Of a stretch of DNA of 64,000 nucleotides, positions 1 through 64,000 are shown piece by piece. The position numbers were made by a program, and so were the translations under genes. Under the pieces are notes generated by a model that worked only from the letters and a program-made list of their open reading frames with translations, searched no databases and was not told where the DNA came from. This DNA is from Amyelois transitella. Taxonomy: Eukaryota > Arthropoda > Insecta > Lepidoptera > Pyralidae. The stretch is from assembly GCF_032362555.1 (NCBI RefSeq), contig NC_083527.1, positions 3,906,001 through 3,970,000 on the forward strand, written 5' to 3'. Every line of letters starts with the position of its first letter. The stretch's first letter is position 1.

Positions 1-240
1 CCTTGCGGGGTAGACAGAGCCAACAGTCTTGTGAAGACTGAATGGCCACGTTCAGCTATTTGGCTTAATGATAGAATTGAGATTCAAATAGTGACAGGTT
101 GCCAATCCATCGCCTAAAAAAGGATCCCAAGTTTGTAAGCCTATCCCTTAGTCGCCTTTTACGACATCCATGGGAAAGAGATGGAATGGTCCTATACTTT
201 TTTGTATTGGTGCCGGGAACCACACGGTATGTCGGTGAAA
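1..240 (+). repeat. Repeat family A copy, cut by window start
   Basis: Starts inside the family core (CCTTGCGGGGTAGACAGAGC) and runs to the GGGAACCACACGG end. Family A is about 280 bp and recurs more than 15 times in this window. Strand here means the reading CGTCTATATCCC...CACACGGCA. Truncated copies keep the (CATA)n side and lose the CACACGGCA side, so the true 3' end is probably the reverse-complement (TATG)n tail, as expected for a LINE- or SINE-type retroposon. Confidence 0.9.
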
Positions 241-301
241 CATAAATTTTAAAGAAATATTATACACAAATAACATGACGTTTTACATGTCACTATTTGG
301 A

Positions 302-385
302 TCAGTCTTTCCAAGACTGTTGGCTCTGTCTGTATACCCCGTAAGAGATAAAAACGTGACTTCATATATGTATGTATATGTATGA
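302..385 (-). repeat. Repeat family A fragment, opposite orientation
   Basis: Contains TTCCAAGACTGTTGGCTCTG and continues to the ATGTATGTATATGTATG tail. It lies about 60 bp from the copy at 1-240 and faces it. Only the tail third is present, a 5'-truncated insertion. Confidence 0.8.
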
Positions 386-2039
386 TTAATAAAGACAAAA
401 GAAACTTGGCGAAAATGCTTCACAAACGTATTTTGTTTTATCCCAACAACATATTAGGGCTGTTTTTAATAAAACCTGGGTGTGCACAACAAAATCACTG
501 GCGCATAAGAAGGGTCACATATTAATTTTGCATACGACCTACGCAAGTAAAGTTTGCGAAAAACTGATTTATTGGATTCCAACAAAATAAGGTAAAAGAT
601 CTCCTCTTCATGGGTAAGGTCAGAGAAAGTTTTTTAATATTTAATCCCAAAAATCCGGTCAAGTGCGTGTTGGCCACGCGCGTTTTAGGGTTCCGTAGTT
701 AAAACGCCAACCTTGACACTCACAAGTATATATAAACGAGCCCATATAGGATGGTGGAAACAAAAGAAAGAGAACCTAATGCCAAGCGCCGCGCACCGCG
801 AACGTAGACACACAGCTTTTCAATTAGATATTATTAATTATTATTGTCTTTTTAGTTATCTTTTTAGTTTTTAAAGTGCATTTTTTTGTTTTTTTGTTCT
901 TAACAGATGCCTGAATCGGGAAGATTTTTTCTACGACATTTTTCCATTATTTATATACATACCTACAAACAATTACTGCTACCACATATGGTCAAAAAAA
1001 AAACCACGGACTGACAGACAGACATGGCGAAACTAAGAGTTTCTTGGATACTACAATACCCTAAAAATTAGGTATTTTTGTTACTTGAACTATAGATTGG
1101 CTCTGTACAGATGGCGGTAGGTATATTTCTACGTTGGTGTTGAAGCGATGGCAAACATAGTGTTGTTCTCCGTCCTTCCGAGAGCAATAGGCTCTGTCTA
1201 CCCCTAAGCGAGAAAGAGATTGCATTTGGTGTAGTTCTCTGTAAAACTTTCCTGAACATGAATATCTTTCTTTCATACCCCTGTTCGAAAAACTTACAAA
1301 ATGATCTCTTTGTCTCAGTCCAATTTTGGTTGAGCATTTGGACTAAAACATTGTTTATTCAAAATATTTTCTTTTTAATCTTGTAAAAGAACCTAACTCA
1401 TCTATTACACTGATGAATTAAGTGCAGCGTAAAACAAAATGTCATTATCAGAATTCTATCGACCACCAATCAAGTAAAATGCAGTGATCTAGAAATAAAA
1501 CTCCATACAATTGTACAAAAGAAGAACCGCACCCAGACACACACATATTCTTACAAGATATAGTCACATATAACTCGACCAATAACCTTAATACTTCAAT
1601 AGTATGTAATTTTCGTAATAAAATTAAACAAAAAACCTATAAATTAAGTTTAACAATTCTGTCTTTAAACTTAGTTTATATGACTTCTGTTCTTCTTTTG
1701 CTGAACGAAGTCTGTTGCCGAAGTACTTCTGTTAAAAATGTCGAAGCATGTTGCTTATCCGGATGTATTTTTTTGTATTCTCTTAAGTTTAAATATATAA
1801 ATAACCCTTTTATGTCTGTAGTCTCGATGTTTTCACCGGAGTACAAGCTGTCAGCACGTGATCTATCGCGCGAGCGCACCAGCCCACGTGGCCATTAGCT
1901 CGTGTAAAACAATATAAATACAAACAATATACTTTAAAGCCTTGTAAGATTGATATGGTCTGGAAAATTTTAACCCTATATTTTGTTCAGAAATCAGATA
2001 CTGACTGTCCCCTTTCAATATGTAACGTGATTTACTAGA

Positions 2040-2229
2040 CACCCTCTATATTACTCGTATAGATAAAACACAAATCTATCAACGTATAGCTCAAACTACT
2101 GCACCGATCGAGTTGAAATTTGGCATGCAGATTTGTTATAACTTAGCCATCAGCTAAGGATTTTTGGAAATTCTCCAGGGACATAACGAGATTTCTCGTT
2201 TTACGCAGGTGGAGTTGCGGGCGCTCTAG
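2040..2229 (+). mobile_element. Helitron-like non-autonomous element, degenerate
   Basis: Carries the phrase 'actactgcaccgatcgagttgaaatttgg' in degenerate form and ends GGGCGCTCTAG, resembling the element at 24068-24264, which ends GGGCGGCCTCTAG. The left end is not clear. I see no open reading frame. Confidence 0.5.
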
Positions 2230-3231
2230 AGTAAGTATATAAAATTTAACACTACATTTGAATTGTACTGCAAAATATAATAAGATTTTATCTACTTACA
2301 GCTTACGAAAACGAGGCCACAAGTTCTAGATACATTAATTGTAATAGTTTACACAAATCGCATAATTATGTAGAAGTCCTACTACTGAAATAAAAAAATT
2401 GCCCAATATTTTACCGTCGATAATCAGCCATAGAACTCAAAAATACAACTACATATCTCTTCTACTAGGTAATTCTTTTTTTAATTCCTATTCGTCGTAA
2501 TTTTATGGCAAGCCTTTCTACCTTTCTGTAAATGAAATTAATCCTGTAATAATGGACAGTTATAACACTCCGCTGTATAAACAGAGGCGCCGCCATTGGA
2601 ACCTGATTACGCTCGTTGACGCAAATTGAATAGTGACAAATGAATCTATCTGTACATTGAGTTAATGCGAATAATGCAGAACAGATTTTGATATACTTTT
2701 CTAACGTCGATGCGGCGCGGCGGTTGACAGGACTGAAAATAATACAGGTTCAAATCCTATCGTAGCCTTTTACCAATAAATGATTGAGTGAAGTCGGGAT
2801 TAACGCCAGGAGAATAAAAAAGTACTTATGTATATGTAAATTTAATATACAAGATTATGCCCGTAACTCCGCCCGCGTCATTATCCCGTTCTCTTCGGAA
2901 TTTTGGGATATTTTCTAATGTAGTACTCTCAAGTGGATAGATGTAGTCTCTGCCTACCCCTCCGGGAAAGAGGCTTGATTTTATGTTATGTTTTAATGCA
3001 CAAACAAGTAAGATTTCAGATTTATAGGCTCAGAAGAACTGGCAGTGCTTTATCTGAAAATAATTCAGCACTTTGCGCCAAAGTTCAATATATATTGATT
3101 TGTTTCCTTTATCGTCATCATCATGGTATGTCCTGGTATATGTCTTTGTTCCAGCTACATATTTTCTAGAGACAATCCAGGCTCCTCCTTTAAAAACGGT
3201 TTGAAAATCAAGTAATAAAATAATTAATTAA

Positions 3232-3422
3232 TTATACATACATACATATAATTACGTCTATATCCCTTGCGGGTTAGACAGAGCCAACAGTCTTGAAAAG
3301 TCTGATAGGTCACGTTCAGCTATTTAGCTTGATAGAATTGAGATTCAAATTTTACGACATCCATGGGAAAAGATGGAGTGGTCCTATTCTTTTTTTTATT
3401 GGTGCCGGGAACCACACGGCAC
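3232..3422 (+). repeat. Repeat family A copy with internal deletion
   Basis: Begins with (CATA)n, passes through CGTCTATATCCCTTGCGGG and ends CCGGGAACCACACGGCAC. The segment between GAGATTCAAAT and TTTACGACATCC is missing compared with the 31094-31376 copy. Confidence 0.9.
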
Positions 3423-3899
3423 ACAATAATTATTGTGAAGCAGCCGAAGTCTGATCCCGGGGTTAGCCCTTAGCGCAGACAAATATATTTTCTCCCGAGA
3501 AAGTAGTTTACAATTTTTATTTATTAAAAATATTAAATAAAACTGCGTAGGTACTTTAAAGTAAAAAAAAGTAACTCTTATTTTAAATGTCCGCTCTTTA
3601 CAAGTTTTCTTCACACCATCGCATTAAGCGGATATTGAAGTTGTAACTAAATAATGGGTGAGATAGCTCTCGCACCTGGATTCTCTCGGCTCGTTTAATG
3701 AAGGGTGTCGTCGCGTGGCTCGCCTGGAATGCAACCCTCTTGTCTTGGCGTCCTTGCGATTGTGTGTTGGGCGGTCGCAACGCAGCGTTTAAACGCTTTT
3801 TTTAGTAAAAAGTATAAGGACACTGGTTAAAATTAAATAAAATAAGTATACAATGAAAGACGACTTATAATTACCTTAAAAAGTTCGTTCGTACTCATA

Positions 3900-3935
3900 T
3901 ACAGGCATATATACAGGCGTATATACAGGCAACAA
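3900..3935. repeat. Short tandem repeat
   Basis: Three imperfect copies of ATATACAGGC lie head to tail. Confidence 0.8.
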
Positions 3936-5814
3936 AACGGCTTTCATTAAATATCATGTCCAACCAAAACAACAGAAAGAAGGATTCAAAAATTGTATCA
4001 TTACATAAACATGTAAAGATACTATGGTAGATTTTAGCTTCATTTGTTGGATTAAGTATAAAAAATCTAACGAAGGTTACAAGCGTACAAACTAACCAGA
4101 ATACAATTATTTAAAAGTATTCCAATGCATTGAAAAGAAAACCTTGATAAAAATTTTAAAATCGCGCGTGTGTGATACAAATGAAAAAAGAAAGTGAACC
4201 ATCGAGCGTTGTGATCGTATTAGGGATGAAATTGAGGTTTCCACAGAGCAAGGTAGACGGCTCACGGTCGATGGACTGCGCTCTGTCCAGTTTTCCGATA
4301 TTCTCCGCAACACCATACAATTAATACCGTTGCACGTGCCGCCAGTCGATTTCATCTGAAACGTGTATTGTTGCAATTGCACAGTTTCATTGCCATTTTT
4401 TTTTTAGAAAAGTAGGTAAGAATTGAAAACTACTGGACTGATTTCGATGAAATTTGGCATAGAGATGGAATAAAGTTTCATCTGTAATATTGGTGGTTGT
4501 AAATCCACCATATCGGTAAAATAAGATGCTGACCGATTGACTTACGTATCGACACGTACTCTAGTAAATGATGAGGCAATTATTCAAATTCCTTTCACTA
4601 GACCTTATTAATATAAAGTCCTGCCAGCCGCCGGTTTGCATCACCATCAAGAGGCACGGTATGTCGCGGCTATTCCAATTATACGTCTTATGAAATAGTC
4701 GTCTCCGGCGGTTTCGCGGATGCCCGCAATATCGGCGGCAGGCGATCGGAATTTTTGTTAGGGTCGTTTTGCAGGAGAGAGGTTAGCGATTTTATTAAGA
4801 CTATATTTGCTGAATTTCAGCAGACGTGGGCTTAGTGTATCGCGGGTTTCTGTTCCGGGAAGCCCGCGTTGCTCTAAGACAGCTGATTGTGCGGCGGAAG
4901 CGGGACTCCGTCAACCATTCGACAGGACTCTGCGTTGATAGGCCCGTGCCAAACACTTCAATGAAACATGATAGAAATATAATTTCTTCTATCCGCTCCT
5001 CTCGTCCTCATGTCCTCAGCTTCAGTCGGTCGAGGCGCGTGGCAGTGGCGTGAAGAATTGCAGATATACCGATCAAGGTTTTTAAATTCAGTGCGCTGGT
5101 GTTCATTGGGTATTTCATTTATTAGATTTTTTTGTTTATAGTCAGCGAAACGATGGAATTCTTCGGATGGTTGGAGCTTTGTTGTGCTAGTATTTTCATT
5201 GGTATAACTACAGTATAGCTATTTATTAAGTTTTTATTAAGTTTGTAGTTTAAAAGTAGCTTAGAGCAGAGATCCACATCAACTTTCGTGTGGATTGACT
5301 GGAAGATAAAAGTAGCAATTAAAGTAAGATCTTACCTCGCTTTGAAAACCGAATCTCTCATTCAGCAGTTTTTTCTATAGCCTTAACAAAAACGACAACA
5401 TTTTAAAAATTCTCGCTCGCTATATTTACGAGAAATTTTAGTTAAAAACATAGTTTCTTAACTCTAAAATTTGTTATGAACAGTAAAACACAATATAACA
5501 AGCACGTGGTGAAAACAACATTTTGTCAAACTTATGCTACGTAGTGCCTACAGCTTGTCTTGTAATCCGAGCCATCTCCCGGTAATATGATGGTAGCGGG
5601 CGCCTAATTCGGTTAACCGACCCATTAAAATCCACGTCTGTACCTGTTGATGGAGTCACGAGTGAGAGCCTTCTCATTTGGCGACGTAATCAACTAAGTC
5701 TAAACTTGCAGTAGACTAAAAAATCATCAAAAATTATTGATGAAAAAATAAACTGTTTAACGTTAAGTCAGGAAACTACCTTAAGGGCCTCGGTTAGCAC
5801 TCAAACTAATGTAC

Positions 5815-5945
5815 ATAACTCGGAAAAGAGTCATGAAATTGGTACATGGTCGAGGTAGGATTGAAACCTGTGCCTCCACCTACTTATCTATGCATTTTAT
5901 TCGGGCACCTTACCGATTCGACCACCGATACTCTAATAAATAATT
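5815..5945 (-). mobile_element. tRNA-derived SINE, family C, fragment
   Basis: Read on the minus strand it gives GGTGGTCGAATCGGTAAGGTG followed by CACAGGTTTCAATCCTACC, an A-box and B-box arrangement of a tRNA-derived SINE head. Better copies are at 15028-15330 (+) and 10290-10620 (-). Confidence 0.65.
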
Positions 5946-6224
5946 AAATAATGAATGATGAGTGTTTACAAAATGTATTTTAAAATGTGCGAAGCCCAAG
6001 CGTGGCCAAATGAAATGAATGTCTTTTGCTTTTGACATAAAAAAGAATCAATTTCCAGTTGACTTCTTAACTCCGACGTATTCTTGACGTTTGAGCGTTT
6101 ATTTGAATTATTTTAGATATTTATTTATAAAAAATTTAAAAAAGGTAAACCAATAAGATTAATGGGAACTTTTGAGCGGGAAGACGAACGTACCTTGATC
6201 AAATCGGGTACCTGCTTGCATGAA

Positions 6225-6315
6225 TAGAGTTAAGAATGTGGATGTTTCGAAAGAAGTATGCAGGGATCATGGCAAATGAAAAGATGTTCTCACTCTGAGA
6301 AACTAATAGACAAAT
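6225..6315 (+). repeat. Repeat family D fragment
   Basis: Contains GAAGTATGCAGGGATCATGGCAAATGAAAAGATG. The same phrase recurs at 6890-7000 and 13025-13120, and reversed at 22240-22345 next to CCCGGAGGGGTAGGCAGAGAG. Confidence 0.7.
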
Positions 6316-6394
6316 AGGAGTAATAGTTATAGCATATTGCGAGTACAACTATAAACATACGAAACAGTCATCTGTTGGTATAAATATAATATAA

Positions 6395-6640
6395 ATATAT
6401 ACGGGACAAATAACACAGTTTGAGTTAGCCTCTTGTGTTACGAGATACAACTCAACGATACTATATCTATAATAAATACCTATATCTATATAATAGATAA
6501 ACATCCAAGACCCAGGACAATCAGAGAAAGTTCGTTTCTCATCATGCTCTGGCCGAAATTCGAACCCGGGACCTCTGATGTCACAGACAAGCGCACTACC
6601 GCTGCACCACAGAGGCCGTCAAGTGGTCATATAGATGCCC
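6395..6640 (-). mobile_element. tRNA-derived SINE, family B
   Basis: The minus strand reads GGCCTCTGTGGTGCAGCGG (A-box TGGTGCAGCGG) and then CCCGGGTTCGAATTTCGGCC (B-box GGTTCGAAT). This tRNA-like head is followed by a body ending near GGGACAAATAACACAG on the plus strand. Related copies lie at 17395-17820, 35436-35525 (tail only) and 42540-42785. Confidence 0.85.
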
Positions 6641-6697
6641 AATTTTGATTTTTGCCAATAGCTTTCAAGTGCAGACTCGGTTAGTTACTTATTATGT

Positions 6698-8957
6698 ATG
6701 AATTACAGAACAATGACAGAAGGAAAATGCACCTTCGGGTCCAGGATGCCGATAGACATACACATGCTGAACGAGATCATCAGCAGGGAGGTGAAGCACT
6801 TCCGGAACTACAAGATTTACAGACCCAACTTTGGCTGTAAGGCATTTTGTATTTACTTTTCTCCTATGATAAGAGTAAAGTAATAACTGACAAGCTTGCA
6901 TGAAAAGATTAGTGATTGTGAATGAATTAAAAGTATGCAAGGATCGTGGGAAGTGGCGAGGGAAAATGTTGTTTCTCCCTATCCTTCCGGTATCAAAATA
7001 ATAGTTATTTAAGTCAGAGACTTCTGAACTTTGGATGCGCTACCAAACTTTTACTTTTTTGCCTCTCAATACCATAATTAAGCTATCGAGCTAATTGTGA
7101 CCTTCGAACCATCTAAGTGATTAAATAAAGTAAGGGATTAAATTTATATATTTATAATTAAGTAGAAGTATCACCTAAGTACATACCAAAAGATATGATG
7201 ATATGTCGATGATGATATGACAATTATTAAGTGATGTTGAAATGTCCCATAATAATGAATAAAACATTTTAATGCTCGGGTCTAAGGAAACTGCAAACCA
7301 AACGCCAGGAGGATTTTGCTTTGCTATCGCTCTTTTTTTGAAACAGACCTTGGGAACCGTTGATGACCCCAATCCATGATTTGGTTAGTCAGGTATTTAC
7401 ATAACAAGACCAGACCAAACCCATCGCATCATGGTTACACATCCAGTTGCTCAAATGTGTAAATTCTTATCGTGATGTTTTCCATAGTTGTAAGAACATC
7501 GTTCTTGTCTTCAGTAGATCATTAATAGAAGACCAACCCATGACTTGCACCTAGCTTGAAACAAATATCTTTTTTCTTATGGCTTTGACCACGATCCTGC
7601 ATTGGGTAAGTCAGGTTTTAACTCGAAGCGACTCCCGTCTGATCGCCTCAACATTTACATGGATTGTGGTTACACACCCAGTTGCCTGCGTATGCAAATT
7701 TCCAACACAATATGTTCCCCACTAAGTATAAGACTATTGTTTTCGAGCTACTGAGCACCAATTTCATTCTAAGTATTAAATTGCGATACCCAACAGGGTT
7801 CATATTGTACCTATTTATAAGCAGTTACTGGAATTCAATTGATGTACTTTATGATATGCAAAAAAATATTTTGAATTGAATGGAATAAAAACGTCAAATC
7901 TATTCCCCAGCGATACCCGTGACCGGCAAGTTCTACGCAGCCCACGACCAGCACAAATCGGAGTCCAAAGAGCAGGAGGAGAAGGTGGACCATTACCACA
8001 AGAACGTGGCGCAGACCAGAGCGAAAGGCCCACGGAGCAAGTACTCGGCGCCGGCTACCGAGAACCAAGTGTTAGTTTGTATTATATACATACATACATA
8101 CATAAAATCACGCCTCTTTCCCGGAGGGGAAATCCTTTTATTGTTATTAGATATTTGATATCTTAATTTATATAAATATATTTGATATCTTAATTTGTAT
8201 TATATACTTATAGAGATTTCTTAATAAGTTATTTTTACCTAATTCGATACGTGGTCACAGGTCACTTTACGGGTGGTAACGATTTTACCTTCTAAATATG
8301 TGTGAATAAGGGCCTCTGAATGATATATCGACAAACAGCCCAGAAATTTGAATTTCGGAATTTACTTAAATATGTAGGTTTTTTACGTGGTCTAAGGGTG
8401 CACTAAGAGGCGGATTTTTTGTTTTATCCGAGCGGGCTGCAATTGGATTAAAAAAAAAAACAAAAGGATACAAGAATGTTGTCAACCAAATTATTATTTT
8501 TACAAGATTTCTCATGACTCAGTATTACATTCTGCGCAGAAATCGAAGCATCTGGCACTAGCGTACACTATGATTTTTCTTCGTTGTCAAAACAGCATAC
8601 AAGTTTGCACTAGTTCAATGCGACCCTCAGTCGTCTTTTACAAAATTAATGGGAAAGAGATTCTTATCTAAACTACGGGGGAACGGAAATCTTTATTTTT
8701 AAATTTATAAAACCAATTCCAGGTCAAGCCGAAAAGGCTGAACGTGGCCTATCAGTCTTTTCAAGACTGTTGGCTCTGTCTAACCCGCAAGGGATATAGA
8801 CGTAACTATATGTATGTATTCCAGGTACGGATGGTACTTCAAACCGCTAGTCCCCATGGACCGCAACGACCGCCGATTCTACAACCCCAAGAAGGAGAGC
8901 AGCCACACCAAAGTCGAGATCATAATCCTGATGAACAATCCGAAGAAACGGGCCTAA
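6698..8957 (+). CDS. CFAP144: CFAP144 / FAM183-family cilia- and flagella-associated protein
   Basis: Three exons, 6698-6836, 7911-8070 and 8825-8957, join in frame to give about 143 aa, close to the vertebrate family length (about 134 aa). FAM183/CFAP144 proteins are small axonemal proteins of motile cilia. Recognition rests on the C-terminal half: IPVTGKFYAAHD, then AKGPRSKYSAPATENQ, GWYFKPL and DRNDRR, in the family's order. Phases agree: exon 1 ends G|GTAAGG (phase 1), exon 2 ends AAGT|GTTAGT (phase 2). The start could instead be the in-frame Met at 6713, or an upstream exon could exist, because CAG at 6708-6710 could be an acceptor. The exon 3 acceptor directly abuts a family A retroposon tail (8720-8816). 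No transmembrane segment or signal peptide is seen. Expected expression is in testis and ciliated sensory neurons (inference). Confidence 0.85.
7375..7700 (-). mobile_element. SINE family C body fragments
   Basis: Lies in CFAP144 intron 1. Two adjacent stretches carry the reversed family C body phrases (GGTTACACATCCAGTTGC at about 7434 and GGTTACACACCCAGTTGCC at about 7667), so one copy seems to be duplicated or two are nested. Confidence 0.6.
8085..8130 (-). repeat. Repeat family D tail fragment
   Basis: (CATA)n followed by AAATCACGCCTCTTTCCCGG, the same end as the longer copy at 22240-22345. It starts about 15 bp after the CFAP144 exon 2 donor. Confidence 0.75.
8720..8816 (-). repeat. Repeat family A, truncated, abutting a splice acceptor
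   Basis: Reads GCTGAACGTGGCC, TTTTCAAGACTGTTGGCTCTG and GGGATATAGACG, ending in a TATGTATG tail. The tail stops about 8 bp before CFAP144 exon 3 (8825), so the acceptor TATGTATTCCAG is partly built from the repeat edge. Confidence 0.88.
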
Positions 8958-10141
8958 CCTTACATAGGAGGGTACAGTTTGCAGAATCAATTTTCACCTG
9001 AAGCAAGTGACGCTGAAAATCCTTAATTGGTTTCTCACTATCTAAATAAGTTGAATGTAATAATGTGCAACCTGGGTCGGAGGTTTCACAATTACCTAAT
9101 ATCTAATGCTAAACGAGCCGAGGAGCCTAGCCTGCAAGCGAGCTACCTACAATTCCCATTTCTCGTGTAGATGATAAAGAGAAAAAATGTTGAACAAAAA
9201 TTTTATCAATTTGTCTGTGAGTTAGTAATTAATGAAAACAAATCGCTATGTAAATGCACGCCTGATTTGAAATTACAGTGAAGCATATTATTCAAATTGT
9301 TGTGCCCAGGTAAATTATATGGTCTAGTATATATATCTATATAATATGGTAGTATAAAAACCTATCGAATTGTAAGCTGCAACATTCCCTAACTTTTCAA
9401 CTGGAAAAAAGAACGAATAAGTAATAAGTAAATAAATATGGACAAATCACACACAAGCAGGTTTTTATTTTTAATACAAATTAGCCACCCTAAATTCGGC
9501 TCAACCAGGAAATGTACATTGTACCATCATAAAACTATCGAAGACCTTTTTTAGCACAGTCGTCGAGTGTGCCCTAGTATTAGGCTGCGGCTCCACTGAG
9601 GCGGAGACGAGCGGAGCGGAGAGGAGACGTGTGGGGATCGACCAATCATATTACATGAAATCCACATCTCGTCTCCGCTCCGCTTCAATGGAAACAGTCA
9701 AGCGGAGACGAGCGGCGAAGTGACGTGGTAGAAATCGACAGCTCTGTTCCTCTCAGCTCCGCTCGTCTCCGCCTAAGTGGAATCACGTACCTCTTTTCAC
9801 AGCTCTGCTCCTCTCAGCTCCGCTCGTCTCCACCTCAGTGGAGCCGCAGCCTAACCTTGGACTCCTTCCCAAAGAGAACTATCACTATCAATCTTCAAGA
9901 CTTATAGAGAGAATTGAAAGATTTGTGTTTTTGTTTGTTACGTTAAACTTAAATTTCTTGATCGGCTTATAGAAAATTGGCCCAGAATAATGATAAGACT
10001 AGTAGGTATAGGTAATATATCCAAACAGAAAATCAAAAAAGGAGACACTTGACAAAAGCACCATTGCAATTAAGCAAAACTTGTTAAAAATATTAATTTA
10101 ATAGTTTCACGTAAGTAAGCAATATGACAGAATTTAAGTGA
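8958..10141. other. Convergent intergenic spacer
   Basis: 3' flanks of CFAP144 (+) and DNAAF19 (-). An AATAAA for the plus strand lies at about 9431. Apart from the foldback element at 9580-9854 I see nothing coding. Confidence 0.6.
9580..9854. mobile_element. Foldback / MITE-like element with long terminal inverted repeats
   Basis: The left end TTAGGCTGCGGCTCCACTGA continues GGCGGAGACGAGCGGAG. The right end is its reverse complement over about 37 bp with one mismatch. Inside, the module CTCCGCTCGTCTCC recurs at least four times in alternating orientation (about 9666, 9700 reversed, 9755, 9817). There is no coding frame. It lies between the convergent CFAP144 and DNAAF19 genes. Confidence 0.85.
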
Positions 10142-10854
10142 TCAGTCACTCTCTTTTTCCTTGACTGCATACTGGTTCCAACCGCTCTTTTTGCTTCGGT
10201 AGTCAGCCTTCTCCAAAGGCCGCAAGTGTGCTGCAGCCACCCGGTCTCTGAAAAGAAGTATTTATTTTGAGAACAGACAAGATCTTAATGGCGTCTTTAG
10301 CAGCCCCATGACTAAGGAGAGGCACCAGGGGTCCTGGTTTAATCTTGACCCTGTAGTAGGTAAGTGAGGTTACATGAAACGACTACCGTATGACCGCCGT
10401 AATTCTTGCAGCCAAACCCAACCTATATTGGATCATCATTGTTAGGTACACAGTATGCTGAATGTGCAGGTTTATTCGTTCACTGTAAGAGCAGCTTCAG
10501 TAGGTATACAATCATATACGTAACTTAAAAAATTAACAGATGACCAAGATAGGGTTCGAACCCGTTTATCCCCATTTTTAGTTGATGATTTAACCGTTTG
10601 ACCACGGTCATTCTAAAGACGACAAAAGGATAAAACAGTTGTTTTCCATCGCAACTGCAATTTTCCATGTCAATACTAACCTACATTGCGCCAAAAGACC
10701 TTGAAACTTACGCGAACTCCTCATAAGTCTTCGCAGTATAAATCGCATCGCACTTCACATCGTTTACCCTCCAGTAGTGACGGTCCTGCTCCACGGAACT
10801 CCTGAGCTGATTCTCCATCGCTGATATGTCGTCCAGACCCAGGGGCTTGTCCAT
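10142..10854 (-). CDS. DNAAF19: DNAAF19 (CCDC103)-like dynein arm assembly factor, short form
   Basis: Two coding exons on the minus strand, 10854-10712 and 10247-10142, give 82 aa. CCDC103 is an oligomeric factor needed to place dynein arms on axonemal microtubules. The recognised part is its N-terminal domain: a short helix beginning LDDISAMENQLRSSVEQD, then TYEEFADRVAAAHLRPLEK, then KKSGWNQYA. This matches the family's YEEFR..VLASHLKPLE..DK....WN pattern. The start is the Met in CCAATAATGG. The codon split GC|A across the intron is consistent (donor GTAAGT, acceptor TTTTCAG). Vertebrate CCDC103 is about 240 aa with a further C-terminal domain; here the frame stops soon after the N-terminal domain, so the C-terminal half is absent. 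A noncoding upstream exon is likely because ATTTTACAG precedes the coding start. Confidence 0.8.
10290..10620 (-). mobile_element. tRNA-derived SINE, family C
   Basis: Sits in the DNAAF19 intron. The minus strand gives TGACCGTGGTCAAACGGTTAA (A-box region) and GGGTTCGAACCC (B-box), then the family body ending near ACCTACTACAGGGTC. Confidence 0.8.
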
Positions 10855-11054
10855 TATTGGCCAGTAAAAATAACTGTAAAATAAAAATAACGTACAAAAT
10901 CAGCTGTCTTTGCCGACAAAGAAGTATGCAGAGGACGGTGTTGCAGTAGTGTTATTTCTGGCGATGGTAAAGATTTTATACTTATTTACAAACGATTTAA
11001 TGAAACTCCCGCATTTGCGACAGTCTTCATGTCCGTGACATAGCAGAAATACAG

Positions 11055-11308
11055 AAGAGCCGTCTACGTTGATACGGTCACGTTTTAGCGGAAGCCTGCA
11101 GGCTACCGCTAAACAAATAGAAGGCCAAGTAGAAGGGGCTGGCGTCGCGAAAGATTATATGCGTGCTGATTCTGAAGACGCCACGGACAAAGTAGAGAGA
11201 GAAGTCGAAAGGCGAACCCAGGGCCCTGAAGCACTACAGTGGAGGGTGCAACGGGAATACGCAAAGATGAGAGAAAGAAAAAGGACATACGATGTATTTC
11301 ACAATTAA
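11055..11308 (+). CDS. Unassigned charged open frame, possible terminal exon
   Basis: From an acceptor-like AAATACAG at 11047-11054 the frame is open for 83 codons to TAA at 11306-11308. It is GC-richer than its surroundings and strongly charged, with likely coiled-coil character (for example DKVEREVERRTQG and REYAKMRERKR). I do not recognise it. No plus-strand upstream exon is evident, since DNAAF19 is on the other strand there. It may be a relic of a retrocopy or mobile element. Confidence 0.3.
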
Positions 11309-12892
11309 TGTTTCATCAAAAGTATATAGGTAGTAGTAACTTACATGCTGTGCGACCCCAATGCTGAGAATGCAAACTGGTGTTTATTCGAAGGGTAATT
11401 GCGTTTACAACAATTTGGCAAAAGATAATTATAAATCTCAACTTCAGACATGCAAGAATCTCAAGCACAAACAAGTTTCTCGTTTCCATAACAACCGAAT
11501 CAATGCTTTTCCCGTATTTTCTGCAGACAATATTGCGCTTTTCATTTCGGAGGTTTGCCCCTATACCTAGTTTGCTCGCTATATTAATATTCATGCGATT
11601 GTTTTGCCTCTCATTATATTATATATAGTAAGTAAGTACTGAATACCCCACTGGTAAGATATATTAAACATCAATAAATTATATTTTTTATGTTCGCTGA
11701 CCAATTTTCACAAGGTACCTAGTTTACTTATAAGATTACGAAAACACTGCCCGTATTTCATTTTAGGAAAAACAGAGAAGGCATAATATTGAAGCTAAAT
11801 ATATTGAAGGTTTTAAAAGCCTTGTTGTGGGTCTGAAAGAAGCAGTACCTAATGCCATGAGACTGCATTTTACTCATGGACCCGCCATTATGCACAACTT
11901 AAAACTAGTGTTGTAATGTGTTCCTACAAATAATAAAGTAATATTACGTTTTCTGTGCATTATAAGGGCTCTAATCGGTTTCTTATCGGTGTTAACATGA
12001 TGTTGTACAAACATAGTAACGATACTTTTCTGATTTAATGAATTGTATGAAGTACTTTTACATTTTAGGATTCCGTCAAGAAATAATATCATCTTATCCC
12101 AGTGATGTTATTTTCACAACAAGTTTGCCTTTTTATACTGTTAGTAAGTTGGGATGTTTAAAAATTAACAATCCATGCAATCAGGTGAGCTGGAAGACAA
12201 ATTCCTAATCCAAAATAGAATAAAAAAAGTCTAGCGGGAAGCAGAACTTACAGACCTACTAATATTCTGGTAGTCAGTTATATGTATATTCTAGACACTC
12301 AGCTAATGCGTCAAAGGCATTTTTTACATTCCCTAAAACACGTATTACCTAATTTTGTGTTACAGCTATCTAGATACAATATTACATGGTGAGCACTGAG
12401 ATTTAGTTACAATCCGTAAGTTATTGTATTTATGTCTTATTCGTCTTATATTGCAGAAGAAAACATTACACTTAAAATTATCGTAAAATTAAATAAATCA
12501 AGTACCTAAGTAGTTATCAGCCACACGTAGATTGCTTAAAAACATAATGCAGAAGAAAAAAAGGAACTGCAGCAAATCCAAGCAAACGTCTCTGTCTGAC
12601 ATTGCTGGAAGCATAGAAATAAGAGTATAGTTCTAATAGAGAGCGCCCGCTACTCCGATCACGTAAAACAAAAATTCGCGTTAACTTCGAATAGGTATTC
12701 CGATTTCTATGGCTGAAAGTGTACGCGAGTAAACTTCCCCAGAATCTCCCACCTGAAACGAAGTTTAATTGCGTCAAATTATAATCTGTGCCTAAAACCA
12801 CAAGCGAAGTAGGCGCATTACAGTGTGAGGCGTGACTGCGAAATCAACTTACGGATTTCTCCACAAACGCTTACCTTAGGAACACTAATATT
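11309..12892. other. Intergenic, nothing recognised
   Basis: AT-rich with short frames on both strands. The 94-codon minus-strand frame at 12517-12801 has no splice context or family signature. The segment just before 12893 is the likely promoter and 5' UTR of the next gene. Confidence 0.5.
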
Positions 12893-15800
12893 ATGGCTGC
12901 GATGTTTGCACGTAAGTGTATTATATTATGTACATGCACACATAGTTACTCGTATATAAGTCTTTATTTCTTAGGGTAACAGAGTAAATAGTTACAATTG
13001 TCTTATTAGTCAAATTATTGCCTTGATCAAGTCTTGTCGGCTTTCATGAAGAGACGGAAGAAGTATGCAAGGATCGTGGCAAATGGAAAGATGTAGCCAA
13101 CCCCTTCGGGATAGTCCAAATGCATAAATTAGTCTGTAAGAATAATTAGGTCACGGTTAGCCGATGGTTTTATGATGAAATTCAGATAAAAGAGATCCTG
13201 AGAGGATGGTAGCCCATTGTCTAAAGGAGGAATCCCAAATAAATGATTCCAAAGTAAATAGTTTTAAAGAAATGTAGGTAGGTAGGTAAGTAATATCTGC
13301 TCTCACACTTTCTCAATGATGACTTCTTAAGTCACCATGATCCAAATGGATATAAGATTTTCGTGCAAGGTTATGGAGGTCAGACAAAATCGTCATGTAA
13401 AAATCTGACTTAACTCCAAGATCGTACTTATTAATACTCGTAGGCTACTCTTGAGAAAAGCCAGCGCCAATAATCTATATCTAGATTTTCTTATTATTTT
13501 ACCACAGAATTCTACCTGGTAATATTGAATGCCGCATTATGCCACTGTAGTGCTGAGTTTGAGATGTTCCCTGGATTTGAATTGGAACTCAGTGAATCTA
13601 CTTTATTTTATACCACGGAGACCACAAATGTAAGTTACTTATTGCTGTTGATCTAATGTTTTTCTAAGATAAATAGCGTTATCAACAACATCATTACAAT
13701 TACATTACAATCCATACTATGGCATGAAATAGATACTCCTAACAGTGTTTCCAGGTTTTCCTTTTTCTTACTTTAGTACTTTCTTCTTTTACCTTGTTTT
13801 TACTTTTAGGGTGGACAAATAGACAATTGATTCTAGACTTGTGATAGTCATCAAAATATTATTGTAAAATTGAATATTCTGGACTAGACCAAGATTTTAA
13901 GACATTTGGAAAATACGGCGACCTGCGCAAATTTTTTCATAACTTCAACTCTTTTCGTAGGGCAAGTTACATGCCGTTTATAACATCTTGTAGAAAACTC
14001 TCGACAAACTATAATACAACTAAAACTCTCGACAAACTATAATACAACTAACTACTCGTAAACAATGCAAAAATACAAGAGAGATAAGAAGAATTTTAGA
14101 AAGATATTCTGTAAACTTACAGGTAACCCAAGCCACATCAACTACAGTTCAAATACCGATGGCCACTGAGTCTAATTTCAACTGCACCGAGAACGAGAAG
14201 CCTTTGAACCTCGGAGCATACGAGGTGCCAACTGAAAGGGATTTGGTCCTCTTTGTTAGGAAAACATTGACTCAAAAGTTTCGGAGTTACAACAGAAAAG
14301 CGCTTTTCTTCCTTAATGATATGAAAGAGGTAAAATTCATTTAGGTATGTCTTTGTCTAACTTTATTTAGAATAGGAATACTCCATGTGTCCCATGGATG
14401 TTGTAAAAGGCGACTTTGAATCTCAATAGAAAATCATTTAGCCATACAGCTGAAAGTGAACTCTCAGTCTTTTAAAAACTGTTGCATCTGTCTACCTTGC
14501 AAGTGATATACTTAGATGCGACTTTATGTATGTACCTATATATCTGCGTTTGCCTAATTGTTTATGTGAATGGATTTGAAAAAAAAACTTCCTTCTTTAA
14601 TTTTCGTTCCAACGAACCCCGGATTTCTCTCCAGAACGGTGGGTAACAAAGTACCTACGGTACATAATGCACTACATCATAAAAATAAAGTTAATGTTTC
14701 AGGCAACTAAAGCGGCATCGTTGCTAGCAAACAAATGCGTCGGCTACCAGGATAAATACAGGATATGTCTGAAGGGCGTAAAACACCACTACGAAATCAT
14801 AACTAAAAAATTAATGACTGCAGTTGAAGAGCACAAGAGAAACATGACTTTTTTTACAGAAGTGCGTTAAAATTAAGCTCATCTAATCCTTAACTTTCTA
14901 GAATATAGCTAGGGAATCGAAATACACTAGCAACTACAAATAGTAAAAATTCCGCAATGAGGGTGAGGGTAATGTAAACGCAGATAATTTTTACGTCATG
15001 TAATGAAAACAGTCACTAAATTGTGAAGAGTGTCGGTGGCCGAATCAGCAAGGTGCTCGGTTAAAATGCGTGTGCGCAAAAGGCACAGGTTCGAATGCGT
15101 CCACTGCCATAATGTAGGTACCTACCAATGACTATTTTCGAAGTTATGTACATTTGTTGTACTAACCGATGCTCTTACGGTGAGGGAAAACAACGCGAGG
15201 AAACTTGCACATTCAGGCAACTGGATGTGTAACCATGATCGATCCAATACGGGTAAGGTTGTCCTGCAAAGGTTGACTCAACCGATCCAGGATCCTATTG
15301 TCAAAGACTCCCCGGGCTCCTCTCCAGGGTACTGAGAATACAACCAGGACTAAAGCCAGGAGGAAGAAAACTAAATTATGAAGGCTGTCTTTATAGTAGA
15401 CCTTGAACTTGGAACCTAAAGGTTTTGGAATGTAAATGGGAATTTGCTAATAGCTTCCCCAAACGTTCACTTTTAACTGTTTTTCACAAACCCAATAGAG
15501 ATAAATCCCTGTCAAAATTATAAACAAAAAGTTTATTTCACTATTTTATATTAGGTAATTTATTTTTGTTGTCAGATCTAAGTGTTAACGATTAACAAGA
15601 TACTTGCATAATTCTACAGGCACAAGTTTGTAATATGGCGGAGATCGCAAATGATCCATTAGTCCTTATAAAAATCTTGGCTGAGGAAGAGGTCACCTTA
15701 AAATTTGCGCTGCCAGCCTTTTTGCGGCTACTTGGCGATTGTCAAATATATTGCAAAAGGTACGTAATAATAACTCGATTAGAGCCCCTAATTAGTTATA

Positions 15801-16146
15801 CCTTGTCCATTTTTAAGCAGAATGCTTAGATACTAATTAGTTCCCCTACAAAGGTTGCTGAGGTCAGACGGGAGGCCCTTCGTGTGACAACCTGCATTAC
15901 TCGATCCAGGATCGTGGTCTTGGGAGGTATATTGGATTTTAAACATATCTATACATGTCTTAGGATTTGCCTAAATCTTATAATTTCTGCAGTGGGTTGA
16001 TGGATTTTCATTCCCCTTAGATCTATATTTTTTCTTTCAGAGACTTTACTACAACACAAGCAAAGAAGCCAACTCGAAGACTGAGCGACCAGCAATTCCT
16101 CGTAAAACATATTCTTGCTACACCCACCCTCAACACACTAAATTAA
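12893..16146 (+). CDS. Unrecognised secreted protein, six exons
   Basis: Exons 12893-12911, 13508-13629, 14123-14329, 14703-14861, 15620-15759 and 16041-16146 join without a stop to about 250 aa. Donors are GTAAGT, GTAAGT, GTAAAA, GTGCGT and GTACGT, and phases match at every junction. The N-terminus MAAMFAQFYLVILNAALCHC, split across the first intron, looks like a signal peptide cleaved near CSA|E. The mature part has an acidic Ser/Thr-rich stretch (about residues 23-60) with sequons NVT and NCT, then a helical region with six cysteines and a third sequon NMT (about residue 162), and a basic tail (KKPTRRLSD). No transmembrane segment follows, so secretion is inferred. I cannot place it in a family; it may be lepidopteran-specific. 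The 19-nt first exon is the least certain part. An AATAAA lies near 16296. Confidence 0.65.
13025..13245 (+). repeat. Repeat family D fragment next to degenerate family A
   Basis: 13025-13120 carries GAAGTATGCAAGGATCGTGG (family D). 13140-13245 carries degenerate family A core (GGTCACGGTTAGCC, AGCCCATTGTCTAAAGGAGG). Both lie in intron 1 of the secreted-protein gene. Confidence 0.6.
13994..14049. repeat. 28-bp tandem duplication
   Basis: Two identical head-to-tail copies of a 28-bp unit beginning AAAACTCTCGACAAACTATA, in intron 2 of the secreted-protein gene. Confidence 0.9.
14375..14535 (-). repeat. Repeat family A, degenerate
   Basis: Reads TGTGTCCCATGGATGTTGTAAAAGGCGAC, then CAGTCTTTTAAAAACTG and TGTCTACCTTGCAAGTGATA. 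It starts about 45 bp after the exon 3 donor of the secreted-protein gene. Confidence 0.75.
15028..15330 (+). mobile_element. tRNA-derived SINE, family C, best copy
   Basis: The head TCGGTGGCCGAATCAGCAAGG (A-box region) is followed by GGCACAGGTTCGAATGCGTCC (B-box). The body follows, with GTTATGTACATTTG, GGCAACTGGATGTGTAACC and CCGATCCAGGATCC. Related pieces lie at 5815-5945, 7375-7700, 10290-10620, 18630-18830 and 54950-55140. Confidence 0.8.
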
Positions 16147-16411
16147 TACCTATACATTTTTTTTTTGTCTCTGATTGATTCAAAAATTAAAGACAAATGT
16201 AAAATTATGTTTAGAAGGTGCCCTTGTACAAAGTTTATCTTAAGTCTAACTTCTTGTTGTTTATTCCTTATTGAATATAAATAAAATAATATAAATAAAG
16301 TCCAAATTAAAGAAAAATGAACGCATTAATAGTATTTTTTATCGCAGCTCGATCTCACCACACCAAACGCGCCATCACCATCGAGCGAGCTTTCACGAGT
16401 TACGCATACCA

Positions 16412-16430
16412 TCCGCTAGATGGCAGCACT
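16412..16430 (+). promoter_or_regulatory. CTCF-like motif
   Basis: CCGCTAGATGGCAGCACT matches the insect CTCF core (AGATGGCGC type) with minor change. It sits between the end of the secreted-protein gene and the putative XKR first exon, where an insulator would make sense. Motif match only. Confidence 0.35.
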
Positions 16431-16479
16431 GTCAATGAACTTTTGACGTGAACTTACGATCAACTTAACCAAAATATCT

Positions 16480-16636
16480 AAGCTTTTTATGCGATGTGAA
16501 TATCAATACCCGTGTGAAACGATAGACGAGTGCGAACCAATTTAAATACAATAGTTTAGAAATGTGTTGTGTGATTTGAAACCCGTGAATTCGACATCCT
16601 GGATCCCGCAACCTACAGGAATTCTTTAGGATTTTG
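16480..16636 (+). other. Putative 5' UTR exon of the XKR gene
   Basis: GC-moderate unique sequence ending GATTTTG|GTATGT, a good donor, with stops in all frames. The first XKR coding exon has a strong upstream acceptor at 20278-20279, so a noncoding first exon must exist upstream. This is the best candidate, which would make a 3.6-kb first intron. The boundary at 16480 is a guess. Confidence 0.4.
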
Positions 16637-16979
16637 GTATGTTATTTCGTATTATCGTACACGAATTATACATTCTATACGTTTAGCAAAGCAAAAATGC
16701 TTTAATTTTATATAAATATCAATAACACAGTTCCTGAGAACTAATTTTCGCACAGAAATAGGGAAAGTTTTGATTAGCCCACTTTCTACAATAATCATTC
16801 TTAATATCTAGTGATATTCTGATGATGATTGTCTATCATAAAGCTGCACATAAATATTCATATAATTAAATTCTAGTAAAACAATGTATGAATTAAAATT
16901 TGTATTTGAAACATTTTGCTGGAATTCAGTTAAGATTTAAATTTTACATTTTGTGGCTTTATGATAAATGTCTTACCTT

Positions 16980-17220
16980 ACCTTAACAAGCCATAAAAGT
17001 CCACTGCTGGACTAAGACCTCCTCAGATTTTACCCATTGTCTCCATGCTGGGTAAATGGGTTGGTGACTGCAGTATCTATTGATTCCGGACTATGTTGTC
17101 ATATCAGGCGCTGCTGCCCACCTCCCGCTTAATCCCTCAATCGGATCTTACAATACCCACCGGAAGATATGAGGCGGTGCTTTTCTACTCCACCGTACCA
17201 CACGGCCCAATTCTTATGTT
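16980..17220. mobile_element. Non-LTR retrotransposon-derived fragment
   Basis: Contains CATAAAAGTCCACTGCTGGAC and further phrases (GGCGCTGCTGCCCACCTCCC) that recur widely in lepidopteran DNA as LINE-derived 3' ends. Family assignment is from memory of that phrase. Confidence 0.5.
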
Positions 17221-17394
17221 AAATTCATTAATTTCACATCAATAACTACAATACGCACAATACTACATACAAATTTAGACGCAGGAAGATCACAAATCAC
17301 AGCAAAAATGCTGAATTACTTTAGATAATTGATATTCTGAATTGTTTAAAGAGCTGAGAAATTTGGCACAATTTACTTGACAGTGGTTGCAACA

Positions 17395-17820
17395 AAAATA
17401 TGTGGGACAAATTGAGTAAGCCTCTTGTTATGTCCCGTTATTATATTATTTGAGTAAAAAAAAAGATGTTTGGTAGCAATTGCCGTGTAATGACCAAAAC
17501 TAAGACTGTCATAATTAAAAGGCATCCAGGCTACTACCTACACTAAACTTAACTTTATTTACAAAAAAAAGCAAGCAAGCAACATTATTATCCCAATACA
17601 TAATACCTTGAAGTCAGTTTGAGACTTATGTAACGAAATACTAACTTAACGATAATATATTTTATTACAAATACTTATATAAATAAAAATCTAAGATCCA
17701 GGCTAATCAGAAAAAATATTTCTCATAATGCCCTGGCCAGGATTTGAACCCAGGACCTACCGTGTCACAGACAAGCATACCTACTACCACTGTGCCACAG
17801 ACTCTGTCACAGAACCTATG
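17395..17820 (-). mobile_element. tRNA-derived SINE, family B, interrupted
   Basis: The minus strand begins with a degenerate head (GTGGCACAGTGGTAGTAGG, then GTAGGTCCTGGGTTCAAATCC) at about 17725-17805. The tail phrase GGGACAAATTGAGTAAGCC is at about 17403, farther away than in the 42540-42785 copy, so about 170 bp of other sequence appears to be inserted. Confidence 0.7.
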
Positions 17821-18355
17821 GGGTACAAAGTGACCAGCAGGTCTATTGAAGAATGTTGTCAAGACATATGTTCTATCCTCCCTTAATCTTTGGAGTTGCC
17901 TTGTCAATGATTTTGAATTAGACCTGCAGGTGGGCAGTATCTGCGCCAGAATACTTTGGTTGTTCAATATTGAAATAGGCAACACAACCTTGTTTTGATC
18001 CATGAGAAAACAAAAAAAAATAACAGGTTTATTCATTCATCTGATGGTTGTTATGTGCGCAATAAAACCAATGTTTAAAGCTTATTTATAGTTCATTTAT
18101 TAACTTAATTTAGCTTATTGTTTTAATTTTATCTTTGAATTACTACAAAGTTTTACAGGCAAGGTCAGATACCTATAGGTAAGATCAATATTTGATTTAT
18201 TCTTAAAGAACATGAAAAAGATAGTGATATTTTAGACAGATTTTTTTTTCCAAAATAATAAAGAAACTTTTACTAAATATCAGTCAAATTATATTAAACA
18301 AACCAATGTTAGTAAAAAATAAAAGACCAAATTTATTAACTAGCACTTATATCTA

Positions 18356-19819
<1,464 letters not shown>

Positions 19820-20285
19820 TTAAAAATAACTTTACAGCGTCAGAGAACGGTTTTGTACTTTTTGTTGTTGGTTGACGTACGCGAGAAAACAAGACAAAGA
19901 TATAGCTATTTTATTTGGCGTATTTGACTTTGACAGCGGGATAACGACAGTAAAAGCAGCAGAACCGGAAACGGAATTAACGACACGCTTCCACGCGCCA
20001 AAAGAGCGCCAAACTTTAAATTGCGTTTTACTTTAAGATAAAGAATTTTTTGACCCGACTGCCAATAGATTTGGAATGTACAAATTTTACTGTATGAACC
20101 TTGACAAGTAAACATAAATATTTATGCCATCCAGCTAAAGGTGGCTTTGAGTATAATGACTATTGGGTTTATTTATTTACTCCAGAGGGATAAAGTCTGA
20201 TATAAGTATGTAGGTAAACATGCTATGTCAAATTTCGTTTTTTTTCTAAATTCTCAAATATTTTTTTTTTCATTTACAGATAAAA

Positions 20286-20389
20286 ATGAAAGAAAAGAAC
20301 TGCTATATAGTGTAAGCGCCTACGCGCTTGAAATGTTTATAGAGCGATGGCGGAGTTTCTGCCCCTGTGCGACGTTCTGTTTAATGTGA
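20286..20389 (+). promoter_or_regulatory. Two upstream ORFs before the XKR start
   Basis: In the XKR 5' leader an ATG at 20286 opens a 9-codon frame ending TAA at 20313-20315. A second ATG at 20333 opens an 18-codon frame in a different register that overlaps the main start and ends at 20389. The main ATG at 20347 has the stronger context (GCGATGG). Such uORFs usually reduce translation; that effect here is inferred. Confidence 0.6.
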
Positions 20390-23300
20390 TCTCGCTAGCG
20401 GGGTATTTCTGCGACGTCGTATTTGATGTAGTGATGGGATACGCTTTACTAGAACGCGGGTATAAAGGGTCATTTGCAGCAGCCATATCGATTATCATCA
20501 CATCTCTACTCATCTCACAGGTTAGTTGATTTTTTGTGTACCTTTTTAATAAGGAATCAACAGTACTTGAAACATTAAAATCAAATATTAAAACATAACT
20601 TAAATAATACCAAAAAGAGATTCTTGATTCATAAGATGATATTTCATATGATTTACTAGTAAGATCTCATCACATTTTTAATGTTATATTCTGTCCTAAA
20701 CAGGTGCTGTCCCTAAGATGGTATCTTCACGTGTGGTATGCGAGCGAAGGGCGCAAGGACCGCCCTCCGTGGCTGCCCATAGTGCTCCATTGCTTACAAC
20801 TCGGAGTGTTATGGCGGTATGCGAGGCTGTTGGTGCCTGTGGAGTTACATCGGGTGAAACACCAAGTTAGGGATCTCTGTAAGTAATTTATTTTTCATGT
20901 GAAATTCCCATGAGAACTAACTTCATTGTCTATTAACCCTGGATGCGTCCCAAGCCTGCAATTGATTGGTGTTAGTGCCGACGCTAGAACACAGTATAGA
21001 ATAGAATATATTTATTTTCAAAATTGGATACAAGATATCACTTATTGACGTCACATCACTTAAATCTAATTATAACTAATACCGCTTCCAAAGCGCATGT
21101 GTAGAAGAAGCGGCGGAACAAACTTCACTGCAGCATTTTCATCAGACGGCAATTTACAAATATAGATCTCTTCAATCTGAATCGTGGACAAATGCACATT
21201 GTCTACATTAAAAAACATGAATGAATGTAGAACTATTTTTCGTATATTAAGTATGTAATTAATACATGGCGAAAATTATTTTTCTAAGACAAGACCCGCC
21301 TTAAATATCTCTACCTCATGGTACCATTCTACTCGTTTAGAAACAACTAATAAACTTAACAAATGATAATTTAAAATGTGTTTGTTCACAGGCATGCTTA
21401 GATTAGTGCATGCGTTTTGCGAAGCTGCGCCGATGTTGCTTCTGCAGTTACACATCTTGTTGAAAGAGCCGGCGCGGGAGCCCCCCAGCGAGTTGGGGGT
21501 CGCGCCCGAGCCCAGCATCGATGAACCGGCCGGTGAGATTATTAATACATACCTACATATAGTCACGTCTATATCCCTTACGGGGTAGACAGAGACGATA
21601 GTCTCGAAAAGACCGAATGGCCACGTTCAGCTGCTCGGCTTAATGATGGAATTGAGATCCGAATAGTGACAGGCTGCTAGCCCATCGCCAAAAGAAAAGG
21701 ATCGCAATTTTATAAGCCTATCCCTTAGTCGCCTGTTAAGACATCCATGGGAAAGAGATGGTGTGGTCCTATTCTTTTTTGTATTGGTGCCGGGAACCAC
21801 ACGGCACTTTAGAGAAAACGGAGATTATTAATATTATATTATACTAGTCTCAAAGAGCTTTAAAGACAATACAGTAGTGGGTAATTACTAAGCTGCTCCC
21901 TACTGGCCGCCGTGACAGACGAACTTACCTATTTGGGTCATGGTAGTTGCAATATGTGAAAGTCCTTTTTCCCTTACTCGTCTTTTCCGCGTATTTTACA
22001 GTACTGAAATTAACATAGCACAACATGAAGACGAAATAACTAATCGCAGAATGAAACAGAAAGACCACAAGTTTAGTTTGGCCGCTGCTAGTAAAATGGC
22101 GTTCGATTTACATCTAAGTGACTAAAATATAGAACTTAATTATACCTTTTACTCATCCATAAGAAAAATATCATCTTATCTATGCCACATTTCTCAGGGC
22201 ATGTCGTTTATAAAGATCAAAATATAAATTTATGTTGTTACATACATAATAAAATCACGCTTCTTTCCCGGAGGGGTAGGCAGAGAGGTACCTCTTTCCA
22301 CTAGCCACGATCTCTGCATACTTCCTTCGCTTCATCCACATTCATAATTATACATCATACAAATTTATGAATAGAATAGAATAGATTTATTTTCAAAATT
22401 GGATACAAGGTATCACTTATTGACGTCACATAACTTAAATCTAATTATAACTACTACCGCTTCCAAAGCGCATGTGTAGAAGAAGCGGCGGAACAAACTA
22501 CACTGCAGCATTTTCATAAGACGTCAATTTACAAATATAGATCTCTTAAATCTAAATCGTGGACGAATGCACATTGTCTACATTAAAAAAAAGCATGTAT
22601 GAATGTAGAATGTAGAAGTAGTATGTTGTTCCAGCCAACAAAGCGTTCGCGGAACTAAACGTGATATCCGCCTCGCTGTCGATGTTCTCCGTGTGCTGGG
22701 CGCTGGCCAGCTTCAGCAAGAACGTGCGCCTGCAGAATGTACACCGGCTGGTTTTGACCTGGCTCGGGGTGATATTTCAAGTAAGATTCATATAATTATT
22801 ATCTATGTTTTCTTTAAACATTTTATAAGTTGTAAATAGATTGCAATCACGTTTTACGAATTTACCTACTCAAAAAAGACCCTTGAAATGCAACTTATTT
22901 TGAATTTAGAACTTAAACTTTTTTTCTGTTTTTTTTTTTAACGATTTCTGTTGAAATTCTGTAATCATTAGAATAACTAAACGCGATTATGTTTTTTAAA
23001 CAGCCAAAGGCTTAGAGCAACAAAGTAAGGTAAGCAAGTATGTAAACGTTGAACATATTTTACACGTTAATACAGTTCAACAGCCAAATAGCCAGTTTAA
23101 CTAAATAAAATTTATTTCAGTTCCTTTGGCGTCTGGGTACGATATCAGCAAGGATTTGCGCCCTCACTGTTTACGCTCTAGTCTACGAATACTGGGTTTT
23201 TCTGGTTATAGGTGAGTTTATTACACTGCGTTTTCTGTCTGTCAAAACAAGTCCTGAAATATTTCTTAATGTTTAATTTCTTCAGTTCTTTTATGAAATC

Positions 23301-26300
23301 TATTATGAATTAACTAAACTCATGATTCATAGAAACCTATCTTAATTAAAAAAAAAAATAACACTTTATTAATCCTCAGCAACAAAATTTTAGTATATAA
23401 GTTGTTATTGATAAAAATTAAAAAAAAAATTTTCGTACAGGTCTCCACTGGGTATCAATGTTCCTGTGGCTGGTGTCTCCTAAGAGCGTGTTCCACGGCG
23501 AGAGGATCAGCCGCGCGCGCAAGCTGTGGCTGTCCGCGCTCATCGCCTGCGTCTACGTGTTCGCGTACGTCAATCTGCAGGAGCGGCAACACCGCACGAA
23601 GATGGTAATACTTTAGAAAACAAATCCCACCTACGAAATGAAGATTCATTAAGTTTACTTAGGTTTATATAAAGTTTATGTTTAAAAGATACCTTAATCA
23701 AAATATTTATAATTTGGCGGCTGGCCTAATAACATAGATAATTATGTATTCAGAACTACTAAACCCATTTACATGAAATGTGTAACAAAGGTTTTGCTAC
23801 GGTTTTGAACTCTCAAAGTGTAGTACGCAATTAAAGGAAGTTCATTCTTTTTTGAGTACGCTTTAACTGTGCGTTGGTATGTTCAGTCAGTGTTTTATAT
23901 AGGAAAGAAAAATTGAAGTGAAATGAACAATTCATTCAAAGAACACCACAAACTTAAGAAAACAAAAACGACAACGAATACAAAAGTAATATAAACTTGT
24001 GTGTGAAAATCTTCCCTCTCATTCTGGTCGACGCCAGAATTAGAGCGAGAGACAAACAAAAACATAATCCTACTACTATTATAAAGGCGAAAGTTTGTAT
24101 GGATGTTTGTTACTCTTTCACGCAAAAACTACTGAACCGATTACCATGAAATTTGGTATGTAGGTAGCTGAAGACCCAGAATAACACATAGGCTACTTTT
24201 TATCCCAGAGTTCCCGCGGGATTGATAGGGTTTCCATGCGGACGAAGTCGCGGGCGGCCTCTAGTATATTTATATTTTTCAATATTTTCAAGACTATAGC
24301 TCTGTCTACCCCGCGAGGGATATAGACGTGAACGTATGTGTGTATGTGTGAGCCCCCCGCCGTTGCCCGCAGGTGACGTTCTACGTGGTGATGTGCGTGG
24401 AGAACGCGCTGCTGCTGGCGGCGTGCTGCGCGGCGCGGCGCTGCCCGCCGGCGCGCGCGCTGGCCGCCGCCGCCGCCTTCGGCGCGGGGCTGCTGTGCAT
24501 GCTGCTCTACTACAGGTGGGCTGCTGTTGTGATGCCTGCCTACACATTAAATATTAACTTAGAAATGAGTTTTTACGTAAACACGGTAAAGCGTACACAA
24601 ATAGGAAGGTGACTTTAAGATGGCGTTCTATTACAGGTGAGTTTATATACAAGAAAATTATTGTAGGTGACGTCGTCGGGGGCCTTCTTTGCTGGGCTGG
24701 GGTGTCAACCAATTTTTAAATTAACAGAGAGATCATCATGAGTACAAAGACTAAAAGTCACGTAGACAGCATTTATTTACGAAAATTCCGAGGAATTTAA
24801 ACTCTGGACAATGGAGAAATAAAAAAACTATTTGTTTTCAGATATTTCCATGTGCGGAGACTTGGCTACATGCTGGGAGAACAACAGGGCACAAACAGCA
24901 CGAATGCTTCGTCTCAAAACAAAAATGGTTAGTTGTCACACAAATATTATCTTTAATAGATACTTACAGTGTGTGTACTTATTTGTTTATTTATTACTTG
25001 CTTATTGATTAATGATTAGATTACCTACCATCGTTGCAATTTTTAAGTTTCCTTTCATAAATATTTTTTTTTTGTAATATTTTAAATAAATCAAAGTTTA
25101 AATACACTGAATAAATTATGTTTTTAGGCAAACCATCGCAAACCGATAACACAGCTATACCGGGAGTATTCAACTGCCGATTCTCAAACCCAGTTAGTAA
25201 CAGGTATGGAATTTTACTGTTTATTTGCTTTCACATAAGTTAATATGTGAGTAATTATTGATTTATCCATGTTGAATTGAATATCTTCCCCATGTGGTTA
25301 AAACATGCCAATAATATTAAAGTGTACCTACAAATAGTCCAAAGCGTTGAAACATCACAAACACCGCGTACTGTTAAAAACAGCATTATTAACAGCAACG
25401 CGGCAGCAAAATGTAGTCTAGTCATAGAAATAGGAAAAATTGTCTAATAGAAAGAGACAATATCATCTTATATGGGACTAGAGGGCACCCTCGTTAAACG
25501 GAAAATCTTAATAATTCCTATTCCCGCAGGAATTTCAGGAAACCCTTTGTTAGTGCTCCCCTTACACTCTCTAAGGAATATTAATATAAAATTTCAACTT
25601 TTTACGCACAAATACGAATTTTGTTGTTGTGTTGGACCTGAAACATAAAATCAACCATATGTATGTATGTTTGTAATAAAGTTTAATACATACATACATA
25701 CATATGGTCACGTCTATATCCCTTGCGGGGTAGACAGAGCCAATAGTCTTGAAAAGACTGAATGGCCACGTTCAGCTATTTGGCTTAATGATAGAATTGA
25801 GATTCAAATTCCCATCGCCTAAAAAGAATCCCAAGTTTGTAAGCCTATCCCTTAGTCGCCTTTTACGACATCCATGGGAAAGAGATGGAGTGGTCCTATT
25901 CTTTTTTGTATTGGTGCCGGGAACCACACGGCACAAAGGCATAAAGTTTATTAGTTTGTAATTAATCAAGTTTCTCCTTTTCTTACGAAAAATAATGTGG
26001 GTGTGTATATCACAGCGCGGCGCTGGGCCGCAAGAAGAAGAAGCCGACGTCGTTCGTGCCGCCGCCCGCCGCCGCCTTCTGGCGCCGCCCGCTGCCCGCC
26101 GCGCACCACCACCACGTTAGAACCACTCGTGTTATACAATACACACCACATATCATCACATACTCAACATTTAGAAGGCTGACAGGCCACGGTCAGATGT
26201 ATGGCCTTATTTAAATAGTGACAGGTTTCTAGAAGTAGTATAGTAACTATATATATATATATATATTACATTTTCATCCTTAAAGACAGAGCCAAGAGTC

Positions 26301-29300
26301 TCAAAAAGTTATACATACTTACACACATATGATCACATCCTCATCATTTAGAAGACTGACAGGCCACGGTCAGATGTATGGCCTTATTTTAATAGTGACA
26401 GGTTTCTAGAAGTAGTATAGTAACTATATATAGATGTATGGCCTTATTTAAATAGTGACAGGTTTCTAGAAGTAGTATAGTAACTATATATATATATATA
26501 TATAACATCTTCATCCCTAAAGACAGAGCCTAATGTCTCAAAAAGACTTCAGCTGTATAACTTAATGAAAGAATTGAGATTAAAAAATTGACAAGTTGCT
26601 AGCCCATCGTCTGAAATAAGAATCATTATTTTATTAGCCTTTCCCTTGATTGACACACAAACAAAATAAACAAATAACAAATGCAATGATATACTTACCT
26701 AACAAATGTACATGTAAAATGATGTATTTACGAGATATACTACTATATTCTCGTATACTACCACCACTACCATGTCAGAACGACTCACATTATACAATAC
26801 ACACATATGATCACATCCTCATCATTTAAAAGACTGACAGGCCACGTTCAGCTGTTTGGCTTAGTGATGGAATTGAGATTCAAATAGTGACAGGTTGACG
26901 TTTAGCTGTTCGGCTTAGTGATGGAATTACGATTCTAATAGTGACAGGTCGCTAGCCCATCATCTACTAAAAGAAGAATCCCAAGTTTATAAGCCTAACA
27001 AATGTACATGTAAAATTATGTATTTACGAGATACTAGGTATATTCTCGTATACTAGAATAATAACAAGGTCGCGAGCTGGATCCCCCCGGTCAGGTCTTG
27101 TTGAAACTTTTTGTGATTGGTCAAAATCTTGAATATATATACTATACTTGACCGAGCAAACGAAGCTCGAAGCTAGTTAGATCAAACAATTTTTTTTTTT
27201 TTTGCAAGAGCACTGTTTTGTATGTATGTTTATAACGCGATAACTTTCGAACTGTATGTAGGATGTGTCAATGTGTCAATAGAATTTTTAATTTTGTTAA
27301 TCATCAATATCGGCCATGTAGCTTTTGAGATAATCACATTTTTTTTAAATTTGAATGTGTACGCGAGGTCCGCGCGCGACGAACAGCCAGTTATTTATAT
27401 AATAAACAATTTTAGGGAGGTTCTTCAGAGAACGAGGGCTCATCAGTGGGCTCCCGCGTCAACATCCAGCAGAAACTCCAGGAGAAGAAGCAGAAGCAAC
27501 TCGCGGAACTGAGAGTCATCGAGGAAGAAATCAAACAGGTACCTACGATATAATTTTTGTTTGTTTTTATTCATTTAATTCACATATTTCTTATCTAAAA
27601 CTTGCACATGTCCAAATCCTATCTACTTAAATTATCCAAATTCACATAACCTCATAATACAAATAACTACCTACTATATATTTTTTGTAATACAATAAAA
27701 TATTTACAAAGAAACTATCACCACAGGGTAAACTAGCCAAAACCACGCCAGTAGCGGCCGAAGAGATCTACAGCAGCCTCCAAAGACAGCCCATACCGCG
27801 GGCGAAAACACACGCGGAGCCGCCGGCGTGGCCTAGTATAGAAATCACGCACTCCTACCAAAACTACCCAGTCATACCCCACACATGCAATATCTACCCA
27901 ACTTATACAGAAATCAAACCCGAATACGGCGTACAAAATTTCCCCCCCGAAGATAATACTACCGAATTAAATGATCTTAAGATCCGAAGATTGCCGAACA
28001 GATACGACAACGCCCGAACGTTTTACGAAAACCCGACTAATGTGAGAAGTGACGTCACAAGGACACCTATTCGGTCACCGAACTATTTAGCTATAGGTGA
28101 AACTAGAAGTTATGACGCGAACGGTTGTGGTAGCCCGCGGAATGTAATAAATAATAGTCCTAAAAATTACGCTCCCGAAGTCTCTAATGACTACGAAGCG
28201 GGTATAGATAAGCCTAGATTAGTCCAGAGTAATATGTATACGGAAGAGAGTAGAAATATAGAGTATGGTTATTGCGAGAACGGGCAGGGTTATTCTGGGA
28301 AGGATGACTATTCAGCTTTGCATAGTGCGTTGGCGAATGTTCAGAGTATAGAGAATATAAGGAGTACGTATGAGTGCGGGCAGTATGGTCAGAATTGCGA
28401 TAGGTTTCCCTACCAGCTGGGGAAGAAGGACCGCAAGATGCAAAGGTGTCGGACGCCGGAGATTCTGTTGGCGCCGCATTATTTGGAAGGCTGCAGTCGG
28501 CAAGTCTGCTGCCATTGGGGAGCGCCTTACACGTAAGATATAGTTTTACTATTTTGAAGTATTGTGTGAAGGGTCAACTTACTATTGAGAATTTGCTTTG
28601 ATTTGTTACTTTAAGAAATTGCAATGTCAATAATTTAATTTAATGTTATTTATCAATTTAAGCCGATTTAATACAACAACAAAACAATCTAATTTTCTTA
28701 CAACGTGCTGCAACCGCATCTGAAATAAAACGAAAAGGGTTGATAAGAGTTACATACTACTCTGTCAAGAAAGTAGCAGGAAAAGATCAATAATACACAA
28801 ACTGTTTGTTATTCATCCAAATTTATTTTATCACCTTCAAAATATGCTCCTTTAGAAACGATACACTTACGCCAACGAATAATCCAATCATCAAAACATT
28901 TTTTTAAACGCTGTTTCCGGAATTGAGGTCAGTTCTCGCCGCGAATTCTCTTTTATGTCTTCTACCGATTGAAAACGGGTGCCACGAAGTGGTAATTTGA
29001 GTTTAGGAAAAAGAAAAAAGTCGGCTGGAGCCATATCTGGTGAATATGGTGGTTGCTCGATGGTATTTGTTGAGTGTTTGGTTAAAAATTCGTTCACAAT
29101 GATGGCCTTGTGCGAAGGTGCATTATCATGGTGCAAAATCCAAGAATTTTCTTTCCACAAATCTGGCCTTTTTCGTCGGATTTGCTCTCTTAAACGCCGC
29201 ATAACACTCAAATAATATTCCTTATTTACCGTTTGACCTTCCGGCAAGAATTCCGAGTGCACAACACCGCGATAGTCAAAGAAAACAGTCAACATGACTT

Positions 29301-31621
29301 TGACTTTTGAACGACTTTGGCGTGGTTTTTTCGGTTTCGGTTCAGTTGGAAGGCGCCACTCCGAAGCTTGTTGACTAGTTTGCATGTCAAACTCGTAAAC
29401 CCACGTCTCGTCACCAGTAACAATGCGTTTCATGAATGTTGGGTCGGAATTGACTCGTTCTAGCATGTCCTCAGCGACTCTCATGCGATTGAGTTTTTGA
29501 AAAAAATTCAGGTCTTTTGGGACTAGCCGGTCGGCAACATGTTTCATACCCAAATTATTAGTTAAAATGGTACGGATCGACTCGTGAGATACAGAAAGTT
29601 CGGTGGCTATCTCTCTCAAAGTTGAATGAGGATTTTCAGTCACTATTTCCTTCACTTTTGCGATGTTAACTTCAGTTGCAGACGTTGATGGCCTACCAGA
29701 GCGAGGCAAATCTTCCATCACATCTCGACCGCTTTTGAACGCTTTGTACCACTCATAAGCACGAGTTTTTGATAAAGTCGATTCACCGTAAGCCTTCTGT
29801 AACATTTTCAGTGACTCCGAACACGATATTCCATTGGCAATGCAAAATTTAAGACAAACTCTTTGTTCGATGTTTTTATCCATTATGAAATTAGCAATAC
29901 ACACTAGATATGATATAACTAAAAATAGCACTGTATTTAATGTAAACAACAGATGCAACTCAAACTCCGCGCCAAAATGGAAAACAGTTGTGCCAATCTA
30001 ACAACAACAAAAAAAACAAAAATTTGAATTTGGAACCATAAATAAATAATCCATTCCCGATACTTTTCTGACTGAATGTATTACGACATAGACATGTTCT
30101 ACGCCCATGATCATAAGGTAAAAATCATAGAATTATTGACATAACAAAATCTATGGTAAACTCTAAGCTCCTCTTCAGCGGGGTTATACCAGGCAGGGGA
30201 AAAAATTCAAGAAAATACAAGAAAAAATTATATCTCATTGTAGGAACAGAAAAAAAGAAGACATGCCAGGGTGTGCAGGCGTGGCGGCCGTGCACAGCAG
30301 CGGGGAGGAGTCTCCTCTCGCGCTGAGGGACACTCCGCGACCGCCCAGCGACATCGATAGCCAGGTACAGCATTCTTGTAGGGACAGAAAGAAGACAAAC
30401 CAGGGTGTGATAGATCAACTATTGTACCGGGCACTGATGACGCGTTGTCTAGAGAACAAAATTTTAAATCACGCTTTGAAAAAACAAGAGATGAAACTGC
30501 TTGTTCTGGCGATACCAAAGTTGCATGTAGAGTTTGCTTGCCAAGCTGAATAGTCTAATATAAAAGTCTACCTACCTCACATTTCAAACATGTTACCCCA
30601 AAGGTAAATGCTTTTAAAATATATTTACGTCATGGTTTTTTATATATTATAGATAAGCCCAATTTACCCTTTTTGTGTGGAACCTTAAAAATGATAAGAC
30701 TTTTATTTTTCATTTCATAACTTTATTTTCTCTTTCAGATATCTTTGCCACGGTCGTACACTTTACCGCGAGAGTTCCGCTACTGGCGGCGCCGGCCGAG
30801 ACTACGAGACACCCATGTACCTAGCAATAACAGCAGCGATGGTAAGTGGCACTTTTTTTGTTATCATTATGTAATCAACGTCAATGCCACTTTAAAAGTT
30901 ATTTATTTCTCACTTACCGTTTTTATATCTGTACTTGCCACTCTAAAACCCTTGGATTCAGATTGCCGTTTCATTTATCTTATCTGCCGCGGGATCCTAA
31001 TTCACATGAATCCAAAATTTGTTAGAATGCCTATTACAAGGCATTCGTCATTGTTCCGTGCATGGTAACTTGATATGCGGTTGACTGTACCTAATACATA
31101 CATACATATGATCACGTCTATATCCCTTGCGGGGTAGACAGAGCCAACAGTCTTGAAAAGACTGAATGGCCACGTTCAGCTATTTGGCTTAATGATAGAA
31201 CCGAGATTCAAATAGTGACAGGTTGCTAGCCCATCGCCTAAAAGAGGAATCCTAAGTTTATAAGCCTATCCCTTAGTCGCCTTTTACGACATCCATGGGA
31301 AAGAGATGGAGTGGTCCTATTCTTTTTTTGTAATAGTGCCGGGAACCACACGGCACTGCCGGGAACCACACGGCACCTACCTAATATAATATCGTTAATC
31401 AATTTCCAGGCGACGTAGACAGCGCAGACAACGACAGCGACCACCGCTCAAACTGTTCAGCGGCTTCTCAGCTGCAAAGCCCTACGTACTCCTTCCAGTA
31501 CGCACATAGGCCTGATATGGTACCACGGGAAGAGTCGAGATACAGTGAGGTGTACGCTTGTCCGGACCGAAGGAGGCGAGGAAGAGCTAAGCAAGGGCCT
31601 AAACCTGAGACTAAGTTGTAA
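20347..31621 (+). CDS. XK-related (XKR) family membrane protein
   Basis: Fifteen coding exons, about 886 aa: 20347-20520, 20704-20878, 21392-21532, 22635-22780, 23121-23211, 23441-23604, 24373-24515, 24842-24927, 25128-25203, 26016-26115, 27416-27538, 27727-28532, 30244-30364, 30739-30841, 31410-31621. All phases agree. XKR proteins are multipass plasma-membrane proteins; several vertebrate members scramble phospholipids after caspase cleavage. The first approximately 355 residues hold about eight to ten hydrophobic helices, with the family's MLRLVHAFCEAAPMLLLQLH at about 117-136 and LNVISASLSMFSVCWALASF after it. The cytoplasmic tail of about 500 aa is unusually long: poly-His (about 429-432), a Gln/Lys/Glu coiled coil (about 445-473), a Tyr/Asn-rich stretch encoded by the 806-nt exon, and an Arg-rich end. 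Reading through the exon ending 28532 gives a stop at 28534-28536, so intron retention would shorten the tail. The weakest junction is the GTTAGA donor after 26115. Confidence 0.92.
20997..21217 (+). repeat. Repeat family E copy 1
   Basis: Shares about 220 bp with 22370-22605, including ATTTATTTTCAAAATTGGAT and GCGCATGTGTAGAAGAAGCG. The two copies flank XKR exon 4. Probably a non-LTR retroposon end. Confidence 0.85.
21545..21806 (+). repeat. Repeat family A, near full length
   Basis: From a (CATA)-like start through CGTCTATATCCCTTACGGGG to GGGAACCACACGGCAC. It starts 12 bp downstream of the XKR exon 4 donor (21532). Confidence 0.92.
22240..22345 (-). repeat. Repeat family D, tail part
   Basis: AAATCACGCTTCTTTCCCGG, GGGTAGGCAGAGAGGTACC and CTAGCCACGATCTCTGCATA, the complement of the phrases at 6225-6315 and 13025-13120. 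Confidence 0.8.
22370..22605 (+). repeat. Repeat family E copy 2
   Basis: Second copy of the family at 20997-21217, roughly 90% alike by eye, ending about 30 bp before XKR exon 5 (22635). Confidence 0.85.
24068..24264 (+). mobile_element. Helitron-like non-autonomous element
   Basis: Begins TCCTACTACTATTATAAAGG, ends GGGCGGCCTCTAG and is flanked by A on the left and T on the right. A 5' TC, a 3' CTAG and insertion between A and T are Helitron hallmarks. It has no terminal inverted repeats and no coding frame. It lies in the XKR intron before exon 24373-24515. Confidence 0.75.
24286..24350 (-). repeat. Repeat family A tail fragment near an acceptor
   Basis: TTCAAGACTATAGCTCTGTC, GAGGGATATAGACGTGAACG and a TATGTGTGTATG tail, ending about 22 bp before the XKR exon at 24373. 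Confidence 0.8.
25686..25933 (+). repeat. Repeat family A, near full length
   Basis: Runs from (CATA)n to GGGAACCACACGGCAC, missing a short segment after GAGATTCAAAT. In the XKR intron 25204-26015. Confidence 0.92.
26150..27060. repeat. Expanded block of family A-derived minisatellite and (TA)n
   Basis: A unit of about 60 bp starting AGATGTATGGCCTTATTT and ending in (TA)n occurs at about 26196, 26372 and 26433. A second unit, CTAACAAATGTACATGTAAAA followed by TTCTCGTATACTA, occurs at about 26698 and 26996. Family A phrases (GTGATGGAATTGAGATTC, AGTGACAGGTT) are scattered through it. The whole block lies in the XKR intron 26116-27415. Confidence 0.8.
28757..30080 (-). mobile_element. mariner-family DNA transposon
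   Basis: About 1.32 kb, the usual mariner size, inserted in the XKR intron 28533-30243. Imperfect terminal inverted repeats are visible: CTCTGTCAAGAAAGTAGCAG at the left and, on the minus strand, TTCAGTCAGAAAAGTATCGG at the right, each next to a TA. It encodes the transposase described at 28809-29883. Confidence 0.93.
28809..29883 (-). pseudogene. mariner transposase with one frameshift near the C-terminus
   Basis: From the Met at 29883 (MDKNIEQRVCLKF) the frame is open to about 28895 and carries an N-terminal helix-turn-helix (STLREIATELSVSHESIR) and the linker-to-catalytic hallmarks. The catalytic triad is present: TGDETWV, HHDNAPSH and YSPDMAPADFFLF, with 34 residues between the second and third Asp (D,D34D). 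In a run of seven identical bases (28899-28905) one extra base shifts the frame, giving an early stop at about 28892. The expected final approximately 28 codons continue in the next frame to TAA at 28811-28809. The lone lesion suggests a young insertion. Confidence 0.9.
30371..30412 (+). pseudogene. Decayed duplicate of the 5' end of an XKR exon
   Basis: CATTCTTGTAGGGACAGAAA and the following bases through CCAGGGTGTGATAG closely copy the acceptor and first approximately 30 bp of the XKR exon at 30244 (CTCATTGTAGGAACAG through CCAGGGTGTGCAGG). The copy starts 7 bp after that exon's donor and runs into TGATAG stops. Confidence 0.75.
31094..31376 (+). repeat. Repeat family A, full length with duplicated end
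   Basis: Complete from (CATA)n to the CACACGGCA end. The terminal GTGCCGGGAACCACACGGCA-type 20-mer is present twice in tandem (31336-31376). It stops 33 bp before the last XKR exon (31410). Confidence 0.95.
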
Positions 31622-32213
31622 AATACGACTTGTTTAATGGCTGCTATGCGTACAATTAGTACTTACGCAACTTCAGTCCTTCATTTTCTCTCCAGCCCCC
31701 GTAGCACGCGCGACGTCGCCATACTATCGCTGTTTCGCTTTTTAAATGACGTGAAACGGGACAGCGATAGATTTTCGTGTTACAAAAACGGCGTCGCGCG
31801 TGCCATACTACTGAGGCAGCACGCACACAAACCTAATATGGCCTGATGCCTTTACTGAGAATGAAAAATGCACTGTAAATCTTAGTTGTTCCACGATGGG
31901 GACTAGTGAGATAGACGGGAATCACCTTGACATAATATTATGGTTAATAGGTACCAATTCAAATACCTATCTGATAAGATGCATTATCCTCTCGCAAGAA
32001 CTTATTTTTATTGTAAATTATAGATAAGTTAAAACAATTATACGTATTCCGTCCAAATAAGAAATACTTAAATTGGATCTCTGTTTTTTAGATAAGTTTA
32101 ATGCAAAAATGTATAATAAGAATTGATATATAAGTGATCATGTAAATGATTTGTATTTAACTGTATCATAGTGTAAACATTTAATACATAAGGAAAAGGA
32201 GATCGTAAATAAA
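31622..32213 (+). other. XKR 3' UTR
   Basis: Follows the TAA at 31619-31621. The 69-codon frame at 31637-31846 has no support as a gene. AATAAA at 32208-32213 is a good polyadenylation signal. Confidence 0.65.
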
Positions 32214-32245
32214 ACAGACATATCAAACTTTTATTTATTTATTAT
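32208..32245. terminator. Back-to-back polyadenylation signals
   Basis: AATAAA at 32208-32213 on the plus strand (XKR) and TTTATTTATT at about 32230-32240, which is AATAAATAAA on the minus strand, could serve XKR and DEK transcripts converging here. Confidence 0.5.
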
Positions 32246-35200
32246 CTATATTCCAATTGTAAAAGGGGGGGTACCAGTCACTCTATCATTCCGTGTCACT
32301 ACTCCGCTACTGATCTCAACCATTTACACATTTATAAAGAAAAACGTCAACCGAAATAGGTTAAAATTCACAAATACACATTTAATGTTGATTAATCCTA
32401 GCTTACAACTAGGGGTTCGGATGCGGCGAGAGATTCTTATTCACCGACAAAATTAAAAAGGAACGTTACTGACAGGCCTATTCGATATCATCGGACAGGG
32501 ATGTCGTCCACAACGCGGCAGTCGATTAGAGATCATCGAATATAGACAGGCGTCTCTAATGTCTCGCGCGTTGCGGGTCAAGTCTCGCCGCACCCGTACC
32601 CAGTAACCTATAGTGTTAGCTCAACCACGGACTTAGCGACGATTTCGGCCACAAGTTACAAAAACAAACGCTGTGAAGCACCTAACGTAAAATAAACAGA
32701 AGACAACAACTACCGTATTCCATTGAAAAACTACATACGACGACCACAAGTATTGATATGGCTCGAGATTATTGTAGAACGATTACATGTTGTTTCTATT
32801 GTAAAAATATCTTATCACACTAATACAGTTAGTGTGTACCTGTCATTATCCTGAGTTTGTGAAGTGGGTCTAGGAATATTCTAAATAATTTACAATTTAG
32901 TTAGCAGTGAAGACGGCAAACGTTACTAGATATAAAACGAATTTGTCTTCAATTCATATGATGTAGAAATATAACATATCTTATAAATAGAAAGCGACCT
33001 TGTTTAACTAAACACATTCCTTAATAATGGATATCATTGTATAAGAAAATACTTAAAAGTCAACTAATTATTTAAAAAAATAAATATATGGATAATTAAG
33101 ATAACTCTTTATTGATAAAAAAAGGAACACCATAATTCCGAAATAGAAACATTGCCGTATCCACTTGCCCGAAAATAATCTTTTATTCCAAAATATAAAA
33201 ATATATGGAAGATATAAATATACCTTCCGTATTTCGATTTCGACTAAATGCGTCCTTACAACATTCCTGACGGTATTGTATCAATTCATATATTTTTTTA
33301 TACATACTAAACACGTATGTTATGAAAATTTATTATTAATACTTTTTTTTAATAAATGCGATATTCAACAATCTTTCATAAGTAGGTTCATTGAACAGAA
33401 GCCAATCTCATACCTAAGTTAGGTCTAAAGAATCTTATTTTCAATAAACATGACACAATACCGCCAAACCGGAACCAATACGCAGCCCACAAAATACAAA
33501 CATAGCCCCATTAAGCAAGTCCTGGGTATATTTACACAACTTAACACTTATCATCCTTAACCGATTAGCATTACTCTGCGATAGTGCCTGAATTGAATGA
33601 GAACACTTTCAAGTGTCATAAAATAAGCTTATCCAAACATTTGAACAATTTCCTTTAGGTGACTATCGAAATAGCTACCAATTTATACAAATTTAAAGTT
33701 TGAAAAATAAAACATTAGTATACATTAGGACTGATTTCGCCCGCGCATTGAGTGCATAAAATAATGTGGTCCCGACTGCTAGGTAAGAAAAAAATAATTG
33801 TAAAAAATTACGTTACACAATTTTGGTGCACTCAACGCGTTCAAGACGAAGGTAAAGAAACAAAGGAATTGTTATAACCACTAGAGACCCTCTTTGTAGG
33901 CACGTGAAAAATAACTGCTCTTATAGCCCTACTGTAAATCGGATTACACTTATACTAAGGGAATTATTCCTACAACATAAAATTACAATCCTCACCGCGA
34001 CGCGTCGACTTCACAACAATAATACGAACTATGGACCAATAATTGCGATGTTTCTAACAACTCAATAGCGAACGCGTACAAAGTGCCATTATTTTGTTAC
34101 TTTTTTCAAGGCAGAGCAAAAACATGGCATGGCAGTGGTGTTACTACTCAACAGCGCTTTTTCGTGTTTTCATACACGAAATGTTGCAATTGGCCATTAA
34201 TATCAAATGCAAGATAACACAAAGGTATATAACATTTTTGAAACTTTATTTTTTTATTTAGCAAACCATGACTGCAATATTGCCTTTTTTACACATAGAC
34301 ATGCCTTTAAATCTAGTAAACACTTTAACATAAATTATCATATTCACAAACAATACTTAAATTATCATCGTTGTCAAAAATATCGCAATCAAGCGACATA
34401 GTTAATGATAATATGAAATGTTTGTAAAAGCCGAGCGGCGCCGGGTCGGCACATTAGTCTAGAGTTTAAGATGCGTGGCTTACTTGACTATGAATGTTTT
34501 GCGGCCGAGTCACCGCTCACGATGATATGAGCTGAAAAATAACATTTCGTCATCGTCAAGTTGTTCATCGGAAATTTAAGTTATTTCTTTATGGATATGG
34601 TTGTTACATTGCGAATAGAGATAATATAAATATTGGAATTAGCTGTGTCTAAAGGCGTAAACCGAATAAAAGTATAAGAAAAGCGGCGTTGTAACGTGTT
34701 TTTATGTTAAATTTCAACAAAATCGTTCAGTGGTTAGGATTTTAAAAATAAGTCGCCTTCTTTTGTACATACACAGAAATTAGATGGCAAAAATAAATGT
34801 TCATATTAAGCAAAATTATTTATTTACGAAATAACAAAATGTAAAATACAGGCATGCAAAAAAAAAATAAAAACAATAACTACCTTGTAAGGAAAAGCAG
34901 GTGTATATTCCATTTCACGTGAAAACTCTCAATATATTATTATTGTAATAATATATAACTATGTCCTTTTTTATAAACTATTACTATGTTGACATCTACA
35001 CTTCGCCTTAACTCCTAACTTAAATACACTGCAACAAACAAAATGAAAAACAAAATAAATATAAAAACATCCAAATAACATGCAATATACATTAATTAAA
35101 TGTTGATAAAAACTTTATTACCAAATTTGAAAAAAAAATATTTATTTCACTCCCTCTCCCTCTCTCTTCACAGCGTTCAATTAAATAGCTGAAGATAGCA

Positions 35201-35435
35201 TGTTAAGTTACATGCCGTGAAAAGATTACGCAAAAACAAATTGTTGAGCATGCAACTAGGAATAAATAAGATGTTACAAAAAAATTATCATTATGTATTT
35301 ATAGCAGAATAATAATACCAAGAAAAGTATGGACCGGTCTGGTTAAGAATATAGAAAGGGACAGCTGCTGGATAAAGACGCATACGAGTATAATCATCAG
35401 TGTGAAAAAACAAATTCCATATATAAAATAAATAC

Positions 35436-35525
35436 ATACAGGACATATTACACAGATTGAGTTAGCCTCGAAGTAAGTTCGAATCTTGTGTTACGAGATA
35501 CTAACTCAACGATACTACATTATAT
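35436..35525 (-). mobile_element. SINE family B tail fragment
   Basis: CAGGACATATTACACAGATTGAGTTAGCCTC and CGAGATACTAACTCAACGAT match the tails of the copies at 6395 and 42540; the tRNA-like head is missing. Confidence 0.7.
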
Positions 35526-35644
35526 AGAGATAGTTTAAGATATTATATATGTAAATGTCGAAGGAGATCTCCCATGCACTAGACTGACTCGATCAAAAAC
35601 TATCTAACGTCAACAATCAACTCTAAATATCTGGCATTTCGATA

Positions 35645-35875
35645 TATATACATATAGTCACTTGCGATATAGTCAGAGCCAACTGTCTTGTAAAGAATCA
35701 AAGACCATGAGCTGGATGGCTTAAAGATAGAATTGAGATTCAAATAGTGTCAGGTTTCTAGCCCATCCCCTAAAGAGAAATCAGAAGTTTAGCCTATCCC
35801 TTATTCGCCTTTTACGACATCCATGGGAAAAATATGCAGTGGTTCTATTTAAAGTGCCGGAAACCACACGGCACA
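35645..35875 (+). repeat. Repeat family A, degenerate
   Basis: From ATATAGTCACTTGCGATATAG to GCCGGAAACCACACGGCAC, with many substitutions, so an older copy. It lies about 120 bp downstream of the DEK stop codon. Confidence 0.8.
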
Positions 35876-35899
35876 TTTCCAGATGATTCAGGCGACGAA

Positions 35900-35989
35900 C
35901 ATGCCTGACCACGACTGCTCTCTCAAGAGCATACGACAATGAATCATGCCTGACCACGACTGCTCTCTCAAGAGCATACGACAATGAAT
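35900..35989. repeat. 45-bp tandem duplication next to the DEK stop
   Basis: Two nearly identical head-to-tail copies of a 45-bp unit beginning CATGCCTGACCACGACTGCT. The block ends 5 bp before the DEK stop codon at 35994-35996. Confidence 0.9.
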
Positions 35990-35993
35990 ATAT

Positions 35994-38900
35994 TTAGGTA
36001 TGTATGTGTGCACTGACCGACTTGACTGTGGCCTTGATGAAGTCCTTCTTGTGCGCGAGGTCGAAGTCCGGGTAGTGGCTGTACACCTGTTTGCACACGG
36101 TTTTCATCGTGATCTGTTCGAGGTTGGCGCCTTCCAGTATCTCCTTCACGTATTTCTTGATCTCATCGTCCTGGTAATTGAAAATGAAAAGTTGAAACTA
36201 ATGTCAAATAAATATACTTGGAAGTTTGCAGTAGAATAATATGGAACACTTTATTACAGTGAATGTCGTAGGCCGGCGATGGAGGTATAATAGCACTAAT
36301 AATTAGTGCATTAAAAATTCTTAAACCATTGGGCACCTTATTACGAAACGCTGGATTGATTTAATTAAAATTTGGAATAGAAGAATGACACCTGGGTTGA
36401 GGTTTAAAAACATTTTTTCTAAATATATTTACCGTGGGCGGCCGCTTCGCCTTCTTGTCTGCGGGGGCGTCAGAGTCCTCTCCGCTCTCCTCCTCACTAC
36501 CTTCCTCGTCCTCCTCCTCGCTGCCCTCCCCTGATTCCTCCTCGGAGGAGGCCTTCTTCCCTCCTTTCTTAGCTGGCCGACCTACAGGCTTGCCTGCTGG
36601 CTTCTTTTTGGCTGCGAGTATAGATACATAGTTTAGAAATTAAAGTTTTATAATAGCTGAATTAAATCAGTGTCTGACAGAATTGAATTGACAGTATCAA
36701 ACTCGTAAAAGAAAGGCGCTTCGAATGTACAAATTAAAACCGGGGATCGAACAAAGGGCCTTATGAACTAAGAGAAATATTTCTTAATAGCATGAGTATT
36801 GATTTAAAGTGGGTTGATCAGTGATTAGTTTGGTTTTATTCATATTTTGATGATCACAACAAAACATCATAATAAGGTAAAATCATAATTAAAGATTTCC
36901 TTTGCAAAGGTAAGACCGGTGTTAATTTTCTTGAAAATACCTGACTAACCATTCGATAAATCAAGTTTAGCAGTTCTTACTTGGCCGGTAGTTTACTCAA
37001 AAACAACTCACTCGAGGGATGCGCTCGCGATCAAACCATTGATATCAACCAAATATGTTATAACCAGACATCTTCTCAGTACATTTTTTTTTATTTTTGA
37101 GTATATATTTACCGGGCGGCGTGGGCGGTTTCCGCTTGGCGGGCGTGGCCTTGGCGTTGGCGGCGGGCTTCGCGGCCGGCTTGCGGCCCTTCGGCGCCAC
37201 GCGACCGCGCTTAGATTTCGGCTCCTGTACACAATACAAAATGATATGTATAATGTAAATACACTCGAAATATTATACGGGAGAAAGTCTACTAAGGTAC
37301 ACAGACAGACACACTTTGAAAATTATACAGAAAACGATCAGTCAGATCACGAACTTATACTATAAGCGGAAGTAAAAAACACCTAATTATAGCTGAAACT
37401 TTATTTATTGAATTTTATATGCAACGGAAGATTATCCATTTTATTTCTTTTTTTAAGTACATATTTCCTATTTAAACCAAAAACTAGCAATAAATAAAGC
37501 ACTCACATCAGAGTCCTCTCCCTCGCTACCAGACTCCTGCTCGCTTTCACTTTCCGATTTTTCGCTTTCTTCGCTCTCCGACTTCGCTCGCTTGCCGCGA
37601 CCTTTGCTTGCACTCTGTGAACATTATGTATGTGTTATGAACATTATAATGACTACAATGGAATAAATACTGTAGTTGAAAGATCCAACGTCAAACGAGC
37701 CTTATTTTTGAGTCAAAGAAGCCTGCATGCTTGCATTGCTTCATAAAACTTGATTAGAAATTTAAAAAACCACTCCATATATTTCCCATGGATGTCGTAA
37801 AAGGCGATAAAAGGAGTAGCTAATAAACTTGGTATTCTACTTTTAAGTGATGGGCTAGCAACCTGTCACTATTTGAATCTCAATTCTATTATAGTCTTTT
37901 CAAGACTGCTTATTTTCAAGATTGCCTTCCCCGGATACATTATTATTTGTGTATATGTGTTTGTTGAAATTTAGTGATTTATAGAAACTCTGCTAGTATA
38001 TTTCCATCCAAGCTTTAGAAGATGACATAAATTACCCCTTCCGCAAGGGAAAAAGACTTGATTGTATGTGCATATGATAATCAAGTGATCGTTGTAGAGA
38101 ACATACCTTGCCCTTCTTCCCCTTGGGCTTGCGGCCCTTGCGGGCCGGCTTCCCGGCGGAGCGCCGGCGGCCGGCCGCCTTGCGCTTGCGCGCGCCGCCG
38201 CCGCTGCCGCCCTCGCCGCCCTCGGGGTCGAAGTCCGAGTCGGCCTCCTCCGACCCGCTCGGGTTGAACGAACCCTGAGTCAATGAAACAGATGGATTGA
38301 TAAACCAGCTGTGTGGTTGGAGATTCCTCTCGGTCTGATCTTCTTGGGTATTGATGACATTTTGATAAAATGAAGTACATCATAACGTTTTTTTATTGTA
38401 CTGCAGCTTCTTTTCCTTATAAGGAAATTATGTTTTAATGCCGTGTCACACTGCTGAGCAAAAACTCCTATCATGTTTTAATGGTGATTCAGTGGAATTT
38501 ATAATAGCCCTGCCATAACTATCTTATATCATCACATACCCATTATTTAATTCACATTACTAAAAAAAACACATATATTTGCAATACTAGCTGCATTCTT
38601 CAGGACCCCACTTCAAATATGCCAAACTTTAATTGATTTGAAAGTAAACAAAACTCATACTCACGTCAGAGTCTTCTGAACCATCTTTAGGCAGTTTAGG
38701 TCCTTTTACTTTTGTTTCTGGATCACTTTCGTATTCCTCGTCCGAATAACCTGCATAAATATTATAATTAACATTACAATTAACAAATAAGTTCGTCTTT
38801 TTTGCTGTCTATGATTAGTATAGAAAAAGCTACATTTGTTGTGCACTTTAACAGCCACAGATCGCCTGAGTTTGCCGCCGTTGAAACCTGACGCTTAAGG

Positions 38901-41900
38901 CGTTAAACAGTTTTGTAACCCACAATCTTCAGTCTAACTGAGACTAGACACAGCTAGCGTTGAACTGTTGAAGACACCCCACCAGACGAGTAGTCAGTTC
39001 CGAAGCGCCACCCACAGTCCATTAAGCTGTAACTTGTGTAGAGTAGAGCAGACATAGCTACCTCTGTTGTGCACCTTGACGGCGGCGGAGCGGCGCGGGC
39101 GGCCGCCGGCGGAGGGCGTGGCGGGCGCGCTGCGCGCCGAGCCGCGCGCGTGCGGCGAGTTGGCGCTGGGCTGCTGCAGGAAGCCCACCAGCCGCGCCGC
39201 CAGCTCGGGGGCGCCGCCTGGGGACCCACGCGTTATACATATACATACGCTCACGTCTATGTTCCTTGCGGGGCAGGCGGAGGCAACAGTCTGTCAATAG
39301 ACTGAAGGCCACGTTCGGCTGATGCCAGACCACGTGTGGAATTGAGATTCAAATAGTGATAGGTTGCTAGCCCATTGCCTATAAGAGGATTCCCAAGTTA
39401 GTTAGGCTTAGTTCGGTTTTACGACATCCATGGGAAATATATGAAGTGATTCTATTCTTAAGTGCTAGAAACTTAACAACCAAAAGTAAAATTAAAAACT
39501 TACGTTACTAAAGGCCAATTCAAAATCTATCCCCACCTAGCTTTGTTTTGGTCACTTTTTCCATGGAATTGTAGGTCTAGTTGTTAATAATATGTGATAA
39601 TCCACAATTAAAAGAGTAAAGAGCTCTATTTTCCAAATTTAAAAACAACTCTCACCCTTTTTTTCAAGGTCCAGCATCTCACACATAGTCCTCAGCTGCT
39701 TCATCTCCATCTTGCTGGTCTCCTCCAACTTGGCCTTGTAGTCCGAGGAGCCAATGGCCCATTCATACCCTTTGAACTTCTTTATGTTCCGTTTCACATT
39801 ACGGTCCAGACATAGTTGCTGTAAAAGCAAGTAAATTGAAATCGTGACGAAAACATTAAGTTAACAAGGCTATTGTATTTATGTGTTAGTAATATGTATT
39901 TTACAACAGAAATGTAGAAGGGTCTTCTATATACTTAAGACTGTTTTTATAAACTTTTAAGTCAACTATATGTGATACATATATAAATGGTATGAAATTA
40001 AAGTCGGGATTGCACATTTACTTTTTAAAAGACTCCAAAAAAAAACGATTCTCAATTAGACCTCACTTTTAACAGAAGTTTGTTTTTGCTTTCATGTTGG
40101 CCTCGTAGCAACAAAAAACATAGTATCTATGTGCCAGCCTACGCAGATTGCAAAATTTTAATGGAAAAGGCTTCTAAACTTGTCATCTATTTATCAACTA
40201 ACAAAGTTCTAGCACAACTCGTCACTATCTGAATTCTAGTTTTTTTACTCTTGGCTCTATCAACCAGGTTAGTTATAAAAACGATGCGTATTCCATTTGT
40301 ATAATTAAGAATTATTTCATTTCAGATTAAATTTTTGAAGCCTTAGTTCTGCCATGTAATGTCATAGTCTAACCATAAAAGCAATACTTACACCATACAA
40401 ATACTGATGTAACAGTTTCTGATCCTGAGTCTTGAACCGGGATAGTGAGATCTCGACGTTTCCAATGTGGCCTAGAGGTATACCCTTGCCGGCCGGGAGA
40501 GGCACCGGTGGCTCTGTGGGCTGCGAAAAACAACATACATTATAATTTGGTTGGGTTTTAACTAAACAACAAATAAAAGACAAAACACTTTTCACAAACA
40601 GACTTGACAAACTTAATTAAAGGATTATAAGTGCAGTGATATCAGCCAATAGCTCTGTGTGTACATAATAATAATAGCAAACATTAATTATTGTATTATA
40701 AAAGCGAGGTAGTGCCCATCTCCCACTAGTTGTATAGTGAGCTCAGGTGTCTACTAAGCTGGTGACTATTAGAGAGCATAGTTAAAATTTATTTATCCAC
40801 TTCATGAATCTTCATATCGCTTGGATTATTAGGTATCTCTTGGATAGACATATAACAACTTTTTCTGTCACTTATCAGGTGAGATGGAACACAAATGCCT
40901 AATCCAATATTGAATAAAAAAAAACACTTAAAGAATGGAAACATTTCACTTTGAACTTATAGAATAAATATTATTAAAGTTACCTCTTTCTTAGGCTTAG
41001 GTTTAGGCGCCTCCTCCTCTTCCTCTTCTTCCTCCTCCTCCTCGCCTTCTTCTTCTCCCTCTTCTTCGTCGCCTTCTTCATCGTCCTCCTTTGCCTTCTT
41101 AACTGGTTTCTTTACCCTATGTATAAACAAATATTTATCTTTTAATAATTTTATTTGATATACAAATGGTGCATAGCACTTAAAACTATTCGAATGATGT
41201 ATTCTTGAATTTATAAGCATTGTTAATACGGTCTAAATATTTCATCTTTTAATTTGGTTTATTGCACCATAAAACGTTCAAATTACACCACTTATTGGTA
41301 AACACGAAAATAAAATTGACTATCATGAGGTACGTTACAATTTTGTAAATGAAAATATATTTTTTTAGAAAAACTATATTTTGAAAATTTACGCCCAATC
41401 AGGGGTTCGAATTAAATTTTCATAAACTAAATTCTGTTCTGTTGTAAAATTGTAATTATAAGAATTATCTGATATGGAAGTTCTAAACTATTTTTATCGT
41501 CATGTTTCATTGCATTCACCCTTGAAATATCTGCTCTTTAATTCTTCACGCCTTAATAATTGGACCTAGGTGAAGTTATTTTCTGTATAAACTATTCAGC
41601 GTGATTAATGATTTAACATTCAGAGCAAATAGATAACAAGTTAATTTGTTACATATAAACTAATTCTAACGAAACCAATTACAGTAAGTGCAGTATAGAA
41701 TAAGATCACTCCATCTCTCTTATGTGGAGGTTGTAAAAAGGCCACAAAAGGAATATTAATCACATTTGTCTTATGCAAACTGCTCCTAAATTTTTTTGTA
41801 ATAAGAAGAAAACAACTTGCGTCGCAGTCTGTAAACCATTTAAGGGAAAGGCTTATGAATTTGGGTCTCGTTTGAGGCAAGCTACTGTCACTATCGGAAG

Positions 41901-44900
41901 CTCTATTTCAGCATTCAGCCTTAGTCTCGAGACTATAGTCTCGTATCTATTGCGTAAATAGGACGTGACATATGTATGTACTAAACTCCCACCTAACCTA
42001 TGAAGTAAAAAAATTCTGAAATAGAAAAGAGAACGCAAAACGAACCAAAATTATTATGAACTTACTTCTCATTAGGCTTCTTGGCGTCCTTCTCGTCTTC
42101 TTCCTCGCCGTCCTCCCCTTCTTCTTCCTCCTCCTCCTCCTCTTCTTCATCCTCCTCGTCTTCTGTGTCCTGTTTAAATAGAATAGGAAATACAGTTTTG
42201 TGTAGAATAAAAAAGGTTTGGGCCTAAAATATATAAATACATACATTATGATTGATTTCATAATACAATTCTTCATTTTATTTTGGTAATTCGCAACAAA
42301 AACGTAGTTTAATTTACCGTTTTCAGAAAAGCCCAACATATTATTTTCATTTTAGAAATCAAATTCGTATGACCCTTTGAATTCAGAAATTAACATAGAG
42401 GCTGCGCAAAAAACATACCTCCTTCTTAGGCTTTTTCTTAGGAAGCGGCTTCTTGGCAGCTTTGTCGTTTTCCTTTACATCGTCTTCCTTGTCTCCATCA
42501 TCGTGCGTCTCACCATTTTCCTCCTACAGAAAAACATTAATAAATAAATATGTACAGGACAAATCTCAGATTGAGCTTGCCTCAATGTAAGTTTGAAACT
42601 TATATTAAGGGATACTAACAAATTGATAAAACTACATTTTGTATAACTTATAAAAGATAAACATCCATGACCCAGGCCAATCAGAAAAAGATCTTTTGCT
42701 ATCATGGCTTGACCGGGGATCGAACCGGGAACCTTTTGGTTCAGAGTCGAGAATCCGACAACTGCGCCAAACAGGCCGTCAAGTCATGCATTACCATGAA
42801 GTTAATTTTAACAACAACTTTAGAATCTATGGGCAATAAGTTTCGACGAACCTTTTTGACATCACTGTCTGCCTTTTCGTCCTTCTCGTCTTTGTCATCT
42901 GTGGCCGCGTCATCGCTCTTGCCATTTGCGGTGGCTTTGGCGTCGCCTGATACAAATATAATAACAATTAAACCAAAATCATATTTAATTGATGTGTAGT
43001 TTTCATGTAGCATAAAAAATAATTAAGCTTTACGCGGAGATGTGTTTCTGCACGATTTCTATTGACCAATAAGGCTACGTCCGAGAAAAATTGAGCGCGG
43101 CGTTTGGTTGGTTTCAACTGGCTTAATTATTTTCTAATTATACTTGCGTATTTTGGTTTTCTATATATTTTTATATTCTAAGCTTTAGATGAATGAGAGA
43201 AAGAATCTTTTTATTAATTTGAAAGAAACCCTCTCACATAGCCGGCCTAGCAATAATCAAATATAGTTTACGTTACAACTGATGTAATTCCGCAATTAAA
43301 GCGTTATCAGAGTGCACAAGTCGCGAAGATTTTTGATAAAGCAGTCCATACAATATGTTGACAAGATAAGTTAGAGATAAAAATTGCTTACTGATATTCG
43401 GAACGATGTCATAACTAAGCATTACATGAATTATTAGAGCGCGCAGTTAACAGATTGCATTAACAGAATCCCGCATAAAGCCATCCCTTGCGTTTAACGC
43501 AATCTCACTCACGCTTTGTTTTTACACTATGCTCTACGGAAAACAAACAGAGTCTATTAAATTCAAGTAGTTTCTTAAGTTAGATGTTTGGGATGAGCGA
43601 ATGAAACAATCAATTATAATTTTTAAGACCTTAGCTTTGGTAACCCGAAATTGACGTTATCGTCACCCATCATAGTTCCACTTATATTTTTCTTTGTTGG
43701 TTATTCACAGGGCTAAAAATTCAAGGGATTCCACAAAGACCTTTTCAAAATAATGATCACATCTGTGTCTATTTAAAGGTTAGGTACAACTTTTTTGGTC
43801 TGCTTACTATGTAATTGTATTTAGGTATATTATAGTACTATAAGTTAACTATAGATTGTACAAGTAAAAAACTTTGCACCTACGGCTAATACACCTCATA
43901 TTACTAAATAAATTTTGCCAGTGATAATAAATTTAAAAGGGTATAAATTTTTTTAAACTTTAATTTGGCTTTACCGATACCAATTATTGATGAATGAAAA
44001 CAAGTTTTGATAGTGAACAAAGTCATGACTGGACAGGACTTATGGTGAATGAAATGATGTGGAATGTCATGGCAGTGATGATGAAATTTAATGTCACTCA
44101 CCTGTTTGGATATAATTTTAAATGTATTAGAAAAGGTATGGCTTATAATACTAATAACTTTAATTTTTATAAATTCATTTTTAATTTTTAAAATATGAAG
44201 TTTAAGAATAAAACAAATTTCTCATAATTACTTCTAACGGCTGGTTCACACTGAACTAGTGAAGTGATGCGGGATTTTTATAAGAGGGACTTAAAATTTT
44301 TCTTTATCACTTAGAAAATGTTTTTCATTACGTCGCGCGTCAGAATGACACTCCTCAGTGTGCACTATCCGTACCTTAAGACCTTAATAATGAAAATATG
44401 ATATTATTGATAAAGAGTTTTGAAACGAATGAATGAACAAACAGCAGCCCAAAAGTTAGTTGCGATGTAGATGAACACCAGTGAACACACACGGATCAGT
44501 CGACCACACGAATTCAGCTCTGACCTTCAGACTCTGGCGGTGCCTCGTCAGTTTTAGGTTGATCTACATCGGGTTTACCTTGGGCCTCCGGCTCTGTCGC
44601 CAGGGACTCACCCTTAGAGTCCTGTGAGGACTCGTCTTCGGTTGTATGCCCATCCCCTGCTCCGGATTTCTTGTCTTCATCCTGCAATTTAAATTTTAAT
44701 AAGTTGGATGATTCTCTTTTTTTGTATTTTAATATGTTGGAAGATTAATCATTCCTTTGATTTTTTTTATGTGATAAGATATTAATAATAAGTTGACAAT
44801 TTACTTTTACTAATAATTGTTAACATTTTTATTTTCTTTGTAGTTTTAAAATCTGTTGTTTTACAAGTTCTTTTATACAGTCAGCCACATAGAAAAGTAT

Positions 44901-47034
44901 ACCATATTTTTAGCCAACATATCCAAGGTGATTTTACTGTTAATATGAGAAATTGTACACATAATTTTAATATTTTCAATGAGAATAAAGCAAACAAAAT
45001 TTTAATGTTACGAAAATTACATTAGTTTTTTTTCTTGTTTTTCATTACTTCTTTAATAACTTTACATTTATTTAAATGAGATTTTAAATTTAGGTAAAGG
45101 TTACATTTACTCTATTGAACAATGATAACATTATTGATTTTTAAATGGAGATCTTTTGAATTTATATAAAATAAAGATAAAGAAAAAGGTAAATTCAGGT
45201 AGTTTGACAAGCATTTTCTTCTTGCAGGACATCTTCTACTAGGTTTGAAATTTCTTTTCAAACTAACTAATTATTAAGATGGTATTTTTATACATCGACA
45301 ACCTACATGAGTCACTTTCATTGCTCTATTGAATACAGGATGTTTGTGTTGCTACTGCCTTAGTTCAGAAATTTAGGTGTATTTTTTTTTCCTATACCTA
45401 TTCTCATTTATTTTGATTTTATTTATTTATAAACATCAAGGAAAAAAGGTATGACTAGAACTTTGACTATAGAGAAATTTAGTACAAGGGTACTACTTAA
45501 TTCTTAATTAGGTATTTTTGTAATTCAATACCAATTATAGTATCAAAATGCACTAAAGCTAAAGAAGAATTATAAACATTTCTATTATATCCAATTTAAT
45601 TTTTAAAGCTAACATACAAATTTTGCTCTCATATTTGTACATTATTGGTGCTATGTGGTTCCTGAAACCAGTGAAAAAAAGGAAAAGGACCACTCCATCT
45701 CTTTCATAGGAAAGGGTATCCCTTAGTCGCCTTTTACGACATCCCTATGGATGTCGTAAAAGGCGACTAAGGGATACCCTTACAAACTTGGGATTCTTTT
45801 TTTAAGAGATGGGCTAGCAACCTGCGTCTCAATCCTGCCATTAAGCCAAATAGCTGAGCCTGGCCTATCAGTCTTTTCAAGACTGTTGGCTCTGTCTACC
45901 CCACAAGGGATATGGACGTGGCCATATGTATGTATTTGTACATTCAATTTTAATATACTTATATACCTACTTAATCACTGTACATCTCTTTCTTGTACGG
46001 GAAAGAAGACAAAATCATTTGTACCTAGTTGTTACATTTTTATATAACTTTCACTGAAAGTATTGAAAGCCAAGATTTATAGATTGAGTTGGAATTCTTT
46101 TTTTTTATTTTGTCCATAAGATTTCTAGTCAAATTTACATCATATAAAATACTAGCATCTAATCTTCCAACTACTCTAACTACTAAACAAATATCAACCT
46201 TCCATACATAAGAATAAGAGTTAAAATGCAATGAAGTCCATATACACAGACATGTTGTATACAGCTGAATACATAGCAACTACCTAAGCATGAATGTATC
46301 ACATCGAGACTCGGCGGCTACTTATCTTGCAAATTTACATAGACAAGTTTGATTTGGAGCTTTTGCTTCGCATAATTATTTAATATTTTTCAAGTTCTAA
46401 TAATTATATTTCATACCATTGACAGTCAGTGAAAACAATAAAATTATCGAAAAAAAAAACTGAGAGTTTAGCAATAAAGGCCCCCAAAGGATACCTGTTT
46501 TATTTACATTGCTCGTCGAGTTCGGGGCGCGAGTAATGAGATGCAAAGCGGCGGCAATGGAATAACAACATATCTGGCCGTTTTAAAAATTAAATAATCG
46601 CAAGAAACGAAATATCAAGGTCATGCGGATTTCCTATCAATGTCATACTAGGTATATTGTGCACATTAACAAAGGCCCTGCAAACAAATGCAAAGGGGCG
46701 GGGGTGGTAAAAATATGCGTATTTACGAAATACATCTTATTAGAATCAGTTTCGTTAACTGATAATGATGGCATTCACAGTTTTTAATGCGAAATATTGA
46801 CAAATATCACAACCCTTCGTGGCGTAGTTCCCGCGTTTAGCGGGAAGCAAACGTTCTGTCAGCCATGTTGCGACGCAGGCAAACATTAGTGATATAACAC
46901 GGAAATAACTACACTTCACTACTCGAAATCTTCACATTAGATGCTCACTAATATATAGAAAATTAATAAATATACATATTTCACAACTATACCTGATTAT
47001 CACTGATTTTCGCTTTATCGGTATCACCCGACAT
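35994..47034 (-). CDS. Dek: DEK chromatin-associated protein
   Basis: Fifteen exons on the minus strand, about 637 aa: 47034-46993, 44681-44525, 42946-42852, 42523-42419, 42169-42066, 41116-40984, 40520-40392, 39818-39656, 39217-39062, 38750-38665, 38274-38107, 37614-37507, 37224-37113, 36611-36433, 36170-35994. Phases agree throughout. DEK is a nuclear DNA-binding and histone-chaperone protein also linked to splicing. Residues 1-212 are acidic and low complexity, with near-continuous Glu at about 140-205. Residues about 213-330 form the SAP-type core (GKGIPLGHIGNVEISLSRFK, MEMKQLRTMCEMLDLEKKG). A Lys/Ser/Glu-rich linker with AT-hook-like GRP/RGRP pieces follows. Residues 580-637 are the DEK-C winged helix (QITMKTVCKQVYSHYPDFDL, HKKDFIKATVKS). 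The start ATG context is AAAAATGTCG. Exon 2 has a second in-frame donor at 44579, which would drop 18 residues. Long introns hold several retroposons. Confidence 0.93.
37770..37960 (-). repeat. Repeat family A, head-side copy
   Basis: CCACTCCATATATTTCCCATGGATGTCGTAAAAGGCG through GGGCTAGCAACCTGTCACTATTTG to TTTTCAAGACTGC, in the DEK intron between exons 11 and 12. Confidence 0.85.
39235..39470 (+). repeat. Repeat family A copy beside a DEK exon
   Basis: ATACATACGCTCACGTCTATGTTCC through GGTTGCTAGCCCATTGCC to TACGACATCCATGGGAA. Its (CATA) side lies about 18 bp from DEK exon 9 (39217), upstream of that exon's acceptor in gene direction. Confidence 0.88.
42540..42785 (-). mobile_element. tRNA-derived SINE, family B
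   Basis: The minus strand starts GGCCTGTTTGGCGCAGTTG (A-box) and continues to TTCCCGGTTCGATCCCCGG (B-box). The plus-strand end has ATGTACAGGACAAATCTCAG. It sits in the DEK intron between exons 3 and 4, starting about 17 bp from the exon 4 acceptor edge (42523). Confidence 0.85.
43000..44500. other. DEK intron 2, nothing recognised
   Basis: AT-rich intron of about 1.6 kb. Short frames such as 43994-44191 have no support. Confidence 0.5.
45660..45935. repeat. Two family A copies meeting head to head, forming a perfect palindrome
   Basis: 45712-45744 and 45749-45781 are exact inverted repeats of 33 bp around a 4-bp loop (CTAT). The arms are family A sequence (GGTATCCCTTAGTCGCC). To the right a nearly complete minus-orientation copy continues to GGGATATGGACGTGG and a TATGTATG tail at about 45935; to the left only about 60 bp of the opposite copy remains. 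DEK intron 1. Confidence 0.92.
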
Positions 47035-48004
47035 TTTTCCTACGAAGAAATTGAAAGCGAATTCCAAAGCGTCTTCAAACACCGGACAACACAAATGCAC
47101 GCACCCACAACATAGAAAAAAAAATGGATGCGTTTTGTTTCGTTCGTTTTGACTAAAACAAGTGAGCACGTTTATAGGCTTTTGGTAGAGTAAAAAAATT
47201 CTATGCTAATATTTATGCGTTTTTCTTCATGATTATTAAACTTATTCTTACTATTTATTTCATAGGAGCGTACGACATTAAATGCTAATAAGAGACCGCG
47301 CTTTAATGGATACCAGAGTATACCTGTTAGACAAGGTCCTAACAACCAATCTATATACTTCAATAAAAAGCACCTATTTTATATCCTTTGCAGTCGGGTG
47401 AAAAATAGTAAAAATAAAACCACTCAACCAAATCCCATCTCAACAAATATTGTTAATGCGAAAGTGAGTTTATTTGTTTGTTTGAAACCTCTTCACTGGT
47501 TATCTACTGAATTACAAAAATCTTTATGAAATATCACGGATATATAATTTCTTCCCGGCAAAAACTACAGTTTTCGTGGGATAGCGAAAAACCTGAATTC
47601 TTTAATATCGCTAAATTCGTCGCTAACTAGAAAATAATTTTCAGAAAATAAACAAAACGCAATGCAACTCAGCAATACGACCATAGACAATATATTTTTC
47701 ACTAATATTCATTATTTTTACAACAAACTAGAATGTTTATTGTAAAATGTGGTTATTTAACATATGTAAATAGTTATTTTAGAACTGCAGTGGAGTGTGC
47801 CTATTAGGGACACTCCAGCACTAGTCAAAAAATGTTTGAAAATATTTGAAAATTCATTTCACCGCTCGTCTATACTTGTCTATAGTCAGCGTCTTCCTCG
47901 CTCGCTTGTGCGAGACAAACCAACCAACAAATTAATTTTGGATCTCAAGATCCTTTTTTGATGGCTCGCGTATTTGTCAATTGAATGTGTTTATTAGTTC
48001 AAAC
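47035..48004. promoter_or_regulatory. Divergent promoter region between DEK and Psi
   Basis: About 970 bp separates the two start codons, which point away from each other. Both 5' leaders must lie here unless there are noncoding first exons. No TATA box is convincing. A GC-richer stretch at about 47860-47935 (CGCTCGTCTATACTTGTC, CCTCGCTCGCTTGTGCGAG) is a plausible Psi core promoter or leader. Confidence 0.55.
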
Positions 48005-51000
48005 ATGAGTGATTATCCTTCTATGGCTACGCTTCAAAATAATAGCCAGACGCCGGGATATGCGAATGCTCTACAACGTGCGAGATTGGTGAGTCTTTCT
48101 GCATAATCAGCGATTCTGCACCATTTTTATTATTTCGCTAAATTGTAATATCGCACCTTTTTTCTATGATTCTGTTTGCTTAGGATGAGCTTGTGTCAAT
48201 TTTTTTAGCTTGTCATTACAAAACGTCTTTCACTTTTACTTAACCTACATAAAATCGTTTCTTTTAATCTCGTGTCTATTGATACAAAAAGACCCATCTT
48301 TCACAGACAGTCTAAATTTTGGCCTACATTAGATTTATAAGATTATTTTTCTGTAGGTTGCAGCTAAACTTGTAGGTGGTAAACGACCATTGGAAGAAGG
48401 AGGATCTGCTGACCCCATACCGAAAAAAACGGCTTCTATTGACAATTCTTATCAACAACAACAACAGCAACAAGCAATGAGGTTTGTTCTTTTATTTACT
48501 TCAGCTTCAATTTTAAATAGATGTACATTCTTTGTTCCCGCCTTTTTATGACCATGCATGTAACAGCCAAGTCAAAATTAATATGTGGGATATCACACTG
48601 CAATACATTGGAAAATTCTTTAGTCAACTTTTTATTATATAATGTCATTTAGGGTGGGATACTACATAAGAAAGAACAACTGATCATTATAACTGAACTG
48701 TATTCTTGGGGCTTTCTATTTCCTTTAGGGGCTCTTTCTTGCAGGTACTTGTGGCCATTGTGCAGACTGGATCAGTTTTAAATTGCATCCTCTCAATCTT
48801 ATATTACTGCATTTGTGGTCCAAGGTGGTGCTAGGACATCACCTTAAAGTATCCATTGATTTTATGATTTGTACAAGGAGAGAAGCACCTCTAATTCAAT
48901 TGGACACCTAAACAGTAAACAATAGTTAATTATGCTTGGTGTTTCTCTTTGAATATCAAATGAGGTGATCTGTAGATGAACAAAAAATAACCAACCTGAG
49001 CTGCTAGCTCAGTTCAGCAAACTGAATTGGCAATGGGCAGGTCACATTATTCGAAGACTTAATTGCTGCTGGGGCCAAATTCTCAAGTGGACACTGCAAA
49101 TAGACTGACCACCTGATCAAGACAACAAGTCATTCCCAATCCTATTAAGTCGATTACTATAAGTTTTAAGAAACTGTTAATAATGAGGTTTGTTTTGTAG
49201 CGGAGCAGCAGCAGCGAGTGCAGCGGCGGCCGCGGCGGCTGCGGCGGCGGCGCGCATCGCCGGGAACAACGCGCAGCCCCCCGCGCCGCCGCCGGGCCCG
49301 CCCGGGATGCCCGACCAGACACTCAATGACTTTATCAGGGTGCCCGACAAAATGGTTGGACTTAGTAAGTTTAAGAGTCTCTTTTTCACTTTATGTAAAA
49401 GTGATTTAGGAAACTTAAAATATAACAATTTATGAAGTTATTAATTGATAATCACCTTGTAAAGTTATCAATTCATAACTTTTCAAAACCAGTGTACATA
49501 AATGTGTTACATTGACTTAATTCAATATGTTTAGTTAAACTATTCTGAATGCAACTAAATTTCTCCATACCTTATGCAGGTTGCTATTGGGTTGTAGAGT
49601 CTCATCATAGTGCGACGTTTATTACAGCCTCCAACACTTTGAGTAAAATGACACAGTTTTAAAAAAATATTTGTCAGTACCATCATTAAATTAGTATTCT
49701 ATAACACAAAGAAGAGAAGTTAAACCTACTTCGTTTTAACTTAATGTTCAATAAAATTCTTGATTTTTGCCTAAATGGTTATATTAAATGTTCAAAATTA
49801 AACAAAATAATAATTTTCACAGTAATAGGACGCGGTGGAGAACAAATAACCCGCTTACAAGCAGAGTCTGGTTGCAAGATACAAATGGCACCGGACTCCG
49901 GCGGCCAACCGGACAGAGTCTGCACGCTCACCGGCTCCAGGGAGGCAATACAAAGAGCCAAGTGAGTAAAGAAATGCATTATCTGAATGAATTTAGATCT
50001 GTTATTTTGCAGGAAGTATCACTGAATTTTGTCTGAATGAACTGGAAAAAACAATGCTGAGTACCTTTTACAGAAGGTAAAATTTCTCCAAAAGGCACTC
50101 AGCATTGTTTTCTTCACCAGACTAGTAAAACACCATAATATTTATCGCCCAGGGAACTAGTGAATCAGATAGTGAACCACCGTGGCCGGGAGAACGCGTC
50201 AGGTCAGTTTGAGCCGCAGGGCGGCGGTGGCGGGGGCGGGGGCAGCATGCCGCCCATGCCCCGCGGCGGAGGAGGAGGGGGAGGCGGACTCGCCACTACG
50301 GTAAGTAATACTCTGGTTTGTCTCTTCTCATGTGCTCAAGGGTCAGTTCCCTCAATTTTTCATGACATTGTGTCTAGAAAATCTATTATTTTTTTATATA
50401 TTCTGTTGTGTTTTGAAGTGGTTGCCTGATAGAGATTGCATAATTTGATAAGGCTGCCTTTTACACACATTATATTAGCTAAAGTATAGGATAATTTTTT
50501 ATGTTATGATTTTTGTGCATTATAGAGTATTTATTCTATTTATTGAAATTTTATTGGCTGTCATTCTTGCACTTTGTCATCAAGAGATAAAAAAAATATG
50601 TACATACATACATACATATAGACACGTCTATATCCCTTACGGGGTAGACAGAGCCAATAGTCCCGAAAAGACTGAATGGCCACGTTCAGCTGGATGCACG
50701 TTAATGATGGAATTGAGATCCAAATAGTGACAGGTTGCTAGCCCATCGCCTAAAAAAAAAGGATCGCAATTTTATAAGCCTATCCCTTAGTCGCCTTTTA
50801 CGACATCCATGGGAAAGAGATGGAGTGGTCCTATTCTTTTTTGTATTGGTGCCGGGAACCACACGGTACAAAAAATATGTTGTTTTCCAAATTTTGGTAA
50901 TAATAACTGTAACTGGTGAAATGACTGAATTCATTTATTTGTTTACATAACGGCGTTTTTTCACCTGTCTTTACTTCTTTTTAATTCTCTACTCGTCTTT

Positions 51001-54000
51001 TCTTTCAAGCTAATAATAAATGCTAATTGTGAGATGGCTAAGTGGTGTTTAACGTTTGAGGTTTAATACTGAAGAAAATAAGCCATAGACATGTCAATTA
51101 AATAAAAATAAACAAGACATTCTGTCAATATATCGTCATTCCCATTGCCATTGTCAATTATTAATAACATAAATATATTGATGCAGGAAGAGATTATGTT
51201 GCCCGGTCCCAAAGTGGGTCTTATTATCGGCAAGAACGGCAAGACGATCAAGCAGCTCCAAGAGCAGTCCGGAGCTAAGATGGTGGTTATACAGGACGGG
51301 CCTAACACGGAATATGTGAGTACATTTTTGGAGATTTCTTCATCTGCCATATTAAGTGAAAATGTATCTTTTACTTGCTCCTCCTTTTACAAGAAGGAAA
51401 TGAATACTATTGCTTTTAAAAAAAAATTAAATGTTGTTTGATCCATTAGTAAATTTGGTAAAAATGTGTGAAAGCATACAGCTTCCATCATTTCACTTAA
51501 TTATACAAAGTGATATTAAAAGTTGAGGGAATACATTTTGACAGCACTATTTCTCTACCTACTTATTATACATGCTAAAAGCAAAGCTTTGACTTCCTTG
51601 TTATGGAGATGAATATTTTAGAAAAATTCTGGTTCAAAAAGCCAGTTTAATCTGGCTGAAAGTCCTTCATAAATGTGTCATTGGACCTTCGATGCCTGAT
51701 AACAAAAAAAAAACAATAAAAAAAATTAATTATTCCAACAGGAAAAGCCTCTCCGCATATCTGGCGACCCCTCCAAAGTGGAGCACGCGAAACAACTAGT
51801 ATTTGAGCTGCTCTCGGACAAGGACATGCAAGGCGGGCCGCCGCGGCAGTACGACGACGCGTACTCGCCGCAGGACGGCAACGGCCTCGCCAACTCTACA
51901 GAGGTAGAGGGGATGGAAGTAAATCAACAGCTTTGGCGTTCACCGTGTAATGGAGCTGGGGATTTTGGGGTTATAGGTTTCGTTTTTTGTGTGAAGCTGT
52001 TTTTGTGAAGATGTTGGATGTTTTCTTGATTGAAATTTATGCTGGTATTTCCAATGACTTGATAGATTTGTTCGAGAGAATTATACGTCGTGTCGTTTGT
52101 GGCAGTCAGTCCAATATCAAAAACAAACTTTGGTTTTGGCTCTATTTCAGACATTCACATACTCTTCGCTTACAATCTGGTTTGGTTTTTTTATTTAAAA
52201 AATATATATAATAATCAGCTCCTTTATATGGTGAACCACACAAATGCTTTAACTTACTAATAGTTCTAAGACCAAGCACTTAATTTTGCTCAGTATTGAA
52301 TATGGTGCAAGGATCTAACAAATTTGATACGAAAAAACTAACAATGAATCCGATAATAAATTGCATTTTTAACTCCTATTGCATCTCATGTGATATATGC
52401 ATGACCTTTTCTCATCATATGGTTATGGGGAATAATAATTGTCAGTTTACACCAATTCCAACTTGCCTGACTAGTAGTATTTTTAGTTGTAGGCATTTGA
52501 TTATATTTCATTATCTAATCACCCTTGATTGTTATCAGGTGCTAGTGCCAAAGATTGCAGTAGGTGTGGTAATCGGCCGCGGTGGTGATATGATTAAGAA
52601 GATTCAGGCGGAGACTGGGTGCAGGGTTCAATTCCACCAGGAAAGGGATGATGGGCCGGGAGACAAGAGGTAAGTTAAAAGAATCCTCTTTTGTCTGTGT
52701 CATACAGATGGCAAATAAATTAATAAATATCCCTTAGAGCCATGATGTCACTAACTTTCATCCGCGGTTTCGCCCGCGTTTAAAGTAGCCTATGTTTTTA
52801 GCAAGGAGCAAGAATAATTTCTTTGGTTTTGCCTCTTTTAGACTAAAATACAATAAAAATTATATATGTTTCAAGTAAGAAAACTTATGATCTCCCACTA
52901 TAAAAACAATATATTTGTAGGTGTTACTTACAAGGAAAGCCACATCAAGTTGAACAGGCGCGACAGATGATCGAGGACCTTATTTCTAGTGTAAATGTAA
53001 GTATTATTTAATAAATGTATTCTGATGTATGTGTACTGCCTAATACTCATTCTTAGATTCATCTGCCGACAATAAGCTGTAGACATGGGGGGGAAATAAT
53101 ACAGTAGAATCCCGATTATCCGAATCAATTAAAACCAGTGGTAATTTACAATTTTTTCTCTTGTAGAACTCCACATCATTCAGTTATTCGAGTTATATTT
53201 TTCATAACACTGTTTTCCTTTATGCTTTACATGATGTAAACTAGTTTTTTAATTTAAGCAACTGTCCTGGTTTCCACCCGACATTGGTACTTTGTCTTTA
53301 AGTTGCCTTCTATTTTAACTAAAGCTATTCTTATTATTGAAATAAACATATTATATTTCTCCTACAGAGAAGAGAACAAGAAGTGAGAGGCGGAAGCGGC
53401 AGAGGAAGAGGCGGTTCCAGCCAGAGGAACGGAGACCGCGGGGATTACCAGCAGTGGCAGGACAACCAGGAGATCCGGGTCACCTTCACCGTCTCCAACC
53501 TCAAGTGCGGCCTCATCATAGGCAGAGGTCAGAAACAAATTTGATCACAATTGGGAACTTTTTTGTACTAAACGCCTTTGTCTTTTCAACAATCTCCTAC
53601 AACATTTATAGAAAGATATGTGTTATTCTAGTCTGCCTGAAACCCCGGAGGAAAAATTATTTGGGAAATCATTCTAAAATAGATTTGCACATACACATAA
53701 TCACGTCTATATCCCTTGCGGGGTAGACAGAGCCAACAGTCTTGAAAAGACTGACTGATTGGCTACAGTGACATGTTGCTAGCCCATCGCCAAAAGAAGA
53801 ATCCCAAGTTTATAAGCCTAGGATAAAATAAAAATAGATTTGTATGAGAGAAAACTCATTACTTCACATTCACACATTCCTTCACAACAAAGATTATAAA
53901 TTAACCCATAGGTTGAGATTGATTGAGGATTTAATTTAACCCATGATTTAATAATTTTATCTTTTAAGGTGGCGAAGTAATAAAACAGATTAATGCTCAA

Positions 54001-57000
54001 ACGGGCGCGCACTGTGAAGTGGACCGCCGGGCCACGGGTTCAGATAGGAACAACCGCACTTTCTACATCCGAGGGCACCCCGAGGCAGTTGAGAATTGCA
54101 AGCGGCTCATCATGGAGAAAGTCAACATGGTATGTCTTAATGATTTCCTAAACTTAGATGAAGTTCACTGGTCATCTTTGCATGTTCTAATTAGAGATTA
54201 ATCACATGTTTGTATGTTAAAAAGCCATAAAAATTGTATCTATAGTATTTAGTTTGTAAAGTAGAGATGGTGATGATCTTTACCTTATTTTTATGTCACA
54301 CTTGGAGTCTGGTTCGGTTTTAAGTCAAGACAAAAAAGTTGTAATGGTGTTGTGTACTTCACTTCAGTATATGTAATTGTGTATTTAAAAATTTATACAA
54401 ATAAAAAGTAGCATATGGAGTGAGTATAAGGTTTTGAGTTCAATATTTTTCAGTAATATATGCAATATGTGCCGTGTGGTCCTGGCACTAAAGAATAGGA
54501 CCACTCCATCTCTTTTCCTTGGATGTCGTAAAAGGCGACTAAAGGATATGCTAATAAACTTGAGATTCTTGTAGGCGATAGGCTAACAACCTGTCACAAT
54601 TTGAATCTCAATTTAATTATTAAGCCGTGGCCTTTCTGTCTACCAAGGGATATAGACGTGACAATATGTATGTTTGTATGTACATATATGATGCAAGATG
54701 TAAAAATAAATTTCCTTTATTCTCTCATAGCCGATAAACTTCGTGTCCGAGGGCGGGCCGGGGAACGGCGCGGCGGGCGGCGGCGCGGGCGGCGGCGACT
54801 TCTACGGCGGCGGCTCGCAGCCGCCCGCCTGGGGCTACAACCCGCACTGGCTGCAGCCCAACCAGCAGCCGCAGGTATCACGTGTACACTCAACTGCACA
54901 TCAACCTTCCTATAACTAAACTCACTGCAAATTCGCCTCTATTACCGCGTCGAGTTCCAAGCAGGATGTTTTTACGGTGAGGAAAAACATCAACCAAGGA
55001 GGCAACTGGGTCAATTGAGCAACCATGATAAATCTAACAAGGGTTAGGTTACCCTGCAAAGGTTGCGAAGGTCAGCGAGAATTGCTTCGTGTAAAAACCT
55101 GACTCACCCAATCCAGGATCCATGGTCCCGATTCGATCCTGACTTATGCACTAGGTTTTGCATTCATGAGAATTTTCAGAAAAAATAAAATATGAAAATT
55201 TTATCTATTTCTTTGTAAAATTTTCTTTTGTGATCTACCTTCTTTTCTGCTTCTGAATCCTGGTTCATTTTCTTTTGGGTCCTGGCTTTAGTCCAAGTTA
55301 CATTCACAATTCTCTTGAAAGAAGCCCGGGGTGCGCCTTGAACCATGATCCTAATAGCTTTTACAAGAATTGTTGTTACAAGAATATTCATACTTTTGAC
55401 AATAGGGAAATTCTATAAAACAATTTTGTCTCCAGCAACAAATGCCGATCAACCCTTCAACTGGACAACCGGACTACTCCCAGCAATGGATAGACTACTA
55501 CCGGTCAATGGGATGCGTGCAAGAGGCGGAGGCCATCGAGCAGCAAGCGAAGCAACAACGTCAACAACAACAACAGGGTGAGTTTATAGTGTTGTTGTAA
55601 CAACAATGGATAGACTACTACCGGTCAATGGGATGCGTGCAAGAGAGGAGGCCATCGAGCAGCAAGCAAAGCAACAACGACTAAAACAAGGGTGTATTGA
55701 TTTTTTTTCTTTTAAATTTATATTGTTGTTGTAAAATGTGAAGTTGGGCGGCGCTCAGCAATGGAAAGATCCAGTAATCAGCTAACACGTAAAGAATGTA
55801 AAGTATGAACGGTAAATTGTTTGCTGTGATCCAAAATGCAGATCAATTTTTCATTGGTTAACCAGTCTGTCTGATCACAACAATGAAGAAACAGCCATTG
55901 AATGATTTAATTTAATTTATCGCATGGAGTGTTTAAGAGTCAAAAAACAGGTTTATAAACGTATTTAGCTTACAAGTTCAAGGGAAAACAAAGTTCAAGC
56001 GGTCGCGATTCACGAAACTTGATATGTCATTGTGCCGTAATCTATTGTCTCTTCTATTTTCTTGTTTCTGCGAACTGGTCGAAAGAGAGATGACGAAATA
56101 TATTATTTAATAAAGAGGTTGACCAGTTTAGTTCATATAATGTTCAATGATGCATTCTATTCATGGTACATTTTTTATTGTTTTATAGTCAGCAAAGAAC
56201 CGGAAAGTCCTCACGGTGAGTGTTCAGTAAAATACACTATGCTGGTACATTTCTACCACCTCTTATTAGTTCCATTGCCCATATTATATATTATACCGAA
56301 ATATATACCGATCAACGAATCAAACCTAATGAAAACTCAAGAATAAAATGATCTTATTACAAGATTATCCTAAAAAAAACTGTATCCTGCTATCTCGCTC
56401 TTAACAGCGGACAATTCAATACGCGGGTTCAAATAGAGCGCTCTTTTAAAATGTTTTATTCTATACAAAAATTTATGCACACAATCCTATATTCAAGTTG
56501 GGGACGTCCAGGAAACTTAAAACGACGACTCCCTGCTTTTCCGTTTCAAAATCTTTGGACATCGTATAAAAACAATGTTCCCTAGTATGGCTGGGAAAAT
56601 CTTCAAACGGTATGGATGGCTGATGTAGAATGGCCTGATCGTGAAATACCGATGTGTCCGGGCATATCACGACCCTACACCAATACAACGATCGGGCGAC
56701 GTCATATGCAAAAATCTTTTGTTTAGTTCCAAATTCAAATGAATACGAAATTTGAATCTCCTCCACATAGTTTCTCATCTGAATTTTGAATATCGAACAG
56801 GCGGTTCGTCAGCGCCGGCGCCCGCCGCGCCCGGCGGCAGTGCGGCCCCGGCGTCCGCTGCAGCGAGCGGCGCCGCGCCCGACTACAGCGCGCAGTGGGC
56901 GGAGTACTACCGCAACATCGGCAAGGTCAAGGAGGCGGAAGCGATCGAGGCGCAGATCAAACTCAAGGTAAAGCCCTGGGAAACTATTAGACATTCGTGT

Positions 57001-57403
57001 CAACTTATTGCAAAGAATGCTTCATACAACATGTATTTTACAGGTTTCATATTGGTAGACACTGCGAAAAAATTATGTACTCATAATAATTACCATTGAT
57101 ATGCCAGGGATGAAGTCGCAATTATATGTATGTACTACCATTAAAAATTACAACTAAATGAATTTCGATCCCGTTTTTTGTTCGAAACAAGTGTTTTGAC
57201 ATAGGATATTCCCTCCGCAGCAACAACAAGCGGCGCAGCCGTCGGGCGGGCCGGCGCCGGGCCCGTCGCCGGGCGCGCCGCCGGGCGCCGCGGCGGGCGC
57301 GGGCGGCAGCTACCCGCAGTACCCGGTGTACCCGGGCGCCGTGTACCCCGGGTACGCGCCCTACCCCTACCCGGCCGCCGCTCAGCCCGACCAGCAGCAG
57401 TGA
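48005..57403 (+). CDS. Psi: P-element somatic inhibitor (PSI), FUBP-family KH-domain splicing factor
   Basis: Fifteen constitutive exons, about 704 aa: 48005-48088, 48357-48481, 49201-49364, 49823-49961, 50153-50300, 51187-51315, 51742-51903, 52539-52669, 52921-52996, 53368-53527, 53969-54129, 54731-54874, 55436-55577, 56801-56967, 57221-57403; optional microexon 56189-56215. PSI is a nuclear RNA-binding protein; in Drosophila it represses P-element splicing through U1 snRNP, and in Bombyx its orthologue acts on doublesex. Four KH domains have intact GxxG loops: IIGRGG (about 124), IIGKNG (about 230), VIGRGG (about 325) and IIGRGG (about 435). Poly-Gln, poly-Ala and poly-Gly linkers surround them. 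The C-terminus has two AB-type motifs, [14 protein letters not shown] and [20 protein letters not shown], the U1-70K-contacting type, then a Pro/Gly/Tyr tail. Exon 7 has a second in-frame donor 15 nt downstream (51918). A donor GTGAGT five bases after the stop implies 3' UTR splicing. Confidence 0.95.
50600..50869 (+). repeat. Repeat family A, near full length
   Basis: Starts TACATACATACATACATATA, passes CGTCTATATCCCTTACGGGG and ends GGGAACCACACGGTAC, in the Psi intron before the KH2 exon. Confidence 0.93.
53690..53822 (+). repeat. Repeat family A, truncated
   Basis: CACGTCTATATCCCTTGCGG to CCCAAGTTTATAAGCCTA, then abrupt loss of the CACACGGCA side. In the Psi intron between the two exons that split the KH4 GRGG loop. 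Confidence 0.9.
54471..54690 (-). repeat. Repeat family A, reverse copy
   Basis: Starts GTGCCGTGTGGTCCTGGCAC and ends GGATATAGACGTGACAATATG with a TATGTTTGTATG tail, about 40 bp before Psi exon 54731. Confidence 0.92.
54950..55140 (+). mobile_element. SINE family C body
   Basis: TTTTTACGGTGAGGAAAAAC, GGCAACTGGGTCAATTGAGC and CCAATCCAGGATCC match the 15028-15330 body; the tRNA-like head is missing. Confidence 0.7.
55601..55690 (+). pseudogene. Tandem, frameshifted copy of Psi exon 13
   Basis: Repeats 55481-55570 (the first AB-motif exon) almost base for base, from CAATGGATAGACTACTACCG to GCAACAACG. One base is lost where the exon has CAAGAGGCGGAGG and the copy CAAGAGAGGAGG, shifting the frame. 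No acceptor precedes it. It sits about 24 bp after the true donor. Confidence 0.88.
56189..56215 (+). other. Psi: 27-nt in-frame microexon of Psi (alternative)
   Basis: Flanked by an acceptor with a T-rich tract (TTTTTTATTGTTTTATAG) and a strong donor (CACG|GTGAGT). Its phase (1 in, 1 out) matches the surrounding junction exactly, so inclusion adds nine residues (VSKEPESPH) between the two AB motifs. It contains an SP site that could be phosphorylated. Confidence 0.7.
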
Positions 57404-58992
57404 GCGGTGAGTCACCTGTTTTATGCTCTACTCTATTTATTTAGGTACTGAAAGTGTTTTTGTTGAAAAATATACATTTTGTACCTAAAGAAATGGAATT
57501 CAATCTGTACGCTTATTGACGACCCCTTTTCGCTGCATGAATAGGGTTTTTATGCCGCGAAATGTATTAGTGTTTACTTCATACATTATTGGGTAAATCA
57601 ATCGTAGATCAAAATACCAATTAATAAGCTAAATTGTAACCAAACCCAAGTCCTTAAACTTTTTCTAAACATGTTATTTTAACATTTTTCAAAAATTGAA
57701 TTTATAACAGAAACATGTTTAACGATGTCTGTGTAATTTACTTAATTGATTGAACTAAAATAAGTAGTCGATTTTGAAAGCGTCATTACCATTCTTGTTT
57801 CTCCTCATACCAGTTTCTTTAAGTAAATGATCTAAAAAATATTTATTCCGATTTGTGAATATACATTGGGTAACGTCAATAAGTGTTCAAATTTTCTTAT
57901 AAAATAAATAGTAGTAACGCGTTAGAACGAGCAGGAATTACCGCCTTTTATATATATATTTGCAACCTTTATACAGCTTGTTACCGTATTTTTATATCGT
58001 GCTTAGAACATTTTATTCACTTTAGGCATAATTATACCTGTTGTTATTATATAGTCTTTGAAATAATGTGTGCATGTCTTTTGATTATTTTTATGGGTAT
58101 TGGTGTATAAGATTATTAATCTTTAATTTCAGGCGTATATATAAAAGCATGTGTTAATTTAAATATTCTTTTTCAGTTTGCATGCCAAAACAGATATGTC
58201 CTGAAAATTATGATTATCATATTTGTAGTTTAGTAGTAACGCTGTGGTATTATGGGTAATGTAGATTATTGTGTGTAAGTGACGAAGTAGCTTATATTAT
58301 ATATTGTGCTTTTATATTTTTGCTTTATTTTAGAGCTATGAAGCTGATGGAGGCTCATCGTATTTTTAAGTAGACAATTTTACTGTATCTGTATATGTAA
58401 GAGCATGGAATTTTATAAATGAAGTCTTTGTTTTTAGCAATAAATCATTAATGTCGTGAACACCTTTTATAGTGACACTGGTCAGTTTAACAAATAAAAA
58501 ATTGTTGTGATGTGAAATAGACCAACAATTTAGAGTCGTCTATTTAAAGATTACAGATCGTTTAGCAAAAAATATCTATTTGGCTACAGTGAAAAATAAA
58601 AAGGTAGTCTCCAAAATAAGTGAGAAATGAAATAAAAGTTGTTCGAGACGACATATAGAGAAAGGTTCTTGCCAACTACAATTTCTAGTAATTAAAAAAA
58701 ATATTCATGAGAGAAACTAACATAGATAACTTAGTTGATAGATTAGCTTCTGTCACTTGTACACAAAATGTCTCATTATCACTTAATGCACGGCCCTTTG
58801 ACACTGCTATACAATGTTTACAGTTGTTTAGTGTATGTAGTGTTGCAGATAGGCCAGTGCCGGGGTTGCCTGCTCACGAGAACGTATTACCAAATAAACG
58901 TACAAAAACTACCATTCCAGAAAAAATACAACTATATCAGCCGCAAATATCTATTTTCCCGTTTTTGCCATGTCTGTTTGTTCTGATTGCAG

Positions 58993-59034
58993 AGTCCTGA
59001 TCCACCGTCACAACCCGAGGAAGACGACATTTAG
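58993..59034 (+). other. Psi: Candidate alternative terminal exon of Psi
   Basis: After a TTGTTCTGATTGCAG acceptor an open frame of 13 codons reads SPDPPSQPEEDDI and then TAG. Phase 0 matches the donor of exon 56801-56967 (CTCAAG|GTAAAG), so skipping the usual last exon would replace the Pro/Gly/Tyr tail by a short acidic one. Confidence 0.5.
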
Positions 59035-60386
59035 TTTTAACTATTATGTTAAGCAAAATGACATTTTCAAGACAGAATCACCCATTAAAATCGATAATTG
59101 TATGGACCTGAAACATTGTTTATTTTTTTCATCAGCCCAAGTCAAATCTTATTATGTATTTATTATCCAATTTCGATGTCTAGTCAAACAAGGATATTGT
59201 TTTATTAAATCAATATATTTTACTTTAACTGAGAATGCATTTTTATATAAATGCCTAACAATCTGATATAACATCGTACATTATACTTTTGTAAGACGTA
59301 TTGTAAAGTAAAAATACATTGGCTTCATTGATGTTCTATGGAAGAGACGGCAAGATATTAAGAAGAAGCAGCTTAACAACGAACTGGTAGAGATTATTCG
59401 CTTTGTTTTAAAAATTGTGCACTTTTTTTCTTGTAAAACTTATCTGAGCGTTCTTTTTTACTTTTTGATTAGAAAACTGCGCAAGATATATTGAATACAA
59501 TAAAGCCAATGTTCGGATCAGTTTCAGGTCCATTCCTAAGGTTCAATTAACGTCGGAAATGGTATCAAAAGGTTCGAGAGGGGGCAGGAAATAAAATGTA
59601 TAAGACCTACTTACAAATTAATATCGCGGCGTTGCCTCCACTTAACCTTTTGCGGCCTTGCAAATTTAGGCACACCTACACTTGATTTATTCACGGCACA
59701 TATCAAAAATATTCCTTAAACATGATTATATTTATTGATTGTCGTATTGTGAGATTACTTCTAAACAACTTGCTTTTATTATAACGGCTGTGTGGTAAAT
59801 TCTCGTTTATTTCGATTGTGTATGTTCATGTACTTACTGAATGTCTATTAAAAATTTGTCCAGGTTATAACTAGAATGCCACACTGCTTGTAAAGATGTA
59901 AGAAACGAGGTACCACGGAGCGTATGAGAACGGAACAATAGTGAAACACTTCGTCGCCCTAAGGAGTCGAGGTAAATGCACTGTTAGTGGCTGGTACTTT
60001 GTGACATGTCGACTATTGTGTGTATACGACGGTACGCTGTTAGAATTACATGTGCCCTCAAAATGATAAAATTAAGCTGAAATCTCACGCCCACTCCAGA
60101 TTATACCTAGGATACATTTAATTCTCATGGATATGAATAGGTTGTAAAATTGAGAAAATATTTAGAATATGTATTTTTTTCGTCTTATAAAATTAGCTTT
60201 GGTAAACCGAGTTAGGCATAGTGTACGACTCCGAAGGTAATGTAAACCTGTGTACATTCCTCGAAATTGTTCGAAACTCGTCGCTGTGGCCGCGGATTGC
60301 AACCTGTATTATGTTTAAGATATAAAGTGTATGTTATTCACATATCGTGTGTTCATTTTATTTCTAACTATGATTTCTATTCACAG

Positions 60387-60395
60387 ACCCCCGAG
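60387..60395 (+). other. Possible 9-nt microexon
   Basis: ACCCCCGAG lies between a branch-point-like CTAAC plus TTTCTATTCACAG and a consensus donor GTAAGT. In phase 0 it would add TPE. The gene it would belong to is unknown; a longer read-through exon to TGA at about 60467 is equally possible. Confidence 0.25.
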
Positions 60396-61760
60396 GTAAG
60401 TGACCCTATTGAAATATTACAGCACTGTTATAACCTTAATCATTTGGTGATATGTGCATTTTTATGATCATTTTATTTCGTTTATATGAACTTTCCGATA
60501 GGTATTGTCATCTGCATTGATTTCGTGTAGAACTCTCTATTTAACATGTCTATTTGATATTATGTCTATGGCTTTATCTTACCATGTACCTTCCACAGTA
60601 TATCGACCGGCAGACATCGGCAGTATATGATTTCTCATACAATTTTCTACACACTGTGTATAATTTTTTGATATTTTTGTACTATGTATTGTACTGTTTT
60701 TTGTATGCCCTATTTAATGTCATGTTATGTGATCATTTTCCTATTATCTGCCTTGATGTTGTCGGTCTGTTAAAGGTGCGAGACCTCGGTACATTATAAA
60801 TACAAACATAATAATTTCGCCGGCGGAGTGACCCAGTCCTGTGGTGTATCTGGGATAAGTATTGAAGAAATTAGTAAGTATATTAGAGTAGGCATTTACT
60901 TTCTTTAGGAAATGTTTTAAATAACATATTTATAAGTTGATCATAAATTGCGTATGTTAATATCTATTTTATTGGTTACTATATTTAAAAGCACTTATGA
61001 TCTTATATTAACCCATTCGTAACATGATTTAACCATTGTGAGGAAATCAGATAAGGATACAATCAGATATACGAGTAGCTCGAAAATTGATTCAAAAGCA
61101 TATTTATTGGTAAAAGGGGGCTTTCAAAATGTTTTAATCTGTTTGTACAGTATAGAGATACTTATTTCAATATTTAGCGACAATTATTCACTTTCCAAGT
61201 TGTCTTTGGCCTGCAAAGTTTAGATATGATGGTTACATGCCCCTTCGTATTTAGACTTGCGCATCTTTCTAATTTTTAAACTACCCACACATTACGAAGC
61301 GGAGGTAGCGTGTGTCGAGATTCATATATACCCAAATCATACAAAATGTATGCCTTCGTCAACGCTCCGCCACCATTTTGTTACGGCAGCGGTAAAGTTG
61401 TGTTTTCTACTTTTTTTTTTATAAGTGTTAAACACATGTCGATGTTCAAAATTAATACGTTACTGTACGAAAGAAATATTGTGTCATAGACTTCATCTGT
61501 AGATATATCTATCTTTTCTTTTCACCAGTAATCGACCTCAGACTTTTGAGAATTTTTTATTTTATGTGTATATCTATTATGGTTTAATTTAGTCAATGTG
61601 TTTATTATCTAAGTAATATTTGATTTTCTTTGCCGTTTTTCTTCATTTTCCGTTTCAATGACATGGTTATATTTTCCAAACATTATGACATGCTGGCACA
61701 CTTGTTTGAATCGTTTTCAATTTTCAGTGAAATCAAGGTTGGCGATAATAAATTAAATTA

Positions 61761-62361
61761 TAAAAATATGCTCAGATTGTTTTATTTCTTCATGCAGCTT
61801 ATTCAATAGATTTGATTAGTTTGTACTCAACATTTAAAATAGGACCTAAATTTATCGGGGTGTCTGCGTTTTCAAAAAACTTAACGAGTGAACTGTAATT
61901 CTGCAAATCAAGATTTTCTTATTTAAAACATTAACTTTTTTCAGGGAGATCAATAAATTCTTCATAAAATACCAACAAAACTATAACTAAATATGTACAT
62001 AAACAGGTACCTAATTAGTTAAAACATTTGCCTTAATTTTAATTAGGTACATATTAAATATTATACTTAATACTCAATCTATGAAAACTATTCAAATTTG
62101 ACTTGGAGCGTGTTTTGGTGACTGAGTAAAAATTTTGTATCGAAATTTTACTATCAAGTTTCAAGTTATGAAAATAATCAGTAATTCCTTAAAAACACAT
62201 TACCCTCCTTTGCGTCGCGCAGTCGGGTATAAAGAACAAAGTACCTAAATACAATACAGCGTTACATTAAAACTTTATTACCTTTTGTTGATTTGAGATC
62301 AGTGAGGCAAGAGACTAACCTAACACTACTTGAATCAAAATCTTTCAATATCTCTTGGGAG
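61761..62361. other. Intergenic, nothing recognised
   Basis: AT-rich, no coding frame or clear repeat. Confidence 0.5.
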
Positions 62362-62507
62362 ATTGCTCATTGGAGTTCTCCGACGTGAGCGAGGCTGAGG
62401 AGACGCTGTGTGACCGCAACAGTCGGGAGAGGCGGGACAGCGGCGCGGTCGCCCACGGCTGCAGTGGACTCGGCGACTCTGCGACTGGAGATACTCTAAA
62501 GAAGCGG
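62362..62507 (+). CDS. Orphan internal exon, possibly RhoGAP of the DLC / crossveinless-c type
   Basis: A 146-nt stop-free segment, from acceptor CTCTTGGGAG (weak) to donor CGG|GTAGGT (good), reads SLEFSDVSEAEETLCDRNSR, ERRDSG and then a diverging stretch. An acidic run followed by NSRERRDSG occurs ahead of the GAP domain in DLC/StARD13/cv-c proteins, as I recall the family. The expected continuation after RRDSG is not found here. Other exons would lie outside the window. It could be an alternative exon or a decayed copy. Confidence 0.35.
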
Positions 62508-62729
62508 GTAGGTATGAGTTAATACGCAGTCATATTGAGCTTGCTAGATCCCGGATTAAAATAGCGCCCCCCTACCTACCTGTACCTTATCCTACAACTG
62601 TCATAGCGTTTGTGACTTAAATAGAAACTTTTATTTTCTACGCTTAATTCATGCTCTCTTCATGGAAACTTGAAATTAGAAGGAAAAATAATGGAAAATG
62701 TGAAAAAACTGGGAAAATATTTCACCCTT

Positions 62730-62785
62730 CAATGATGCCCAAAATAACTATTCCACGCGGACGGAGACGCGGGCACAGCTAGTAT
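62730..62785 (+). mobile_element. Helitron-like 3' end fragment
   Basis: TTCAATGATGCCCAAAATAA followed by TATTCCACGCGGAC and ending GGGCACAGCTAGTA. It is nearly the same as 18815-18875. Confidence 0.55.
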
Positions 62786-62807
62786 TTTATATAGGTATAA
62801 CTATACC

Positions 62808-63822
62808 TACCTGTTCCTACGAGGCCGTGCTGTTTTGGGGCGCACTTTCCTCTGTTCGTTCTTCGGCATCGGAGCAGCACTTTCCACTTCGACCCCGCTT
62901 CCAGCTCCTGCATAAAAAGCATATGTTAATAAGGGATCCAAAGAAGAAACATTGATATCCAAACCCGCTTATACAAAGTACTCTGCCCATCTTCTGAATT
63001 TACACCACAAGGGAGAGAAATGCGGCGGATTAAATGGTTAATATATCTTTTTTTTTTTACTAATAAAAGTACCTACTTACTTTCTCTCTTGATAAAACTT
63101 CGCATTACTTGCCTACAATATAAAGGGAATGTTCCACGTTAGGCTGCCCCGTAGCGTGCTGAATGCACAGAGGTCGCGCTGCTCGTATTCGGGCAACCTC
63201 GTCTCTTCGTCCTCCGATCGCACTGCAATGGAAACCATCTTATTCCAGCTGGTTCATAAGGATGCTATTCGCAAAAATTTTTAGGGTTCCGTATCTAAAT
63301 AGTAAACACGGGGGACTCTATTACTAAGCCTCCGCTGTCTGTCCGACATTAGAGATAAATAATTAAATAATAATAAAGTAATTATAAAAGAGGCTCCAAT
63401 ACAACAAACGCAAATTTTTTAAAGATAATTGGATGGACCTTTGCACTCTCTCAGTTGTCCGGTATTTTCTCTTACAAGTGTTTTTCTGGTAATCTCGAAA
63501 AGTGGGATGATCCGACATCCTTGTCAACGTTTGTAAATAAGACCTAAGCCAGCCAATGAGGTTGGGACATGTATATATTTAGCAATACGTCTCATGCTTA
63601 GATTTCAGGTGAGAGTCTGCGCCTGCGCACATCTCAAAAGGCACATGAGAGAAAGTCCTATACCTAGTTTCCCATTGTCCACGAACAATAACAAAAGGGT
63701 ACATAGGGGGTAACTATGAAATATCTCTGTACACTTACGAGCTGTTTCCAGAGCTTGGTGGCTCGTCCCATTGTGCATCACTCTCCACGGCACTGCTTTC
63801 TGACGCCACGAGATACATCGAT
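62808..63822 (-). CDS. Candidate minus-strand exons of an unrecognised gene
   Basis: Three stop-free segments with splice-like edges: 63822-63739 (acceptor AATACAG, donor GTAAGT; reads SESSAVESDAQWDEPPSSGN), 63222-63113 (acceptor CATTGCAG, donor would be GC: TAG|GCAAGT) and 62911-62808 (acceptor TTTATGCAG, donor GTAGGT). One frame passes through all three if a GC-AG intron is used. Other frames are also open and one ends in TAG exactly at 63113. The acidic Ser-rich first segment looks coding; I cannot name the product, and the frame is unresolved. Confidence 0.3.
63275..63345. repeat. LINE-derived phrase
   Basis: TTAGGGTTCCGTATCTAAATAG and CTCTATTACTAAGCCTCCGC are a widespread lepidopteran non-LTR 3'-end phrase. 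A second trace lies near 687 (TTTTAGGGTTCCGTAGTTAA). Confidence 0.55.
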
Positions 63823-64000
63823 CTGTATTTTTTTTTAATAATTTTAGACAAATGAAACATTGTTTTATGAGGAAACATGTTACTGAAATAACATCTCTCA
63901 ACTCGTCTTTTTTTTCTTTGATGAGTAGAAAATGCACCAACCACTTATATACTTAATGGATAACACTAGGTTGCATGATACCTACGTGCTTTTATTACCT
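63823..64000. other. Window end, nothing recognised
   Basis: AT-rich, probably intron or flank of the minus-strand exon candidates. Confidence 0.4.

Follow-up and report, generated by a model that had tools for sequence, protein, structure and literature searches.

In flies, microexons whose length is a multiple of three (3n) are favored in coding regions, and most internal microexons, 283 of 411, are spliced alternatively, with donors about as strong as that of the upstream exon, according to passages of PMC8042270. The fly microexons of the eMIC/Srrm234 program are characterized in excerpts of PMC8797185 by a weak 5' splice site, very short introns, a UGC near the 3' splice site, and a CUAAY branch site. 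The splicing factor PSI has been studied from another side. Portions of PMC6890465 report that its AB domain is needed in flies for contact with the U1 snRNP and that deletion of this domain alters the splicing of learning, memory, and courtship genes. A microexon in Psi is not named in the titles or abstract openings among the literature matches listed, and we did not find one in the passages and the one section of PMC8042270 consulted. Here we describe a 27-nt segment of a moth Psi gene that we propose as a plausible, ordinary microexon lying between the two AB motifs.

A candidate 27-nt exon in the moth Psi gene

The stretch of DNA analyzed, 64,000 nt long and called the window here, lies on contig 23 of its source genome (327 Mb, 33 contigs), which was the target of our genome searches. 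A lepidopteran origin of this genome is supported by its Fibroin_P25 family, a lepidopteran family that was present in 0 of 14 control genomes. The gene of interest was modeled with GT and AG borders at every intron. A Pfam search of its product returned KH_1 in four stretches and FUBP_C in two, which is the arrangement by which we recognize Psi, namely, four KH domains and then two AB/FUBP_C motifs. The second AB motif (AB2) also matches 2bn5, a Drosophila PSI fragment of solved structure (31 residues, E 8.4e-10). The identification of the gene as Psi in the initial annotation is borne out by these domains and by the AB2 match. The features that matter for the argument are as follows (a slash marks the splice junction).

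48005..57403, plus strand: modeled Psi coding region; 15 exons and 704 aa without the microexon, 713 aa with it
55436..55577, plus strand: Psi exon upstream of the microexon, carrying AB motif 1 (AB1); donor AGG/GTGAGT
56132..56188, plus strand: AG-free zone spanning the 55 nt that precede the acceptor AG; contains a T-rich tract and a candidate branch site, TTCAT
56189..56215, plus strand: predicted microexon; 27 nt, phase 1/1, peptide VSKEPESPH; acceptor TTTTATAG/, donor /GTGAGT
56801..56967, plus strand: downstream Psi exon with AB2; acceptor the lowest of 14 when scored leave-one-out

Two further observations concern the gene model. Immediately after the stop codon TGA (57401-57403), the sequence GCG/GTGAGT at window positions 57404-57412 could serve as the donor of an intron in the 3' UTR. 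In addition, three modeled exons close with weak donors, at 51903 (GTAGAG), 53527 (GTCAGA), and 54874 (GTATCA), all of which score below 0 leave-one-out. Because of these weak donors, other Psi exons may be alternatively spliced.

The predicted microexon is preceded by TAG and followed by GTGAGT, contains no stop in frame, and is flanked by introns of 611 and 585 nt. Since the preceding exon stops in phase 1, the phase in which the exon at 56801 resumes, VSKEPESPH would be inserted cleanly. These nine residues would sit between QQQQQ and GGSS, as residues 589-597 of the 713-aa Psi, downstream of the best FUBP_C match, which ends at residue 581. They would bring an SP site and the sole P-x-S/T-P of Psi, beside three other S/T-P sites; P-x-S/T-P is a possible proline-directed kinase site. 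The linker from GGSS to AB2 has zero charged residues, and the insert contributes K, E, E, and H. With AG and GT borders, a length of no more than 30 nt, and an open, phase-compatible frame, the segment has the sequence features of a microexon, a class that spans 3-30 nt. As a reading of the sequence, the initial annotation is confirmed: its coordinates, the 27-nt length, the 1/1 phase, and the open frame are all correct, and the nine-residue insert with an SP site between the two AB motifs holds for the predicted exon.

The 27 nt were found at a single place in the genome at up to three mismatches. A dispersed repeat is present in the microexon's intron, at window positions 56316-56444 (query positions 617-745), with 70-84% identity to at least 39 other genome places; repeat counts are lower bounds, as 40 of 104 candidates were scored. 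This repeat lies downstream of the 27 nt and does not overlap them, and a repeat origin of the segment was rejected.

A genome search with the protein encoded by the AB1 exon gave three matches, namely, the exon itself, AB2, and a local tandem copy. None of the three is a processed copy that could be used as transcript evidence, and a retrocopy was accordingly discarded as a source of such evidence among these matches. Within the microexon's intron, window positions 55601-55734 are a partial tandem duplicate of the 3' part of the AB1 exon and the start of the intron, with identities of 98% over 45 nt, 91% over 43 nt, and 94% over 18 nt. A one-base deletion breaks its frame, and the exon's first 45 nt and its acceptor are absent. 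This segment, which is clear of the 27 nt, looks like a decayed exon duplication.

Viral and bacterial-archaeal contigs, collections that are not meant for moths, yielded 11 and 49 pattern matches, respectively, and none was confirmed as a relative. A degenerate pattern of the microexon had 0 matches in the viral and 0 in the bacterial/archaeal contigs, a result without bearing on moths.

Splice-site quality and chance expectation

Splice sites were scored with models trained on the 14 donors and 14 acceptors of Psi, with generic pseudocounts, and the Psi sites used for comparison were scored leave-one-out. The microexon donor, ACG/GTGAGT, scores 6.22, and just one donor among the 14 others in Psi is higher. 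The acceptor scores 2.98, a value exceeded by 9 of 14 other Psi acceptors; its pyrimidine count (13 of 16 positions) is greater than that of 13 of the 14. The donor is therefore near the best of the gene and the acceptor is ordinary. Strong splice sites on both sides had been claimed for the segment, and this description stands for the donor and fails for the acceptor.

The A of the TTCAT branch-site candidate is 26 nt upstream of the microexon. An AG-free zone as long as the 55 nt found here precedes 3 of 14 real Psi acceptors; for the remaining AGs of the Psi introns, the figure is 15 of 341. Use of a rival CAG acceptor 4 nt further downstream (score 0.76) would start the exon at 56193, shorten it to 23 nt, and shift the reading frame. 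The GC content of the microexon (14 of 27 nt) is equaled in 10% of 813 intron 27-mers, so that the segment is weakly exon-like in composition, which is too weak a criterion to rely on.

The main rival to a real microexon is a pseudo-exon, in which an intronic T-rich TAG would be paired by chance with a GTGAGT 27 nt further on and would never, or hardly ever, be spliced. We regard this explanation as a serious one, with a probability not far below even. To estimate how often such a pair arises, we counted acceptor-donor pairs separated by 3-51 nt in which neither score was below that of the microexon. By this measure the microexon is unique in the Psi introns, which total 7,284 nt, and likewise in the whole window, both strands included. 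In a genome sample made up of 20 ten-kilobase stretches (400,000 nt over the two strands), there were three pairs as good, one of them in frame and open; this sample is small, and its stretches were placed by hand at round coordinates and may include real exons. From these counts, 0.055 pairs of any phase and 0.018 in frame and open are expected in the Psi introns, and 0.009 and 0.003, respectively, in the microexon's own intron. These low expectations, together with the long AG-free zone, argue against a pseudo-exon. The same three pairs per 400,000 nt imply roughly one chance pair in the window when both strands are counted (0.3 in frame and open), and this rate, like the ordinary acceptor, fits a pseudo-exon.

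A simpler rule (G/GTRAGT together with 13 or more pyrimidines in 16 positions) found four pairs in the genome sample, one in frame and open. Among 200 shuffles of the Psi introns, a pair appeared in 3% and an in-frame open pair in 1%, and 4 Mb of shuffled genome contained 16 pairs, 5 of which were in frame and open. A laxer test used the sum of the two scores, with floors of 0 and 2. It found 16 pairs in the genome sample, which again favors a pseudo-exon, and corresponds to 0.29 expected in the Psi introns. Seven pairs on the plus strand of the window reach the microexon's sum: four use a real Psi splice site, two lie elsewhere (26 and 29 nt), and one is the microexon. By summed score, the microexon is not striking.

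Taken together, the points in favor of a real exon are that it is the sole pair of this quality in the Psi introns, its clean phase and open frame, the long AG-free zone, the single genome match of the 27 nt, and the agreement with fly microexons in 3n length and, in the full model, in donor strength. Those against it are the chance pair expected per window, the summed-score expectation, the ordinary acceptor, the alternative acceptor at 56193, the weakly exon-like GC content, and the dependence of the donor agreement on the model. When a prior of the fly order, which takes in a general figure for the number of fly introns, is set against the chance rate for the microexon's intron, the odds are roughly even, and the AG-free zone lifts them slightly. 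We consider the microexon a reasonable prediction and lean toward 56189-56215 being a genuine spliced microexon of moth Psi. Otherwise, it would be the kind of chance pseudo-exon of which a window should hold about one.

Constitutive, alternative, or sex-regulated use

If the microexon is real, it may be a constitutive exon, so that the 713-residue Psi would be the normal protein, or an alternative cassette, included in some transcripts and skipped in others. Leave-one-out scores point toward constitutive use, as the microexon donor (6.22) exceeds the upstream donor at 55577 (4.59) and the 56801 acceptor, at -0.93, is the weakest in the gene; moreover, 128 of 411 internal fly microexons are constitutive in the passages of PMC8042270. 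In the full model, however, the two donors tie at 6.22, and the 56801 acceptor, now with itself in the model, reaches 4.08 and exceeds the microexon acceptor. The fly majority of alternative microexons cited above (283 of 411; PMC8042270, in part) also runs against constitutive use. Because the upstream donor falls when it is left out of the model, the tie between the donors is model-dependent and a soft sign. We judge a constitutive microexon to be unlikely. An alternative cassette is the form of use that we tentatively favor for the predicted microexon, at somewhat less than an even chance.

Inclusion would add VSKEPESPH to the linker between the AB motifs of Psi. The insert would place charged residues beside an uncharged stretch, along with the sole P-x-S/T-P, and could modulate the contact of the AB pair with U1-70K. 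If the microexon is real, Psi would have two forms differing exactly between its U1-contacting motifs, and the insert would be a concrete candidate for modulating a factor that is present in both sexes and on which male dsx splicing depends in the silkworm.

The initial annotation had raised the possibility of regulation by tissue or sex, with consequences for sex determination. Its premise, that a Psi orthologue influences dsx splicing in the silkworm, agrees with the parts of PMC5289617 and PMC6539025 that we cite. A microexon regulated by sex, as a special form of the alternative cassette that alters the role of Psi in dsx splicing, would fit this premise. It would also fit the change in courtship-gene splicing after deletion of the AB domain in flies (PMC6890465, in part) and the sex-specific isoforms that whitefly (Bemisia) PSI is said to have in a citing sentence of PMC13411575. 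However, nothing that we saw at the microexon, including on a reading of its flanks for sex-specific cis-elements, points to sex. Excerpts of the review PMC13087858 describe BmPsi expression as non-sex-specific, and passages of PMC6539025 map the contact of Psi with dsx RNA to the KH motifs. PSI is likewise present in both sexes according to part of a review (PMC7926724). The suggested regulation by tissue or sex thus finds no support here, and we consider a sex-regulated microexon very improbable. We give a similarly small chance to a broader scheme, in which the microexon would toggle AB-AB spacing and phosphorylation as a tissue- or sex-dependent switch of U1 recruitment acting on dsx or courtship-gene splicing. 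A role of the predicted microexon in sex determination is speculation.

Comparison with known microexons and with PSI

A neural microexon of the eMIC/Srrm234 program would be another special form of the alternative cassette. The predicted exon resembles the microexons described in the excerpts of PMC8797185 in its short 3n length and long AG-free zone. It differs from them in its strong 5' splice site, in its flanking introns, which at 611 and 585 nt are not very short, and in having no nearby UGC or CUAAY: the nearest TGC is 36-38 nt upstream, and CTAAY is absent from the 60 nt upstream. The predicted microexon thus lacks these features of the program in flies (PMC8797185, in part), and membership in it is highly doubtful.

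The closer likeness is to the 3n coding microexons of Drosophila in the passages of PMC8042270. Like them, the moth exon has a length of 27 nt or similar, is a multiple of three, and lies between two coding exons, with a donor comparable to that of the upstream exon in the full model. The species and the gene are different, and the moth exon is a prediction from sequence. With respect to the protein, moth Psi is similar to Drosophila PSI, whose AB motifs bind U1-70K (2bn5, 2bn6), as seen in the AB2 match. It may differ from Drosophila PSI in the predicted, optional nine-residue insert between these motifs.
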